DNA of 60,177 bases, from the NCBI GenBank assembly GCA_014762505.1, contig JABURS010000029.1, positions 1 through 60,177 of the forward strand. The letters are read 5' to 3'. The notes below the pieces were generated by a model. The model was not told where the DNA came from, made no database searches, and was given only the letters and a program-made list of their open reading frames with translations. This document shows positions 1 through 60,177 of this stretch, one piece after another. This stretch comes from Chromatiales bacterium (lineage in GTDB: Bacteria; Pseudomonadota; Gammaproteobacteria; SpSt-1174). The position numbers were made by a program, and so were the translations under genes. The first letter of the stretch is position 1; each line of letters starts with the position of its first letter.

Positions 1-78
1 TTTTTTTTATGATCCCGCCGACCCCCAAGTACTACACCTCGTAGGTCGTCGCCATCGTCAGATGTGTAGAAGAGCCAG
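1..78. other. Sequencing adapter remnant at contig end
   Basis: After eight Ts, bases 9-37 align to the Illumina P5 oligo (about 22 of 28 positions, one insertion), ending in the shared CTACAC. An 8-base index-like stretch follows at 38-45. Bases 46-59 match the Nextera read-1 adapter at 12 of 14 positions and 60-78 match the 19-bp Tn5 mosaic end at 17 of 19. The order P5, index, adapter, mosaic end is exactly that of a Nextera library end, so this is not genomic DNA. The mismatches suggest low-quality read ends. Confidence 0.93.
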
Positions 79-3000
79 CCCCCAACCCATACACATCCGT
101 GTCATACATCTCCTCCGCCTTCACCGGCTGGATGCTGAACGCACCCGGTGCGATGGCCTGGGCGACGTAGCTCAGGTGGTAGTTGCCGGCCGAGAGGTAG
201 TCGGAGTAGAACCGCACGGCGTCGTGCCGCAGTTCCTGGTGGTAGAAGCTCCAGCGTGAGTAGCCGTAGCTCATCCAGTCGTCGTACTGGTACCACCAGG
301 AGCCGCCGGCGGCCTGGAATTCGCCTTTCTGGGCGTCGATGATCGAGGCGGTGGCAAGATCGCGGTTGACGGGTTCGAGGCCGCCGGGGACGGGGTCGTC
401 CACCACCACGAAGTTGCGGGCGGCGGGCAGCGAGACGTAGAGGTCCACGCGCACGAGTTCGCCGCGCTTCAGTTCGACATCGTTGCCCAGCAGCACCCAT
501 TGCCCTTCGCGCTCGACGCTGTATTCGCGGCGGATCTCGATGCCGCTGTTGACGGGCTCGGCCCGCTCGTCCTCGAGCGCGTAGTCCAGGCGTGCGCTGT
601 AGTAGAGGCGGCCCTCGCCCTGGCGTTTGATCTTCACCTCGGCGCGGGTGCCGGGGTCTTCCGGCGTGACGCTGCGCAGGAGGGCGACGGGCGGATCGCG
701 GCGGTCGTCGAAAACGGTCTCTCCCAGGCTTGCCTCGTTCAGCCAGACCTGCACCTGCATCTTCGGCGCTGCGGGTTCGTACACGCGGCTGTAGTCGATG
801 AGGGCGTTCATGCAGAAGAGGTTTTCCTGCGTGTTCTCCCAGTGGGTGCGCGCGCCGCGCGTCTGCGTGATGGTGCGCACCAGCTTGTAGGGCACGTCGG
901 CCACCCTTGCCGCGCCGGCCTCGGTCTCGCCGTAGGCGGTGAGGGTGGAGAGGATGGCGCAGTTGTCGCGCAGCGGCGTGGCGAGGATGCGGGTGTAGCC
1001 GTCGTCCAGTTGCTCGCTGAAGATGAACTTTCCGCCGGTCTGGTTGGCGTGGGCGAGGATCATGTCGGTGACCTCGGCGCGGATGACCTCGGTGCCTTCC
1101 ACGCCCAGTGCGGCCTGCAGGTACATGGCCTTGCCGAACAGGCTCATGTCGGGCACGTGGCGGCGGTAGCGCTCGATGTCGCGGCGGTCGATGCGCCCGT
1201 GCGGGGCGAGGGCGGCCAGGGCCACCGCGCGCACGGTGGACTGCATGCCGGTGCTGTAGAAGCTGGGCGTGACGTCCTTGCGCAGCAGGGTGTCGAGGTA
1301 GCCGTGCAGGCGGCGCTCGACCTCGGCGGGCACGGACTCGCCCGCGTGGCGCAGCCAGTTGAAGGCGAGCGCGGTGTAGGCGGAGAGGTAGGGGCTGACG
1401 TACTGGTCCTGCGGGACGAAGTAGGTCATGCCACCGTTGGGCGCCTGGAAGTCGGCGGCCTGACCCAGGATGCGGGCCGGCAGCTGCGGGGCGTCCTCCC
1501 AGGCGAGCGCATCGGGCAGCCAGGCCTTGAGGCCGTTGTAGTGCGAGGCCATGGTGCCCTTGGAGAGCTTCTGCTCCCAGCAGCTGTAGGGGTAGTCGCG
1601 CATGTATTCGAAGGCGCCCTCCACGTTGCCGATGACGCTGGGGGCGAGCGTGACGCCGACGCGCCCGGTGTCGCCGCGCATGCCTTCGGGGAACAGGATG
1701 GCCTCGACCACCTCGCCCGCCTCCGTCGTGCCGTAGGTGGCCGCCGTCTCCAGGCGGCCGCGGCGCTGCACGGGCAGGCGGTGCTGCAGCACGTCGCGAT
1801 CAGATGCGTCGCCCGCGCTGGCGGTGAACCGCAGCTCGCCGTCGCGCGTGGTCGCCACCGGCAGGTAGACGGTGTGGCGCGCGTAGGGCTCGGCGGTGAT
1901 ACGCCGCGTGACCAGCGGCACCCCGCCGGCGAGCGGCCCCTCGGCGTGGATGGTGACGTTGAGCTCGCGGCTGCGATCGGTGCGGTTCATCACGCTGAAA
2001 CCGGCCTGAAAGCGGTCGCCCGCGAGCACCTGGTTGGGCATGACCGGGCGCAGCTCGGTGGGGCGGTTGACGCGGAACGTGCCCTGGCCGAGCCCGAGGC
2101 GGTCGCCCGCTGTTGCGGCCAGCGCGAGCACGCGCCAGCCGGTGAGGTTGTCCGGCACCTGGAACTCGACGGCCTTCTGCTCGCCGGGCTGCAGCACGAG
2201 CGAGGGATTCCAGTAGCCGACGTACTTGAAGACGCTGCGCATCTGCAGGCTGTCGCCGCCGTCGCCGCCGGCGTTGGCGCCCTTCTTCTCGAACAGCTGC
2301 CGGCCGACCAGGCGCATGAGCAGGTTGAAGTCGCGCAGGTCGCGGCCCTCGAGCCGGTAGAAGCCGGGATAGGGATCGAAGTAGCCGGCGCCGCCCTGGA
2401 TGAGGTCGAAGACGGATTCGTCCAGCGCGATGACGGCGAGCTCCACCGGCTGGTCGTTCGCGCCGGTGACGGGCGCGGCCGCGAGGGTGACGCGCACGGT
2501 GTCGCGCGGGCGGTATTCCTCGGCCGCCGGTGTGACGCGGACCTTGAGCCGCTTGCTGTCGTCCATCACCGTGGTCTGCACCCAGCCGGTGCGCATGGCG
2601 GGCTTGCCGAGGTCCAGCGCGCCGTCCTCGCCCATGGGCTGCTCCACGCGCGGCGACATGGCCGTGACGGAGAGGTAGAAGCCGGGCAGCATGTCGTCGG
2701 TGACCGTGAATTCGATCACCGGGGTGCTGCCCGCCAGCGGCTGCACCCAGCGCTCGATGACGCCGTAGCGCTCCACGCTCACCAGCGCCTGCGCGCCGGG
2801 GAAGGGGTTCTTCACCAGGTAGCGCGCGGTGTCGCCCACGCGGTAGCTGTCCTTCTCGGGGACGATGTCGATGCGGTTGTCGTTCTCGTCCTCCCACACC
2901 ACCTGGCCCTTGCCCACCACCCACTGGTTGAGCGTGGTGCTGTGCGCGAGTCCGCGGGTGTCCACGATACTGGCGACGACCTGGTGCAGGCCGGCGTTCT

Positions 3001-5764
3001 GCGGCGTGTAGGCGCAGTCGCCGCCCGCCGTGCCGGGCGTGAGCGTGCAGCGCGAGAGCTCTTCCCACTCGTGCACGTAACGCGTGAGGTAGGCGTTGCC
3101 CGCGCCCTTGACGCGGGTGGCCTTCGTCACCCGCTGGCGGATGACGATCTCCACCGGCGTGTCGGCCACCGGCTCGCCGCGATGGTCGACCACCAGCGTC
3201 TGCACGCTGGCGGGCTCGTCTTCCTGCTGCACCCAGTGCTCGCTCTTCAGGCCCACGTAGCGGTCGCGCCCGGCATAGGCCGCATTGGCGAAGCCCGCCA
3301 CGTACTTGCCGCGGTCGTCGCGCACGGCGCTCTCCACCAGCAGGTTGCCGTACAGCACGCGCGCCTCGGGGAGGGCGATGGCCAGCCCGTGCTCGCCCTG
3401 CGCGTTCACGCTCGCGATCTCCTCGTGCAGGGTCTCGCGCTCGGGCTGGCCCATCACGTAGGTATCGAAGTGGAAGCGGGCCGCCAGCGGATCGCGCGGG
3501 TTGAGCGAGCGCGCGTTCACCTGCACGGTGATGCGCGCCTCGGCATTGGCGTAGGGCCCGCCGGCGTGCAGGCTCGCCAGCGTGTCGACCTTGAGCGTGT
3601 CGCCCTGGCGGAAGTCCTCGCCGTTGAGCGTGGTGCTCACGCGAAACGGCGAGGGCGTGAAATCACTCACCAGCACGCGCAGGGGGTGGAGCTCGCCGGC
3701 GTTGTCGAAGTCGGCGTCCAGGGTGAAGCGGTACCAGCCGACCGCGCCGTTCTTCGAGACGGTGAACTCGCCGTGGTGCGCGCCGAAGTCGTTGAGCGTG
3801 AGGCCCGGCTCCTCGTGCACCGTCTTGCCGGTGGGGTCGACGACCTTGAGGGTGTAGGCCCCGCGCGGGGCGGGCACCAGCGTGCGGTTGTCCTGGTCGC
3901 GCACGTAGAGCTTGTACTGGATGGTGTCGCCGGCCTTGTACACGCCCTGGGCGGTGCTGCCCCAGGACACGAGGTGACCGTAGCGCTGACGCAGGTCGCC
4001 GCCGTACCAGTAGGGCTCGGTCTGGTAGTCGTGGGACAGCGGCAGCAGGGCCATCTCACCGCCCTGCTCGATGCGGGCGAAGAGATGCGGGCGGCTGTCG
4101 TCCCAGTTGTGCATGGCCTCGAGCCGGGGATCGATCTCGTTGAGGCCGGCGAGCATCGCCACGCCCTCGGCATCCGTGCGCGCCTCGCCCAGGAGCTCTC
4201 CGCCGGTGGCGAGCCCGGGGAAGGTGGTGCGCAGCAGCGTGACCTTCGCGTCCTTCACCGGCTGGCCGTCGTCCAGGCGCGTGACCCACACCAGCGTGTT
4301 GTAGTGCCCGGCCTTGGCATGCACGCCAAACGGCGTGACCTGGGCGTGGAAGCGGCGCGCCTGGTCGCCCTTGCTCACCGGCGGCCGGGTGTCCACCCGG
4401 CCCATGACGAAGCCGGACTGCCCGTCCAGCAGCTCGCGCACGCCCAGCGGGTGGCGGTAGGCGATGTCGACGATGGCCGGCAGCCCGACCTGCCGCGTCT
4501 GGTTCTGGCGCGCGCCCTGCGGGGTGAGGGCGTCGTAGTGCAGGGTGAGCGCATCGATGTTGTTGAGCACGATGGGCGTCTCGGAGTCGATGGCCGATTC
4601 CAGCACCGAGACGGGGTGGGTGAGCGTGAAGTCGGGCTTGCGGTGGTCGGTGAGGAAGGGGGCATCCACCGCCTGCGGCAGCGCGCGGCCGAACTCGTCG
4701 CGCAGGGCGGCATCGATGCTGAGCCGGTAGGTCTCGAAGGCCTTGAGGTTCTCCGGCAGCCAGACGATGTATTCGGCGCCGCGGCGATGCGGCTGGTTGA
4801 GGCGCGAATAGCCGTAGGTGTTGGCCCAGGGGTCGTAGTCCTCGCGCCCGCCGGCCAGGTCCGGGTCCAGGCGCGCGTGGGCCTTGAGTTCCTCCTTGAT
4901 CACCGGCGTGCTGAAGATGAGGCCGACGTTGGCCATCGGGTTGCAGCGCCGCGTGTCGTCGCTGGCGGCGATGGTGAGCGGCCGGTCGCTGTTGTCCTGG
5001 CAGCGCAGGCCGAGGAAGCGGAAGGCCGGGAAGGTATTGAAGGCGACCACCAGGCGCTGCTCGATGCCGCGCTCGCTGCCCTGCGCCGGGACGACGCCGG
5101 GCGCGATGTGCAGTGAGGCGTCGGCATCCATCGGCAGCTCGGTGACGGGGCTCACCAGCCAGCCGCGGTCGGTCTCGGTCGCCTCCCGGTAGGGCAGGTT
5201 CTCCACCTGCACGGGATAGCCCGTGCCGCCCTGCCGGAACTGCAGGGCCTCGGCCACCGAGGCGCGCGTGACCTCCTGGTTGAAGACCACGCGCACCTGC
5301 GGCGTGCCCGGCGCACGCCAGGTGTGGAACTGGTACCAGTCGAGCTTCGGGCGCTGGGTGATGAATTCGTGCACCACGGGCGCGGCGAGGGTGGCGCCGT
5401 CCTCGGCCTGGATGCCCGGCTGCATGACGAGGCGGTAGCGCGTGGCCGGCTGCATGGCGGCGCGCTCCGTGAGCTGGCAGGCCAGGGCGCTGGTGTTGAG
5501 CCAGCGCCACTCGCAGTCCAGCGCGGGCTCGATGGTCACGGGGATCTCGGCGGCGTCGCGCTCCATGCGCCCCACCGGCACCACGGGCCGGTTGAAGCTG
5601 AAGACGATCTGGCGGCTGGCGGGCACGTCCTCGCCGGCGGGGGTGATGCGTGTGATCTGCAGCGGCCCCGTGCCGGCGTTGAACTGCGCCGAGTCGAAGG
5701 CGGCGAAACTGCCGGTGGCGAGCAGACCGAGAAGGGCCAGTGCGGCCGCGAAGATCCCGCGCAT
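79..5764 (-). CDS. Alpha-2-macroglobulin family protein, C-terminus cut by contig end
   Basis: Large bacterial alpha-2-macroglobulin of about 1895 genomic residues. It starts with a Sec signal peptide (hydrophobic residues 4-22, no lipobox cysteine). MG-type beta domains fill the first two thirds, and a CWEQ thioester motif lies at residues 1395-1398 in the alpha-helical thioester domain. Family members sit in the periplasm and trap attacking proteases by a covalent thioester, often beside penicillin-binding protein 1C; a partner gene, if present, lies beyond the contig edge. The ATG at 5764 has an AGGGA ribosome site. The open frame runs on to a TAG at 32-34, but its last 14-15 residues and the stop are adapter sequence; the true end is probably a few residues beyond the AEEMYDTDVYG segment. 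It is transcribed divergently from hrpA. Confidence 0.9.
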
Positions 5765-5927
5765 GTCATGATCCCTGACGTTGTTATTGTGATGAAGGTG
5801 CCGGAAGGCCGGGCGGACCCGGCTGCGCCCGACTGGGCCCGATTACGCCCAATTACGGTAGAATAGCAGCCCGCTTCCCGGCACGACGCCGACCAGTCTA
5901 TCACCGACGCCCGACAGCCACCTTCAC

Positions 5928-8900
5928 GTGTCCAGCCCGCTCCGCGAACTCGAACAGCGCCTCGACAGCTGCATGCAGCGCGACCGCCATCGCCTGCGCC
6001 AGCGCCTCAAGCGGCTCGCGCGCAAGCCCGATGCGGCCGAGCAAGAGAAGCTCGCCCAGGCCATCGAGGCCTCGGCCGCCACCCGCCAGGCGCGCATCGA
6101 CAACCTGCCGCAGGTGACCTACCCGGAGGAGCTGCCGGTGAGCGGCCGGCGCGAGGCGATCCGCGAGGCGCTGGAGCAGCACCAGGTCATCATCGTCTGC
6201 GGCGAGACCGGCTCGGGCAAGACCACCCAGCTGCCCAAGATCTGCCTCGAGGCCGGGCGCGGCGTGAACGGCTACATCGGCCATACCCAGCCGCGGCGCA
6301 TCGCCGCACGCGCCGTGGCCACGCGCATCGCCGAGGAGATGAACACGCCGCTGGGCGCGCAGGTGGGCTTCAAGGTGCGCTTCTCCGAGCACGTGAGCGA
6401 GCAGGGTTACGTGAAGCTGATGACCGACGGCATCCTGCTGGCCGAGATCCAGCACGACCGCTTCCTCGATGCCTACGACACGCTCATCATCGACGAGGCC
6501 CACGAGCGCAGCCTCAACATCGACTTCCTGCTCGGCTACCTGAAGCAGCTGCTGCCGCGCCGGCCCGACCTCAAGGTGATCATCACCTCGGCCACCATCG
6601 ACCCGGAGCGCTTCGCGAAACACTTCGGCGATGCGCCCGTCATCGAGGTGTCGGGCCGCACCTACCCGGTGGAGGTGCGCTACCGCCCGCTGCACGGCGA
6701 AGACGCGGACGAACGCGACCGCGACCTGCAGCAGGCCATCCGCGAGGCGGTGGACGAGCTCGCCGAGGAGGGCCTGGGCGACATCCTCGTCTTCCTGCCG
6801 GGCGAGCGCGAGATCCGCGAGACGGCCGAGTCGCTGCGCCGGCACCACCCGAAGCACACCGAGATCCTGCCGCTGTACGCGCGGCTCTCGGCCAGCGAAC
6901 AGAACCGGGTGTTCGCCGCGCACACGGGCCGGCGCATCGTGCTCGCCACCAACGTGGCAGAGACCTCGCTCACCGTGCCCGGCATCCGCTACGTGATCGA
7001 CACGGGCCTCGCGCGCCTCTCGCGCTATTCCTGGCGCGCCAAGGTGCAGCGCCTGCCCATCGAGCCGGTCTCGCAGGCCTCGGCCAACCAGCGCAAGGGA
7101 CGTTGCGGGCGCGTGGCCGAGGGCATCTGCATCCGCCTCTATGCCGAGGACGACTTCAACAACCGCCCCGAATTCACCGACCCGGAGATCCTGCGCACCA
7201 ATCTCGCCTCGGTCATCCTGAAGATGGCGCAGCTCGGCCTGGGCGAGCCCGAGGACTTCCCCTTCGTCGAGCCGCCGGACAGCCGGCTCATCAAGGACGG
7301 CTACAACCTGCTGCACGAACTGAACGCCGTCGACGCGGCCAACCGCATCACGCCGCTGGGCAGGAAACTCGCGCAGCTGCCCATCGACCCGCGCCTGGCG
7401 CGCATGCTGCTCGCCGCACAGCAGGAAGGCTGCCTGCGCGAGGCGCTGATCATCGTCAGCGCCCTCTCCATCCAGGACCCGCGCGAACGCCCGCACGACT
7501 TCCAGCAGGCCGCGGACGAGAAGCACAAGCGCTTCGCCGACGAGCACTCGGACTTCCTCGCCTACGTGAACCTGTGGGACTACCTGCACGAGCAGATGCG
7601 CCACCTGACGCAGAACAAGCTGCGCAAGCTCTGCCGCGACGAGTTCATCTCCTACATCCGCCTGCGCGAGTGGCACGACGTGCATCGCCAGCTGCGTGCC
7701 CAGCTCAAGGACATGGGCGTGCGCGAGAACGAACAGCCGGCCGGGTACGCCCCGCTGCACCGCGCCCTGCTCACGGGACTGCTGGGCAACATCGGCTATC
7801 GCGACGAGGATCGCGAGTTCATGGGGGCACGCAACCGCAAGTTCCTGGTCTTCCCGGGCTCGGGGCTGGCGAAGAAACCGCCGAAGTGGCTCATGGCGGC
7901 GGAACTGGTGGAGACCTCGCGGCTCTTCGCCCGCACCGTGGCGAAGATCGAGCCGCAGTGGGTGGAAGAACTCGCCGCCCACCTCCTGCATCACCATTAT
8001 CACGAACCGCACTGGCAACGGCGCCGCGCGCAGGTGGGCGCCTACGACCGGCTCACGCTCTACGGGCTGGTGATCAACCCGAACCGGCGCGTGAACTACA
8101 GCCAGATCAACCCGAAGGAGGCGCGCGAGATCTTCATCCGCCACGCCCTGGTATACGGCGAGTACGAGACGAAGGCGCCCTTCTTTATACACAACCGCCA
8201 GCTCATCGAGGACGTGGAAGACCTGGAGGCCCGCTCGCGCCGCCGCGACATCATGGTGGACGAGGAGACGCTCTACGGCTTCTACGACCGGCGCCTGCCG
8301 GCCGACGTGTGCAACGGCCCCAGCTTCGAGGCCTGGCGCAAGCAGGTCGAAGGCGACGACCCGAAGGCGCTGTTCTTCACCCGTGATGAAGTGATGCAGC
8401 ACGCCGCCGCCGACGTGACGGTCGCGCAGTTCCCGGACGTGATCGACCTGGGCGGCCGGCGCGCGCCGGTGAGCTACCACTTCGAGCCGGGCAGCGACGA
8501 GGACGGCGTGACCGTGACCCTGCCGGTGGGCGGGCTCAACCAGGTGCAGCCGGCGCGCGCCGACTGGCTGGTGCCGGGGCTCATCGAGGAGAAGCTCACC
8601 GCGCTGATCCGCGGCCTGCCCAAGGCCCTGCGCCGCCACTTCGTGCCCGCCCCGGACTTCGCCCGCGCCTGCCTGGAGGCCCTGACGCCCGGCGAGCAAC
8701 GCCTCACCGAGGCGCTGACCGCCCGCCTGAAACAGATGACCGGCGTGGACGTGCCGCCCGAGGCCTGGGCCGAGGACCAGCTCGAACCCCACCTGCGCCT
8801 GCGCTACCGGGTGGTGGACGCCGGCGGCCAGACGCTGGCCACCGGCCGCGACCTCGACGCCCTGCAGGCCCGGCTGGCGGGCCGCATCGCGGAACAGTTC

Positions 8901-9788
8901 GAGACCCTGCAGACGCAGGCCGGCACCGCCGAGGGGCTGGAGCGCGAGGGCCTCACGGGCTGGGACTTCGGCACGCTGCCCGAGACGGTGGAGATCGAGG
9001 GCCAGGGCATCCGCATGACGGGCTACCCGGCGCTGATCGACCAGAAGGAGGCCGTGGCCCTGCGCGTGCTCGACAACCCGGACGAGGCCCGCGAGGCCAC
9101 CCGGGCCGGCATCCTGCGCCTGGCCCGCCTCGCCCTGGCCGAGCAGGAGAGGCACCTGGCCCGGAACCTGCCGGGCATCGACCGGCTCTGCCTGCAGTTC
9201 GCCACCGTGGGCCACTGCCAGGACCTGAAGGAGGACATCCTCCGCGCCGCCTTCACCCAGGCCCTGTTCGCCGGGGGCTGGCCCGGCGACGAGGCGGGCT
9301 TTGCCGCCGCGCTGGAGGCCGGGCGCGGCGAGCTGTTCGCCACCGCCGAGACGCTCTGCGGCCTGCTGGCCACCGTGCTGGCCGAGTTCAACCCGATCCG
9401 TCAGCGCATCAAGAAGAACCTGCCCTTCACCTGGATCGAGGCCGTGGCCGACATCCGCGACCAGCTCGACCACCTGGTCTACCCGGGCTTCGTGACCGCC
9501 ACCCCCGTCCAGCGCCTGCGCCAGCTGCCGCGCTACCTCAAGGCCATCAGCCGCCGCCTGGACCGGCTGGAGGCCCAGCCCGACAAGGACCGGCACCTGC
9601 GCATCGACATCGAGCCGCTGTGGGAGGACTGCAAGCGTCGCCTGGCCGCCACCCGCGAACCGGATGCGGCGCTGCTGGACTACCGCTGGCAGATCGAGGA
9701 ACTGCGGGTGTCGCTGTTCGCCCAGGAGCTCGGCACCGAGCGGCCGGTGTCGGTGCAGCGGCTGGAGAAACAGCGCAAGGCGCTGTAG
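5928..9788 (+). CDS. hrpA: ATP-dependent RNA helicase HrpA
   Basis: DEAH-box helicase of 1286 aa, the usual HrpA length. Walker A (GETGSGKTT) is near residue 92, DEAH near residue 188, motif III SAT follows, and motif VI reads QRKGRCGR. The long C-terminal half carries the HrpA-specific DUF3418 region. In E. coli HrpA works on mRNA processing and rescues stalled ribosomes on mRNA. The GTG start is supported by family similarity: residues 7-27 (LEQRLDS, then QRD) match the N-terminus of E. coli HrpA, although no strong Shine-Dalgarno sequence precedes it. It is transcribed away from the alpha-2-macroglobulin gene. No terminator is evident downstream. Confidence 0.96.
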   Translation: MSSPLRELEQRLDSCMQRDRHRLRQRLKRLARKPDAAEQEKLAQAIEASAATRQARIDNLPQVTYPEELPVSGRREAIREALEQHQVIIVCGETGSGKTTQLPKICLEAGRGVNGYIGHTQPRRIAARAVATRIAEEMNTPLGAQVGFKVRFSEHVSEQGYVKLMTDGILLAEIQHDRFLDAYDTLIIDEAHERSLNIDFLLGYLKQLLPRRPDLKVIITSATIDPERFAKHFGDAPVIEVSGRTYPVEVRYRPLHGEDADERDRDLQQAIREAVDELAEEGLGDILVFLPGEREIRETAESLRRHHPKHTEILPLYARLSASEQNRVFAAHTGRRIVLATNVAETSLTVPGIRYVIDTGLARLSRYSWRAKVQRLPIEPVSQASANQRKGRCGRVAEGICIRLYAEDDFNNRPEFTDPEILRTNLASVILKMAQLGLGEPEDFPFVEPPDSRLIKDGYNLLHELNAVDAANRITPLGRKLAQLPIDPRLARMLLAAQQEGCLREALIIVSALSIQDPRERPHDFQQAADEKHKRFADEHSDFLAYVNLWDYLHEQMRHLTQNKLRKLCRDEFISYIRLREWHDVHRQLRAQLKDMGVRENEQPAGYAPLHRALLTGLLGNIGYRDEDREFMGARNRKFLVFPGSGLAKKPPKWLMAAELVETSRLFARTVAKIEPQWVEELAAHLLHHHYHEPHWQRRRAQVGAYDRLTLYGLVINPNRRVNYSQINPKEAREIFIRHALVYGEYETKAPFFIHNRQLIEDVEDLEARSRRRDIMVDEETLYGFYDRRLPADVCNGPSFEAWRKQVEGDDPKALFFTRDEVMQHAAADVTVAQFPDVIDLGGRRAPVSYHFEPGSDEDGVTVTLPVGGLNQVQPARADWLVPGLIEEKLTALIRGLPKALRRHFVPAPDFARACLEALTPGEQRLTEALTARLKQMTGVDVPPEAWAEDQLEPHLRLRYRVVDAGGQTLATGRDLDALQARLAGRIAEQFETLQTQAGTAEGLEREGLTGWDFGTLPETVEIEGQGIRMTGYPALIDQKEAVALRVLDNPDEAREATRAGILRLARLALAEQERHLARNLPGIDRLCLQFATVGHCQDLKEDILRAAFTQALFAGGWPGDEAGFAAALEAGRGELFATAETLCGLLATVLAEFNPIRQRIKKNLPFTWIEAVADIRDQLDHLVYPGFVTATPVQRLRQLPRYLKAISRRLDRLEAQPDKDRHLRIDIEPLWEDCKRRLAATREPDAALLDYRWQIEELRVSLFAQELGTERPVSVQRLEKQRKAL

Positions 9789-9929
9789 GGGCGCGCTGCT
9801 GGACATCGCCCCCGGTTTTCGGGAATATCGGCAGGACAAGCGGGCCACGCATTTCAAAGAGCCCGCCGGATACAACAATAAAACCAGGATAACCGGCCGG
9901 GACAGGCCGGCTGCCATAAGGATGACTAC

Positions 9930-10760
9930 ATGCCTTCGTCACTGCGTCGCCACCGGGCCGCGTTGCGCGCCCCTGCGTTGCTGCCGCTGATCCTGCTGCT
10001 CGCCATCGCGAGCGGCCCGCTCCCCGCTGCCGGGGAGCCCGTCCGCCTGGCCATCCAGCCCATCCAGACGGCAGAGACCACGGCAGAGTTCTACCGGCCG
10101 CTGATCGAGTACCTGCGCACGCAGACCGGCCTGCCGATCGAGCTGGCCACCACCAGCAACTTCCTCACCTACTGGACGCAGATGAAGCGCGGCGACTACG
10201 ACCTGGTGCTGGATGCCGCGCACTTCACCGACTATCGCATCCGCGAGCTGGGCTACGTGCCGCTGGCCAAGATGCCGGGCGAGGTGAGCTACAGCCTCGT
10301 CACCCACCCGGACACCTTCATCTTCGAACCCGCCGAGCTCACCGGCAAGCCGGTCGCCTCGCTGGCCTCGCCCAGCCTCGGCATGGTGCGCATGCTGGAC
10401 CTCTTCCCCAACCCGCTGCGCCAGCCGCGCATCCTCGAGGCAGCCACCACCGAGGCCATCATCGAGATGATCGAGTCGGGCAAGGCCGTGGCAGGCATCA
10501 TCCCCACGCCCCTGCTCAACACCTACACCCAGTTCAACGTGGTGCTGACCACCGAGCCGGCCCCGCACGTGACCTTCTCGGCCTCGCCGCGCCTGCCGGC
10601 GGAGGCGCGCAGCAGCCTGCAACGCGCCCTGCTGGAGGCCGGCAACACGGCCGAGGGCCAGGCCATGCTGGCGGCCATCGGCTTCACCGCGCTGGAGCGC
10701 CCCGAGGCGACGGTGTACTCCGGCTATGCCGAACTGCTGGAGGGCGTGTGGGGGTACTGA
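9930..10760 (+). CDS. PhnD/SsuA-type periplasmic substrate-binding protein
   Basis: Secreted binding protein of 276 aa. An arginine-rich n-region precedes a hydrophobic core (about residues 14-30), with likely cleavage after PAAG. The body has the PhnD-like fold pattern, with segments such as FYRPLIEYL, DYDLVLDAAHFTDYR and VASLASPSLGM. Such proteins deliver phosphonate, phosphite or other small ligands to ABC importers, or act as sensor domains. No permease or ATPase gene is adjacent, so the ligand is unknown and it may be an orphan sensor or binding protein. An AAGGA ribosome site precedes the ATG, and an intrinsic terminator lies about 100 bp downstream. Confidence 0.8.
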   Translation: MPSSLRRHRAALRAPALLPLILLLAIASGPLPAAGEPVRLAIQPIQTAETTAEFYRPLIEYLRTQTGLPIELATTSNFLTYWTQMKRGDYDLVLDAAHFTDYRIRELGYVPLAKMPGEVSYSLVTHPDTFIFEPAELTGKPVASLASPSLGMVRMLDLFPNPLRQPRILEAATTEAIIEMIESGKAVAGIIPTPLLNTYTQFNVVLTTEPAPHVTFSASPRLPAEARSSLQRALLEAGNTAEGQAMLAAIGFTALERPEATVYSGYAELLEGVWGY

Positions 10761-10858
10761 CCCCCTGATGACGACACACCGGGCAGGGCCCGGACGGTTC
10801 TCCTCCGCCAGGACATCTCGTCGGTGCGCCTGGCCATTGCCCGCCCGGACGGGGGCAA

Positions 10859-10888
10859 GCCGCGACCCTGGCGCCGCGGCATTTTTTT
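10859..10888 (+). terminator. Intrinsic terminator after the PhnD-like gene
   Basis: GCCGCG (10859-10864) pairs with CGCGGC (10875-10880) across a 10-nt loop and is followed by A and seven Ts. It sits inside a longer imperfect hairpin whose outer arms are GGACGG and CCGTCC. Confidence 0.75.
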
Positions 10889-10938
10889 GCCCGGCCGTCC
10901 TGCCATGCCCGAGGGGTTTTGGTATATGGTTAGGGAGA

Positions 10939-10978
10939 GCCCGCAGCGGCGATGGCCCGACCCATCGCCGCTGCGGGC
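10939..10978. other. Perfect 17-bp inverted repeat upstream of GST gene
   Basis: Bases 10939-10955 and 10962-10978 are exact reverse complements separated by 6 nt. No T-tract follows on either strand, so it does not look like an ordinary terminator. It ends 48 bp before the GST start and would fall in the 5' untranslated region or at the promoter. It may be a regulatory hairpin or a protein-binding palindrome. Confidence 0.6.
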
Positions 10979-11026
10979 AACAGGACATAACCAGAACAAG
11001 AGCCGACACGGCGAGGCCGAGACACG

Positions 11027-11641
11027 ATGAGACTCTATTACCAGCGCAACTGCACCGCTTCGGATGCCGTACGCATCGCCCTCAATCTCAAGGGCATCCG
11101 CTACGACCTGGTGGACATCGACGACACCGACGAGGACATCTCCTCCCTGCCGCTGATCAAGGACCTGCGTGTCTCGCCCGTGCTCTACGACGACCTGCGC
11201 ATGCAGGTGGAATCCCTGGCCATCATCGAATACCTGGACGAGACCTATCCCGACGTGATGCTGCTGCCGGGCACGGCCCGCGACCGCGTGCGCGTGCGCT
11301 CCATCGCCCAGCTCATCATCAGCGACATCCACCCGCTGCTGAGCCCGCGCGTGCACAACCACCTGAAGAACGAACAGCAGGGCTTCGACTGCGCGGCCTG
11401 GTCCAACCACTGGGTGAAGCTCGGCTTCAGCGCCATCGAGGAACTGCTGGCCGACAACCCGGCCACCGGCCAGTTCTGCCTGGGCAACACGCCGACCATG
11501 GCCGACGCCTGCCTCGCGCCGCAGGTATGGCATGCACAGAAGACCGCGCTGGAGCTCGACGACTACCCGGCCGTGAAACGCGTGTACGAAAACTGCCTCA
11601 AGCTCGCCGCCTTCGAGAACGTGGCGCTGGAACTGCGCTGA
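11027..11641 (+). CDS. Zeta-class glutathione S-transferase-like protein
   Basis: A 204-aa protein with a thioredoxin-like N-terminal half (RLYYQRNCTASDAVRIALNL, then VSPVLYDD and ESLAIIEYLDE) and an all-alpha C-terminal half. The C-terminal motifs (HNHLKNE, HWVKLGFSAIEELL, GNTPTMADACLAPQV) follow maleylacetoacetate isomerase. The SSCS glutathione-activating motif of true zeta enzymes is replaced by NCTAS, and the protein is slightly short at the C-terminus. It may therefore be a diverged isomerase or a general detoxifying or stress GST. No tyrosine-catabolism genes are nearby. It is monocistronic, with the 17-bp inverted repeat in its leader. Confidence 0.8.
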   Translation: MRLYYQRNCTASDAVRIALNLKGIRYDLVDIDDTDEDISSLPLIKDLRVSPVLYDDLRMQVESLAIIEYLDETYPDVMLLPGTARDRVRVRSIAQLIISDIHPLLSPRVHNHLKNEQQGFDCAAWSNHWVKLGFSAIEELLADNPATGQFCLGNTPTMADACLAPQVWHAQKTALELDDYPAVKRVYENCLKLAAFENVALELR

Positions 11642-11667
11642 CATCCACGGCTCCTGTCGAACAGGCA

Positions 11668-11689
11668 CCGGGGCCCGCATGGGCCCCGG
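11668..11689. terminator. Hairpin between convergent genes
   Basis: CCGGGGCCC (11668-11676) and GGGCCCCGG (11681-11689) form a 9-bp GC-only stem with a GCAT loop between the GST stop and the DMT transporter stop. There is no T-run. A shared bidirectional 3' end is the simplest reading. Confidence 0.5.
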
Positions 11690-11695
11690 CGTCGT

Positions 11696-12592
11696 TCAGG
11701 CCTTCACCCTCGCGCGCGGCAGCAGCAACCGGCGCAGAGTCCGCCATTCGTAACAGGCCAGCCCCGTGATGATGAGCGCCGTACCCGCCACCACGCCGGC
11801 GCGCAGCACCTCGCCGTTGAGCAGCACCCCGAGCCACAGCGCGAGCACCGGCGTCATCAGCGTGATCAGCGCGACCCGGCTCGCCTCGATGCTGCGCAGC
11901 AGGAAGAAGTACATGGTGAAGCCCACCACCGAGCCGAACAGCGCGAGGTAGAGTATCGAGCCCGTCGTGCGCAGGGGCAGCGACGCCGGCAGTCCCTCGC
12001 CGAACAGCAGCCAGGCGGACAGGTACAGCGGCGCGGCCAGCAGCAGACCGCCGACCACCACGCTCAGGCCATCCAGTCCCGCACCGATACGCTTCACCCA
12101 CACCGCGCTCAGCGACTGCAGGAACACCGAGCACAGCACGGCGACCAGGCCGATGACGGTGCCGGCATCCACGGTCAGGCCACTGCCGAAGATGACCACC
12201 AGTCCGCCCAGGCCGAGCAGCATGCCGACGATGCGCATGGGCGTGAACACCGACTCGCCCAGCCACAACGAGGCCAGCAGGCCGGTGACGATCGGCGACA
12301 GACCGAACAGCACCGAGATCCAGCCCGAGGGAATGAACTGTGCACCGAAGTACACGCACATCATCGCGCCGAAGATGCCGATGATGGCGGCCAGGTAGGT
12401 GAGCATCGCCTCGCGATGCCAGGGCAGGGGCACGCGCGCAATGCGCAGCAGCACCGCGGCGATCATCGCCCCCAGCACCATGCGGGCGGCGACGCCGAAG
12501 AGAAACCCGGCGCCATCCCCGCTCCACTGGATGGCCAGCGGCGTGGTGGACCAGATGATGACGACCCCGACATACGCGGCGGGCACGGACAT
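11696..12592 (-). CDS. EamA/DMT-superfamily membrane transporter
   Basis: About 298 aa with ten hydrophobic segments and two EamA repeats, as in RhtA- or YdcZ-like metabolite exporters. Typical segments are IFGAMMCVYFGAQFIPSGW and LFGLSPIVTGLLASLWLGE in the first repeat and LYLALFGSVVGFTMYFFLL in the second. The substrate (an amino acid or other small metabolite) cannot be assigned. The frame is open a further 44 codons upstream, but that stretch crosses a terminator and lacks family similarity. An AGGGAG site lies 9 nt before the ATG at 12592; another ATG at 12598 is also possible. An intrinsic terminator ends 48 bp upstream of the start on the same strand, suggesting attenuated expression. 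Confidence 0.85.
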   Translation of the reverse strand: MSVPAAYVGVVIIWSTTPLAIQWSGDGAGFLFGVAARMVLGAMIAAVLLRIARVPLPWHREAMLTYLAAIIGIFGAMMCVYFGAQFIPSGWISVLFGLSPIVTGLLASLWLGESVFTPMRIVGMLLGLGGLVVIFGSGLTVDAGTVIGLVAVLCSVFLQSLSAVWVKRIGAGLDGLSVVVGGLLLAAPLYLSAWLLFGEGLPASLPLRTTGSILYLALFGSVVGFTMYFFLLRSIEASRVALITLMTPVLALWLGVLLNGEVLRAGVVAGTALIITGLACYEWRTLRRLLLPRARVKA

Positions 12593-12640
12593 GGTCATAC
12601 ACTCCCTGATGAGGCGAGGCGGGAAACGCGACCAGACGAA

Positions 12641-12672
12641 AAAGGCCGCGAATCTCTCGACTCGCGGCCTTT
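12641..12672 (-). terminator. Intrinsic terminator in the DMT transporter leader (candidate attenuator)
   Basis: On the minus strand an 11-bp stem (arms 12662-12672 and 12641-12651) is followed by a T-rich run at 12636-12640. Immediately before it, GAAAACG (12714-12708) can pair with CGTTTTC (12679-12673), abutting the terminator stem. It may terminate the cupin transcript, attenuate the transporter gene, or both. Confidence 0.7.
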
Positions 12673-12701
12673 GAAAACGTCTTAGTTGTAGCCCTGTTAC
12701 A

Positions 12702-12776
12702 TCATTCCGTTTTCGCCTGCGCACGAGCCCCGGCCAGCTGCATCAGATGCAGCCAGCGGCAACGGCGGACGACCAT
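12702..12776 (-). CDS. Possible 24-residue leader peptide
   Basis: Short frame MVVRRCRWLHLMQLAGARAQ plus AKTE and TGA, lying between a promoter-like element and the terminator that precedes the DMT transporter gene. The frame can also start at an ATG at 12794 (30 aa). Its last codons overlap the left arm of the hairpin that abuts the terminator, so a ribosome at the stop would mask that arm, as in translational attenuators. There is no run of one regulatory codon (four Arg, five Leu/Trp) and no good Shine-Dalgarno sequence. The call is speculative. Confidence 0.3.
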   Translation of the reverse strand: MVVRRCRWLHLMQLAGARAQAKTE

Positions 12777-12800
12777 GGCGTGGGAATGAATCATGGCTGC

Positions 12801-12830
12801 ATTGTTGCCCGCGCACGAAGAAGGCGTCAA
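12801..12830 (-). promoter_or_regulatory. Sigma70-like promoter ahead of the DMT leader
   Basis: On the minus strand TTGACG (12830-12825) is followed after 18 nt by AACAAT (12806-12801). It overlaps the end of the cupin gene and would start RNA near 12794, upstream of the leader frame and terminator. Confidence 0.45.
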
Positions 12831-13210
12831 CCGTCTTTTGTGTCGTCCTCCACATCCCGGTAACAGGCCGGCGTGAAGCGCGGCGTGCACAGGGCATGAA
12901 AGACGAGATCGCCGGTGCCGGTATTCTCGATGCACTGCGCGACCCCGGGCGGGATCAGCACCACATCGCCGGCGGTCGCGGTCGCCGGCGGCAGGTCGCC
13001 GACCGTCACCCGGCCCTCGCCCGCCATGATGAGGTAACGCTCGGTCACGCCGTCGAGCACGTGCCGGCGTGTGCGCCGCCCCGGTGCCAGGCGCGCGCGG
13101 GCGATGGAGAGCGCGGGGTCGTCCTCGCTGTTGCTGACCTCGAGGATATGACAGCCCTCGCGAAACCAGTACTCGTCGGCCTCGCTGGGGTGGATGATCT
13201 CGGGCTTCAT
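12827..13210 (-). CDS. Small cupin-fold protein
   Basis: A 127-aa single-domain cupin. The conserved beta-barrel segments are LAPGRRTRRHVLDGVTERYL (first cupin motif, with the H and E metal ligands), then GDVVLIPPGVAQCIENTG and LVFHALCTPRF (second motif region). Proteins of this size act as sugar or acid isomerases, oxygenase-like enzymes or sensors; the motifs do not pick one. A promoter-like element for the following leader region overlaps its last codons. It is divergent from the thioredoxin-fold gene at 13345. Confidence 0.75.
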   Translation of the reverse strand: MKPEIIHPSEADEYWFREGCHILEVSNSEDDPALSIARARLAPGRRTRRHVLDGVTERYLIMAGEGRVTVGDLPPATATAGDVVLIPPGVAQCIENTGTGDLVFHALCTPRFTPACYRDVEDDTKDG

Positions 13211-13344
13211 GGGCGCTGGACTCGCGACAGGATCGAACCCGCACTATAACCTTCACGCCGCGACGGTTCATGTCGTCGCCCCCTGCCTCTATAATCGGGC
13301 ACCGCGAGACGTCTCATAACCGCACGCATTCCAAGGAGAACCCC

Positions 13345-13926
13345 ATGGCCCGCACCCCCTCCACCATGCTCGAACTCGGCACCCCGGCACCCAGCTTCGC
13401 CCTGCCCGAACCGCTCACCGGCAAGACCGTCTCGCTGCACGACTTCGACGACAAGCCCGCGCTGCTGGTCGCCTTCATCTGCAACCACTGCCCCTACGTG
13501 ATCCACATCCGCGACCAGTTCATCGACTTCGCGCGCGAATACGCCGACCGCGGCCTGCAGGTCGTCGCCATCAGCAGCAACGACGTGGCCAACTACCCGG
13601 ACGACAGCCCGGAGAAGATGGCCGAGCTCGCCCGCCAGGCGAAGATGCCCTTCCCCTATCTCTACGACGAGAGCCAGTCCGCCGCCAAGGCCTACCAGGC
13701 CGCCTGCACGCCGGACTTCTTCCTCTTCGACGCCGACCGCAGGCTCGTCTACCGCGGCCAGTTCGACGCCTCCCGCCCGAAGAACGACGAACCCGTCACC
13801 GGCCTGGACATGCGCAACGCCGTCGACGCCCTGCTCGCCGGCCAGCCCATCCCCGAAGACCAGGTGCCGAGCCTGGGCTGCAACATCAAGTGGAAGCCGG
13901 GCAACGAGCCGGAATATTACGGCTGA
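13345..13926 (+). CDS. Thioredoxin-fold (AhpC/TSA-like) redox protein
   Basis: A 193-aa cytoplasmic protein of the peroxiredoxin-like thioredoxin family. The N-terminal peroxiredoxin signature (LGTPAPSFALPEP, then KTVSLHDF) leads into a CNHCPYV motif, a CxxC-type active site at about residues 49-52 embedded as in this uncharacterised family. YLYDESQSAAKAYQAACTPD follows, with the cis-proline-like CTPDFFLF segment. It probably reduces a disulfide or peroxide; the partner is unknown. The start is fixed by an AAGGAG site 7 nt before the ATG; an upstream in-frame ATG at 13270 has no such site. No signal peptide is present. Confidence 0.85.
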   Translation: MARTPSTMLELGTPAPSFALPEPLTGKTVSLHDFDDKPALLVAFICNHCPYVIHIRDQFIDFAREYADRGLQVVAISSNDVANYPDDSPEKMAELARQAKMPFPYLYDESQSAAKAYQAACTPDFFLFDADRRLVYRGQFDASRPKNDEPVTGLDMRNAVDALLAGQPIPEDQVPSLGCNIKWKPGNEPEYYG

Positions 13927-13935
13927 GGCGATAGG

Positions 13936-14330
13936 CGCAGGAGCGTCCGCAAGGCGCGATCAGGCACGGCGGCTTCGCCCGACATCGGCATCGCGGCTTG
14001 CACCGCTCCTACCTGGAATACGGACTCCCGTAGGGGCGCCCGCAAGGCGCGATCAGCCACGGCACGTTGCCCAGGCATCGGCTTCGCGGCTTGCGCCGCT
14101 CCTACCTGGAACACGAACTCCCGTAGGAGCGTCCACAAGGCGCGATCAGGCACGGCAGCTTCGTCCGACACCGGCTTCGCGGCTTGCACCGCTCCTACCT
14201 GACACGCGAACTCCCGTAGGAGCGTCCGCAAGGCGCGATCAGCCGCGGCACGTTGCCCAGGCACCGGCATCGCGGCTTGCGCCGCTCCTACCTGGAATAC
14301 GGACTCCCGTAGGGGCGCCGCAAGGCGCGA
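13936..14330. repeat. Four tandem 93-bp repeats plus a partial copy
   Basis: Units begin near 13936, 14029, 14123, 14215 and 14308 (spacing 92-94 bp). Each opens with GTAGGAGCG or GTAGGGGCG plus GCAAGGCGCGATCAG and closes with GCGGCTTGC(A/G)CCGCTCCTAC, so its ends are inverted as in REP/BIME elements. Two subtypes alternate in the middle: units 1 and 3 carry GCTTCG(C/T)CCGACA, while units 2 and 4 carry ACGTTGCCCAGGCA. The last, partial copy runs into the final codons of uppP. No gene lies here; open frames across the block only translate the repeat. Confidence 0.9.
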
Positions 14331-15131
14331 TCAGAACGCGAACAGCGCCAGCAACACGCCGCCCAGCAGCAGCCGGTAGATGACGAAGGGCAGCATGCCC
14401 ATGCGTTCGAGCAGTTTGAGGAAGAAGTGGATGCAGAAGAAGGCGCTCACGGCCGAGAGCACGGCGCCGGCGACGAGCACGTCCCAGGCGACGGGTGTGG
14501 ACTGCTGGACGAGCTTCACGGTCTCCAGGCCGCCGGCGGAGAGGATGATGGGGATGGAGAGCAGGAAGGAGAAGCGCGCGGCGGCCTGACGGGTGAGGCC
14601 CATGGCCAGCGCGGCGGTCATGGTGATACCGGAACGCGAGGTGCCGGGGATGAGCGCGAGCGCCTGGGCAAGACCGATGACGACGACGTCGCGCCAGCCG
14701 ATCTGGTGTTCGCCGCGCACGCGCCTGCCGGTGGCGTCCGCCCACCAGAGCAGCAGGCCGAAACCGATGGTGGCCAGCGCGATGATCACGGGCGAGCGCA
14801 GCACCTGTTCGACCATGCCCTCGAGCAGCAACCCGGCCAGTCCGGCGGGGATGGTGGCGAAGATCACCGCCCAGGCGAGCTTTGCATCCGTGCTCATGTG
14901 CAGGCCCGTGAGCGAGAGCAGCCACTCGCGCGCCATGCGCAGCAGCTCGCGACGGAAATAGATCACCACGGCCGAGAGCGTGCCGACGTGCACGGCGACG
15001 TCGAAGGCCAGGCCCTGGTCTTCCCAGCCGGTGAGCACGGGCACGAGGATGAGGTGTGCGGAGCTCGAGACGGGCAGGAACTCGGTAATCCCCTGTACCA
15101 GTGCGAGCAGCACGATCTGCGTGAAGTCCAT
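14331..15131 (-). CDS. uppP: Undecaprenyl-diphosphatase UppP (BacA)
   Basis: A 266-aa polytopic membrane protein that dephosphorylates undecaprenyl diphosphate to recycle the lipid carrier for peptidoglycan and other envelope glycans. The two family signatures are present: QGITEFLPVSSSAHL near residue 14 (catalytic Glu and Ser/His) and PGTSRSGITMTAALAMGL in the middle (the PGxSRSG motif). Length and hydrophobicity match the BacA family. The stop codon overlaps the last partial copy of the 93-bp repeat, so the repeat array has spread up to, or formed, the 3' end of this gene. Confidence 0.96.
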   Translation of the reverse strand: MDFTQIVLLALVQGITEFLPVSSSAHLILVPVLTGWEDQGLAFDVAVHVGTLSAVVIYFRRELLRMAREWLLSLTGLHMSTDAKLAWAVIFATIPAGLAGLLLEGMVEQVLRSPVIIALATIGFGLLLWWADATGRRVRGEHQIGWRDVVVIGLAQALALIPGTSRSGITMTAALAMGLTRQAAARFSFLLSIPIILSAGGLETVKLVQQSTPVAWDVLVAGAVLSAVSAFFCIHFFLKLLERMGMLPFVIYRLLLGGVLLALFAF

Positions 15132-15157
15132 GCGCGTTTCCCGATGCAGGCCCGGCG

Positions 15158-16345
15158 CTAGAGGCGGGCGCGGTAGTCGTTGATGGCAAAGCCGGCCAGC
15201 GGCGGCTCGATGCCCTTGCCGAGCGCGATCACCTGGAAGCGCTCGCCCATCTCGGCCGGCAGGGTGAGCTGCTTCACCTGCTGGGCGGCGGCGAGCTGCT
15301 GCTCGACGCTGTCGCCCTGCAACCCGGCGAACACCGCGTCCAGGCCGTTGCCCATGAGGAAGTAGGCCTGACTGGTATAGCCGAGCACGTCGAAGCCGGC
15401 CGCGTCGGCCGCCTCGGCCACGGCGGTGAAGTCGACGTTGGCCGTGATGTCCTGCAGGCCGGGATAGAGGAAGACGTCGTCGTGGGCGCGGTGACGGTAA
15501 TGACAGATGAGCGTGCCGTCGCGCCGTTCGTCGAGGTAGTACTCGCGGCGCGGGTAGCCGTAATCTACGAGCAGCACGGCACCCTGGTCGACGACCTTCT
15601 CCAGCGCACCGAACCAGCCGGGCAGGGCGAGATTCACCTCCGAGACGTAGCCCTCGGGCAGCGGCGCGCCGCGCGTCGCCTCGATATGCCGCACGGCGGC
15701 CACCAGCGCCTCGTCGGCCGGCATCTCGGCCCGGCCGAAGGTCATGCCGTCCAGCGTGACCCGTCGCTCCATCACCTCGCCGCCGCGAATGACAAAGCGC
15801 TTCACCGGCATGGCATCGAGCAGTTCGTTGCCGACCACCACGGCCGATACCGGCGCCTCGGGCAGCGCATCCAGCCAGCGCACGCGCCCGACCAGCGCCG
15901 GGGCGCGCTCCGTGAGCGTCTCGCGCTGACGCGCGCGCAGCTCGCCGCTGAGTTCGACGATGTCGTAGCGTTCGGGCAGCGCATCCTGCGCCGCGAATTC
16001 CAGCAGCATGTCGGCGGCCATGATGCCGGACCCCGCACCGAACTCGATCACGCGGCGGGTATCGAGCTGCCGCCAGACATCCATCACCTGGCGTGCCAGG
16101 CAGCGGGAGAAGATGGGCGAGAGCTCGGGGGCGGTGACGAAGTCGCCGGCGGCGCCGAATTTCTGCGCCCCGCCGCTGTAGTAGCCCAGCCCCGGCGTAT
16201 ACAGCGCGTATTCCATGTACTCGTCGAAACCGATGGAACCGCCGGCGTAACGGATGCGCTCGTCGATGTGGGCGACCAGGCGTTCGCTCTGGGCCAGCGC
16301 CTCGGGTTCGGGCGTGGGCAGCTCGGGGGAACGGTCGCGGATCAT
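15158..16345 (-). CDS. MidA/NDUFAF7-family SAM-dependent methyltransferase
   Basis: A 395-aa protein of the DUF185 family, related to mitochondrial MidA/NDUFAF7, which methylates an arginine of a complex I subunit. Visible family segments are GSIGFDEYMEYALYTPGLGY, FGAAGDFVTAPELSPIF, the SAM-binding VIEFGAGSGIMAADML, VVVGNELLDAMPVKRF and VLLVDYGYPRREYY. The bacterial substrate is not established. The ATG at 16345 was chosen; a TTG start at 16396 would add 17 residues but runs into the promoter region of the divergent SDR gene. It lies 26 bp upstream of uppP on the same strand and is probably co-transcribed. Confidence 0.88.
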   Translation of the reverse strand: MIRDRSPELPTPEPEALAQSERLVAHIDERIRYAGGSIGFDEYMEYALYTPGLGYYSGGAQKFGAAGDFVTAPELSPIFSRCLARQVMDVWRQLDTRRVIEFGAGSGIMAADMLLEFAAQDALPERYDIVELSGELRARQRETLTERAPALVGRVRWLDALPEAPVSAVVVGNELLDAMPVKRFVIRGGEVMERRVTLDGMTFGRAEMPADEALVAAVRHIEATRGAPLPEGYVSEVNLALPGWFGALEKVVDQGAVLLVDYGYPRREYYLDERRDGTLICHYRHRAHDDVFLYPGLQDITANVDFTAVAEAADAAGFDVLGYTSQAYFLMGNGLDAVFAGLQGDSVEQQLAAAQQVKQLTLPAEMGERFQVIALGKGIEPPLAGFAINDYRARL

Positions 16346-16414
16346 GGCGGGTCGGGGCGCTCGGTGTGTTAGATTTAGGCGATTGGATTCAGGCAATCCG
16401 AATCAACCGCGGCA

Positions 16415-17176
16415 ATGAGCATGCAGGATACTACAGCCCTTCTGGATGGAAAAACGGCGCTGGTCACAGGCGGCGCACGGCGCATCGGTGCGCGCATCGC
16501 GCGCCTGCTGCACGCGGAGGGCATGAACCTCGTGCTGCATTACCACCGCTCGGCCGAGGCGGCCGAGGCACTGAAGGCCGAGCTGGAGGCCGAGCGCCCG
16601 CACTCGGTGACGCTGATCCAGGCCGACCTGCTGGACACCGCGCGCCTGCCGGCGCTGGCCGAATCCGCCCACGCGGCCTGGGGGCGACTGGACGTGCTGG
16701 TGAACAACGCCTCCACCTTCTACCCCACGCCGGTGGGAGAGATCACCGAGAAGGTATGGGACGACCTGGTGGGCACCAACCTGAAGGCACCGCTGTTCCT
16801 CTCCCAGGCCGCCGCGCCGTTTCTTGCCGCACACCAGGGCTGCATCGTCAATCTCGTCGACATCCACGCCGTGCGTCCGCTCAAGGGCTACCCGGTGTAC
16901 TCGGCAGCGAAGGCCGGGCTGTACATGCTCACGCAGTCGCTCGCCCGTGAACTCGGCCCGGCGATCCGTGTGAACGGCGTGGCGCCCGGCGCCATCCTCT
17001 GGCCGGAGCAGAGCGAGAACGCGGCCATGCACGAGGCACTGATCGAGCGCACCGCGCTCAAGCGCGAGGGCTCGCCCGACGACGTGGCGCGCGCCGTACT
17101 GTTCCTGGTGCGCGACGCGGGCTACATCACCGGCCACCTGCTGCCCGTGGACGGCGGGCGCATGCTCTCGCACTGA
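16415..17176 (+). CDS. Pteridine reductase-like SDR
   Basis: A 253-aa short-chain dehydrogenase/reductase. The cofactor loop reads TGGARRIGARIA, the TGxxxRxG form typical of pteridine reductases that use NADPH, followed by HYHRSAE, another pteridine-reductase feature. NNAS and the catalytic YSAAKAGL (Tyr-x-x-x-Lys) are intact. These enzymes reduce dihydropterins such as dihydromonapterin or dihydrofolate. It is followed 10 bp later by a second reductase of the same type, and the folate genes folK and folB lie just beyond on the other strand, supporting a pterin role. Confidence 0.85.
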   Translation: MSMQDTTALLDGKTALVTGGARRIGARIARLLHAEGMNLVLHYHRSAEAAEALKAELEAERPHSVTLIQADLLDTARLPALAESAHAAWGRLDVLVNNASTFYPTPVGEITEKVWDDLVGTNLKAPLFLSQAAAPFLAAHQGCIVNLVDIHAVRPLKGYPVYSAAKAGLYMLTQSLARELGPAIRVNGVAPGAILWPEQSENAAMHEALIERTALKREGSPDDVARAVLFLVRDAGYITGHLLPVDGGRMLSH

Positions 17177-17186
17177 GGAGGCCAGC

Positions 17187-17915
17187 ATGAACGAACGCGG
17201 CACGATATTCGTCACCGGCGCCGGCCGGCGCGTGGGCCTGCACCTGGCGCACTCGCTGCTGCGCGACGGCTTCGGCGTGATCGCGCATTTCCACAGCGAG
17301 AGCGACGGCGTGGCGGCACTGGCCGCCGCGGGCGCGACGACGATCCAGGCCGATCTCACGCAGACAGACGAGGTGCGCCGACTGCTCGCGGCGGTGACGG
17401 CACACCATGCGCGCCTGCGCGGCATCATCCACAACGCCTCGCTGTTCGAGACCACCCGCGATGACCCCGACGAGGCGCTGGCGCAGTATGAGCGCTTCGT
17501 CGCCATCCACATGCGCGCGCCCTGGCTCATCAACACCACCCTCGCCCCGCTGCTCGCCGGCGAGGACGACGACCCCGCCGACATCATCCACCTCACCGAC
17601 ATCTTCGCCGACAACCCGAACCCGGCCTTCGACCTCTACTGCTCGACCAAGGCCGGGCTGCAGAACCTCACCCTCTCCTTCGCCAAGCGCCTGGCGCCAG
17701 GGGTGAAGGTGAATGCCATCCAGCCGGGGCCGGTGCTGTTCAAGGACTCGCACACGGCGGCGGCGCGCGAACAGGTGCTGCAGGAGACGCTGCTTGGCAG
17801 GGAGGGTGGCGCGGAGGCGATCTACCGCGCGGTGAAGGCCTTACTCGACAACCCCTACATCACCGGTGCGAGTCTGCCGGTGGATGGTGGCCGGCGCCTC
17901 GCCCAGCGTGTCTGA
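17187..17915 (+). CDS. Second pterin-type SDR (FolM-like)
   Basis: A 242-aa SDR with TGAGRRVGLHLA, again with arginines in the cofactor loop, then IIHNASLFE and the catalytic YCSTKAGLQNL. It is closest in style to dihydromonapterin reductase FolM and diverged from its upstream neighbour. It forms an operon with that gene (10-bp gap). Its last 75 bp (17841-17915) overlap the 3' end of folK on the opposite strand, so both C-termini are encoded by the same DNA. Whether one gene makes tetrahydromonapterin and the other works on dihydrofolate cannot be told from sequence. Confidence 0.82.
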   Translation: MNERGTIFVTGAGRRVGLHLAHSLLRDGFGVIAHFHSESDGVAALAAAGATTIQADLTQTDEVRRLLAAVTAHHARLRGIIHNASLFETTRDDPDEALAQYERFVAIHMRAPWLINTTLAPLLAGEDDDPADIIHLTDIFADNPNPAFDLYCSTKAGLQNLTLSFAKRLAPGVKVNAIQPGPVLFKDSHTAAAREQVLQETLLGREGGAEAIYRAVKALLDNPYITGASLPVDGGRRLAQRV

Positions 17916-18362
17916 ACCCACGCGCAGGCGGACCACGGGGTAGCTCAGGTCCGCGCCCTCCCCGATGTCGCCGGTGCTGGCCAGCAGGTCGAGCACGGTC
18001 TCGCGGTAATAGGGCTCGTCCATGGCGCGGGCGCGCTCGCCGGCGGCCCCGTCCACCGTGAACAGGATGTCGAGATCGGCCGGGCGGTCCTTGGTGGCGC
18101 TGTCCGGATCGGCGCGGTTGCGCCCGCAGGCGATCTCGATGGCGTTGCACACCGCCTTCAATGCCGCCTCGTCCAGCGCCGTCTCGATCAGCACGGCCAG
18201 GTTGTAGAAGTCCCGCTCGGTGGCCATGTGCACCGGCCGCGTGTGCACGATGCGGCTCACCCGCACCGTGCCGAAGCGCGCGGCCAGGGCCTCGAGCACC
18301 GCCGGCACGTGGCGCGCGGGCTCGATGTTGCTGCCGATGCCGATCACATAGCGCGTCATCAT
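17841..18362 (-). CDS. folK: HPPK-family protein (FolK)
   Basis: A 173-aa 6-hydroxymethyl-7,8-dihydropterin pyrophosphokinase-like protein, which transfers pyrophosphate from ATP to the pterin in folate synthesis. IGIGSNIEP opens the protein, HTRPVH follows, and the diagnostic GRNRADPDSATKDRPADLDI corresponds to the GRxR...RxxDLDI motif with its metal-binding aspartates. It is somewhat diverged from E. coli FolK. Three candidate starts (18365 GTG, 18362 and 18359 ATG) follow an AGGCGGTG ribosome site. It lies 6 bp downstream of the MBL hydrolase gene in one minus-strand operon with folB. Its 3' end overlaps the convergent SDR gene. Confidence 0.82.
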   Translation of the reverse strand: MMTRYVIGIGSNIEPARHVPAVLEALAARFGTVRVSRIVHTRPVHMATERDFYNLAVLIETALDEAALKAVCNAIEIACGRNRADPDSATKDRPADLDILFTVDGAAGERARAMDEPYYRETVLDLLASTGDIGEGADLSYPVVRLRVGSDTLGEAPATIHRQTRTGDVGVVE

Positions 18363-18368
18363 CACCGC

Positions 18369-19100
18369 CTACACGTCGATGCAGCCGCCCTGCTCGGCCA
18401 CACCGGCGAGCACGGCCTCGATCTGCGCACGCCGCGTCGGCATGGCATCGCCGTAGTGGATGGCCAGCATGCGCGCACGCACCTCGGGCGGGTAGAAGTC
18501 GGCGATCTCGTCCAGGGTGGCGTGCACCGGGTTGTGGGCCTGCAGGCTGCAGTCGTGCACGATGCGCCGGTCGCTGCGGTCGGCGGCGATCCAGGGCAGC
18601 GGGTTGGTGTCCGAGGTGAAGATCAGCCGGTTGTTGATGATGACGCCGTAGGTGGCCATGCCGCCGGTGTGGTCGGTGGGAAAGAGCTCCAGCGTCGCGT
18701 CGCCGAAACGCAGGCGTCGGTCCTCGATCAGCTGCAGGTCGAAGAAGTCGTCCAGCCGGTTCTCGCCGTCGGAGCTGTGGCCCATGCTGCCCTTCAGGGT
18801 CTGCTCCCAGAGGCCGGGATAGACATCGGCCGGCAGATACAGGGGGATGCGGGTGCCGTGGGTGTAGCGCGTCTCGTAGGCGAAGCGCTCCAGGCCGAAG
18901 CAGTGATCGGCATGGATGTGCGTGATCAGGATGCCGTCGATGTCCGGCACGCCCAGGCCCATGTCCCGCAACGCATATTTAATGGTGTAGCCGCAGTCGA
19001 TGAGCAGCCGCCGGCCCGCCGTCTCCAGCAGCAGGTTGGTGTTCCAGTAGTCCATGGCCTCCGAATCGCCGGTGCCGAGGAAGCACAGGCGGTCAGCCAT
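18369..19100 (-). CDS. Metallo-beta-lactamase-fold hydrolase
   Basis: A 243-aa protein of the RNase Z-like branch of the MBL fold. The zinc motif HIHADHCFGLERF is near residue 61. A later FPTDHTGGMATYG supplies the next ligand, FTSDTNPLPW the bridging aspartate, and AIHYGDAM the last histidine. The gene sits between folB (8-bp overlap) and folK (6-bp gap), so it is translationally coupled to folate genes and may hydrolyse a pterin phosphate or other intermediate. That role is inference. No exosite typical of tRNase Z is recognised. Confidence 0.8.
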   Translation of the reverse strand: MADRLCFLGTGDSEAMDYWNTNLLLETAGRRLLIDCGYTIKYALRDMGLGVPDIDGILITHIHADHCFGLERFAYETRYTHGTRIPLYLPADVYPGLWEQTLKGSMGHSSDGENRLDDFFDLQLIEDRRLRFGDATLELFPTDHTGGMATYGVIINNRLIFTSDTNPLPWIAADRSDRRIVHDCSLQAHNPVHATLDEIADFYPPEVRARMLAIHYGDAMPTRRAQIEAVLAGVAEQGGCIDV

Positions 19101-19458
19101 GCGCCGGTGCCTCGCCCCGCTCGATCACCACGCCCACCTTCACCGGGCCCTCGATGGCCACGGTCTTGGTCACGGCGAGCCGCAGCCAGGGGATACCGAA
19201 CTCCTGCATCACCAGCTCGGCGGCCCGCTCGGCGAAGGTCTCGACCAGGTTGAAGTCGCTGGCCTTGCCGAACTCGATGAGGGCGCGGGAGACGGCCGCG
19301 TAGTCCACGGCATCGCCGATGTCGTCCTCGCGGGCGGCCACCCGGTTGTCAGCGGCCAGGTCGAGATCCAGGCTCAGGGTCTGGGTGATCCGGCGCTCCC
19401 AGGCGTAGACGCCGATGACGGTATCGATTCGTAAATCGCGAATAAAGACGCGGTCCAT
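19093..19458 (-). CDS. folB: Dihydroneopterin aldolase FolB
   Basis: A 121-aa protein of the FolB/FolX fold, which converts 7,8-dihydroneopterin to 6-hydroxymethyl-dihydropterin and glycolaldehyde. Segments IRDLRIDTVIGVYAWER, DAVDYAAVSRALIE and FNLVETFAERAAELVM contain the expected Tyr and the pterin-anchoring Glu. The start at 19458 is fixed by a GGAGGG site; an upstream ATG at 19482 has none. It heads the minus-strand set folB, MBL hydrolase, folK, placing two consecutive folate steps together. Confidence 0.92.
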   Translation of the reverse strand: MDRVFIRDLRIDTVIGVYAWERRITQTLSLDLDLAADNRVAAREDDIGDAVDYAAVSRALIEFGKASDFNLVETFAERAAELVMQEFGIPWLRLAVTKTVAIEGPVKVGVVIERGEAPAHG

Positions 19459-19540
19459 GGTCCCTCCAGTGCAGGGTGGCACTATAATGGATGCCTTTCC
19501 CGGCTGGCCAGCGCCCGGGGTTTCTGGCGCCGATCGGCGC

Positions 19541-19569
19541 TTGTCACCCCCCGGGGCTTCTGGTATTCT
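19541..19569 (+). promoter_or_regulatory. Promoter for rpmB-rpmG
   Basis: TTGTCA (19541-19546) and TATTCT (19564-19569) are spaced by 17 bp, with TGG before the -10. A second perfect TATAAT lies upstream near 19490 but has a poor -35. Confidence 0.6.
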
Positions 19570-19613
19570 TCGCAGCCTTTCACACCAGCAATACCGATTT
19601 CTGGAGTAATACC

Positions 19614-19850
19614 ATGGCTCGAGTATGCCAGGTCACCGGCAAGCGACCGGTCACCGGGAACAACGTGTCCCACGCGAACAACAAGACGCGCCGTCGCTTC
19701 CTGCCGAATCTGCACACCCATCGTTTCTGGGTGGAAAGCGAGAACCGCTTCGTGACGCTGCGCGTCTCCTCGAAGGGCATGCGCATCATCGACAAGAAGG
19801 GTATCGATACCGTTCTGGCCGACCTGCGCGCCCGCGGCGAAAAGGTGTAA
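19614..19850 (+). CDS. rpmB: 50S ribosomal protein L28
   Basis: A 78-aa protein beginning [20 protein letters not shown], with [12 protein letters not shown] and the basic tail typical of bacterial L28. The ATG follows a GGAGTAAT ribosome site; upstream codons open in the same frame are not part of the protein. It is co-transcribed with rpmG 11 bp downstream, the usual gammaproteobacterial arrangement, and the pair ends at a strong terminator. Confidence 0.98.
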
Positions 19851-19861
19851 GGAGTTAAGTC

Positions 19862-20029
19862 ATGGCTAAAGCGATCCGCGAAAAGATCCGCCTCGTGTCC
19901 AGCGCCGGCACCGGTCACTTCTACACCACGACCAAGAACAAGCGCAACATGCCGGAAAAGATGGAGATCAAGAAGTTCGATCCCGTCATCCGCCAGCACG
20001 TGATGTACAAGGAAGCCAAGATCAAGTAA
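19862..20029 (+). CDS. rpmG: 50S ribosomal protein L33
   Basis: A 55-aa L33, [18 protein letters not shown] then [20 protein letters not shown], ending in a lysine-rich tail. It has no CxxC zinc pairs, so it is the zinc-independent form. An AAGGAG site in the rpmB tail region precedes the ATG. Confidence 0.97.
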
Positions 20030-20040
20030 CTGGTCTTTGC

Positions 20041-20088
20041 CTTCCCACAAAAAAGCCCGGCCTTTGTGCCGGGCTTTTTTGTGGGAAG
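20041..20088. terminator. Bidirectional terminator after rpmG
   Basis: A perfect 21-bp stem (20041-20061 with 20068-20088) and a 6-nt loop. The inner GCCGGGC arm is followed by six Ts on both strands. It is one of the strongest hairpins in the window. Confidence 0.95.
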
Positions 20089-20091
20089 GCG

Positions 20092-20466
20092 GTCAGTTGT
20101 CAAAAATCGTAGATCCACACTGAAGCTGATCGAAGCGGTTTTGACTTACCTCCCCCCCGTTATCTCGCCGAGCATCGCAGTGGAGGGAGGATCGGCCCGA
20201 AGGGTTGCGCGCATGGACGCGCGCAATCCCGCTGTCGGGCCAGGGACGGCCCGTCAGCGGGACCCGACCGGAGCGAGAAGCGCAGGGGACCCGAAGGGCG
20301 AGATAGTGGGGCGCCCTTTCTTTTCGCCCCTTTTCTTTGGGCGAGCAAAGAAAAGGGGCTCGCCCTTGGGCAGTAGCGCTGGTTAAGAACGCCGGTGTAG
20401 GACAAGGGCGAAAGCAGCCCAAGCGTCCCTTACCCTCCCCCCTCAATTCCAAAACGGACAACTGAC
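20092..20466. mobile_element. 375-bp MITE-like repeat element
   Basis: The segment begins GTCAGTTGTC (20092-20101) and ends GACAACTGAC (20457-20466), perfect 10-bp terminal inverted repeats. It encodes no transposase. Inside is a 14-bp hairpin (20326-20339 with 20346-20359) around CCCCTTTTCTTTG. The open frame across it ends in a VGRPFFSPLFFGRAKKRG-type peptide; from memory, such peptides recur as spurious hypothetical proteins in many proteobacteria. This suggests a non-autonomous interspersed repeat. No clear target-site duplication is seen. Confidence 0.6.
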
Positions 20467-20473
20467 GCCCACA

Positions 20474-20505
20474 AAAAAGCCCCGACCAGATGGCCGGGGC
20501 TTTTT
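20474..20505. terminator. Bidirectional terminator before the desaturase stop
   Basis: AAAAAGCCCCG (20474-20484) pairs with CGGGGCTTTTT (20495-20505), with T-runs on both strands. It serves the minus-strand desaturase gene. It shares a CCCACAAAAAAGCCC start with the rpmG terminator on the other side of the repeat element. Confidence 0.85.
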
Positions 20506-20531
20506 GCTTTCAGGCGAACGTCAGCTAACCG

Positions 20532-21719
20532 TCAGGCCGCAACCGGCGCCGGCGCCAGACTGAACCCCCGCAGGTGCCGCACGAAATCCTGCAACGCCCG
20601 CACACCGGTGGCCTCGGCCTGCTGGCACCACTCCTGGAGGGCCTGGGTGAGCTTCTCCTGGCTGGAGTAGCTGCGGTTCCAGACGTCCTGCAGACGCTGG
20701 CGGTACTCGTAGACCACGCGCAGGGTGCTGGTCTTCTCCAGCGTCTGCTCGATGTGCTGCTGGGCCTTGGGCGTGATGCGGGACTCGTCGCGCACCAGCA
20801 GGCGGCGGGTCTTCTTCAGCGCGCGGTGATAGGAGGCGTCGGCCCGGGCCAGTTCCTCGCGCAGCACCGGCACGATGACGTGGCGGGCGTAGTGCGAGAG
20901 CACGTGCAGACGGGCGACGACGATGGCACGCACGGTCTCCAGGTCGATGTGCGCCTTCTCGGCATCGTGCACCGGCTGCGGGGCGACCTTCTTCACCTTT
21001 GCCAGGCCCACGGCCTGCATCAGGCGGATGTACATCCAGCCGATGTCGAACTCCCAGCGCTTCATCGAGAACTTGGCGGAACTCGGGAAGGCGTGGTGGT
21101 TGTTGTGCAGCTCCTCGCCGCCGATGAGGATGCCCACCGGGGTGAGGTTGGTGGAGCCGTCGCGCGGCTCGAAGTTGCGGTAGCCGAGGTAGTGGCCCAG
21201 GCCGTTGATCACGCCGGCGGCCCAGAACGGGATCCAGATCATGTGGATGGCCCACATGGAGAGGCCGATGGCGCCGAACAGGGCGACGTAGGTGATGAGC
21301 AGCAGGCTCACGCCCAGCACGTTGTGCTGGCTGTAGACGTGGCGCTCGAGCCAGTCGTCCGGCGTGCCCTTGCCGTATTTCTCCATGATGGACTGATCGG
21401 CGGCGGCCGCGCGGTAGAGCTCGGCGCCCTCGCGCATCACCTTGCCGATACCGAGCACCTGCGGGCTGTGCGGATCGTCCGGGGTCTCCACCTTGGCGTG
21501 GTGCTTGCGGTGGATGGCCACCCATTCCTTGGTCACCATGCCCGTGGTGAGCCACAGCCAGAAGCGGAAGAAGTGGCTGACGACGGGGTGCAGGTCCAGC
21601 GCGCGGTGTGCCTGGGCGCGATGCAGGAAGATGGTGACGGAGGCGATGGTGATATGGGTGAGGCCCAGCAGGGCGAGGATGTATCCCCACCAGGGCAGAT
21701 CGATCAGACCATTGAACAT
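20532..21719 (-). CDS. Membrane fatty-acid (acyl-CoA/acyl-lipid) desaturase
   Basis: A 395-aa di-iron membrane desaturase. The three histidine boxes are present: HRAQAH near residue 35, HRKHH near 72 and HNNHH in the middle, separated by hydrophobic segments. The C-terminal third is a charged helical extension (LEKTSTLRVVYEYRQRLQDV region) seen in the 390-400 aa DesA-like proteins of gammaproteobacteria. It should introduce a delta-9-type double bond and adjust membrane fluidity. Two starts are possible, GTG 21728 or ATG 21719; neither has a strong ribosome site. It is monocistronic. Confidence 0.92.
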   Translation of the reverse strand: MFNGLIDLPWWGYILALLGLTHITIASVTIFLHRAQAHRALDLHPVVSHFFRFWLWLTTGMVTKEWVAIHRKHHAKVETPDDPHSPQVLGIGKVMREGAELYRAAAADQSIMEKYGKGTPDDWLERHVYSQHNVLGVSLLLITYVALFGAIGLSMWAIHMIWIPFWAAGVINGLGHYLGYRNFEPRDGSTNLTPVGILIGGEELHNNHHAFPSSAKFSMKRWEFDIGWMYIRLMQAVGLAKVKKVAPQPVHDAEKAHIDLETVRAIVVARLHVLSHYARHVIVPVLREELARADASYHRALKKTRRLLVRDESRITPKAQQHIEQTLEKTSTLRVVYEYRQRLQDVWNRSYSSQEKLTQALQEWCQQAEATGVRALQDFVRHLRGFSLAPAPVAA

Positions 21720-21839
21720 GTAGTGCACTCGACTGTTGAAAACATAAGGTGGCGCATCGTTGCGCGGGCGGCGTACTGGAGGCTTGCGGTCTACCGGCTG
21801 GCCGTCTGCCGGGTCCCTGGCGAGGGTTTCATCATACCC

Positions 21840-23825
<1,986 letters not shown>

Positions 23826-23942
23826 TCAGACTGTCATCGAAGTGTCATTACACGGCCTGTCGTCGCACTGTTACAATCCCGCCACATCGGACGGAACGAT
23901 GCGCGGCGACGCGCCCAACAAGAAGAACGCAGTGTAAGGGAT

Positions 23943-24886
<944 letters not shown>

Positions 24887-24890
<4 letters not shown>

Positions 24891-25642
24891 TCGCCGTCAT
24901 CGCCCGAGCCGAATTCCGCCGCCTGTTCCTCTCGCCGCTGGCCTGGTCCATCCTGGCGGTGAGCCAGTTCGTGCTGGCCCTGCTGTTTCTCGTCTTCGTG
25001 GAGAGCTTTCTCACCGAGATCCAGCCGGCCTATGCCGGCCAGCCCGGCGCCCCGGGCGTGACCGACGCGGTGGGCTCGCCGCTGTTCTTCTGGGCGGCCT
25101 TCATCATGCTCGCCATCATGCCGCTGCTGACCATGCGGCTGATCGCCGACGAACGCCAGAACGGCACCCTCACCATGCTGATCTCCGCGCCCGTCTCCAG
25201 CGCCCAGATCGTGCTCGGCAAGTACCTGGGGCTGCTGGGCTTCATCGGGGTGATGATCGCCATGGTCATGCTCATGCCGGTCTCGCTCGCCGCCGGCACC
25301 AGCCTCGACTGGGGCAAGCTCGCCGCCAGCGCCCTCGGGCTGCTGCTGCTGCTCGGCTCCTTCGGCGCGGCGGGGCTGTATCTCTCCAGCCTCGCCCAGC
25401 AGCCGCTGGTGGCGGCCGTGAGCAGCTTCGGCCTACTGCTGTTCCTCGTCGTGCTCTACATCTCGGGCAGCACCCAGTCCTCGGCCAGCGAGCTGTTCGT
25501 CTACCTCTCGCACTACGGGCACTTCCTGTCCTTCCTGCAGGGCATGTTCGACACCAGCGACCTGGCCTATTACCTGCTCTTCATCGCCACCTTCCTGGTG
25601 CTGACCATCCGGCGCCTGGACAACGAACGCCTGCAACGCTGA
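24887..25642 (+). CDS. ABC-2 permease (GldF-like)
   Basis: A 251-aa permease with six hydrophobic segments, including LAWSILAVSQFVLALLFLVF near the N-terminus and AFIMLAIMPLLTMRLIADER, whose loop ERQNGTLTMLISAPVSS is typical of ABC-2 permeases. It resembles GldF of gliding-type exporters, although gliding motility itself is not implied in a gammaproteobacterium. The start ATG overlaps the ATPase stop (ATGA), giving translational coupling, and the next gene begins 4 bp after its stop. Confidence 0.9.
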
Positions 25643-25646
25643 CGCC

Positions 25647-27002
25647 ATGAAGATCGACGCCAACTCCCGCCGCCTCACCCGGCTCCAGAACCTCGTCTTC
25701 GTCGTGCTGCTGCTGGCCGCCGTCGGCCTGCTGGCCTGGCTGAGCACCCAGTACCGCTACGAGGCCGACTGGACCAGCGGCAACCGCAACACACTGAGCG
25801 CCGAGACGCGGCAACTGCTGTCGCGCATCGAGGGCGAGCTGGTCATCACCGCCTACGTGGCCGACGACGTGGAACTGCACCGCCGCATCGGGGAGCGCAT
25901 CGACCGCTACCGCCGGCACAAGGCCGACGTCGTCCTCGAGTTCGTGAACCCGGACCTCGAACCCCAGCGTGCCAAGGCCGACGACATCCAGCGTGCCGGC
26001 CAGCTGGTGCTGCGCCTGGGCGGGCGCAAGGAAGTGGTGGGCGACCTCGCCGAACAGACCCTGGCCAATGCCCTGCAACGCCTGGTGCGTGGCGAGGAGC
26101 GTTACGCGATTTTCCTCGAGGGCCACGGCGAGCGGGCCCTGGCCGGCACGGACAGCAAGGGCCTGGCCCAGCTCGCACAGGTGCTGGAGCGCTCGGGACT
26201 CGCCCTGCGCGAACTCAACCTGGTGCGCACCCCCGCCATCCCGGACAACATCGCCCTGCTCGTGATCGCCGCCCCGCAGCAGCCGCTGCTGGCGGGCGAG
26301 GTCGAGCTGATCCGGCAGTACGTGGACAACGGCGGCGCCCTGCTGTGGCTGGTCGAGCCCGGCGAGCTGCAGGGCCTGGCGCCGCTGGCCGGGCAGCTGG
26401 GCGTGGGCCTGCCCGACGGCCTGCTGGTGGATGCCAACCAGCAGCTGCGCTCGCTGCTGGGCATGGACCACCCGGCCATCATCCCGGTGGCCGCCTACGG
26501 CCGCCACCCGGCCACGGCGGATCTCGAGGTCTTCACCCTGTTCCCCGTCGCCCGCCCGGTGGAGGCACAGGGCAGCGAGACCTTCGAACAGCAGGCCCTG
26601 CTCACCACCCTCAGCGAGACCTGGCTCGAGACCGGCCCGCTCGAGGGCGACGTGACCTTCGACGAGGCGGCCGGCGACCGGCCGGGGCCGCTCACCCTCG
26701 GCCTGGCCCTGACCCGCCAGGTCGAGGACAGCGAGCAGCGCATCGCCGTGATCGGCGATGCCGACTTCCTGGCCAACGGCTTTCTCGGCCACGGCGGCAA
26801 CCTGGACCTCGCCACCCGCCTGGTCAACTGGCTCGCCGCCGACGACAGCCTGATCGCCATCACCAGCCGCGGGGCGCCCGACACCTCGCTGGACCTCTCG
26901 CCGAGCTATGGCTACGCGGTCGCCATCGGCTTCCTCTTCGTGCTGCCGCTCGCGCTGCTCACCGCCGGCCTGGTCATCTGGCTGCGCCGTCGGCGGGCCT
27001 GA
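25647..27002 (+). CDS. GldG-like ABC auxiliary protein
   Basis: A 451-aa protein with one N-terminal membrane anchor (LVFVVLLLAAVGLLAWLSTQ), a large periplasmic part, and a second membrane segment at the C-terminus (IGFLFVLPLALLTAGLVIWL). The body carries the GldG/ABC_transp_aux pattern: SAETRQLLSRIEGELVITAY, LLWLVEPGELQGL and IAVIGDADFLANGFL. Such proteins form the extracytoplasmic part of GldAFG-type transporters. It sits between the permease and the DUF4340 gene with gaps of 4 and 11 bp. Confidence 0.88.
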   Translation: MKIDANSRRLTRLQNLVFVVLLLAAVGLLAWLSTQYRYEADWTSGNRNTLSAETRQLLSRIEGELVITAYVADDVELHRRIGERIDRYRRHKADVVLEFVNPDLEPQRAKADDIQRAGQLVLRLGGRKEVVGDLAEQTLANALQRLVRGEERYAIFLEGHGERALAGTDSKGLAQLAQVLERSGLALRELNLVRTPAIPDNIALLVIAAPQQPLLAGEVELIRQYVDNGGALLWLVEPGELQGLAPLAGQLGVGLPDGLLVDANQQLRSLLGMDHPAIIPVAAYGRHPATADLEVFTLFPVARPVEAQGSETFEQQALLTTLSETWLETGPLEGDVTFDEAAGDRPGPLTLGLALTRQVEDSEQRIAVIGDADFLANGFLGHGGNLDLATRLVNWLAADDSLIAITSRGAPDTSLDLSPSYGYAVAIGFLFVLPLALLTAGLVIWLRRRRA

Positions 27003-27013
27003 GGCGAGACGCC

Positions 27014-27856
27014 ATGGCCAGCCAGCGCACCCGCCTCCTGATCAATCTCGGCCTGCTCGCCGCGGTCGGCGTGCTGGCCGCCATCGCCCTCCTGCGCCCC
27101 GGCGCCGAGGAGGTCCCGGCCCGGCTCACCGCCCTGGAGGCCGAGGCCATCGACCGCATCGTGGTGCAGGGCGAGGACCAGGCGCCGGTCGAGCTCGAAC
27201 GCCGCGGCGCGCACTGGTGGATGACCCGCCCCTGGGAACTCGAGGCCAGCCCCCGGCGCATCGAGGACCTGCTGGGCTTCGCCCGCGCACCGGTCCATGC
27301 CAGCTACCCGGCCGACGACCTGGTACTCGATCGCTACGGCCTCGCCCCGCCCCGCATGCGGCTCGAGCTGGACGACACCGTGATCGCCTTCGGCGACACC
27401 AACCCCGTCAGCCGCAGCCGCTACGTCCGCGTCGGCGAGCGCGTCCACCTCACCGACGACACCCGCCCCTACCTGCTCAACGCCACGCCCGAGAGCTACC
27501 TGGGGCCGCGGCTGCTGCCGCGCGACGCGCAGATCGAGGCACTGGCGCTGCCGGACCTGCACATCACGCGTGCCCCCGGTGCCGGCTGGCAGGCCGACGC
27601 CGACGTCCCGGCCGACACCCTGCAGGCCCGCATCACGGCCTGGCAGGACGCCGAGGCCCTCTGGGCCAAGCCCTACACCCCGCGCGAGGGCCTGCCGACC
27701 ATCACCGTCACCCTGGCGGACGGCCAGACCCTCACCTTCGCCGTGGCCGGGACCGAGCCGGACCTTGAACTCGCCCGCCCGGACCTCGGCATCGTCTACA
27801 CCCTGCCGGCGGAGGCGGCCGCGAACCTGCTGGGCGAGTCCACACCTGGCGACTGA
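27014..27856 (+). CDS. DUF4340-domain membrane-anchored protein
   Basis: A 280-aa protein with a single N-terminal membrane segment (LLINLGLLAAVGVLAAIALL) and a periplasmic domain of DUF4340 type. Segments include ELERRGAHWWMTRPWELEAS, RIEDLLGF, RYGLAPP and FGDTNPVSRSRYVRV. DUF4340 proteins are regularly encoded after GldG-like genes and are thought to be part of the same transporter; their activity is unknown. It ends the operon. Confidence 0.85.
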   Translation: MASQRTRLLINLGLLAAVGVLAAIALLRPGAEEVPARLTALEAEAIDRIVVQGEDQAPVELERRGAHWWMTRPWELEASPRRIEDLLGFARAPVHASYPADDLVLDRYGLAPPRMRLELDDTVIAFGDTNPVSRSRYVRVGERVHLTDDTRPYLLNATPESYLGPRLLPRDAQIEALALPDLHITRAPGAGWQADADVPADTLQARITAWQDAEALWAKPYTPREGLPTITVTLADGQTLTFAVAGTEPDLELARPDLGIVYTLPAEAAANLLGESTPGD

Positions 27857-27920
27857 CGGTTTACACCCCCGCCCGCCTGTGCCACCGTCTCAAACGGAAC
27901 CACCCCTTCAGGAGACACCC

Positions 27921-28553
27921 ATGTACCGCATCAAGGGACTGCGCCTCGCGCTCCTCACCGCCCTCGCCGCCCTGCTGCTCGGCGCCTGCGCCACCACCCC
28001 GCAGAACGGCGAGACCGCCGAGGCCGGATCGGCCGACGGGGCGGCCGACATCGAACGCGAACTCAAGGAGTGCTACCTGATCGGGCAGATGTACCTGTGG
28101 TCGCTGGCCGACTACAGCCGGGGCCTGTCGCTGGAAGAGGCGCAGGAGACGCGCCGGCGCGCCTTCTTCAACAACGTGCCGGAACTCGCCGAGCACCAGC
28201 GCGCCATCGCCGCCACGGTCTACGCCGAGACCCCGCAGGGCCGCTACCCGGCCAGCCGCTACCTGCGTACCAAGTACGCCGAGTGCGGCAAGACCACCAG
28301 CGACCCCGAACTCGGGCAGAAGTCCACCATGTGTTTCAACCTCGTGCTGCTCTCCGAGGTGGTGCACGAGATGCGCGACGCCGGCCAGAGCCGCGACCAG
28401 GTCGCCGAGGCCTTCTCCGCCGCCAACCAGAACCTCGAGTCCTACGCGCCGATGATCGATGCCATCTTCGCCAGCGAGCGCACGCGCGAGGACTACAACG
28501 CCGGGCTCTTCACCCGCTGCCTCGGCGCCTACGTGCTCGAACCCGCCGGGTGA
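27921..28553 (+). CDS. Uncharacterised lipoprotein
   Basis: A 210-aa predicted lipoprotein: basic n-region, hydrophobic core, then a LLLGAC lipobox with the modified Cys near residue 19. The mature part is helical and charged, with four further cysteines (ECYLIG, YAECGK, MCFNL, TRCLGAY) that could form disulfides. I do not recognise a family. It lies 64 bp after the DUF4340 gene with its own AGGAG ribosome site and may belong to the exporter operon. A role in envelope or transporter assembly is a guess from location. Confidence 0.7.
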   Translation: MYRIKGLRLALLTALAALLLGACATTPQNGETAEAGSADGAADIERELKECYLIGQMYLWSLADYSRGLSLEEAQETRRRAFFNNVPELAEHQRAIAATVYAETPQGRYPASRYLRTKYAECGKTTSDPELGQKSTMCFNLVLLSEVVHEMRDAGQSRDQVAEAFSAANQNLESYAPMIDAIFASERTREDYNAGLFTRCLGAYVLEPAG

Positions 28554-28662
28554 TCGCCGGGCGCGCGCGCCGCCCCGATCCGTTACAATACCCGCCTCTG
28601 GCCGGCCATCAGGCCGGCCGCTTTCGTGACAGCGTCCGGACGACACCCGTAACCGATCACCG

Positions 28663-29676
28663 ATGACCGACCCGTCCCAGATGAGCATCCCGTTCTGCGT
28701 GACCGTGGCCGCACCCGACGCCCTGGCGTCGGCGCTCGCCGACCCCCGCACGCTGGCGGTGATCCGCTTTGCCGAGACCCCGGCGCGGGACCCGGCCGAG
28801 CCGCGCCTGGTGCAGACCGGCCTCGCCCCGCTGGGCGGCACCGACGGCATCGAGATCTGGCGCAGCCCCCAGCCGGTGGAGACCGGCACCGACGGCCTCT
28901 TCTCCTACGCGCGCACCCCGGACGCCCTGCTGGTACACGCCCTGGTAAACGAGGCCGACTACGCCAGCCTGGAGGATGCCGTCGAGCACCTCTACCGCGA
29001 GTTCTTCGCCGTGCTCGAGCACCAGGGCTACCCGCACCAGCTGCGCGTGTGGAACTACTTCCACGACATCAACCGCGAGCGGCCGCAACTGGAGCGCTAC
29101 CGCAGCTTCTGCCTCGGCCGTCACCGCGTGCTGGCGGCCATCCCGGACTTCGAACGCACCCTGCCGGCGGCCACCGCCATCGGCACCCATGCCCCGGGCC
29201 TGCAGCTCTACGCCCTGGCCGCGCGCGCGCCCGGCCTGCAGATCGAGAACCCGCGCCAGGTGAGCGCCTTCAAATACCCGGAGCAGTACGGCCCGCGCAG
29301 CCCGTCGTTCTCGCGCGCCACCGTCAAGCGCTGGCCGGGGCAGGACCACTTCTACATCTCCGGCACCGCCAGCATCGTCGGCCATGAGTCCCGCCATACC
29401 GAGGACGCCGGCCAGCAGATCGACGAGATCATGGCCAACATCGACGCCCTGCTCGCCGAGGCCGACCGCGCCACCGGGCTGCACCTGGCCTCCGCCGCCG
29501 AGCTCTCGCTGCTCAAGGTCTACGTGCGCGACCCCACGCACCTCGACACCGTGCGCGCCCGCGTCGAGGCGCACCTGGGCACCGCCGTGCCCGTGATCTA
29601 CCTGCACGGCGACATCTGCCGCGCCGACCTGCTGGTGGAGGTCGAGGCCCTCTACGCGGGCCGCTGCGAAGGCTGA
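28663..29676 (+). CDS. Chorismatase, XanB2/FkbO/Hyg5 family
   Basis: A 337-aa chorismate-hydrolysing enzyme. The C-terminal signature [20 protein letters not shown] is diagnostic of the XanB2/FkbO/Hyg5 chorismatases, and [12 protein letters not shown] and [18 protein letters not shown] are further family segments. XanB2 makes 3- and 4-hydroxybenzoate from chorismate; 4-hydroxybenzoate feeds ubiquinone synthesis and 3-hydroxybenzoate feeds aryl-polyene pigments. No aryl-polyene genes or ubiA are nearby, so replacement of UbiC in ubiquinone synthesis is a plausible role. The ATG is followed 1 bp after the stop by mutM. A GCCGGCC/GGCCGGC hairpin lies upstream near 28602. Confidence 0.88.
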
Positions 29677-29677
29677 C

Positions 29678-30493
29678 ATGCCCGAACTGCCGGAGGTCGA
29701 GACCACCCGCCGCGGCATCGCGCCGCATGTCACCGGGCACCGCGTGCGCGAGGTGATCGTGCGCCAGCCGCGCCTGCGCTGGCCGGTGCCCAGGGCACTC
29801 GCCAGGAAGCTCGCCGGCCAGACGATCGACGCGGTCGAGCGCCGCGGCAAGTACCTGCTGTTGCGCACCACGGCCGGCACCGCCATTTTGCACCTGGGCA
29901 TGTCCGGCAGCCTGCGCATCGTCGATGCCAGGGTTGCGCCCGAGACCCACGACCACCTCGACCTCGTGCTGGAGAACGGCCGCGCCCTGCGCCTGCGCGA
30001 TCCCCGCCGCTTCGGCGCCGCCCTGTGGACCGAGACCGACCCGCTGGCCCACAAGCTGCTCGCAGCGCTCGGCCCCGAACCGCTCTCCGATGCCTTCGAC
30101 ACGGACTACCTCTACGCCCGCTCCCGCGGCCGCAAGGGCAGCATCAAGGAATTCATCATGAACAGCCACGTCGTGGTCGGCGTGGGCAACATCTACGCCA
30201 GCGAGTCGCTGTTCCGCGCCGGCATCAACCCCAGGCGCGCGGCCGGGCGTGTCTCGCGCGAGCGCTACGCAGCACTCGTCAAGGCGATCAAGGACGTACT
30301 GGCCGAGGCGATCAAACAGGGCGGGACGACCCTGCGCGACTTCGTGCGCGAAGACGGACAACCCGGCTACTTCCGCATCCGGCTCAAGGTGTACGACCGC
30401 GCCGACAAGCCCTGCCCGGTCTGCGGCACCGCGATCCGCCAGATCACCCAGGGGCAGCGTTCGACGTATTACTGTCCGGTGTGCCAGCGCTAG
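29678..30493 (+). CDS. mutM: Formamidopyrimidine-DNA glycosylase MutM
   Basis: A 271-aa Fpg/MutM with the invariant N-terminus [14 protein letters not shown] (catalytic Pro2 after Met removal, Glu3), the HLGMSG and RDPRRFG segments, the helix-two-turn-helix region [11 protein letters not shown], and a C-terminal zinc finger CPVCGTAI...YYCPVCQR with four cysteines. It excises 8-oxoguanine and formamidopyrimidines from oxidised DNA. It starts one base after the chorismatase stop and is translationally coupled to it. The BrnA antitoxin gene converges on its end. Confidence 0.97.
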
Positions 30494-30509
30494 CGAACCA
30501 CCACGACTG

Positions 30510-30773
30510 TCACTTCTGTCGACTGGAACGCTTCGCTGGGGGGTGCTTATGGGCCTGCGTGTACGCATCCAGTAACCGGCGGATCATCTTCTGGTACTGG
30601 GTGTGATGCTTTCTTGCCTCCTGCTTGAAGAACTCGACGCTTTCCCTGCTCAGGGAAATCGTGACCTTCACCGTGTCCTCCTTGAACACCAGCGCCTCCG
30701 GCGGAGGCAGGAAGTCCTGCACCACCTTCAAAGGGCCCATGGGCTCATCAGTGTATTTGATTTTCCCGCTCAT
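30510..30773 (-). CDS. brnA: BrnA/CopG-type antitoxin
   Basis: An 87-aa antitoxin with a linker N-terminus (MSGKIKYTDEPMGPLKVVQD) and a C-terminal ribbon-helix-helix: VKVTISLSRESVEFFKQEAR, then YQKMIRRLLDAYTQAH. It should neutralise the BrnT-like toxin encoded just upstream and repress the shared promoter. The ATG at 30773 lies inside the toxin gene (26-bp overlap), so the two are translationally coupled in the toxin-first order typical of BrnTA. A longer frame from 30827 lacks support. Confidence 0.82.
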   Translation of the reverse strand: MSGKIKYTDEPMGPLKVVQDFLPPPEALVFKEDTVKVTISLSRESVEFFKQEARKHHTQYQKMIRRLLDAYTQAHKHPPAKRSSRQK

Positions 30774-31035
30774 AAATCTGTTTGCCTTTACGCCAGTAAC
30801 CGGCGCCATATATCCGGATTCGGCCATTGCGGTAGGTGAATCGCACAGTCAGGACACCCACACCCGATCTACCAAAACAGTAATACCGTTTTTCACCCTG
30901 ACCATGTGCCAGGTCTTCCGCAATAACGCGATGTGGGTCAGCGAACGCAGTCTGCGCTTCCAGAAAGGAAACACCATGCTTCATCTGATTGGAGAGATCC
31001 TTCTCTGGATCCCATTCAAAGCTTTCCTTGCTCAT
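30748..31035 (-). CDS. brnT: BrnT-family toxin
   Basis: A 95-aa BrnT-like ribonuclease toxin. FEWDPEKDLSNQMKHGVSFL is the family N-terminus, followed by AFADPHRVIAEDLAHGQGEK (with the conserved E-K/R) and a beta strand RFTYRNGRIRIYGAGY. The usual IRIISAR motif reads IRIYGAGYWRKGK, a variant that may mark a subfamily or weakened activity. The antitoxin gene overlaps its end. The gene has a lower GC content than its neighbours. An inverted repeat CATAT-AATG-ATATG lies 34 bp upstream. Confidence 0.78.
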   Translation of the reverse strand: MSKESFEWDPEKDLSNQMKHGVSFLEAQTAFADPHRVIAEDLAHGQGEKRYYCFGRSGVGVLTVRFTYRNGRIRIYGAGYWRKGKQIYERENQIH

Positions 31036-31068
31036 GCATGAACACTAGCAGAAGCCCGGCCCAACAGC

Positions 31069-31082
31069 CATATAATGATATG
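31069..31082 (-). promoter_or_regulatory. Putative BrnA operator
   Basis: Inverted repeat CATAT (31069-31073), AATG, ATATG (31078-31082) in an AT-rich stretch upstream of brnT, overlapping TATAAT/TATATG promoter-like sequence. Autorepression by the ribbon-helix-helix antitoxin is inferred. Confidence 0.4.
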
Positions 31083-31146
31083 TATTTTATTGTGGGATTT
31101 TCCCCGCATGCCTTGATCACATTGCCCCATGAGGAGAAACCATAAG

Positions 31147-31212
31147 ATAGAAAGATACTATCAATACTTTTGTTATTATTGATTGGCACTATTAGCATGC
31201 AGGGCCTATAAA
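31147..31212 (+). promoter_or_regulatory. OxyR-like site and promoter of katG
   Basis: ATAG (31147-31150), 7 nt, CTAT (31158-31161), then at the same 7-nt spacing the weaker TTTG and TGAT, ending at 31183. This is the four-part OxyR layout. The -35 TTGGCA (31183-31188) is directly adjacent and TATAAA (31207-31212) follows after 18 bp, a standard activator arrangement. Confidence 0.6.
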
Positions 31213-31254
31213 CCTCACTGTGCAATCAATAAACCCCCACCACCAAAGGAGTGA

Positions 31255-33447
<2,193 letters not shown>

Positions 33448-33453
33448 TCGCCA

Positions 33454-33529
33454 GGGAGCCGGGTCACCCGGCTCCCGAACCCAAGGCGTCAATGACAAGG
33501 GCGGCGTTTCGCGCGAAACGCCGCCCTTT
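33454..33529 (+). terminator. Double hairpin terminator after katG
   Basis: The first stem GGGAGCCGGG/CCCGGCTCCC (33454-33476) has a 3-nt loop. The second is a 15-bp stem (33497-33511 with 33514-33528) followed by TTTCTTAT, the likely intrinsic terminator. Confidence 0.8.
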
Positions 33530-33593
33530 CTTATGGGTTGGGGAAAACCATGTTCGTCCCTGAACGATGATTAGTGCTGCAGTCATCCGGGTT

Positions 33594-33632
33594 TTCGATT
33601 ATTGCGAGTTCGATTATTGCGATTAATATCGC
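33594..33632. promoter_or_regulatory. Tandem 15-bp repeat and palindrome before the antitoxin gene
   Basis: TTCGATTATTGCGA recurs in two adjacent 15-bp units (33594-33608, 33609-33623) and runs into GCGAT-TAAT-ATCGC (33619-33632). The AT-rich block 50-90 bp before the antitoxin start looks like an autoregulatory operator region. Confidence 0.45.
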
Positions 33633-33682
33633 TTCAAGTAGACAACTACTAGCCACGCGACAATTCCGACGGGAGTATGGCC

Positions 33683-34126
33683 ATGAACACCGCAGAACGT
33701 CTCCCTGATAGCGAGACCACGGATCTTGCCCGCGACAGCGCCACCGAGCTGAGCAAGCTACTGGCCAACATGCCGGAGGCCGATCGTGCCCGGGTGCAGC
33801 TCGATGGCATCGAACTCATCCTGCCCCGGGACGCCCTCGCCCTGCTGCGCGATATCCTCACGGAAATGGCCCAGGGCAATGCCGTCACCCTCGTGCCTAG
33901 GCACGCCGAGCTCACCACCCAGGAGGCCGCCAACCTCCTCAACGTCTCGCGGCCGCACCTGATCAAGCTGCTGGAGGAAGGCCAAATACCCTTCACCCGC
34001 ACCGGCACCCATCGCCGCATCCGCTACGAAGACCTGATCGCCTACAAGGCCGAGCGCGACCGCCAGAGCAAGGAGGCCATGGAGGAACTGGCCAGGCAGG
34101 CGCAGGAACTGGACATGGGGTACTGA
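33683..34126 (+). CDS. Excisionase-type HTH antitoxin
   Basis: A 147-aa protein with a helical N-terminal part and a C-terminal MerR/excisionase-like helix-turn-helix: LTTQEAANLLNVSRPHLIKL then GTHRRIRYEDLIAYKAER. This type of antitoxin is encoded upstream of PIN-domain toxins, and its stop overlaps the start of a PIN gene (TGATG). The ATG at 33683 has a GGGAG site at 7 nt; the ATG at 33677 is too close to it. The cognate toxin is broken, so this may be a solitary antitoxin or transcription regulator. Confidence 0.8.
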   Translation: MNTAERLPDSETTDLARDSATELSKLLANMPEADRARVQLDGIELILPRDALALLRDILTEMAQGNAVTLVPRHAELTTQEAANLLNVSRPHLIKLLEEGQIPFTRTGTHRRIRYEDLIAYKAERDRQSKEAMEELARQAQELDMGY

Positions 34127-34273
34127 TGCGATTCGTCGTGGTCTATGACGCCTGTGTGCTCTATCCCGCGCCGCTGCGGGATTTCCTGGTGCCTGGCCAC
34201 GACGGGGTTGTTTGCCGCGAAATGGAGCGAGCGTATCCACGAGGAATGGATGCGGAGTACAAAGCCGACATAA
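34126..34273 (+). pseudogene. Frameshifted, truncated PIN-domain toxin
   Basis: It starts as a PIN toxin (MRFVVVYDACVLYPAPLRDF, with the catalytic Asp of YDAC). Around 34192 one base appears to be missing. In the next frame the family sequence resumes as LATTGLFAAKWSERIHEEWM up to a TAA at 34271-34273. Only about 49 of the roughly 150-200 residues expected remain; the rest is replaced by the 53-bp repeat that begins at 34271. No active nuclease can be made, since most acidic residues are gone. Confidence 0.85.
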
Positions 34274-34323
34274 AGCCTTTTGGCCGATTAATCAGAGACT
34301 TGGCCTGGTCCGACCCCAGCCGG
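34271..34323 (+). repeat. 53-bp direct repeat, copy A
   Basis: It aligns without gaps to 36451-36503 at about 42 of 53 positions, sharing CGATTA, TCAGAG and TGGTCCGACCCC. It begins exactly where the PIN pseudogene frame ends. Confidence 0.7.
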
Positions 34324-34340
34324 CCCAGAGCGGGGAACCT

Positions 34341-34369
34341 TTGCTTGAAATAGTATCAAATACTGATAC
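34341..34369 (+). promoter_or_regulatory. hicAB promoter with operator palindrome
   Basis: TTGCTT (34341-34346) and TGATAC (34364-34369) are 17 bp apart. The inverted repeat GTATCA-AATAC-TGATAC (34353-34369) covers the -10, as expected for autorepression by HicB. Confidence 0.55.
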
Positions 34370-34378
34370 CATTCTGAC

Positions 34379-34639
34379 ATGAACCGCAGGCACCAGAGCA
34401 CCCTGGAAGCGATATTCACGGACCCGGTCCAGTCGAACATCGTCTGGACAGACATCGAGTCCATGCTCAAGGCCCTTGGTGCCGAAATCAGCGAGGGGCG
34501 GGGCTCCCGCGTCCGGATTGCGCTCAACGGCGTGCGGGCGGTCTTCCATCGCCCACACCCGGAGAAGGAAACCGACAAAGGCGCGGTGAAATCCATGCGG
34601 CGGTTTCTCGAAAACGCCGGCATAGACATCAAGAGATAG
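34379..34639 (+). CDS. hicA: HicA-type mRNA interferase toxin
   Basis: An 86-aa HicA toxin with the double-stranded RNA-binding-like fold. The N-terminus LEAIFTDPVQSNIVWTDIES, the central GAEISEGRGSRVRIALNG and the catalytic-histidine region AVFHRPHPEKETDKG are all intact. HicA cleaves mRNA during stress. It is followed 25 bp later by hicB, the toxin-first order usual for this system. An operator-like palindrome covers its promoter. Confidence 0.9.
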   Translation: MNRRHQSTLEAIFTDPVQSNIVWTDIESMLKALGAEISEGRGSRVRIALNGVRAVFHRPHPEKETDKGAVKSMRRFLENAGIDIKR

Positions 34640-34664
34640 ATAGAGACGGAGGACCGGGGGAAAC

Positions 34665-35003
34665 ATGATCCTCGAATACAAAGGCTACATCGCCAAACTC
34701 GAGATCGACGCCGAAGCCGAGTTGATTCATGGCGAGGTGATCAATACCCGCGACGTCATTACGTTCCAGGCGGATTCCATCCACGACCTGCAGCAGGCAT
34801 TCGCAGATTCGATCGATGACTACCTGGCCTTCTGCGCCGAACGCGGCGAGGCACCGGACAAGCCCTTCTCGGGGAAATTCATGGTGCGCAGCAATCCGGA
34901 GTTGCATCGCGACCTGGTCGCGGCCGCCGCGAGATCCGGCAAGAGCCTGAATGCCTTCGTCACCGACACGCTGGACAAGGTGGTGCATTCGAATCACACG
35001 TGA
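34665..35003 (+). CDS. hicB: HicB-type antitoxin
   Basis: A 112-aa HicB: a partially degraded RNase H-like N-terminal domain (YKGYIAKLEIDAEAELIHGE, then FQADSIHDLQQAFADSIDDY) and a C-terminal ribbon-helix-helix (GKFMVRSNPELHRDLVAAAA, then LNAFVTDTLDKVV). It binds HicA and represses the operon. The pair looks intact and functional, unlike the neighbouring PIN system. Confidence 0.9.
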   Translation: MILEYKGYIAKLEIDAEAELIHGEVINTRDVITFQADSIHDLQQAFADSIDDYLAFCAERGEAPDKPFSGKFMVRSNPELHRDLVAAAARSGKSLNAFVTDTLDKVVHSNHT

Positions 35004-35040
35004 ACCGTGGCTGCCCCCGGCTAGAACACCATAACACCAG

Positions 35041-35087
35041 CCGGACTCACCCTAAGTGAACGGGGAGTCCGGGGCCTGAGCTCCCCG
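35041..35087. terminator. Overlapping hairpins between hicB and the MOSC gene
   Basis: CCGGACTC (35041-35048) can pair with GAGTCCGG (35065-35072), and CGGGGAG (35061-35067) with CTCCCCG (35081-35087). The two stems exclude each other. They lie between convergent 3' ends; there is no T-run. Confidence 0.45.
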
Positions 35088-35104
35088 ACTGGTCCAGGCG
35101 ACGG

Positions 35105-35971
35105 TTACGCCATGAACACCTCATCACCCACGCCGATCTCGCCCGCCGTGACGATATCCGCGTAAATCCCCAGGTTCTGGTCGGCGTCTTTCACGATGCG
35201 TCGCAGGATGCCCTTGTCCTCACCGATCGCGGACTGTTGGCGCGTCACCGCGCCGCAACGCGGGGCCGTATCACTGCAATCAACCTGCGCGGACCCGACC
35301 CTCAGACGCCGGCCCAGCCAGGCCTGCTCCACCAGCCCCTCCATCCCCGGCAGGGTCTCGATCACAAGGTTGGGGCGAAAGCGCTCGATGTCCCAGTCCG
35401 ACTGCGGGTGTAGCGCCTGCATGTGCGCCAGGCTCGCGGTGGTGAGGATATGAAACGGCGAGACCAGGAAGAAGGTACCCGGGAGGGTGACGTAGTCCTG
35501 CATGGCTTGCGGCAGGTTATCGAGGTCCGGCAGCGGCGGTTCCCCGGCCTCGCGCTCGAACGTGGCCTTCAACTCTTTCAGCCAGGTGTGGGCGTCGGCC
35601 TTGTAACGGCGATAGAACGCCTCGTGCTCGATCGGCCTCAACGACCGCAAGGCACTGTCGTGTCCCAACAGTGCCGAGATCCGCTGATGAATGCCCGGAT
35701 CGTCGCCCGCCAGCACCTCGCCACCGGGGAACTGCACCTCGACCGCACCAAGTCCCAGACCCGACCCATCGCCTATACAGCGAGCCCGGCACTGCAGCAG
35801 CGACGGCCGGAACTTGCAACTCTGTATCTCCTGGCGCTTCAGGTCCTGCACGGCCCACAGGCGATCGCCCTGCACACCGCGTGCGTCCAGATGCGCCGTG
35901 CCCAACGACTCACCCGCCATCCCCTTCACCGGGTAGCGCCAGATCGCCTTGATACGTCCAAGCCTGGTCAT
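35105..35971 (-). CDS. MOSC domain protein
   Basis: A 288-aa protein with an N-terminal MOSC_N beta-barrel (IKAIWRYPVKGMAGESLGTA and GVQGDRLWAVQD) and a C-terminal MOSC domain with FRPNLVIE and VDCSDTAPRCGAVTRQ, where the conserved cysteine of molybdenum-cofactor sulfurases lies. Family members bind or transfer sulfur to the molybdenum cofactor, or detoxify N-hydroxylated bases as YcbX and YiiM do. The role here is not clear. It lies between HicAB and the CRISPR array. Confidence 0.85.
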   Translation of the reverse strand: MTRLGRIKAIWRYPVKGMAGESLGTAHLDARGVQGDRLWAVQDLKRQEIQSCKFRPSLLQCRARCIGDGSGLGLGAVEVQFPGGEVLAGDDPGIHQRISALLGHDSALRSLRPIEHEAFYRRYKADAHTWLKELKATFEREAGEPPLPDLDNLPQAMQDYVTLPGTFFLVSPFHILTTASLAHMQALHPQSDWDIERFRPNLVIETLPGMEGLVEQAWLGRRLRVGSAQVDCSDTAPRCGAVTRQQSAIGEDKGILRRIVKDADQNLGIYADIVTAGEIGVGDEVFMA

Positions 35972-36545
35972 GTCATCGCTCGCAGTGTCCAGATCGACGC
36001 CTCGTTAGTAAAGTGGACGGCTCGACGCCGGGCATGATGCACGGCCGCCCAGACTGAGGCGTCTCGTGCACCAAAAACATTCAGAACACTCCTGCATGGG
36101 CAGCTATGGATCTCGCACGAAGCCTCCGACTGCCAGCCACAACCCACGGAACCGCCCGTGCCGGCTTCCTTCTGCCCCGCGGCACAACTGGCCACAGCGG
36201 AACTTACCGGCAGACTTGCAAATAACAGACCAGCGGGTGAACTGCTGGGTACATCCCCCATCAAGGGAGAGCACGCCAACAGCCCAAGCCGCGTATGGCA
36301 GGAGAGCGACTTGCGCAGGAACCAGGAAAGGAACATGGATGAGAGAAATGGAAAAGGGGGCAGATTGAGGCGACCCCGGTTCGGCTCGAAGCTTAGAGCG
36401 CGCGTTTCAAGGACAAAAATGAGCCTCTAAGACTGATTTCAAGGCCAATACAAGGCCTTTTTATCGATTACTCAGAGCCTTAGCTTGGTCCGACCCCGGC
36501 CAGGCGGCGGTCACTTCCGATTCTTCTTCGTGGACCGTTCCATCC
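35972..36545. other. Intergenic stretch left of the CRISPR array
   Basis: 574 bp without a recognisable gene. Open frames of 90-120 codons exist on both strands but have no ribosome sites, family motifs or normal composition. The stretch contains copy B of the 53-bp repeat (36451-36503). Because crRNAs read rightward, the last 100 bases before 36546 are the likely array leader or promoter region, but no confident -10/-35 pair was found. Confidence 0.6.
36451..36503 (+). repeat. 53-bp direct repeat, copy B
   Basis: It aligns to 34271-34323 at about 79% identity (see copy A). It ends 42 bp before the first CRISPR repeat and may be part of the leader or mark the edge of an inserted segment. Confidence 0.7.
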
Positions 36546-39500
36546 GTTGTGATTAGGCCTCAGGCTTCAGTCGGTTACACTATTACTCACGTTGAAGGCC
36601 ATCGCTGACATGTTGTGATTAGGCCTCAGGCTTCAGTCGGTTACACTTCAGACTCGATCGAGTCGACGCGGTCAATTGTTGTGATTAGGCCTCAGGCTTC
36701 AGTCGGTTACACTGAGAGCTTATATGTGGGAAGTCTCTTTCATGTTGTGATTAGGCCTCAGGCTTCAGTCGGTTACACTATCCAGCGCCTGCTCGGTCAC
36801 GAGAAGCGCGTTGTGATTAGGCCTCAGGCTTCAGTCGGTTACACTAAACCTGGTGGTGCAGTCTGCGTATGTTCGGTTGTGATTAGGCCTCAGGCTTCAG
36901 TCGGTTACACTGCCAACCCCGACCACCTGCTCCACCAATGGGTTGTGATTAGGCCTCAGGCTTCAGTCGGTTACACTAGAAGCTGGCAGCGAAGTTGACC
37001 GCCGCGCGTTGTGATTAGGCCTCAGGCTTCAGTCGGTTACACTGTCGCAGTAGATCGGGCGAGTGGCCTTGCTGTTGTGATTAGGCCTCAGGCTTCAGTC
37101 GGTTACACTGAGAACGAGGTAAATATGCCACTCGGAAGGGTTGTGATTAGGCCTCAGGCTTCAGTCGGTTACACTACCCCCCGGCGGCGATTACTGCTGC
37201 CATTGTTGTGATTAGGCCTCAGGCTTCAGTCGGTTACACTCGGCCGCCCGGTGGACGTGGCGGTAAACCAGTTGTGATTAGGCCTCAGGCTTCAGTCGGT
37301 TACACTCGGCGCCATCGACTACCGCGGCGCGTACAAGTTGTGATTAGGCCTCAGGCTTCAGTCGGTTACACTAGTGCAGCAAGGACGGATTGACGTACTG
37401 CAGTTGTGATTAGGCCTCAGGCTTCAGTCGGTTACACTGAGGGTCGTTGACGTTGGCCACCACCACAGGTTGTGATTAGGCCTCAGGCTTCAGTCGGTTA
37501 CACTGATACTCTCGAAGCGCTCAAGGACGAGGAAGTTGTGATTAGGCCTCAGGCTTCAGTCGGTTACACTCTTCGTCGGCCTGCACATGGGCCTGTGCCA
37601 GTTGTGATTAGGCCTCAGGCTTCAGTCGGTTACACTGGGTGTTACAACCACCCCGACTAGAGCAGCGTTGTGATTAGGCCTCAGGCTTCAGTCGGTTACA
37701 CTGACACTGGCGCGCACGGATCCAGGTCGAAAGTTGTGATTAGGCCTCAGGCTTCAGTCGGTTACACTACACCGGACCGCCGGCATGCACGCGGATCAGT
37801 TGTGATTAGGCCTCAGGCTTCAGTCGGTTACACTATTCCGCTATCGCTCGCGCCCTCCTCGTACGTTGTGATTAGGCCTCAGGCTTCAGTCGGTTACACT
37901 TCCAGGCCCTTGCTCTCGCCCCACAGCTCAGTTGTGATTAGGCCTCAGGCTTCAGTCGGTTACACTCCTGGCGCTGGATGTTGAGCTGCTTGCCGCGTTG
38001 TGATTAGGCCTCAGGCTTCAGTCGGTTACACTCACCTGGGTGAGCGCGTCATCGTTTGGCGTGTTGTGATTAGGCCTCAGGCTTCAGTCGGTTACACTAC
38101 AAGACCCCGCTGCCGCGGGGCCTCTTCAGTTGTGATTAGGCCTCAGGCTTCAGTCGGTTACACTCCGCTATCGCTTCCTCGCCTCGAAGAACACGTTGTG
38201 ATTAGGCCTCAGGCTTCAGTCGGTTACACTGTGTTGGCCAGTGCCCGGGCGCCGCCGCGGTTGTGATTAGGCCTCAGGCTTCAGTCGGTTACACTCGTCC
38301 CGCGCAGACAACCGTCACCAAGCAAGTTGTGATTAGGCCTCAGGCTTCAGTCGGTTACACTATCGAGCGCAGGCGGTTGGACCTGGCGAAGGTTGTGATT
38401 AGGCCTCAGGCTTCAGTCGGTTACACTTTTTCCTGGCTCTTTGATTCGGCCTTGTGCGTTGTGATTAGGCCTCAGGCTTCAGTCGGTTACACTGTCGGTC
38501 ATCCGCACCACCAAGCGACGTTAGTTGTGATTAGGCCTCAGGCTTCAGTCGGTTACACTCCCGCGAACAACGAGACGATGCACGCCAGCGTTGTGATTAG
38601 GCCTCAGGCTTCAGTCGGTTACACTTGACCCCTTCCTCGCCGCCCTCGAATGGCTGTTGTGATTAGGCCTCAGGCTTCAGTCGGTTACACTACCGGCACC
38701 GACGCCTACCAGGCGCAGGGAGTTGTGATTAGGCCTCAGGCTTCAGTCGGTTACACTATTGGCGGTCAGGGCCACGGACCCCAGCGCGTTGTGATTAGGC
38801 CTCAGGCTTCAGTCGGTTACACTAGGCGCTGCACGGGCGAGCGGGCGCTGAGGGTTGTGATTAGGCCTCAGGCTTCAGTCGGTTACACTCAGCAGAGCAA
38901 CATCCTCGGCACCGTGTCAGTTGTGATTAGGCCTCAGGCTTCAGTCGGTTACACTCCGAGAACGCCGGTTTTACCGACCGCGCCAGTTGTGATTAGGCCT
39001 CAGGCTTCAGTCGGTTACACTAAGTTGTCCATGTCGATGTCGGCCACTGCCGTTGTGATTAGGCCTCAGGCTTCAGTCGGTTACACTGCATAAGGCGATG
39101 TTCTCTGATGTCGGCCCGTTGTGATTAGGCCTCAGGCTTCAGTCGGTTACACTACGAGCACGAGGAGGCGCTGGGTGCGGCGTGTTGTGATTAGGCCTCA
39201 GGCTTCAGTCGGTTACACTTGGCAAGGATGCGACCAGCAGCAGCGGCGAGTTGTGATTAGGCCTCAGGCTTCAGTCGGTTACACTGTAGTCGTTGGCCAC
39301 GCTCTCGAAGGCGCGGTTGTGATTAGGCCTCAGGCTTCAGTCGGTTACACTCCTGGCGCACGGCTTCGCTGTAGGTCTGGGGTTGTGATTAGGCCTCAGG
39401 CTTCAGTCGGTTACACTTGCGGATCGCGAAAGGAGTGTGGCATGAGCGTTGTGATTAGGCCTCAGGCTTCAGTCGGTTACACTACCGAAACCCCCGCCCC

Positions 39501-39615
39501 GCCTAGCCAGCAGGTTGTGATTAGGCCTCAGGCTTCAGTCGGTTACACTCACAGAACGCGGGGAACAAATCGTCGTGTTGTTGTGATTAGGCCTCAGGCT
39601 TCAGTCGGTTACACT
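36546..39615 (+). CRISPR. Type II-C CRISPR array, 47 repeats and 46 spacers
   Basis: A 36-bp repeat starts GTTGTGATTAGGCCTCAG, continues GCTTCAGTCGG and ends TTACACT. I stepped through every unit: 47 repeats with starts 66 bp apart, except that spacers 10 and 26 are 29 nt instead of 30. All copies appear identical, including both end copies. Orientation comes from the tracrRNA: the anti-repeat on the plus strand pairs with the plus-strand repeat, so crRNAs read rightward, toward cas2. The 66-bp period equals 22 codons, which creates long false open frames repeating VIRPQASVGYT. The last repeat ends 32 bp from the cas2 stop, so array and cas operon converge. Confidence 0.99.
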
Positions 39616-39647
39616 CCTTCTGAGGCAAGTCACTGAATAGAAAGGAA

Positions 39648-39980
39648 TTAGAGCAGGATGAGCTGATCTGGCGGGGCGTCCATCGGCCGGCGGCACTTGC
39701 CATAGAACAGCTCCATGCGGGCGAACTGTTTGTCGGTGATCCTTGCGACCCGAATTTCACCGTCCGGGGGCAGGGCCTGTTTGACGCGTTTGACATGGAC
39801 GTCGGCATTCTCGTCGCTGGCACAATGACGCGCATAGACTGAATACTGCATCATCAGGAAGCCATCTTCCAGCAGGGCCTGCCGGAACTTGGTGTAGTGT
39901 CGGCGTGCCTCGGCATTGTCCGTTGGCAGGTCGAACATTACCAATACCCACACGGTCCGCAGCCCTCCAAAGACAATCAT
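39648..39980 (-). CDS. cas2: CRISPR-associated Cas2
   Basis: A 110-aa Cas2 of the type II family. The first strand RTVWVLVMFDLPTDNAEARR carries the conserved Asp, followed by YTKFRQALLEDGFLMMQYSV. It dimerises and bridges Cas1 dimers in the spacer-integration complex. The ATG at 39980 overlaps the cas1 stop (ATGA). It is the last gene of the cas operon and ends 32 bp from the last CRISPR repeat. Confidence 0.95.
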   Translation of the reverse strand: MIVFGGLRTVWVLVMFDLPTDNAEARRHYTKFRQALLEDGFLMMQYSVYARHCASDENADVHVKRVKQALPPDGEIRVARITDKQFARMELFYGKCRRPMDAPPDQLILL

Positions 39981-40873
39981 GGCTCCAGGGCGCAAGGAAA
40001 GCACCAGCCGGCCTTCAGCGTGCCTCGCTGCAGCGCCTCGCAGAACTGCTGCACGCAGCGTTGCGTGGCGTTCATGAGCGGCATCTTGTCATCCCCCAGT
40101 CGCACCGGCTGGGCCATCAGGCCCAGCAAGGCCTGTTTGCTGTCCTGATTGATTTCTATGATGTCCCGCCGGGCCAGTTCCACCACCTGGGCATCCACCA
40201 GTGGCCGAATCGGTTCCATGAGGTCATCCGCCAGGGCATAGGCGTTGTACTGGTTGTGATGGTGCAGGCCCAGGGCGGGGTGCAGGCCACTGGCGACCAC
40301 GGCGCGGGCGGTCATTGCGCGAGCGATGGCATAGCCGTAATTGAGCAGTTGGTTGATGCCGGTTTGATCCCGGTCACGCCGGAATTGTTTGCCGAACAAT
40401 GCGGGCCAGTAGTATTTGCAGGCCTGGGCCTCCACGTTGTCCGGGTCACCCGGTTTGACCTTGGAGGTCAACTGTTTCAGCCGCTGTGTGGCACTGCTCT
40501 TCAGTTCTTCTAGCAGCCACCCCTGATTGGTTAGCTTGCCCCGCACAACCTGCTGCCAGAGCCGTTTCTTGAAAGTGGGCTTGACAGCGACCTGGGCGCG
40601 CAGCACCTTGCCGTGCAAGGTGTGGCCGCTGATGGGCAAGGCCAGCAGGGCCGGGGTATGGCGCTCGTCGCAGCTCACCAGCGCGGTGTTGTGTTGGGCG
40701 CAGTGTTGCAATACCGCCTGGGTCATGGTCACGGCGGGGTGGTCCGCGATCAGCATGCCGATGTCCTCGAACGGCACGGAGGCAATCACCTCGTTGTCCC
40801 GTTCCACCAAAAGCTGGCCGTGCTTTACCTTCAGCCAGGCTGGATTGCTGATTTCGATGGTGCGCTTGATCAC
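39977..40873 (-). CDS. cas1: CRISPR-associated Cas1 integrase
   Basis: A 298-aa Cas1, the integrase that inserts new spacers. The metal ligands can be placed: E148 in DNVEAQACKYYW, a histidine of LGLHHHNQYN (about residue 205), and E220 in ADDLMEPIRPLVD. The N-terminal beta domain (WLKVKHGQLLVERDNEV) is of the type II-C kind. It starts with GTG at 40873, overlapping the cas9 stop by 4 bp (GTGA), and is coupled to cas2 downstream. Confidence 0.96.
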   Translation of the reverse strand: MIKRTIEISNPAWLKVKHGQLLVERDNEVIASVPFEDIGMLIADHPAVTMTQAVLQHCAQHNTALVSCDERHTPALLALPISGHTLHGKVLRAQVAVKPTFKKRLWQQVVRGKLTNQGWLLEELKSSATQRLKQLTSKVKPGDPDNVEAQACKYYWPALFGKQFRRDRDQTGINQLLNYGYAIARAMTARAVVASGLHPALGLHHHNQYNAYALADDLMEPIRPLVDAQVVELARRDIIEINQDSKQALLGLMAQPVRLGDDKMPLMNATQRCVQQFCEALQRGTLKAGWCFPCALEP

Positions 40874-43800
40874 GGCATGATATGCCCCATGCGATTGATT
40901 GCGAGTTTCTCTAGGCCCATTTCATTGAGTAGTGCGCTAATTGACTTGCGCACAACCCTATCACCGCTTTCCGTCGTGGCGTCAGAATGTAATCGTAGTG
41001 TGGCGCGCCCAGAGTCCTTCTCCAGTTTCTGGATGCGATAAACCCTGCCATCCTTGAGTTTCACCATATCATTTATAGCCAAGGCGGTGACGTAGGCATG
41101 TTTATCGTCCAGGTGGGTGTCCAGAATCGGCTGTTTCACGCCATTGACCTGCCGCGCCCGCTGCGCCGCCTCCAGCATGGTGACGAAGCGGGTTTTGATG
41201 CGCGGGCTTTGTATGTCACGGAAAACCTCCACGTGATGGGTGTTGCCGTAAACCATGTAGCGGAAGGGCCGTTCGTTTTTGTCGCGCACCGGCAACTGCT
41301 CCTCCGCCAGGGCATCCAGGTTGCGGAAGCTGGCCCGCTTTACCCTGACGCGCCGTATGCGAGAGCCATTGGGGTGTAACACCGGATTGTCCGGAGTGAA
41401 CGCTGCCTTGCTGTCACCCTGATGTTTGTCCAGATGGGCGCGTACTGCCTGTTGCACGGTCGGGTCGATGATAGCGTCGATGTCCTTTTTCTTGATGCTG
41501 CCGTCGAGCAACTTGCGGTACACGGTATGGACCTTGCCGTCCTTCTCCACCAGCACCCCGGAGGCGGTGTCCTCGTGCAGCGCGCCCCGTAGGCGCCAGG
41601 CTGGCACGTGGGACACGATGGTCTTTTTCACCAATGCATCGGTATCCTGTGCAAAGCTGGCCCACGGCGGGTCGATATGGATATCGTCGGGGCCATGCAC
41701 ATCGGCCCGCTGCGCCAGTTTCGCCATGCCGTGGTAGAGGCGCCGGTCCGTCAGGGCCACCACCGCCGCGTCGATCAGATGGTGGCGGTGATCGGTGCGG
41801 TTCTTCTCGTCGGCGCTGCCCAGGATTTGATGCAGGCCCCAGATATGCCGCAGCCAGGCGGTGATCTGACCCTTCACCACGGACACGTCGGTGCCCAGTG
41901 GTTTCAGATAGCCCAGCGCCACCCGGCTGATGTAGCGGGTATCGGTGAGCTGGCTGTTGATGAAATCGTCCAGGCCCTCCAGATCCCCTTGTCGCAGCAT
42001 GCGGTCGGCCTTGGCCTTGAGGGCGCGCCCCTTATCCGCCCAGGACTTGCTGCGCTGCACGATCTGCTCCCAGCGTTGTGCGTCGCCGGAGAAGGCCTGC
42101 CAGGGGGTGCGATTGCCCTTGCTGCGGTTCTCACCGGCCAGACAGATCACTTTGTTGATGTAGGAGTCGTCCAGTGACTGGCTGTACGGCAGGATGTGAT
42201 CCATCTCCACCGCATCGCTGAAGAGCTCGGTCTTGCTAATAGGCCTGCCCGAGTAGGCGCAACAGCCGTCCTGATCTTTCCACAGGCGGTACTTGATCTG
42301 ATCGTCCCGCTTGGCGCGTTGGCCGGCATGGATGGCCTGGAAGTGCTCCCGAGCCTCGTCGTTGGCCTTGGTATTGGCGGCTTGTTGTTTGTTGTAGGCG
42401 GCGAGCTGCCTGCGGTTCATCTTCAGCTCACGAGCCATTTCCAGACGAATGGCCGCCGGTTTGCCGTGCCGGCGTATGATAGCGTTGACCAGCTTGCGCA
42501 ATTCATGCAGCGCCTTGTTGACCACTGGGTTGCGGGTTTCCGGTGGCGTGGCGAGATAGTCGACGATATCGTCTTGCGCCACCTTTTGTGCCCGCATGCG
42601 ATAGCCCGCCGCCTGGAGCGCATCGGTATAGATTTTCCCCGCCTCTAGATGCGGCAGGATGCGCCGCATCGCCTTGAGGGACAAACTGCCGTGGTCGGCT
42701 TCCAGTTCCAGTACAGCGAGGCGCACCGCGTCGGTGGTGGGGAACTGCCAATGGTTGACGAGCCTGTTCTTGAGGGTCTTTTTGTTCTTTATGGTGATCA
42801 GATCGTCGACGAGCAGGGACTGCTGCCCCGGGGGCATGTGATCCCAGGCCTCGCCGATCACCCTGCGGATGGCGCAGGCGGTGCGATTACCAGACAGCTT
42901 CTTGACCTCGCTGTTCTCCAGATTGAACTTCTGGGTGCGGTCCAGCCCTACCGCCTTTCTTGCCTTGGCCCAACTCAGTTCCGGCGCATGTTCTAATGCG
43001 TTGATCAGCTTGCTGCGCTGTTCATCGGACAGCCGCAGATAGCCGCCGACATGGCCCTCAAAATATTGCAGGTTGTTGATGTCTTGCAGATAGCGAAAAC
43101 GCTGGAACTCGAGCCGGGCGCGGTGCGCCCGGTTGTATTTCGGCTCGAACTCGCACTTGCCGAGCCGGTCGGCCCGGAAGCGCAGCGGGCGTTGGTAGAA
43201 AATGATGTGTTCGATCTGGTCCCAATCCGCGTCGCTCAATACCTCGGCGAATGGCGCCGCTTGGCGTTCCCGGATAAGGGCGAACTCTTCCCGGTACATC
43301 TGCCGTGAGGTGCGCAGGTCCTCGGGGACGTGTTTGCGGTTGCGTCGGCAGGTATCACCATCCAGGGAAGCCAGATACTCACCGAGAGTCCGCTTGTTGG
43401 CCCGGTGGATGGCCTGGGCCAGCTGGGCAATCGAATGCTTGAAGGCGCTTTCTTCAGCATCGAGGTCGCCCTTTTCGTCCTGGTCCAACTCTTCGATCAG
43501 ATCGGCGGCGTCCGGATCGTCGATCAATTCCTTGAGTAGCGTCTTTCGGTTGCTCTGAAACCCACGCCTCTGCGCTAGATGCAACAAAATCCGGCCTAGT
43601 TCATGCTTGGCCAAGTCGTCATCAAGCGCCTTGGCCCGTAGTTGGTAGGGATCCCCCAATGTGTTGAGCACCTTCTCCCTTTGGGCGGAATCGCGAACGG
43701 CTTCCGGCAACAAGTCCTTCTTGATGAGGAAGTTCTCCAGCCGCTGACGACGGCGCGCACGACGCTCGATCAAGCGCCGCGCCAGTCGCTTGCCGCGCCG

Positions 43801-43968
43801 CTTTGCGTTCTTGGGTGTCGGGGTTTTATCCTCCACGGCACGAGGGAAAATGCGAACCCCGCCGTCTAGGTATCCAGCAGGTTTGCCGTCGCCGTCCAGC
43901 GATAACAGCGCCCAGCCTATGGAGTTGGTGCCAAGATCCAGGCCCATAATGTAGTTTGCAGTCTGCAA
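40870..43968 (-). CDS. cas9: Compact type II-C Cas9 nuclease
   Basis: A 1032-aa Cas9, shorter than the Neisseria enzyme (1082) and longer than the Campylobacter one (984). RuvC-I is MGLDLGTNSIGWALL with D11. The arginine-rich bridge helix is RRLIERRARRRQRLENF. RuvC-II is IRLEMARELKMNRRQ with E510. The HNH domain has CCAYSGRPI, EMDHILPYSQ with H591 and ENRSKGN with N614. RuvC-III is HHLIDAAVVAL with H730 and D733. All catalytic positions known from SpCas9 are therefore present, and the enzyme should cut both strands. The start is TTG at 43968 with AAGGAG 7 nt upstream. No csn2 or cas4 is present, defining subtype II-C. The C-terminal PAM-interacting domain is complete, but its PAM cannot be read from sequence. 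Confidence 0.97.
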   Translation of the reverse strand: MQTANYIMGLDLGTNSIGWALLSLDGDGKPAGYLDGGVRIFPRAVEDKTPTPKNAKRRGKRLARRLIERRARRRQRLENFLIKKDLLPEAVRDSAQREKVLNTLGDPYQLRAKALDDDLAKHELGRILLHLAQRRGFQSNRKTLLKELIDDPDAADLIEELDQDEKGDLDAEESAFKHSIAQLAQAIHRANKRTLGEYLASLDGDTCRRNRKHVPEDLRTSRQMYREEFALIRERQAAPFAEVLSDADWDQIEHIIFYQRPLRFRADRLGKCEFEPKYNRAHRARLEFQRFRYLQDINNLQYFEGHVGGYLRLSDEQRSKLINALEHAPELSWAKARKAVGLDRTQKFNLENSEVKKLSGNRTACAIRRVIGEAWDHMPPGQQSLLVDDLITIKNKKTLKNRLVNHWQFPTTDAVRLAVLELEADHGSLSLKAMRRILPHLEAGKIYTDALQAAGYRMRAQKVAQDDIVDYLATPPETRNPVVNKALHELRKLVNAIIRRHGKPAAIRLEMARELKMNRRQLAAYNKQQAANTKANDEAREHFQAIHAGQRAKRDDQIKYRLWKDQDGCCAYSGRPISKTELFSDAVEMDHILPYSQSLDDSYINKVICLAGENRSKGNRTPWQAFSGDAQRWEQIVQRSKSWADKGRALKAKADRMLRQGDLEGLDDFINSQLTDTRYISRVALGYLKPLGTDVSVVKGQITAWLRHIWGLHQILGSADEKNRTDHRHHLIDAAVVALTDRRLYHGMAKLAQRADVHGPDDIHIDPPWASFAQDTDALVKKTIVSHVPAWRLRGALHEDTASGVLVEKDGKVHTVYRKLLDGSIKKKDIDAIIDPTVQQAVRAHLDKHQGDSKAAFTPDNPVLHPNGSRIRRVRVKRASFRNLDALAEEQLPVRDKNERPFRYMVYGNTHHVEVFRDIQSPRIKTRFVTMLEAAQRARQVNGVKQPILDTHLDDKHAYVTALAINDMVKLKDGRVYRIQKLEKDSGRATLRLHSDATTESGDRVVRKSISALLNEMGLEKLAINRMGHIMP

Positions 43969-44048
43969 AGTGGCTCTCCTTATGGTCGACTATTCGCTAG
44001 TCGCGTCCAGGCGGCGGACGGGAAATATTCTGCCACCCTATTTGCGCG

Positions 44049-44078
44049 TTAATCTTGTCCGGCGATTATTCATATGCT
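44049..44078 (+). promoter_or_regulatory. Candidate tracrRNA promoter
   Basis: TTAATC (44049-44054) and TATGCT (44073-44078) are separated by 18 bp, placing the RNA start near 44085, just before the anti-repeat. The -35 is weak. Confidence 0.45.
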
Positions 44079-44084
44079 AGGTTT

Positions 44085-44197
44085 TCATTGAGCGTAACCG
44101 ACTGAAGCCTGAGAGTTCTTTTCATACCAAGAGATGAATTTCTCGCAGGCACCACCGGTAACGGTGACCAACGGCCTCCCAGCGGGGCCGTTTTTTA
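44085..44197 (+). ncRNA. tracrRNA of the type II-C system
   Basis: The anti-repeat 44094-44113 is a perfect 20-nt complement of repeat positions 14-33. After an internal loop of about 7 by 9 nt, CATACC (44123-44128) pairs with the repeat's first bases GUUGUG at five of six positions, one of them G-U, forming the lower stem next to the spacer. A short hairpin GAGA/TCTC (44131-44144), a second CACCG-GTAA-CGGTG (44153-44166) and a terminator AACGGCC/GGCCGTT with a T-tract (44170-44196) follow. The layout matches the Neisseria II-C tracrRNA. It is transcribed divergently from cas9. The 5' end is estimated from the promoter-like element; the 3' end is set by the terminator. Confidence 0.9.
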
Positions 44198-44246
44198 TTT
44201 TCACACCGAAAAACAAGAAGGCCATCCCTTTCGTGACGCCCGAAAC

Positions 44247-44275
44247 GATGATGCCCCGGAATCCGGGGCATCATC
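44247..44275. terminator. Hairpin after ggt
   Basis: GATGATGCCCCGG (44247-44259) pairs perfectly with CCGGGGCATCATC (44263-44275), loop AAT, 12 bp beyond the ggt stop. The T-run on the minus strand is short (GTTTC). Confidence 0.65.
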
Positions 44276-44286
44276 AAGTTTGACAC

Positions 44287-46014
44287 TCAGCGCACTTCGG
44301 CCTTCCCAACCCCTCGCCCATCCGACGCAGCCTCCACCCGCTGCTGCTCCCGGTCCCAGATCACCACGTGCATGTTGCCGTAGGAGGCATCCAGCGGCTG
44401 CAACTCATGCCCGCGCGACTGCAGCTCCAGCTGCAGTGCATCGTCGAAGGCCAGCGGTTCGAACTGGATGGCGTCTGGCAGGAACTGGTGGTGGAAGCGG
44501 CGGCGCTCGACCATGGCCCTGGCATCCCTGCCCTCGCTGAACTCCAGCGCGGCGAGCAGCACCATGGAGATGATGCGGCTGCCGCCGGGGGTGCCGACCA
44601 CGGCGATGCGTTCGCCGTCATCGAGGAAAGTTGGGGTCATGCTGGAGAGCATGCGCTTGCCGGGTTCGATGGCGTTGGCCTCCGCGCCGACCAGGCCGTA
44701 GACGTTGGGCACGCCGGGCTTGGCGGAGAAGTCGTCCATCTCATCATTCAGCAGCACGCCGGTGCCGGGCACCACCCACGCACTACCAAACGGGTAGTTG
44801 ATGGAGAGCGTGGCGGAGACGCGGTTGCCGTCCTGGTCGATGATAGAGAAGTGGGTGGTGTCGTTGCCCTTGGGCGTGGTGTCCACCACGCCGGGCAGCA
44901 GGGCGCTGGGGGTGGTGCGATCCAGCCGGATGCCGGCGCGCAGGCCGGCGGCGTACTGCGGGTGGGTGAGGCGGCTCAGGGGCATGTCCACGTAGTCGGG
45001 GTCGCCCAGGTATTCGGCGCGGTCGCGGTAGGCGCGGCGCATGGCCTCGACGATGACGTGGGTGCGGGTGGCCTCGTCCATGGCGGCCAGATCAAAGCCT
45101 TCGAGGATGTTCAGCGCCTCGACCAGCACCACACCGCCGGAGGACGGCGGGGCGGCGGCGGTGACGGTGATGCCGCGGTACTCGCCGTGGATGGGTGTGC
45201 GCTCGACGATCTCGTATTCGGCCAGGTCCTCGAGCGACCAGATGCCGCCGCCGGCGCGCACGCCGTTGACGAGTCTTTCCGCGACCTCGCCCTTGTAGAA
45301 GCCGTCGCGGCCCTTCTCGGCCAAGACGCGCAGGGTGGCGGCGAGCTCGAGCTGGCGGATGACGGTGCCTTCCTCGGGCACGTTGGCACCGCGCAGGAAG
45401 AGCCGGGTGGCGTCCGCCGAGGCGCGCAGGGCCTCGAGGCGGAAGCCGGCCATGCGCCGGTAGTGGGCGTCGACCGCGAAGCCCTCCTCGGCCAGGCGGA
45501 TCGCCGGGGCGAGACTTTGGCTCAACGGGAGCTTGCCGTAGGTCCCGGCCAGGTGGGCGAGCCCGCCGCGCTCGCCCGGGATGCCGGCGGCCAGCGGGCC
45601 GTCCACCGAGGCCTGCGGGATCACCTCGCCCCTGGCGTCCAGGTACATGTCGCGGTGGGCGGCGAGCGGGGCGCGCTCGCGACCGTCGATCATGGTGGTG
45701 AAATCGTCCTCGGCGCGGTGGATGAGCCAGAACCCGCCTCCGCCGATGCCGGAGCTGTAGGGCTCGACCACGGCGAGCGCGGCGCTCACGGCCACGGCGG
45801 CATCGAAGGCGTTGCCGCCGGCCTCCAGGATCTCGTGCCCGGCCGCGGTGGCCGCCGGGTGTGCGCTGGCAATGGCCGCGCGGCCCGGGCCGTCCGCCGC
45901 CTGTGCGGCGAGGCTGAACAGGACCAGGCAGAGGGCGAGCCCGCGAAGCAGGCGGCGTGAAAGCGAAAAGGCCCCGTGACGGGGCCTTTTCGTGTTCTGT
46001 TGCTGCGCGTACAT
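44287..46014 (-). CDS. ggt: Gamma-glutamyltransferase
   Basis: A 575-aa precursor of periplasmic gamma-glutamyltranspeptidase, which cleaves glutathione and other gamma-glutamyl compounds. It has an N-terminal signal peptide (SRRLLRGLALCLVLFSLAAQA), GIGGGGFWLIH, IDGRERAP and the autoprocessing site KGNDTTHFSIIDQDGN, whose first Thr of TTHFS becomes the N-terminal nucleophile of the small subunit. Later MLSSMTPTFL and GTPGGSRIISM bind the glutamyl group. The ATG at 46014 was chosen, but an intrinsic terminator for the upstream ferredoxin gene lies within codons 9-17, so the true start or expression mode is uncertain. No ATG lies between that hairpin and the signal peptide core. Confidence 0.9.
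   Translation of the reverse strand: MYAQQQNTKRPRHGAFSLSRRLLRGLALCLVLFSLAAQAADGPGRAAIASAHPAATAAGHEILEAGGNAFDAAVAVSAALAVVEPYSSGIGGGGFWLIHRAEDDFTTMIDGRERAPLAAHRDMYLDARGEVIPQASVDGPLAAGIPGERGGLAHLAGTYGKLPLSQSLAPAIRLAEEGFAVDAHYRRMAGFRLEALRASADATRLFLRGANVPEEGTVIRQLELAATLRVLAEKGRDGFYKGEVAERLVNGVRAGGGIWSLEDLAEYEIVERTPIHGEYRGITVTAAAPPSSGGVVLVEALNILEGFDLAAMDEATRTHVIVEAMRRAYRDRAEYLGDPDYVDMPLSRLTHPQYAAGLRAGIRLDRTTPSALLPGVVDTTPKGNDTTHFSIIDQDGNRVSATLSINYPFGSAWVVPGTGVLLNDEMDDFSAKPGVPNVYGLVGAEANAIEPGKRMLSSMTPTFLDDGERIAVVGTPGGSRIISMVLLAALEFSEGRDARAMVERRRFHHQFLPDAIQFEPLAFDDALQLELQSRGHELQPLDASYGNMHVVIWDREQQRVEAASDGRGVGKAEVR
45966..45990 (-). terminator. Terminator after the ferredoxin gene, inside the ggt 5' end
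   Basis: AAAAGGCCCCG and CGGGGCCTTTT form an 11-bp stem with a 3-nt loop; on the minus strand it ends in TTTT followed by CGC. It lies 36 bp after the ferredoxin stop and within the predicted signal-peptide codons of ggt. Confidence 0.75.
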
Positions 46015-46025
46015 ATCTACCGGCA

Positions 46026-46295
<270 letters not shown>

Positions 46296-46313
46296 TTAGC
46301 AATGCCTGAAATT

Positions 46314-47521
<1,208 letters not shown>

Positions 47522-47587
47522 GTCCCCGTCTCCCCTGTGGGCGCCCACCCCGGGGCGCCGTTCGACACACGTCGGGGACAGGCTAGC

Positions 47588-48220
47588 TCAGGCGTCTGAA
47601 CCGGGGCTGAGCGCCTCTGCAACGGGGGCGCGGGCCAGGTGATAACCCACCTGCCCCGCCTCACGGGTCTTGAGGAGGCTCCAGCCCGCGGGCAGCGGCG
47701 GGGCGCCGAGCCCGGCCTCGGCCTCGATGTAGACGTGGGCGCCCGGGGCCAGCCAGCCCTGTTCGAGCAGGGCCAGGGTCTCGGCCACCAGGCCCTTGCC
47801 GTAGGGGGGGTCGAGGAAGACGAGGTCGACCGGTTGCGGTGCGCCGGAAAGAAAGGCCCGCACGCTGCGGGCCTCGACGCGCAGGCGGGCGGGATCGAGG
47901 GCGGCGGCCTGCTCGCGCAGCTGGGCCGCGATGCGTGCGTCCTGCTCGACGAGCACGACCTCGCGCGCCCCGCGCGAGGCGGCCTCGAAGCCGAGCGCGC
48001 CGCTGCCGGCGAAGAGGTCCAGGCATCGTGCGCCCTCGGTCACGCCCTGCAGCCAGTTGAACAGGGTCTCGCGCACCCGGTCGGGCGTGGGCCGCAGGCC
48101 CGGGGCGTGGGGCACCGGCAGGCGCCGGCCGCGCCACTCGCCGCCGATGATGCGCAGGCGGCCGGGGGCGCCGGCGCGCGGGGCACGCCGGGCGGCGGGC
48201 CTACTCGGCTTCCGGGCCAC
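47588..48220 (-). CDS. rsmD: 16S rRNA (guanine966-N2)-methyltransferase RsmD
   Basis: A 210-aa SAM-dependent methyltransferase. LRIIGGEWRGRRLPVPHAPG and RPTPDRVRETLFNWLQG form the family N-terminus, CLDLFAGSGALGFEAASRGA is the SAM-binding motif, and FLDPPYGKGL is the catalytic (N/D)PPY. It modifies G966 of 16S rRNA. Its start overlaps the end of the upstream M16 peptidase gene by 20 bp, so they are probably in one transcript. Confidence 0.96.
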   Translation of the reverse strand: MARKPSRPAARRAPRAGAPGRLRIIGGEWRGRRLPVPHAPGLRPTPDRVRETLFNWLQGVTEGARCLDLFAGSGALGFEAASRGAREVVLVEQDARIAAQLREQAAALDPARLRVEARSVRAFLSGAPQPVDLVFLDPPYGKGLVAETLALLEQGWLAPGAHVYIEAEAGLGAPPLPAGWSLLKTREAGQVGYHLARAPVAEALSPGSDA

Positions 48221-49502
48221 CGACGATGACCGTGATCATGCGCTCGGGGTCGAGCCGGCGGGCGAAGGCGTCGCGGATGTCCGCAATGCCCACGGCCTCG
48301 ACGCGGTCGGTGAAGCGGTCGAGGTAGTCCAGCGGCAGGCCGTAGAAGCCGATCATGGCGAGGTACTGCACGATGTCGCGGTTGCTCGCCACGCGCAGCG
48401 GGAAGCCGCCGGTGATGTTGGCCAGCGCGGCACGGTATTCCTCCGCGCTCGGCCCCTCGGCGACGAAGGTCGCCAGCGTGTCGCGGGCCACGGTCACGGC
48501 CTCCCCGGCCTGGTCCACGCGGGTCTGCAGGCCGGTGAGGAAGGGCCCTTCCATGGCCATGGGCAGGAAGTAGCTGTACACGCTGTAGGACAGGCCGCGC
48601 GCCACGCGCACCTCCTTCATCAGCCGCGAGGTGAAGCCGGAGCCGCCGAGTACGTGGTTGCCGAGGTAGAGGGCGAAGTAGTCGGGGTCGCCGCGGCGCA
48701 TGCCGGGCGCGCCCAGGTAGACGTGGGCCTGCTCCGAGGGGAAGGGGATGCGCAGGGTGCGGGGCTCCTCCAGCGCCGGCACCGGCGGCAGGGCCGGGGC
48801 CGGCTCGCCGGCCGGCAGGGCCGCGCTCACCCGTGCGGCCAGGGCCTCGGCCGCCGCGCGGTCGAGGTCGCCGACGATGGCGAGCACGCCGTTGCGGGCC
48901 ACGTAGTGGCGCGCGTGGAAGGCGGCCAGGTCCGTGCGGCGCAGGGCCTCCAGCGACTCGCGGGTGCCGAGCGGCGGATGGGCGTAGGGATGGTCGCCGT
49001 ACAGGGCCGCGTACAGGGCCTTGCTCGCGATCTCGCCCGGGTCCTGGGCCTGGGCCTGCAGGGCGACGAAGGCCTGGCGGCGGGTGCGCTCGAAGTCGGC
49101 CGCGGCGAAGCGGGGCTGGCCCACCACGGCGAGGAAAGTCGTAAAGGCCGGCTCGAACCAGTCGGGCTCGCTCAGGCTGCGCAGCGACACCCAGGCCATG
49201 TCGCGGGCCGCGCCGGCGCCGTACTGGGCGCCCACGGCCTCGAAGCGCTCGGCGATGGCGTCGGCGTCCCACTCGCCCGCGCCGCTGTCGAGCAGGCCGT
49301 TGGTCAGCTGGGCGAGCCCCGGCTGCGCGCCGTCGCGTGCGCTGCCGGCATCGAACACCAGGCGCAGGTCCGTCATGGGCAGTTCGGGGGCCTGCACGTA
49401 GTACACGCGCAGCCCGTTGTCGGTGGTCCAGTGCTGGATCTCGGGCGCCGCCTGCAGGGGCAGGGCGACCAGGGCCAGCAGCAATACGATGAATCGCGGC
49501 AT
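48201..49502 (-). CDS. M16 peptidase-like protein without catalytic site
   Basis: A 433-aa secreted pitrilysin-family protein with signal peptide PRFIVLLLALVALPLQA. The fold segments NGLRVYYVQAPELPMTDLRL, the LYLGNHVLGG region and GLSYSVYSYFLPM are kept, but the zinc motif HxxEH is replaced by GLAQLTNGLL. It is therefore the non-catalytic partner, which usually forms a heterodimer with the active subunit encoded immediately upstream (20-bp gap). Its 3' end overlaps rsmD. Confidence 0.9.
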   Translation of the reverse strand: MPRFIVLLLALVALPLQAAPEIQHWTTDNGLRVYYVQAPELPMTDLRLVFDAGSARDGAQPGLAQLTNGLLDSGAGEWDADAIAERFEAVGAQYGAGAARDMAWVSLRSLSEPDWFEPAFTTFLAVVGQPRFAAADFERTRRQAFVALQAQAQDPGEIASKALYAALYGDHPYAHPPLGTRESLEALRRTDLAAFHARHYVARNGVLAIVGDLDRAAAEALAARVSAALPAGEPAPALPPVPALEEPRTLRIPFPSEQAHVYLGAPGMRRGDPDYFALYLGNHVLGGSGFTSRLMKEVRVARGLSYSVYSYFLPMAMEGPFLTGLQTRVDQAGEAVTVARDTLATFVAEGPSAEEYRAALANITGGFPLRVASNRDIVQYLAMIGFYGLPLDYLDRFTDRVEAVGIADIRDAFARRLDPERMITVIVGGPEAE

Positions 49503-49522
49503 AGACGGGGAATCCTCGGGTA

Positions 49523-50917
49523 TCAGTGCAGGTCGCCGCCGCCCTGGCGCGGCGGGTTGGCCGGGTCGATGGGCTGGGGATCGAGATGGGCCACGGTGAG
49601 GCACTCGTCGAGGAGATACTTGCGGGCCACGGCCTGCACCTGCTCGGCGGTGACGGCGCGGATGCGTTCGGCATAGCCCTCGGCCATGCGCCAGTCCAGG
49701 CCCACCGTCTCCAGCGTGCCGATGACCATGGCCTGGTGCTGAATGGAGTCGCGCTGGTAGACCTCCTGGGCCACGACCTGGGCCTTCACCCGCTCCAGCT
49801 CCTCGGCGGTGACCGGCGCCTCGCGCAGGGCCCGGACCTGCTCGCGCAGGGCCGCCTCGATGGCGGCGGCCGTCTGCCCGGGAGCCGGCGTGCCGTCGAG
49901 CAGGAACAGGCCGTCCAGGCGGCTGGTCGGGCCGTTGTAGCCGGCCCCCGCACTGGCCGCGATCTCGCGCCCGCGCACCAGCTCGCGACTCAGGCGCGCG
50001 CTCGCGCCGCCATCCAGGATGCCGGCCAGCACCTCCAGAGCATAGGGCTCCCAGTCGCTTTCGGCGGTGGGCACCGTCGGCACCTTGTAGCCCAGGATCA
50101 CGTAGGGCAGCTCGGCCGGGGCCTTCACCGTGATGCGACGCTCGCCGATCTGCGCCACCTCGTGACGCGGCTTGGGCGGCGCGACGTCGCGGCTGCGGAT
50201 GCCGCCGTAGTAGCGCCGCGCCAGGCGATGCACCTCGTCGGGGTCGACGTCGCCCACCACCACCAGGGTGGCGTTGTTGGGGGCGTACCAGCGGTCGTAC
50301 CAGTGCTCGAGGTCGTCCAGGGTGAGGCTCTCCAGGTCCTGCATCCAGCCGATCACGGGATTGCCGTAGGGGCTGTTGAGCCAGGCGGTGGCGAGGAACT
50401 GCTCGTAGGTGAGCGCGCTGGGGTTGTCCTCGGTGCGCAGCCGACGCTCCTCCTGCACCACGGCGCGCTCGCGCTGGAAGTCGTCCTCCTGCAGGAGCAG
50501 GTTGCGCATGCGGTCGGCCTCCAGGCGCATGGCGGTCTCCAGCCGGTCGGCGGCCAGCACCTGGTAGTAGGCCGTGTAGTCGCGGCTGGTGAAGGCGTTC
50601 TCGCGCCCGCCCAGCTCGGCGATGACCTCGGAGAAGGTGCCGTTGGGGTAGCGGCTGGTGCCCTTGAACATCATGTGCTCGAGCACGTGGGAGACGCCGG
50701 TGATGCCGCCGTACTCGTAGGACGAGCCGACCTTGTACCAGACCTGCTGCACCACCACGGGGGCGCGGTGATCCTCCTTCACCACCACCTTCATGCCGTT
50801 TTTCAGCATGAATTCGTGGGTCTCGCCGCCCGCCGGCCGGTCGGCCCCGGCAACGGCCAGGAGCGGGACCAGCAGGCAAAAGAGCAGCAGCGCACGGCGC
50901 AGGGCTTTTGTTGGCAT
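49523..50917 (-). CDS. M16-family zinc peptidase, active subunit
   Basis: A 464-aa periplasmic pitrilysin-like metallopeptidase with a signal peptide (RRALLLFCLLVPLLAVAGA). The catalytic HVLEHMMFKGT supplies HxxEH, and ERAVVQEERRLRTEDNP gives the downstream glutamate ligand; NAFTSRDYTAYYQVL and VVGDVDPDEV are family segments. It likely degrades small peptides or processes exported proteins together with the inactive partner that follows. The ATG at 50917 follows a GGTGA site; upstream in-frame codons to 51040 lie in the ftsY promoter region. It is divergent from ftsY. Confidence 0.93.
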   Translation of the reverse strand: MPTKALRRALLLFCLLVPLLAVAGADRPAGGETHEFMLKNGMKVVVKEDHRAPVVVQQVWYKVGSSYEYGGITGVSHVLEHMMFKGTSRYPNGTFSEVIAELGGRENAFTSRDYTAYYQVLAADRLETAMRLEADRMRNLLLQEDDFQRERAVVQEERRLRTEDNPSALTYEQFLATAWLNSPYGNPVIGWMQDLESLTLDDLEHWYDRWYAPNNATLVVVGDVDPDEVHRLARRYYGGIRSRDVAPPKPRHEVAQIGERRITVKAPAELPYVILGYKVPTVPTAESDWEPYALEVLAGILDGGASARLSRELVRGREIAASAGAGYNGPTSRLDGLFLLDGTPAPGQTAAAIEAALREQVRALREAPVTAEELERVKAQVVAQEVYQRDSIQHQAMVIGTLETVGLDWRMAEGYAERIRAVTAEQVQAVARKYLLDECLTVAHLDPQPIDPANPPRQGGGDLH

Positions 50918-51058
50918 GTTCGATTTCACCTTACAGGCTGGGGTGATAGCATTGGGTGGCCCCGGACCGCGCGCAACCCGCGCCGGCACCACCTCATCAT
51001 TGTACGGCCTGGCCGCGCCACCGCTGGCGCGCCACGTCACTGGTAGACTGACTGACGC

Positions 51059-52039
51059 ATGTTTGGTTTCGGAAAACGCGACAAGACCCCGGAAACCGCC
51101 GGGGAGGCCCCGAAAAAGCCGGGCCTATTCTCACGCCTGAAGCAGGGTTTGTCCAAGACGGGGCGCGGTCTGACCGAGGGCATGGCCTCGCTGGTGCTCG
51201 GCCGTAAGGAGATCGACGACGAGCTCCTGGAAGAACTGGAAGACCGGCTGCTGATGGCCGACGTCGGCATGGAGGCCACGCAGCGCATCATCAAGGACCT
51301 CACCGCCCGCGTGGCGCGCAAGCAGCTGGCCGATGCCGACGCCCTGTTCTCCGCGCTGAAGGACGACATGACCGCCATCCTCGAACCGGTGAGCCAGCCG
51401 CTCGCGATCGACGCGACGCGCACGCCCTTCGTGATCCTGGTGGTGGGCGTGAACGGCGCCGGCAAGACCACCACCATCGGCAAGCTCGCCAAGCGCCTGC
51501 AGGGCGAGGGCAGGTCGGTGATGCTGGCGGCCGGCGACACCTTCCGCGCCGCCGCCGTCGAGCAGCTCGAGGTCTGGGGCGAGCGCAACAACATCCCGGT
51601 CATCGCCCAGGGCACGGGGGCCGACTCGGCCTCGGTGATCTTCGACGCCCTGCAGGCGGCGAAGGCCCGCGGCATCGACGTGCTCATCGCCGACACCGCC
51701 GGCCGCCTGCACACCCAGTCGAACCTCATGGAGGAGCTGAAGAAGGTCACCCGCGTGATGACCAAGCTCGACCCGGAGGCCCCGCACGAGACCCTGCTGG
51801 TGGTGGATGGCGGCACCGGCCAGAACGCGCTCAACCAGGCCCGCCAGTTCAACGAGGCGGTGAAGCTCAGCGGCCTAACCGTCACCAAGCTCGACGGCAC
51901 CGCCAAGGGCGGCATCCTCTTCGCCCTGGCGCAGCAGCTCGGCATCCCGATCCGCTTCATCGGCGTGGGCGAGTCCATCGAGGACCTGCAGGTCTTCGAG
52001 GCCGCCGCCTTCGTCGACGCCCTGCTGGCCCGCGACTGA
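51059..52039 (+). CDS. ftsY: Signal recognition particle receptor FtsY
   Basis: A 326-aa SRP GTPase with a short basic N-terminus (no long acidic A domain), an N domain (ELEDRLLMADVGMEATQRII) and a G domain: GVNGAGKTTTIGKLAKRL (G1), DTFRAAAVEQL, DTAGRLHTQ (G3), TKLDGTAKGG (G4) and FIGVGE. It docks ribosome-SRP complexes at the membrane for co-translational insertion. It heads ftsY-ftsE-ftsX, with 7 bp between ftsY and ftsE. Confidence 0.98.
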   Translation: MFGFGKRDKTPETAGEAPKKPGLFSRLKQGLSKTGRGLTEGMASLVLGRKEIDDELLEELEDRLLMADVGMEATQRIIKDLTARVARKQLADADALFSALKDDMTAILEPVSQPLAIDATRTPFVILVVGVNGAGKTTTIGKLAKRLQGEGRSVMLAAGDTFRAAAVEQLEVWGERNNIPVIAQGTGADSASVIFDALQAAKARGIDVLIADTAGRLHTQSNLMEELKKVTRVMTKLDPEAPHETLLVVDGGTGQNALNQARQFNEAVKLSGLTVTKLDGTAKGGILFALAQQLGIPIRFIGVGESIEDLQVFEAAAFVDALLARD

Positions 52040-52046
52040 TACCGAC

Positions 52047-52727
52047 ATGATCCTCTTCCAGAACGTCACCAAGCGCTACCCCACCGGCCAGGAGGCCCTC
52101 GGACAGATGACCCTGGAGGTCGGGGACGGCGAGATGGCGTTCCTCACCGGTCACTCGGGCGCCGGCAAGAGCACCCTGCTCAAGCTCATCGCCATGATCG
52201 AGCGCCCCACCCGCGGGCACATCGTGGTGAACGGCAAGAACCTGCACACCCTGCCCCGCCGTCGCATCCCGCAGTTTCGGCGCGACATCGGCATCATCTT
52301 CCAGGACCACCACCTGCTGCACGACCGCAGCGTGTTCGACAACGTGGCCCTGCCGCTGATCATCGCCGGCTACCGCCAGCAGGAGATCGGCCGGCGCGTG
52401 CGCGCCGCGCTCGACAAGGTGAGCCTGCTGCACAAGGAAAAGGCCTTCCCGGTGACGCTGTCCACCGGGGAGCAGCAGCGCGTGGGCATCGCCCGCGCCG
52501 TGGTCAACCGCCCGGCCATCCTGCTGGCGGACGAACCCACCGGCAACCTCGACCCCGAGCTCTCGCGCGAGATCATGGGGCTGTTCGAGGAGTTCAACCA
52601 GGTGGGCACCACCGTGCTGGTGGCGAGCCACGATCTCGACCTGATCGCGCCCATGGGCAAGCGCATGATCTCGCTCAAGGGCGGCCGGCTGCTGGCCGAC
52701 GAGCCGGCGCGGGGGGCCGTGGCATGA
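52047..52727 (+). CDS. ftsE: Cell division ATP-binding protein FtsE
   Basis: A 226-aa ABC ATPase. Walker A is GHSGAGKST, the signature STGEQQRVGIARA (a serine-glycine variant of LSGGQ as in other FtsE), Walker B ILLADEPTGNLDP, and the switch His lies in VASHDLDL. With FtsX it activates periplasmic amidase regulators at the septum. Its stop overlaps the ftsX start (ATGA). Confidence 0.97.
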   Translation: MILFQNVTKRYPTGQEALGQMTLEVGDGEMAFLTGHSGAGKSTLLKLIAMIERPTRGHIVVNGKNLHTLPRRRIPQFRRDIGIIFQDHHLLHDRSVFDNVALPLIIAGYRQQEIGRRVRAALDKVSLLHKEKAFPVTLSTGEQQRVGIARAVVNRPAILLADEPTGNLDPELSREIMGLFEEFNQVGTTVLVASHDLDLIAPMGKRMISLKGGRLLADEPARGAVA

Positions 52728-53683
52728 ACGCACGCACCAGCCAGAAGCGGCCCGACGTCCACGCCCGCACCACCGCCTGGCTCATCAGTCATGCCCGTTC
52801 GCTGATCTTCAGCCTGGGCAAGCTCTACCGCACGCCGCTCTCCAGCCTCATGACCACGGCCGTGATCGGTATCGCCCTGGCCCTGCCGACCGGGCTCTAC
52901 CTCATGCTCGCCAACCTCGAGGCCATCAGCGGCGGCTGGGACGAGAGCGCGCAGATCTCGCTGTTCCTCGAACAGTCGGTGAGCGACGAGCAGGCCATCG
53001 CGCTGGCGAACACGATCCAGCGCCGCGACGACGTGGGCAACGCCCGCGCCATCGGCAAGGCCGAGGCCCTGGCGGAATTCCGCGAGCTGTCGGGCTTCGG
53101 CGCCGCGCTCGACGCCCTCAACGACAACCCGCTGCCGGCCGTGGTGGTGGTGCAGCCGGGCCTGGCCGTGAAGGACCCGCTGCGCATCCAGCAGCTGGTG
53201 CACGCGCTGGAGCAGGAGCAGGGCGTGGAGCGCGCCCAGCTCGACATGCAGTGGGTGCAGCGGCTCTATGCCATCATGCAGACCGCCCAGCGCGGCGTGC
53301 TGGTGATCGGCATCATGCTGGGGCTGGCGGTGCTGCTGGTGGTGGGCAACACCATCCGCCTGGACATCCAGAACCGCCGCGACGAGATCGAGGTGGCCAA
53401 GCTCATCGGCGCCACCGACGCCTTCATCCGCCGCCCCTTCCTCTACGGCGGCATCTGGTACGGCCTGATCGGGGGGCTGCTCGGCCTGATCATGGTGCAG
53501 GCCGCGCTGGGCTTTCTGGCCGAACCGGTACACCGGCTGGCCGGCCTCTACGGCGGGCAGTTCCAGCTGATGGACCTCGGTGCGGCCAATGCCGGCAGCG
53601 TACTGCTGATCGCCATGGCGCTCGGCCTGGGCGGTTCCTGGCTGGCCGTCAGCCGCCACCTGAGCGACATCGAGCCGCGCTAG
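52724..53683 (+). CDS. ftsX: Cell division permease FtsX
   Basis: A 319-aa protein with the four membrane helices and periplasmic loop of FtsX: PLSSLMTTAVIGIALALPTG is the first helix region, ISLFLEQSVSDEQAIALANT the extracellular domain, then LDIQNRRDEIEVAKLIGATD and FIRRPFLYGGIWYGLIGGLL. The N-terminal cytoplasmic extension is moderate. It is followed by a tandem-receiver gene rather than directly by rpoH. Confidence 0.97.
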   Translation: MNARTSQKRPDVHARTTAWLISHARSLIFSLGKLYRTPLSSLMTTAVIGIALALPTGLYLMLANLEAISGGWDESAQISLFLEQSVSDEQAIALANTIQRRDDVGNARAIGKAEALAEFRELSGFGAALDALNDNPLPAVVVVQPGLAVKDPLRIQQLVHALEQEQGVERAQLDMQWVQRLYAIMQTAQRGVLVIGIMLGLAVLLVVGNTIRLDIQNRRDEIEVAKLIGATDAFIRRPFLYGGIWYGLIGGLLGLIMVQAALGFLAEPVHRLAGLYGGQFQLMDLGAANAGSVLLIAMALGLGGSWLAVSRHLSDIEPR

Positions 53684-53826
53684 TCGGCCGTCTTCCACGG
53701 CCCGCCAGGGGCCGGGTTCACAGAATCCCGGCCCACCCCTTGGGTCCGGCGGCCCGCTGCCCGTACAATGGCGCCATAACGACAAGAACAGTCACGCAAG
53801 ACACACCAACGGGAATACCACCGCCT

Positions 53827-54624
53827 ATGGCAGCGCCACGAAAAATCATGCTCGTGGACGGCTCGGATGCCACGCGCAAGATGGTCGGCCAGCTCCTGCG
53901 TAAACAGCTCGAGGGCGTCGACATCCAGTGCTTCCACAGTGCGCGGGAGGCGCTGGCCACGCTCACGCTGGAACACTTCGACCTCATCAGCACCGCCCTG
54001 GTCCTGCCGGACATGGACGGCATGGTCTTCACCGAGGCCCTGCGCGGCGTCAACGGTCACGAGACCACCCCGGTCATCGTCATCTCCGGCGACGCCGCCG
54101 GTCGCCAGGACGAGCAGCAGTCCGACATCACCGCCTTCTTCGACAAGTCACGGGGCATCAAGGCCCTGGTCGACTTCATCGCCGACCACCTGCCCGCCGC
54201 CGATGGCGGGCAGGCACCCGCCCCGCCGCTCCCGGAGAACCCCCGCGTGCTCTACGTGGAGGACAGCGTGGCGGCGGCCAAGACCGTCAAGCGCCTGCTC
54301 GATGCGCAGGGCATCACCGCCGATCACGTGATGACCGCCGAGGAGGCCCTGGAACGGCTGGATGCGGGCGAGGCCTACGACCTGCTCATCACCGACCAGT
54401 TTCTCCCCGGGCGCCTGTCGGGCACCGACCTGGTGCGCCGGATCCGCCACGGCCTGCACCTCGGCCCCGACCTCCTGCCGGTGCTCGTGATCACGCTCGC
54501 GGGCAGCAGCGAGGCCGACTACCAGCGCCTGCTGGAAGGCGGCGCCTGCGACTACATCACCAAGCCGCTCGCCGAGGGCCTGCTGCAGGACAAGCTGCTG
54601 GCCCTGCTCGCCACCCGGGCCTGA
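53827..54624 (+). CDS. Tandem receiver-domain protein with one dead receiver
   Basis: A 265-aa protein made of two CheY-like receiver domains joined by a proline-rich linker ([11 protein letters not shown], residues 129-139), with no output domain. In the first receiver the phospho-acceptor position is A57 ([10 protein letters not shown]), so it cannot be phosphorylated; D62 and D64 of the turn remain. The second is complete: E145-D146, D190 in [10 protein letters not shown] and K246 in YITKPL. It may be a phosphate sink or adaptor in a phosphorelay, or a scaffold. No kinase gene is adjacent. It lies between ftsX and rpoH, genes usually neighbours. Confidence 0.85.
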
Positions 54625-54651
54625 GCCTGCTGCACGGAACCCCGGCCCGGT

Positions 54652-54681
54652 TTAGCACTCTAACTCGCGGAGTGCTAAAAT
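54652..54681 (+). promoter_or_regulatory. CIRCE operator and promoter of rpoH
   Basis: TTAGCACTC (54652-54660), 9 nt, GAGTGCTAA (54670-54678) is a perfect CIRCE element, the binding site of the heat-shock repressor HrcA. The operator overlaps TTAGCA (54652-54657), 18 nt, TAAAAT (54676-54681), which resembles a sigma70 promoter, 36 bp before the rpoH start. Confidence 0.92.
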
Positions 54682-54716
54682 ACGCATCTGCCGATACCGA
54701 GTTCCCAGGGAGACAC

Positions 54717-55586
54717 ATGACGTTGAACAGCCACGCCTTGATGATCAAGTCCGGTCAGCTGCCGGCCCCGGTCGGCAACCTCGACAGCTACATCCAGGCC
54801 GTCAGCCGCCTGCCGGTACTGAGCGCCGAGGAAGAGCGCTCGCTGGCCGTGCGCCTGCGCGATTTCAACGACCTCGATGCCGCCCGCCAGCTCGTCATCC
54901 ACAACCTGCGCTTCGTGGTGAAGGTGGCCCGTGGCTACAGCGGCTATGGCCTGCCGCTGGGCGACCTGATCCAGGAAGGCAACATCGGCTTGATGAAGGC
55001 CGTCAAGCGCTTCGACCCCGACATGAAGGTGCGCCTGGTGTCCTTTGCCGTGCACTGGATCCGCGCCGAGATGCACGAGTTCATCCTGCGCAACTGGCGT
55101 ATCGTGAAGGTGGCCACCACCAAGGCCCAGCGCAAGCTGTTCTTCAACCTGCGCGGGGCGAAGAAGCGCCTGGGCTGGATGAACCGCGAAGAGGTGGAGA
55201 CCGTGGCCCGCGACCTCGGCGTGAAGCCCGAGGAGGTGATGGAGATGGAGGCGCGCCTGAGCCACCACGACACCGCCTTCGAGGCGCGCAGCGACGAGGA
55301 CGAAGAATCCAGCTTCGCCCCGGCCGCCTTCCTGGCGGCGGACGAGGACACGGACCCGGCGCGCCAGGTCGAGGCCGACGACTGGGACCAGTACAGCCGC
55401 CAGCGCCTGACCCGCGCCCTGGACGAGCTGGACCAGCGCAGCCGCGACATCCTCGCCAGCCGCTGGCTCACCGAGGACAAGGCCACCCTGCACGAGCTGG
55501 CCGACCGCTATGACGTCTCCGCCGAGCGCATCCGCCAGATCGAGAACAACGCCATCCGCAAACTGCGCAGCGCCTTCGCGGCCTGA
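54717..55586 (+). CDS. rpoH: Heat-shock sigma factor RpoH (sigma32)
   Basis: A 289-aa sigma70-family factor. Region 2 is [20 protein letters not shown], then [20 protein letters not shown] and [20 protein letters not shown]. The RpoH box [16 protein letters not shown] identifies sigma32. Region 4 has [16 protein letters not shown] and [20 protein letters not shown]. It directs transcription of chaperone and protease genes. The ATG at 54717 has an AGGGAG site. A CIRCE operator overlaps the promoter, so it is probably also repressed by HrcA. A strong terminator follows. Confidence 0.98.
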
Positions 55587-55635
55587 CATCCTCACCGGGT
55601 TCTCTCCCCCAGCCGGGGCCCCACGGGCCCCAAAC

Positions 55636-55666
55636 GCAAAACGCCCCGCAATGCGGGGCGTTTTGC
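55636..55666. terminator. Bidirectional terminator between rpoH and the cco cluster
   Basis: A perfect 14-bp stem (55636-55649 with 55653-55666), loop AAT, with TTTT/AAAA at the base of both arms. It serves rpoH and the convergent cco transcript. Confidence 0.92.
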
Positions 55667-55685
55667 TGCGTGATGGCGACGCGGC

Positions 55686-55781
55686 TTAGCCGGCGATGAT
55701 CACGGAGAAGAAGCTGATCCAGGACCAGGCGATCAGGGCGATGACCAGGGTCAGGGGCAGACCATTGTAGAAACTGAACAC
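55686..55781 (-). CDS. Possible 31-residue membrane peptide
   Basis: GTG-initiated frame MFSFYNGLPLTLVIALIAWS, then WISFFSVIIAG and TAA. One hydrophobic helix spans nearly the whole peptide. AGAGGTGA precedes the GTG by 5 nt; a GTG at 55790 would add three residues. It lies 50 bp after ccoS on the same strand and before the terminator at 55666, so it is likely co-transcribed with the cbb3 maturation genes. Small single-helix subunits such as CcoM and CcoQ are known in cbb3 oxidases, but similarity to them was not established. Confidence 0.5.
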   Translation of the reverse strand: MFSFYNGLPLTLVIALIAWSWISFFSVIIAG

Positions 55782-55831
55782 GGCATTCACCTCTGTTTCG
55801 TGCAGTTATGACTGGGGCGCATCCTACGCCA

Positions 55832-56032
55832 TCAGTCCTTCCGCTTCAAGTCGCGGGGTTCCCCGGGGCGCTGGCGGCGGGGAATCATGGGGTCGTCGTC
55901 ATCCATGAGGATGCGGTGTGCGGGCCCCTCGAGGTCCTCGAACTGGCCGCTCTTCACCGACCAGGCGAAGGCCACCACGGCAACGACGATCACCACCACG
56001 CCCAGCGGGATCAGCAGGTAGAGTATCTCCAC
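55832..56032 (-). CDS. ccoS: cbb3 oxidase maturation protein CcoS
   Basis: A 66-aa protein with one N-terminal membrane helix (EILYLLIPLGVVVIVVAVVA) followed by FAWSVKSGQFEDLEGPAHRI, the conserved CcoS segment, and a charged tail. It is needed for heme and copper insertion into cbb3 oxidase. It starts with GTG at 56032 preceded by AGGAGG. It is in operon order ccoG-ccoH-ccoI-ccoS. Confidence 0.93.
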   Translation of the reverse strand: MEILYLLIPLGVVVIVVAVVAFAWSVKSGQFEDLEGPAHRILMDDDDPMIPRRQRPGEPRDLKRKD

Positions 56033-56075
56033 GACGCCTCCTGGCTTGTTGTGCCCGGGTTGTTGCCGGCCCGCG

Positions 56076-58544
56076 TCAGCGGTCGCGGCGCAGCCTGCGC
56101 GCACCGGCGGGGGCGAGACGCAGGGCGTTGACCACCACCAGCAGCGAACTCAGCGACATGCCCAGCGCGGCCAGCCAGGGCGTGAGCAGCCCGATGGCCG
56201 CCACCGGCAGTGCCACGCCATTATACCCGAGGGCCCAGGCATAGTTCTGGCGAATGATGCGCACCGTCGCCCGCGCCTTCTGCACGGCCCCGGCGAGCGG
56301 GGCCAGCCGGCGCGAATACAGCACCATGTCGGCGCTGGCATGGGCGAGCTGTGTGCCCTCGGCCATGGCCACCGAGACCTGTGCCTGGGAGAGCACCGGT
56401 GCATCGTTCACCCCGTCGCCGACCATGGCGACGACGGCCCCCTCGCCCTGCAGGGCGCGTACCCGCTCGAGCTTGTCCGCCGGGGTGAGCTGGCCGACGT
56501 GGTCCGCGATACCGAGCCGCTGGGCGATGGCGGTCACCGTCGCCGGGGCGTCACCCGAGTAGAGGTGCACCCGCAGGCCCAGGTCCTGCAGGCGGGCCAC
56601 GGTCTCCACGGCATCCTCGCGCAGACGGTCGGCCAGCAGGAAGGCGGCCAGCAGGCCCTGCGCGCCGCCCAGCAGCACCAGGGTCGCCTCGGGATGGGCC
56701 GCGACCAGGGCATCCAGCCGGGCCTGCTGCGCCGGGTCATCCCCGGCGAGCTCGCGCACGTAACGCGGCGCGCCGATGCGCAGACGCTCGCCATCGACCT
56801 CCCCTTCCATGCCGTGACCCGGGCTGGCAGTCAGCCCCTGCGCCCGCATCGCGCCCGTCTCCCCCCTGGCCAGCACGCGCGCCACGGGGTGTTCGGAATC
56901 CCGCTCGAGGATCGCGGCCAGTCGCCGGCAGGCCGCTTCGTCGCGTGCGCCCAGCGGTTCCACGGCAATCAGGCTCAGCCGCCCCTCGGTGAGCGTGCCG
57001 GTCTTGTCGAAGACGATATCCGTGACCTGCGAGAGGGTCTCCAGGGCGTGCCCGCGCGTGGTCAGCAGGCCCTCGCGCATGAGGGCGCCGGTGGCCGCCG
57101 TGATCGCCACCGGGGTGGCCAGTGCCAGCGCGCAGGGACAGGTGGCGACCAGCATGGCCACCACCACCCAGAAGGCACGGTCGGCATCGATCCACTGCCA
57201 CCAGACCAGCCCCACGACGGCCGTCAGCAGCAGCACGTTGCTGACGAACCACCCGGTCCCCTGCTCGGCCAGCCGCGCGAGCCGCGGGCGCTCGGTCTGG
57301 GCGCGCTCGAGCAGACGCTGGATGGCGGAGAGCGTGGTGTCCTCGCCCACGCGTTCCACGCGCATGATGAGCGGACTCTCCACGTTGAGCGTGCCGCCGG
57401 TGAGCGGGTCGCCCGCCGCACGGGCCCGCGGCAGACTCTCGCCGGTGAGCATGGACTCGTCGATGCTGGAACGCCCGTCCACCACCGTGCCGTCGGCCGG
57501 CACGGTCTCGCCGGGACGGATGCGCACCCGGTCGCCCGGCTCGAGGTCGTGCACGGACACCAGCTCGTCGCCGTCTTCGCCCAGGCGCGTTGCCATGGGT
57601 GGCAGCAGGCGGTTGATCGCCTCGGTCGCCTGCCCGGCCCGCTGACGCACCCCCATCTCCAGGAAGCGCCCGGCCAGCAGGAAGAACACGAACATGGTGA
57701 CCGACTCGAAGTACACCTGGCCGCTGTGCGTGAGGGTGGCCCAGGTGCTGGCGAAATAGGTACTGAGGATGGCGAGGCTCACCGGCACGTCCATGCCGAA
57801 GCGACGGCGGCGCAGGTCACGCCAGGCCGAGACGAGGAAGCTGCTGCCGGAATAGAACACCACCGGCGTGGTGAGCACCAGGCTCACCCAGCGCAGGAAC
57901 TGCATCATCTCGCCCTGGGTCTCGTCAGACTCGCCGATGTAGAGGGCCACGGCGAGCATCATCACCTGCATGGCACCGATACCGGCCACGGCCAGCCGGC
58001 GCAGGGCGGCGCCCCGCTCGCGCTGGTATACCGCCTCCTGCCGCCCGGGATCGAAGGGATGGGCGTAGTAGCCGATGGCGGCGATGGCCTCGAGGATCTG
58101 GCTCAGGTGGATCTGGCTGTCGTCCCAGCGCAGCCGGGCCCGGTGGGTGGAGTAGTTGACGCGAAACTCCAGCACGCCGGGCAGGCCGCCCACGTGCCGC
58201 TCGTTCAGCCAGACGCAGGCCGCGCAGGTGATGCCCTCGAGGATCAGCGCCGCCTCGCGCACGTTGCCCTCCTCGGCATGCACGAAGCTGCGCTGCAGCT
58301 CCGGGTGGTCGTAGAGCGAGAGGTCGCGCAGCTCCTGCGGCACGAGGTCTTCGGCCGTCTGCGCGCGGTCCGTACGATAGCGGTAGTAGTCGGTGAGGTG
58401 GTTGTCGACGATGGCCTGGGCCACGGCCTGGCAGCCGGCGCAGCACATGGGGCGCTGCTGGCCATCGATCTCCACCTGCAGCGTGACGCCGGGGGGGATC
58501 GGCTGGCCGCAATGGTAGCAGTCTGTACGCGCGGATTCAGTCAT
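56076..58544 (-). CDS. ccoI: Copper-transporting P-type ATPase CcoI (FixI)
   Basis: An 822-aa P1B ATPase supplying copper to the CuB centre of cbb3 oxidase. The N-terminus has CYHCG and CCAGC cysteine pairs typical of FixI/CcoI, then a heavy-metal domain with GITCAACVWLNE. The membrane metal site is ATCPCALALATP, the phosphorylation site FDKTGTLTEG, the ATP-binding HP dipeptide SEHPVARVLA, and the hinge GDGVNDAPVL. The ATG at 58544 starts the family sequence. Gaps are 43 bp to ccoS and 72 bp from ccoH. Confidence 0.97.
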   Translation of the reverse strand: MTESARTDCYHCGQPIPPGVTLQVEIDGQQRPMCCAGCQAVAQAIVDNHLTDYYRYRTDRAQTAEDLVPQELRDLSLYDHPELQRSFVHAEEGNVREAALILEGITCAACVWLNERHVGGLPGVLEFRVNYSTHRARLRWDDSQIHLSQILEAIAAIGYYAHPFDPGRQEAVYQRERGAALRRLAVAGIGAMQVMMLAVALYIGESDETQGEMMQFLRWVSLVLTTPVVFYSGSSFLVSAWRDLRRRRFGMDVPVSLAILSTYFASTWATLTHSGQVYFESVTMFVFFLLAGRFLEMGVRQRAGQATEAINRLLPPMATRLGEDGDELVSVHDLEPGDRVRIRPGETVPADGTVVDGRSSIDESMLTGESLPRARAAGDPLTGGTLNVESPLIMRVERVGEDTTLSAIQRLLERAQTERPRLARLAEQGTGWFVSNVLLLTAVVGLVWWQWIDADRAFWVVVAMLVATCPCALALATPVAITAATGALMREGLLTTRGHALETLSQVTDIVFDKTGTLTEGRLSLIAVEPLGARDEAACRRLAAILERDSEHPVARVLARGETGAMRAQGLTASPGHGMEGEVDGERLRIGAPRYVRELAGDDPAQQARLDALVAAHPEATLVLLGGAQGLLAAFLLADRLREDAVETVARLQDLGLRVHLYSGDAPATVTAIAQRLGIADHVGQLTPADKLERVRALQGEGAVVAMVGDGVNDAPVLSQAQVSVAMAEGTQLAHASADMVLYSRRLAPLAGAVQKARATVRIIRQNYAWALGYNGVALPVAAIGLLTPWLAALGMSLSSLLVVVNALRLAPAGARRLRRDR

Positions 58545-58616
58545 GCCGGATGGATCGAGGCGCGCGCACGCCAGCGGCGCGCGGTGAGGCGCCCACAATA
58601 CCCCGATATGGGGGCC

Positions 58617-59444
58617 CTAGCTACCGGCGGCACCGATCGTGGTGGTGCCGCGACTCTCGTGCAGGTCGTCGCCTCGCTGGACCGTGAGCACCACGCTCCA
58701 GATCCCCGGCAGCGGCAGCGTCACCTCTGTCTCGTACACACCGGGCTCACGCTCGACGAGCCGGTAGGCGGCGTCCTGGCGTGCGTCCGACGGGCGCAGG
58801 AACTCGACATCCACCTCGGCGCCGTCGACCGGCTGGCCCTCGCGGTCGCTTACAGCGACGCGGAACACGGCCGGCTCGCCGGCCACCGGTGCCTCGATGA
58901 AACCACGCTTCAGCTGCCAGCCGCGGGCCCGCTGTTCTTCCAGGCGCACGAGGTAATCGTTATAGAGCGCTTCCTTTTTCTGGTAATCGTGCGCCACGGT
59001 TCCTGGAAAGAAGGAAGTCATGGTGCCACCACCGGCCTGTGGCTCGGGCAGGAGCAGGGACGCCATGCGCTGGCTCATGCCCTTGTCCGACAGCGTGATG
59101 ATGGTCGAATCGACGATCACCAGGCCGATAAAGAACAGCACCAGGGTCAGCGGACCCCAGTGGAACCAGCGCCCTTCGCGCTGCTCGTGGGCGCGTGCCT
59201 CGCGCGCGGTGGTGATGATGCCGAGCCCGTAGGGCGTGATCAGGTACAGGGCGATATGAATGGCGAAGACATCGGCACCGGGCCAGGACATGATCGATAC
59301 CGGTACGTAGATACCAATGACGGCAAAGATCACGATCCCCGCCACATGCTTGCCGCTCAACCGCGTGAAGCGATACAGGAGCAGGAAGGCGATGAACGCC
59401 AGGGCGACGCCTGCGCCGAGGCTGACCAGCAGATTGGAGAACAT
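58617..59444 (-). CDS. ccoH: FixH/CcoH-type protein with long membrane N-terminus
   Basis: A 275-aa protein. The last 130 residues form a FixH-like periplasmic domain: YLVRLEEQRARGWQLKRGFI, AVFRVAVSDREGQPVDGAEV, YETEVTLPLPGIWSVVLTVQ. Ahead of it are four predicted membrane helices (LLVSLGAGVALAFIAFLLLY, HVAGIVIFAVIGIYVPVSIM, FAIHIALYLITPYGLGIIT, GPLTLVLFFIGLVIVDSTII), whereas the common CcoH is about 160 aa with one helix. It lies between ccoG and ccoI, which supports the assignment to cbb3 assembly. The extra helices are unusual. Confidence 0.82.
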   Translation of the reverse strand: MFSNLLVSLGAGVALAFIAFLLLYRFTRLSGKHVAGIVIFAVIGIYVPVSIMSWPGADVFAIHIALYLITPYGLGIITTAREARAHEQREGRWFHWGPLTLVLFFIGLVIVDSTIITLSDKGMSQRMASLLLPEPQAGGGTMTSFFPGTVAHDYQKKEALYNDYLVRLEEQRARGWQLKRGFIEAPVAGEPAVFRVAVSDREGQPVDGAEVDVEFLRPSDARQDAAYRLVEREPGVYETEVTLPLPGIWSVVLTVQRGDDLHESRGTTTIGAAGS

Positions 59445-59468
59445 GGCTATCCCGTATAGACCTGTAAA

Positions 59469-60177
59469 TCAGGGTGTATGGAAACGCGCATCCACGATAA
59501 CCGGGGATACGTCATCACGTCCGACCGGCGTCAGGATGAACTGGAAATCCCGCTGCGTCGGGCCCGTACCAGCCGGGCGTGGCGCAATCACCTGCAGCAG
59601 CAGTCGTGCACTCTTCTCGGGCTCGACCGCGAGCATCTCGATACGACCGGTCTCCAGTTCCGCATCAGGGAGCCCCTGCACCGACACGACGAGATCGAGT
59701 TCACGCGTGGTCTTGTTGTTGGCCTTGAGCTCGTAGGTATTGCGGATGCGCCCATCGGACAGCTGCACATAGAGCGGCTGGCGGATCTGGCTCACGCTGG
59801 CGTCATACGGCGCCTGCGAGGCGATATTCCAGACGAGCATGCCGCTGAGCACGGCCAGCACGATGCCGTAACCGATGGTCTTGAACTTGAGCAGACGTGT
59901 CTTCTTGCCTTCCAGGGCGTGCTCGGAGGTGTAGCGGATCAGTCCGCGCGGCCACTCCATCTTGTCCATGATGCTGTCGCAGGCATCGATACACAGCGCA
60001 CAGTGGATGCACTGGTACTGCATGCCGTTGCGGATATCGATTCCGGCCGGGCAGACCTGTACGCAGTAGCCGCAATCGATGCAGTCACCCACGCCCTTGG
60101 CCTGACGCTCGTCCCGCGTCTTCAGGTCCTTCATCACCTTGGCGCGGCCTGCCGAACCTTCCCCGCGCTGCTCGTCA
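59469..60177 (-). CDS. ccoG: cbb3 oxidase accessory protein CcoG (RdxA/FixG), 5' part outside the window
   Basis: C-terminal about 235 residues of a CcoG polyferredoxin. The frame runs off the window edge (DEQRGEGSAGRAKVMKDLKT). Two cluster motifs follow: GDCIDCGYCVQVCPAGIDIR and CIHCALCIDACDSIMDKMEW. One membrane helix (TIGYGIVLAVLSGMLVWNIA) and the C-terminal beta-sandwich (NTYELKANNKTTRELDLVVS) complete it. CcoG reduces Cu(II) for cbb3 oxidase assembly. It is the first visible gene of ccoG-H-I-S; ccoNOQP would be expected upstream, beyond the window. Confidence 0.95.
   Translation of the reverse strand, partial: DEQRGEGSAGRAKVMKDLKTRDERQAKGVGDCIDCGYCVQVCPAGIDIRNGMQYQCIHCALCIDACDSIMDKMEWPRGLIRYTSEHALEGKKTRLLKFKTIGYGIVLAVLSGMLVWNIASQAPYDASVSQIRQPLYVQLSDGRIRNTYELKANNKTTRELDLVVSVQGLPDAELETGRIEMLAVEPEKSARLLLQVIAPRPAGTGPTQRDFQFILTPVGRDDVSPVIVDARFHTP

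Follow-up and report, generated by a model that had tools for sequence, protein, structure and literature searches.

We suggest, with high confidence, that the DNA analysed here (a stretch of 60,177 nucleotides from a Chromatiales bacterium, hereafter the window) carries a complete and probably working type II-C CRISPR-Cas9 adaptive immunity system, acquired within a defence island. Its Cas9 is an intact addition to the known type II-C kind, and as biology the locus is unremarkable, a further chromosomal system of this type at a defence hotspot. Judged from their family, Cas1 and Cas2 would insert spacers of about 30 nt; the array would be transcribed on the plus strand, with a promoter perhaps in every repeat, and each repeat would pair with a divergently transcribed tracrRNA. 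Cas9 would take up this dual RNA and read a PAM on the 3' side of the protospacer through a C-terminal hairpin, with HNH cutting the target strand and RuvC the other one. We infer acquisition, dual-RNA loading and PAM-dependent double-strand cleavage at this locus by analogy with characterised systems.

The cas9 gene lies on the minus strand at 40870..43968 and encodes 1,032 aa from a TTG start; a preliminary description of the window had placed this reading frame exactly, and its product scores 645 bits against the NCBIfam Cas9 model TIGR01865 (cut-off 100). As a putative ribosome-binding site, AAGGAG (43976..43981, minus strand), read from the sequence, stands 7 nt 5' of the TTG, the start and residue numbering of that description are sound. 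The full nuclease set that it had listed is present at those positions, with D11, E510, H730 and D733 of RuvC and H591 and N614 of HNH all intact, and all six residues are invariant in an alignment of 22 Cas9s gathered from related genomes. The Pfam domains HNH_4, RuvC_III and Cas9_a (the helical lobe) were recognised in the protein, while a match to DUF4265 at residues 957-1018 stayed below its cut-off (22.9 bits against 27) and was taken as chance. An AlphaFold2 model calculated from the 22-sequence alignment (mean pLDDT 79.8, pTM 0.47) is matched over its full length by Cas9s, with Nme1Cas9 on top (Z 30.4; Foldseek, VIA-align 2) and aligned across residues 3-1032. The predicted structure is that of a full bilobed Cas9 fold including the C-terminal PAM-interacting domain, the part for which the preliminary description had proposed structure prediction as a check.

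The neighbouring genes, arranged cas9, cas1, cas2 on the minus strand, define the type of the system. The cas1 gene (39977..40873, minus strand), which overlaps cas9 by 4 nt, encodes 298 aa with the active-site motifs NVEAQ (146), LGLHH (201) and DLMEP (217) and scores 287 bits against the type II Cas1 model; cas2 (39648..40004, minus strand) encodes 118 aa and is a type II Cas2 by model match. None of the three reading frames shows a frameshift, a stop or the loss of an active site. They are the sole genes between the array and ggt, where neither csn2 (II-A) nor cas4 (II-B) was found, and the layout is therefore that of type II-C. The 36-nt repeats, the spacers of about 30 nt and a tracrRNA with a matching anti-repeat are likewise type II-C features, all of them found here, and the predicted fold is closest to that of Nme1Cas9. 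By these features the locus is assigned to type II-C, as had been proposed, and RNA-guided DNA cleavage beside a PAM is predicted for its Cas9 by analogy. We regard it as scarcely conceivable that the enzyme is instead a compact Cas9d (II-D): the Cas9d model does cross-match it weakly at 175 bits, but the NCBIfam cut-off of that model is 375, far above this score, while the general Cas9 model gives 645 bits; moreover, its 1,032 aa exceed the 747 aa given for a Cas9d nuclease in PMC11706934, and both the fold and the locus agree with II-C.

The whole CRISPR-Cas locus forms part of a genomic island of 13.8 kb between mutM and ggt (30494..44286), which also contains a weak BrnA-like match, katG, a gene for an HTH protein, the HicA-HicB pair (HicAB) and a gene for a MOSC protein. 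This island is missing from G002, another member of the family, where mutM and ggt are neighbours separated by 174 bp; in the 75% complete genome of a congener, G001, the gene next to ggt is one for type IIG restriction-modification (867 bits). Since the same gap thus holds an island in the window, none in G002 and a type IIG gene beside ggt in G001, it looks like a defence hotspot. The cas genes have a GC3 of 0.73-0.81, whereas most genes around them lie at 0.85-0.96, and no Cas9 was found in G002 or in the 75% complete G001; both observations fit an acquisition by transfer. A phage-borne origin of this Cas9 was considered and set aside, the phage records containing no close Cas9. As to the genome at large, its IVYWREL fraction of about 0.41 says little on thermophily in a GC-rich genome, and the assembly is without a 16S gene. 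Inmirania thermothiophila was considered as the source and set aside, since the genome lacks the DUF4145 protein reported for that species (PMC10799925).

The array (36546..39615) consists of 47 identical 36-nt repeats, GTTGTGATTAGGCCTCAGGCTTCAGTCGGTTACACT, without a single mismatch among them, and 46 spacers, all distinct, of which 44 measure 30 nt and two 29 nt; the repeat family occurs in this one array only in the 2.77-Mb genome. The tracrRNA gene was located at approximately 44090..44197 on the plus strand by its pairing with the repeat and by a layout common to seven relatives. Its upper anti-repeat (44,090-44,113) and lower anti-repeat (about 44,117-44,128) are followed by two small hairpins and by a GC-rich terminator stem with a T-run (about 44,171-44,196), all on the plus strand. 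The repeat:anti-repeat duplex, at -48.6 kcal/mol, is the best in the window outside the array, where the background over 7,576 stretches has a mean of -23.5 and a standard deviation of 4.0. The 3' two-thirds of the repeat pair nearly unbroken with the tracrRNA up to a short bulge, beyond which the first repeat bases pair with UCAUACC. From this pairing it follows that the crRNA strand is the plus strand, running towards cas2, and that the tracrRNA is divergent from cas9. The enzyme's own cas1, cas2, array and tracrRNA, with which the preliminary description had credited it, are accordingly all found at the locus, and its count of 46 spacers was reproduced.

Comparison with the relatives supports this assignment much more strongly than a single fold does. 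In each of the seven, an anti-repeat at the same site has changed in step with the genome's own repeat, and a core is conserved (CATAMCAA, a stem, CGYAGG, a hairpin and ACC, with a terminator-like GC stem downstream). The guide reads as a dual RNA composed of a bulged repeat:anti-repeat duplex, the conserved core and a terminator. Of the two points that the preliminary description had called open, the PAM and the guide rules, the second is answered by the sequence, in which the guide RNA is legible. This guide-RNA system, conserved across eight genomes, makes of the locus a testable compact nuclease with an orthogonal guide. The array is opposite in orientation to the cas genes, as it is in those relatives for which both array and cas genes are in hand. 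All repeats of the clade begin with GTTGTG and end in TACACT or TACAAT, following the form GTTGTGATT...GTTACAMT, and because of this shared ending each repeat may possibly contain a promoter: in Neisseria, the matching repeat end is the -10 box that starts the crRNA.

The spacers, 46 in number, had been expected to disclose the PAM but did not, as searches of phage, plasmid and IMG/VR collections gave no convincing protospacer. In blastn comparisons with phage (50,697 records) and plasmids (72,556 records), the 46 spacers returned chance-level matches only (E of at least 0.5), and the arrays of three relatives gave no useful matches to phages. When the concatenated spacers were compared with the genomes of the class, 369 in all, a single perfect match emerged, to the organism itself (spacer 43), besides two partial matches (spacers 12 and 35), the latter of which, 28 of 30 nt in alaS, is probably chance; no exact match other than that of spacer 43 was found in any collection searched. 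Twelve further spacers, searched in IMG/VR as exact pairs, yielded zero protospacers (for spacers 4 and 33, among the matches listed), and protospacers with a common 3' motif were found in none of the phage, plasmid, genome and IMG/VR collections. Spacer 12 (37307..37336, plus strand) does point to a target. Its translation, GAIDYRGAYK, is the C-terminus of a phage major capsid protein of the Mu-like/ClpP-fused type; the spacer shares 24 identical nt with a prophage capsid gene in another gammaproteobacterium and matches three IMG/VR contigs at 26-27 of 30 nt; a codon-degenerate pattern scan of IMG/VR found no protospacer for it. As these matches are cousins of the true target, their flanks are not readable as PAMs. 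The array does record phage, at least through this spacer.

Spacer 43 (39352..39381, plus strand) perfectly matches the organism's own chromosome (G000:C37:60033-60062, 3' flank CGCTGGCG) within a TPR-like gene that adjoins parA and lies close to dnaA. Such a self-target would be lethal given a correct PAM; therefore either the PAM at this site is wrong or the system is off. The latter is the main rival to our reading: an intact locus that is silenced or inhibited, either unexpressed or held by an anti-CRISPR encoded elsewhere in the genome, and carried as an inactive passenger of the island. The coexistence of spacer 43 with a perfect target in a core gene speaks for it, as do the TTG start, which may lower cas9 translation, and the foreign look of the cas genes by GC3. 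Set against this are the undamaged genes and the 47 mutation-free repeats with their 46 distinct spacers, which argue for recent activity at least of the adaptation machinery; the flank of the self-target need not be a PAM, and the target is surrounded by genes of the core chromosome, none in its vicinity being recognised as a prophage gene. We consider a silent locus unlikely. Considerably more improbable is the scenario in which the chief role of Cas9 is to cleave RNA under RNA guidance or to regulate the organism's own genes, with spacer 43 as a regulatory guide. Some type II-C Cas9s (Nme, Cje) are known to cleave RNA without a PAM (reviewed in PMC6990116), and spacer 43 does match a host gene; yet it is a single gene, the other 45 spacers being without a self match at E <= 0.001, and the peptide encoded by spacer 12 is that of a phage capsid protein.

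For the PAM itself, a prediction can be drawn from the C-terminal hairpin. The codons of its PAM-reading residues, E983-R988 (41005..41022, minus strand), were placed by hhalign and by two MAFFT alignments in agreement, so that E983 corresponds to H1024, S986 to T1027 and R988 to N1029 of Nme1Cas9, the tail sequence of which was verified against PDB sequences; the hhalign match is that of a remote alignment (probability 46%, E 2e-4). These three residues of Nme1Cas9 have a role in PAM recognition, and in its orthologs position 5 of the PAM is C where residue 1024 is Asp, and A or G where that residue is His or Asn (PMC9433092). Because the acidic E983 stands at the position of H1024, we tentatively predict a PAM of the N4C type, a possibility that we hold to be less likely than not. 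It should be interpreted with caution, leaning as it does on the remote alignment and on a rule set for Asp, whereas the window's Cas9 has Glu. In the clade of this enzyme the position is occupied by Asp in four rows, Glu in two (the window's Cas9 included), and Gln and Gly in one row each, with an insertion in a ninth (L017). The flank of the spacer 43 target has G at position 5, and this site would therefore be no target if N4C holds, in weak agreement with the prediction. We would extend the proposal to the clade only with considerable doubt: its members may read a short C-containing PAM through a hairpin with Glu (window) or Asp (relatives) at the H1024 position, giving a relaxed N4C-like PAM to a 1,032-aa enzyme with a guide RNA unlike those of characterised Cas9s. 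The window's Cas9 could sharply test whether the rule of the Nme family, that an acidic residue reads C, reaches remote type II-C Cas9s, and it is of use as a candidate enzyme for which a guide RNA is already at hand and a single, well-defined PAM is predicted.

In a tree of proteobacterial and other short Cas9s, calculated without II-A or II-B references, the enzyme belongs to a gammaproteobacterial clade of eight members (support 100/100), in which it is the deepest branch (branch length 0.6). The phylogeny that the preliminary description had called for thus sets it apart from the Pasteurella-containing (Nme-type) group, a separate 100/100 clade, as well as from an alpha/betaproteobacterial group. 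Its clade relatives (Methylobacter L016, Methylomagnum L019, the Thiomicrorhabdus MAG L017 and L040-L043) are 44-49% identical to it and resemble its locus in the cas9-cas1-cas2 order, where seen, and in a divergent tracrRNA with the same core; at the PAM-hairpin residue they have Asp, Glu, Gln or Gly where the window's Cas9 has Glu. The compact size that had been emphasised is right at 1,032 aa, but is ordinary within a clade of 1,019-1,061 aa. A search of the open-access literature, with the sequence supplements of large Cas9 catalogues outside its scope, found no characterised member, and the clade seems to be without laboratory study.

Relative to enzymes of known structure, the earlier failure to match this Cas9 to a characterised one was borne out: no solved Cas9 is more than about 32% identical to it within the part that aligns, and its C-terminal 233 residues gave no significant sequence match to solved Cas9s. 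Its best sequence match among solved structures is ThermoCas9 (E 9e-89), also of type II-C; ThermoCas9 and GeoCas9 are about 27-32% identical to it in the aligned part, and its PAM domain is not alignable to theirs by phmmer. Nme1Cas9, Nme2Cas9 and HpaCas9 share with it the whole fold, the domain order and type II-C, but are only 28-30% identical to it, with a C-terminal domain lacking a significant sequence match. The best structural matches fall in this group, with Nme1Cas9 first, at Z 30.4 with an rmsd of 14.3 over 879 residues and at Z 30.3 with an rmsd of 8.0 over 778 residues. The likeness extends to the array, as the repeats of Neisseria, like those of the window, end in a -10-like box.

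The slot bounded by mutM and ggt (window 30,494-44,286; comparison loci L199 3098-6027 and L198 2598-4355) differs in content between the genomes compared, namely the window, the family relative G002 and the congener G001. In G002 mutM directly adjoins ggt, in the window the two genes are separated by a 13.8-kb island carrying HicAB and the CRISPR-Cas locus, and in G001 ggt is adjoined by a type IIG restriction-modification gene. The slot thus looks like a defence hotspot.

All 47 repeats of the array (window 36,546-39,615) are identical, and no degenerate end repeat was found at either end, which is unusual for an array of 46 spacers. Spacer 43 (window 39,352-39,381) perfectly matches the organism's own chromosome (G000:C37:60033-60062, equivalent to L020 1501-1530) inside a TPR-like gene. 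Next to this gene is one of ParA type, and dnaA-dnaN-recF-gyrB lie close by; no prophage genes were recognised in the vicinity. Spacer 24 (window 38,099-38,128), itself a terminator-like palindrome, agrees at 27/30 nt with positions 34,219-34,248 of the Mu-like Chromohalobacter phage YPCBV-1, where the avd gene in a diversity-generating retroelement ends; at E = 2, this match possibly reflects chance.

The Cas9 region of a Pasteurella multocida plasmid (L201, NZ_CP113523) can be aligned over its full length, but no stop-free stretch in it exceeds 937 aa, and the record carries no cas9 annotation; we consider it probably a frameshifted gene. Within the 700 nt upstream of cas9 in G227, a relative from the gammaproteobacterial Cas9 clade (L042 4512), the divergent anti-repeat pairing (-40.5 kcal/mol) is accompanied by a codirectional one that is fairly strong (-37.0 kcal/mol); partial self-complementarity of the repeat is the probable reason.

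What the first reader, a model, noticed from the sequence alone, without database searches (positions are those of the whole stretch)
44049..44197. tracrRNA found divergently upstream of cas9, with a 20-bp perfect upper stem
The anti-repeat matches repeat positions 14-33 exactly, and a second short match restores the lower stem beside the spacer across a 7-by-9 internal loop. Two small hairpins and a T-tailed terminator follow. This gives the crRNA strand without experiment and predicts the full dual-RNA. The internal loop is larger than in the Streptococcus duplex and resembles the Neisseria layout.
Basis: partly seen in the sequence, partly recalled or inferred. Interest (0 to 1): 0.72.

Follow-up and report, generated by a model that had tools for sequence, protein, structure and literature searches.

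The report
Ordinary Cas9 tracrRNA, type II-C locus
The stretch encodes the helper RNA (tracrRNA) that a bacterial Cas9 immune system needs to use its guide RNAs; it looks intact and has relatives with the same layout, so it is a good annotation of a known kind of system rather than a surprise.

Summary
The tracrRNA call is right. An exact 20-nt anti-repeat lies at 44094-44113 (+), 125 bp from the cas9 start codon and divergent from it; chance is excluded. Two hairpins and a T-tailed terminator follow. Beside it lie intact cas9-cas1-cas2 and 47 identical 36-nt repeats: a type II-C locus. Twenty related tracrRNAs align; 19 of 20 lie divergently beside cas9 or its remnant. Hairpins covary, and 14 of 14 anti-repeats fit their own repeat best, ties included.

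Corrections: the 7x9 internal loop is too large; co-folding gives a 5-bp lower stem, a 2x2 U-U loop, four more pairs and two bulges. The transcript probably starts near 44090, not 44049; the promoter is weak and unproven.

Extra lead: in 18 of 21 tracrRNAs the free RNA is predicted to close on itself, AGGC after hairpin 1 pairing with the anti-repeat; covariation for it is weak.

In passing: one of 46 spacers matches the host chromosome perfectly. No PAM was obtained. Verdict: new member of a known kind, low interest.

The parts
44091..44197 (+). predicted tracrRNA (5' end uncertain by several bases, near 44090)
   Evidence: anti-repeat, hairpins, terminator, 20 aligned relatives
44091..44113 (+). 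anti-repeat; 44094-44113 exact complement of repeat 14-33, extended to repeat 36 with one mismatch
44114..44121 (+). short internal loop region: G44115, U44117, C44118, U44119 pair with repeat 13-10; 44120-44121 form a 2x2 U-U loop
   Evidence: RNAcofold
44122..44128 (+). lower-stem strand UCAUACC; 44122-44126 pair with repeat 7-3, C44127 faces repeat U2
44131..44144 (+). hairpin 1 (nexus-like)
   Evidence: covariation in 3 of 5 pairs
44146..44150 (+). CAGGC, complementary to anti-repeat 44107-44111 GCCUG; possible closing helix of the free RNA
   Evidence: weak covariation
44153..44166 (+). hairpin 2
   Evidence: covariation in 5 of 5 pairs
44170..44196 (+). intrinsic terminator with T run
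44055..44083 (+). possible promoter, TTGTCC (44055-44060) and TAGGTT (44078-44083); weak
   Evidence: by position against relatives only; no better than shuffles in the window
40870..43968 (-). cas9, 1032 aa, TTG start as listed
   Evidence: TIGR01865 644.6 bits; HNH and RuvC motifs align with solved Cas9s
39977..40873 (-). cas1, type II
   Evidence: TIGR03639 286.5 bits
39648..40004 (-). cas2
   Evidence: TIGR01573 79.2 bits
36546..39615 (+). CRISPR array, 47 identical 36-nt repeats, 46 spacers of 29-30 nt; crRNA strand inferred to be +

Best explanation
44091-44197 (+) encodes the tracrRNA of a complete type II-C CRISPR-Cas9 system. It is transcribed away from cas9; its 5' part pairs with the repeat part of pre-crRNA transcribed from the + strand of the array; the duplex together with hairpins 1 and 2 is what Cas9 binds, so that the spacer can guide cutting of invading DNA. 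Shown here: sequence, layout, conservation, covariation. Inferred from known type II systems: transcription, RNase III trimming, Cas9 loading, DNA cutting. The PAM is unknown.
For: Exact 20-nt anti-repeat, 0 in 100 shuffles. Co-fold gain 37.5 kcal/mol against 11.6 on average and at most 20.3 for 200 shuffled repeats. Terminator on the + strand. Intact cas9, cas1, cas2. Of 20 aligned relatives, 19 lie divergently beside cas9 or its remnant. The model finds it in 6 of 369 genomes of the class, exactly the six with a close Cas9, and in 7 new genomes of 398 in the phylum. Covariation score 0.463 against 0.245 in shuffles, 0 of 500 as high. 14 of 14 anti-repeats fit their own repeat best, ties included.
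Against: No expression data. No sigma-70 promoter above threshold, and the best site is no better than shuffled sequence. No Rfam match. No protospacer or PAM found. The six class genomes include five whose tracrRNAs built the model besides the window, so those hits are partly by construction; only the absence elsewhere and the phylum hits are independent.
Confidence: 0.94

Rival explanations
1. The tracrRNA is transcribed from the minus strand, and the crRNAs from the minus strand of the array.
For: No strong promoter is visible on the plus strand.
Against: The only terminator-like site in 43900-44300 is on the plus strand. The sequence 3' of the anti-repeat on the plus strand, not on the other side, is what is conserved with two covarying hairpins in relatives. 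The minus-strand reading would run into the cas9 start region.
Confidence: 0.02
2. A stray, decayed repeat copy beside cas9 with no function.
For: Single repeat-like copies outside arrays occur; in two relatives the tracrRNA stands beside a broken or missing cas9.
Against: It matches the own repeat at 22 of 23 positions, better than any other repeat in the set, and is followed by conserved covarying hairpins and a terminator; cas9 is intact.
Confidence: 0.02
3. A regulatory small RNA of the scaRNA kind rather than the tracrRNA.
For: CRISPR-associated scaRNAs are reported for type II systems (PMC13431127, search listing and start of abstract only).
Against: The anti-repeat is nearly full length and tuned to the own repeat; no second anti-repeat-like stretch was found in the 15 kb searched, the next best scoring 17 against 41, so this is the only tracrRNA candidate there.
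Confidence: 0.01

Closest known systems
Type II-C CRISPR-Cas9 of Neisseria meningitidis / Pasteurella multocida (layout in PMC3936727, passages)
   Same: cas9-cas1-cas2 only, array read opposite to the cas genes, tracrRNA beside cas9; solved Cas9s match at E down to 8.6e-89, several of them Neisseria and Geobacillus enzymes by entry numbers I recall.
   Different: Sequence of repeat and tracrRNA differs; the duplex of Neisseria was not compared here.
DfCas9 and PpCas9 type II-C systems (PMC7708072, passages)
   Same: tracrRNA upstream of the cas genes, array transcribed opposite to them, Cas9 of 1055-1079 aa.
   Different: Those were tested by experiment and have PAMs; this one has neither.
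Unannotated relatives found here (20 tracrRNAs beside Cas9 at 31-48% identity)
   Same: Similar repeats starting GTTGTG, tracrRNA divergent beside cas9, same hairpin order; the closest Cas9s are 43-48% identical.
   Different: Lower stem either 5 bp with C facing U2 (window and 7 others of 14) or 7 bp and more (5 of 14); five of family f207 and L043 score low with the model (29.6-41.3 bits).
tracrRNA clusters of the 79-ortholog Cas9 catalogue (PMC7606464, passages)
   Different: Which cluster it would join was not tested; their sequences are in supplements not read.

Membership tests
Type II CRISPR-Cas | Cas9 with HNH and split RuvC | tested here: met
   TIGR01865 644.6 bits over a cut-off of 100; HNH_4 and RuvC_III; the aspartate and histidine that are conserved in solved Cas9s are present in the alignment
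Type II CRISPR-Cas | cas1 and cas2 of the type II kind | tested here: met
   cas1_NMENI 286.5 bits over 120; Cas1_II and Cas2_II best in PADLOC
Type II CRISPR-Cas | tracrRNA with anti-repeat | tested here: met
Type II-C | no csn2 and no cas4 in the locus | tested here: met
   none among the 7 ORFs tested beyond the array nor in the gene beside the tracrRNA; the rest of the genome was not searched for them
Type II-C | array transcribed opposite to the cas genes | tested here: inconclusive
   follows from the tracrRNA strand; no RNA data
Type II CRISPR-Cas | co-processing by RNase III and DNA cutting with a PAM | not testable with these tools
   needs experiment; no protospacers found
A described Rfam family | match above a family's gathering score | tested here: not met
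   0 matches in the whole window

The most novel reading that the evidence does not exclude
In this clade the free tracrRNA folds into a closed form: the AGGC just after hairpin 1 pairs with the GCCU of the anti-repeat and hides part of it until a crRNA repeat invades. That would be a built-in switch or timing step in Cas9 guide assembly.
Probability: 0.2. Interest if true: 0.45.

Novelty: new member of a known kind. Interest (0 to 1): 0.17.

Why it matters
It completes the annotation of a Cas9 system whose nearest relatives found here are only 43-48% identical, so that its guide RNA can be built and its PAM measured. It also gives a covariance model for a tracrRNA group with no Rfam match in this window. 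If the closed fold were real, it would make a step of guide-RNA assembly testable.

Tried and rejected
Protospacers and PAM: the whole array against phages gave four weak hits (E 0.9 to 3), the best 27 of 30 letters in Chromohalobacter phage YPCBV-1; not trusted. Against plasmids: one 24-letter hit, E 0.8. Ends of 5 of the 46 spacers in viral contigs: 0 of 5 found. The repeat in viral contigs: 0. In 340 class genomes the hits outside arrays, apart from the self match, have 4-5 mismatches or cover repeat letters. So no PAM is given.

Genomes of the same genus and order: of 3 genomes only the window's own has this Cas9.

Closing helix in more distant Cas9 loci: six plasmid loci were fetched; a clear anti-repeat was found in 1 of them (L131). 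L131, L044 and L045 were folded and show no like helix that I would count; the other loci were not folded.

Cas9 tree: rough only. The script took the longest frame, which was wrong for L002 and perhaps for L013; no argument rests on it.

Literature: listings of searches; passages of four papers. A closed free tracrRNA was not found in the searches; most subscription papers are not held. From memory and unchecked: the Neisseria tracrRNA may have a like complementarity.

Full report
What is there. The window holds a complete small CRISPR-Cas9 locus. On the minus strand are cas9 (40870-43968, 1032 aa), cas1 (39977-40873) and cas2 (39648-40004), identified by curated models. Beyond cas2 lies an array of 47 identical 36-nt repeats with 46 spacers of 29-30 nt. 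Neighbours are a MOSC-domain protein on one side and gamma-glutamyltransferase on the other. It is the only cas9 in the 2.77-Mb genome. Of 3 genomes held from the order, only the window's own has a match to this Cas9.

The observation. The anti-repeat at 44094-44113 is an exact reverse complement of repeat positions 14-33. With up to 3 mismatches allowed the window has 48 matches: 47 repeats and this one; 100 shuffles gave none. Two more pairs extend it to repeat position 36 across one mismatch. Folding the repeat with the tracrRNA gains 37.5 kcal/mol over the free tracrRNA; 200 shuffled repeats gain 11.6 on average and at most 20.3. Hairpins at 44131-44144 and 44153-44166 and a terminator at 44170-44196 follow; it is the only terminator-like site on either strand of 43900-44300.

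Correction of the duplex. RNAcofold gives repeat 3-7 paired with 44122-44126, a 2x2 U-U loop, then A10-U, G11-C, G12-U, C13-G with two single-base bulges, then the long upper stem. Of 14 systems with a known repeat, the window included, the lower stem is 5 bp with a C facing repeat U2 in 8, 7 bp or more with an A there in 5, and irregular in 1 (L043); 10 of the 13 relatives have a 3-nt loop on the repeat side closed by a G11-C pair. So the loop is small. Whether the Neisseria duplex differs was not tested.

Relatives. Cas9 relatives came from genome contigs (4 loci), from 369 genomes of the class (29 with any hit; 6 near full length at 45% identity or more, the window's own included) and from related orders. 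Eleven tracrRNAs made a covariance model. In the same 369 genomes it found 6, exactly the six with the close Cas9; these six tracrRNAs were in the model, so only the absence from the other 363 is new information. In 398 genomes of the phylum it found 8: the window's own and 7 not used for the model, all in one family, f207; one of these contigs (G729) is the same as L004. With two cas9-remnant loci, L003 and the weak L043 (E 0.00014), 21 tracrRNAs were aligned. Dropped before that: copies of the same locus (L004, L080, L012) and all weaker hits, most of which are the arrays themselves. Of the 20 relatives, 19 lie divergently beside cas9 or its remnant; for the last (L059, genome G406) tblastn found no cas9 at 1e-5, only a weak fragment with stops.

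Covariation and tuning. In the 11-sequence alignment hairpin 1 has changes on both sides in 3 of 5 pairs and hairpin 2 in 5 of 5; the whole 15-pair structure, closing helix included, scores 0.463 for covariation against 0.245 in shuffles (0 of 500 as high) and at most 0.143 when slid. Each of 14 anti-repeats fits its own repeat at least as well as any other repeat in the set, ties included.

Promoter. The scan finds none, and the window's best-scoring site is no better than shuffled sequence. Several relatives carry a TTG-like box about 35 nt and a TATAAT-like box 5-12 nt before the anti-repeat; by position the window would have TTGTCC (44055-44060) and TAGGTT (44078-44083), placing the start near 44090. 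This is inference.

Mechanism. As in other type II systems (established knowledge; layout passages in PMC3936727 and PMC7708072), the tracrRNA would pair with the repeats of a + strand pre-crRNA, the duplex would be trimmed and Cas9 loaded. Sequence, layout and conservation are shown here; expression, processing, cutting and the PAM are not.

The extra feature. In 18 of 21 tracrRNAs at least 4 anti-repeat positions are predicted (probability over 0.8; no crRNA, no terminator) to pair with the segment just 3' of hairpin 1; shuffling that segment gives about 5 expected (pair probabilities). The core is GCCU with AGGC. Against it: the rows are related, not independent; the fifth pair varies on both sides (A-U 10, G-C 3) but is unpaired in 8 of 21; the covariation score of this helix alone is reached by 30 of 500 shuffles; AGGC is also common in the repeats, so the conservation may have other causes; L043 lacks it. 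I did not find it described (searches, a partial library). It is a lead, at about 0.2.

Verdict. A correct and useful annotation of a known kind of element; the internal-loop claim should be dropped. Low interest.

Noticed in passing
39352-39381 (spacer 43 of 46); target G000:C37:60033-60062 = L114 1501-1530: A self-targeting spacer: 30 of 30 letters match the host's own chromosome inside a predicted 395-aa gene with weak TPR matches; 3' flank CGCTGGCGTG. With an intact cas9 this suggests a wrong PAM, an inhibitor or an inactive system.
   Followed up: partly
L093 (G409) 6678-6760; L094 (G406) 6439-6519: tracrRNA-like sequence survives (71.6 and 66.4 bits) where cas9 is broken into fragments with stop codons or nearly gone.
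   Followed up: partly
L003 and L004: Identical Cas9 proteins and tracrRNAs on contigs of two MAGs from sample S012 that are named as different phyla or classes (Thiomicrorhabdus and Ghiorsea); a binning error or very recent transfer.
   Followed up: no
alignment A4, lower stem and the base after hairpin 1: In most rows CAUACC in the lower stem goes with UAGGC after hairpin 1, and CAUAAC with CAGG; the window (CAUACC with CAGGC) breaks the rule. Unexplained.
   Followed up: no
36615-39636: The repeats are open in one frame, so ORF lists show false genes with the repeated peptide VVIRPQASVGYT.
   Followed up: yes
repeat positions 31-36 in every repeat: The repeat ends in TACACT (TACAAT in several relatives), like a -10 box; in Neisseria, from memory, each repeat carries its own crRNA promoter. 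Not tested here.
   Followed up: no
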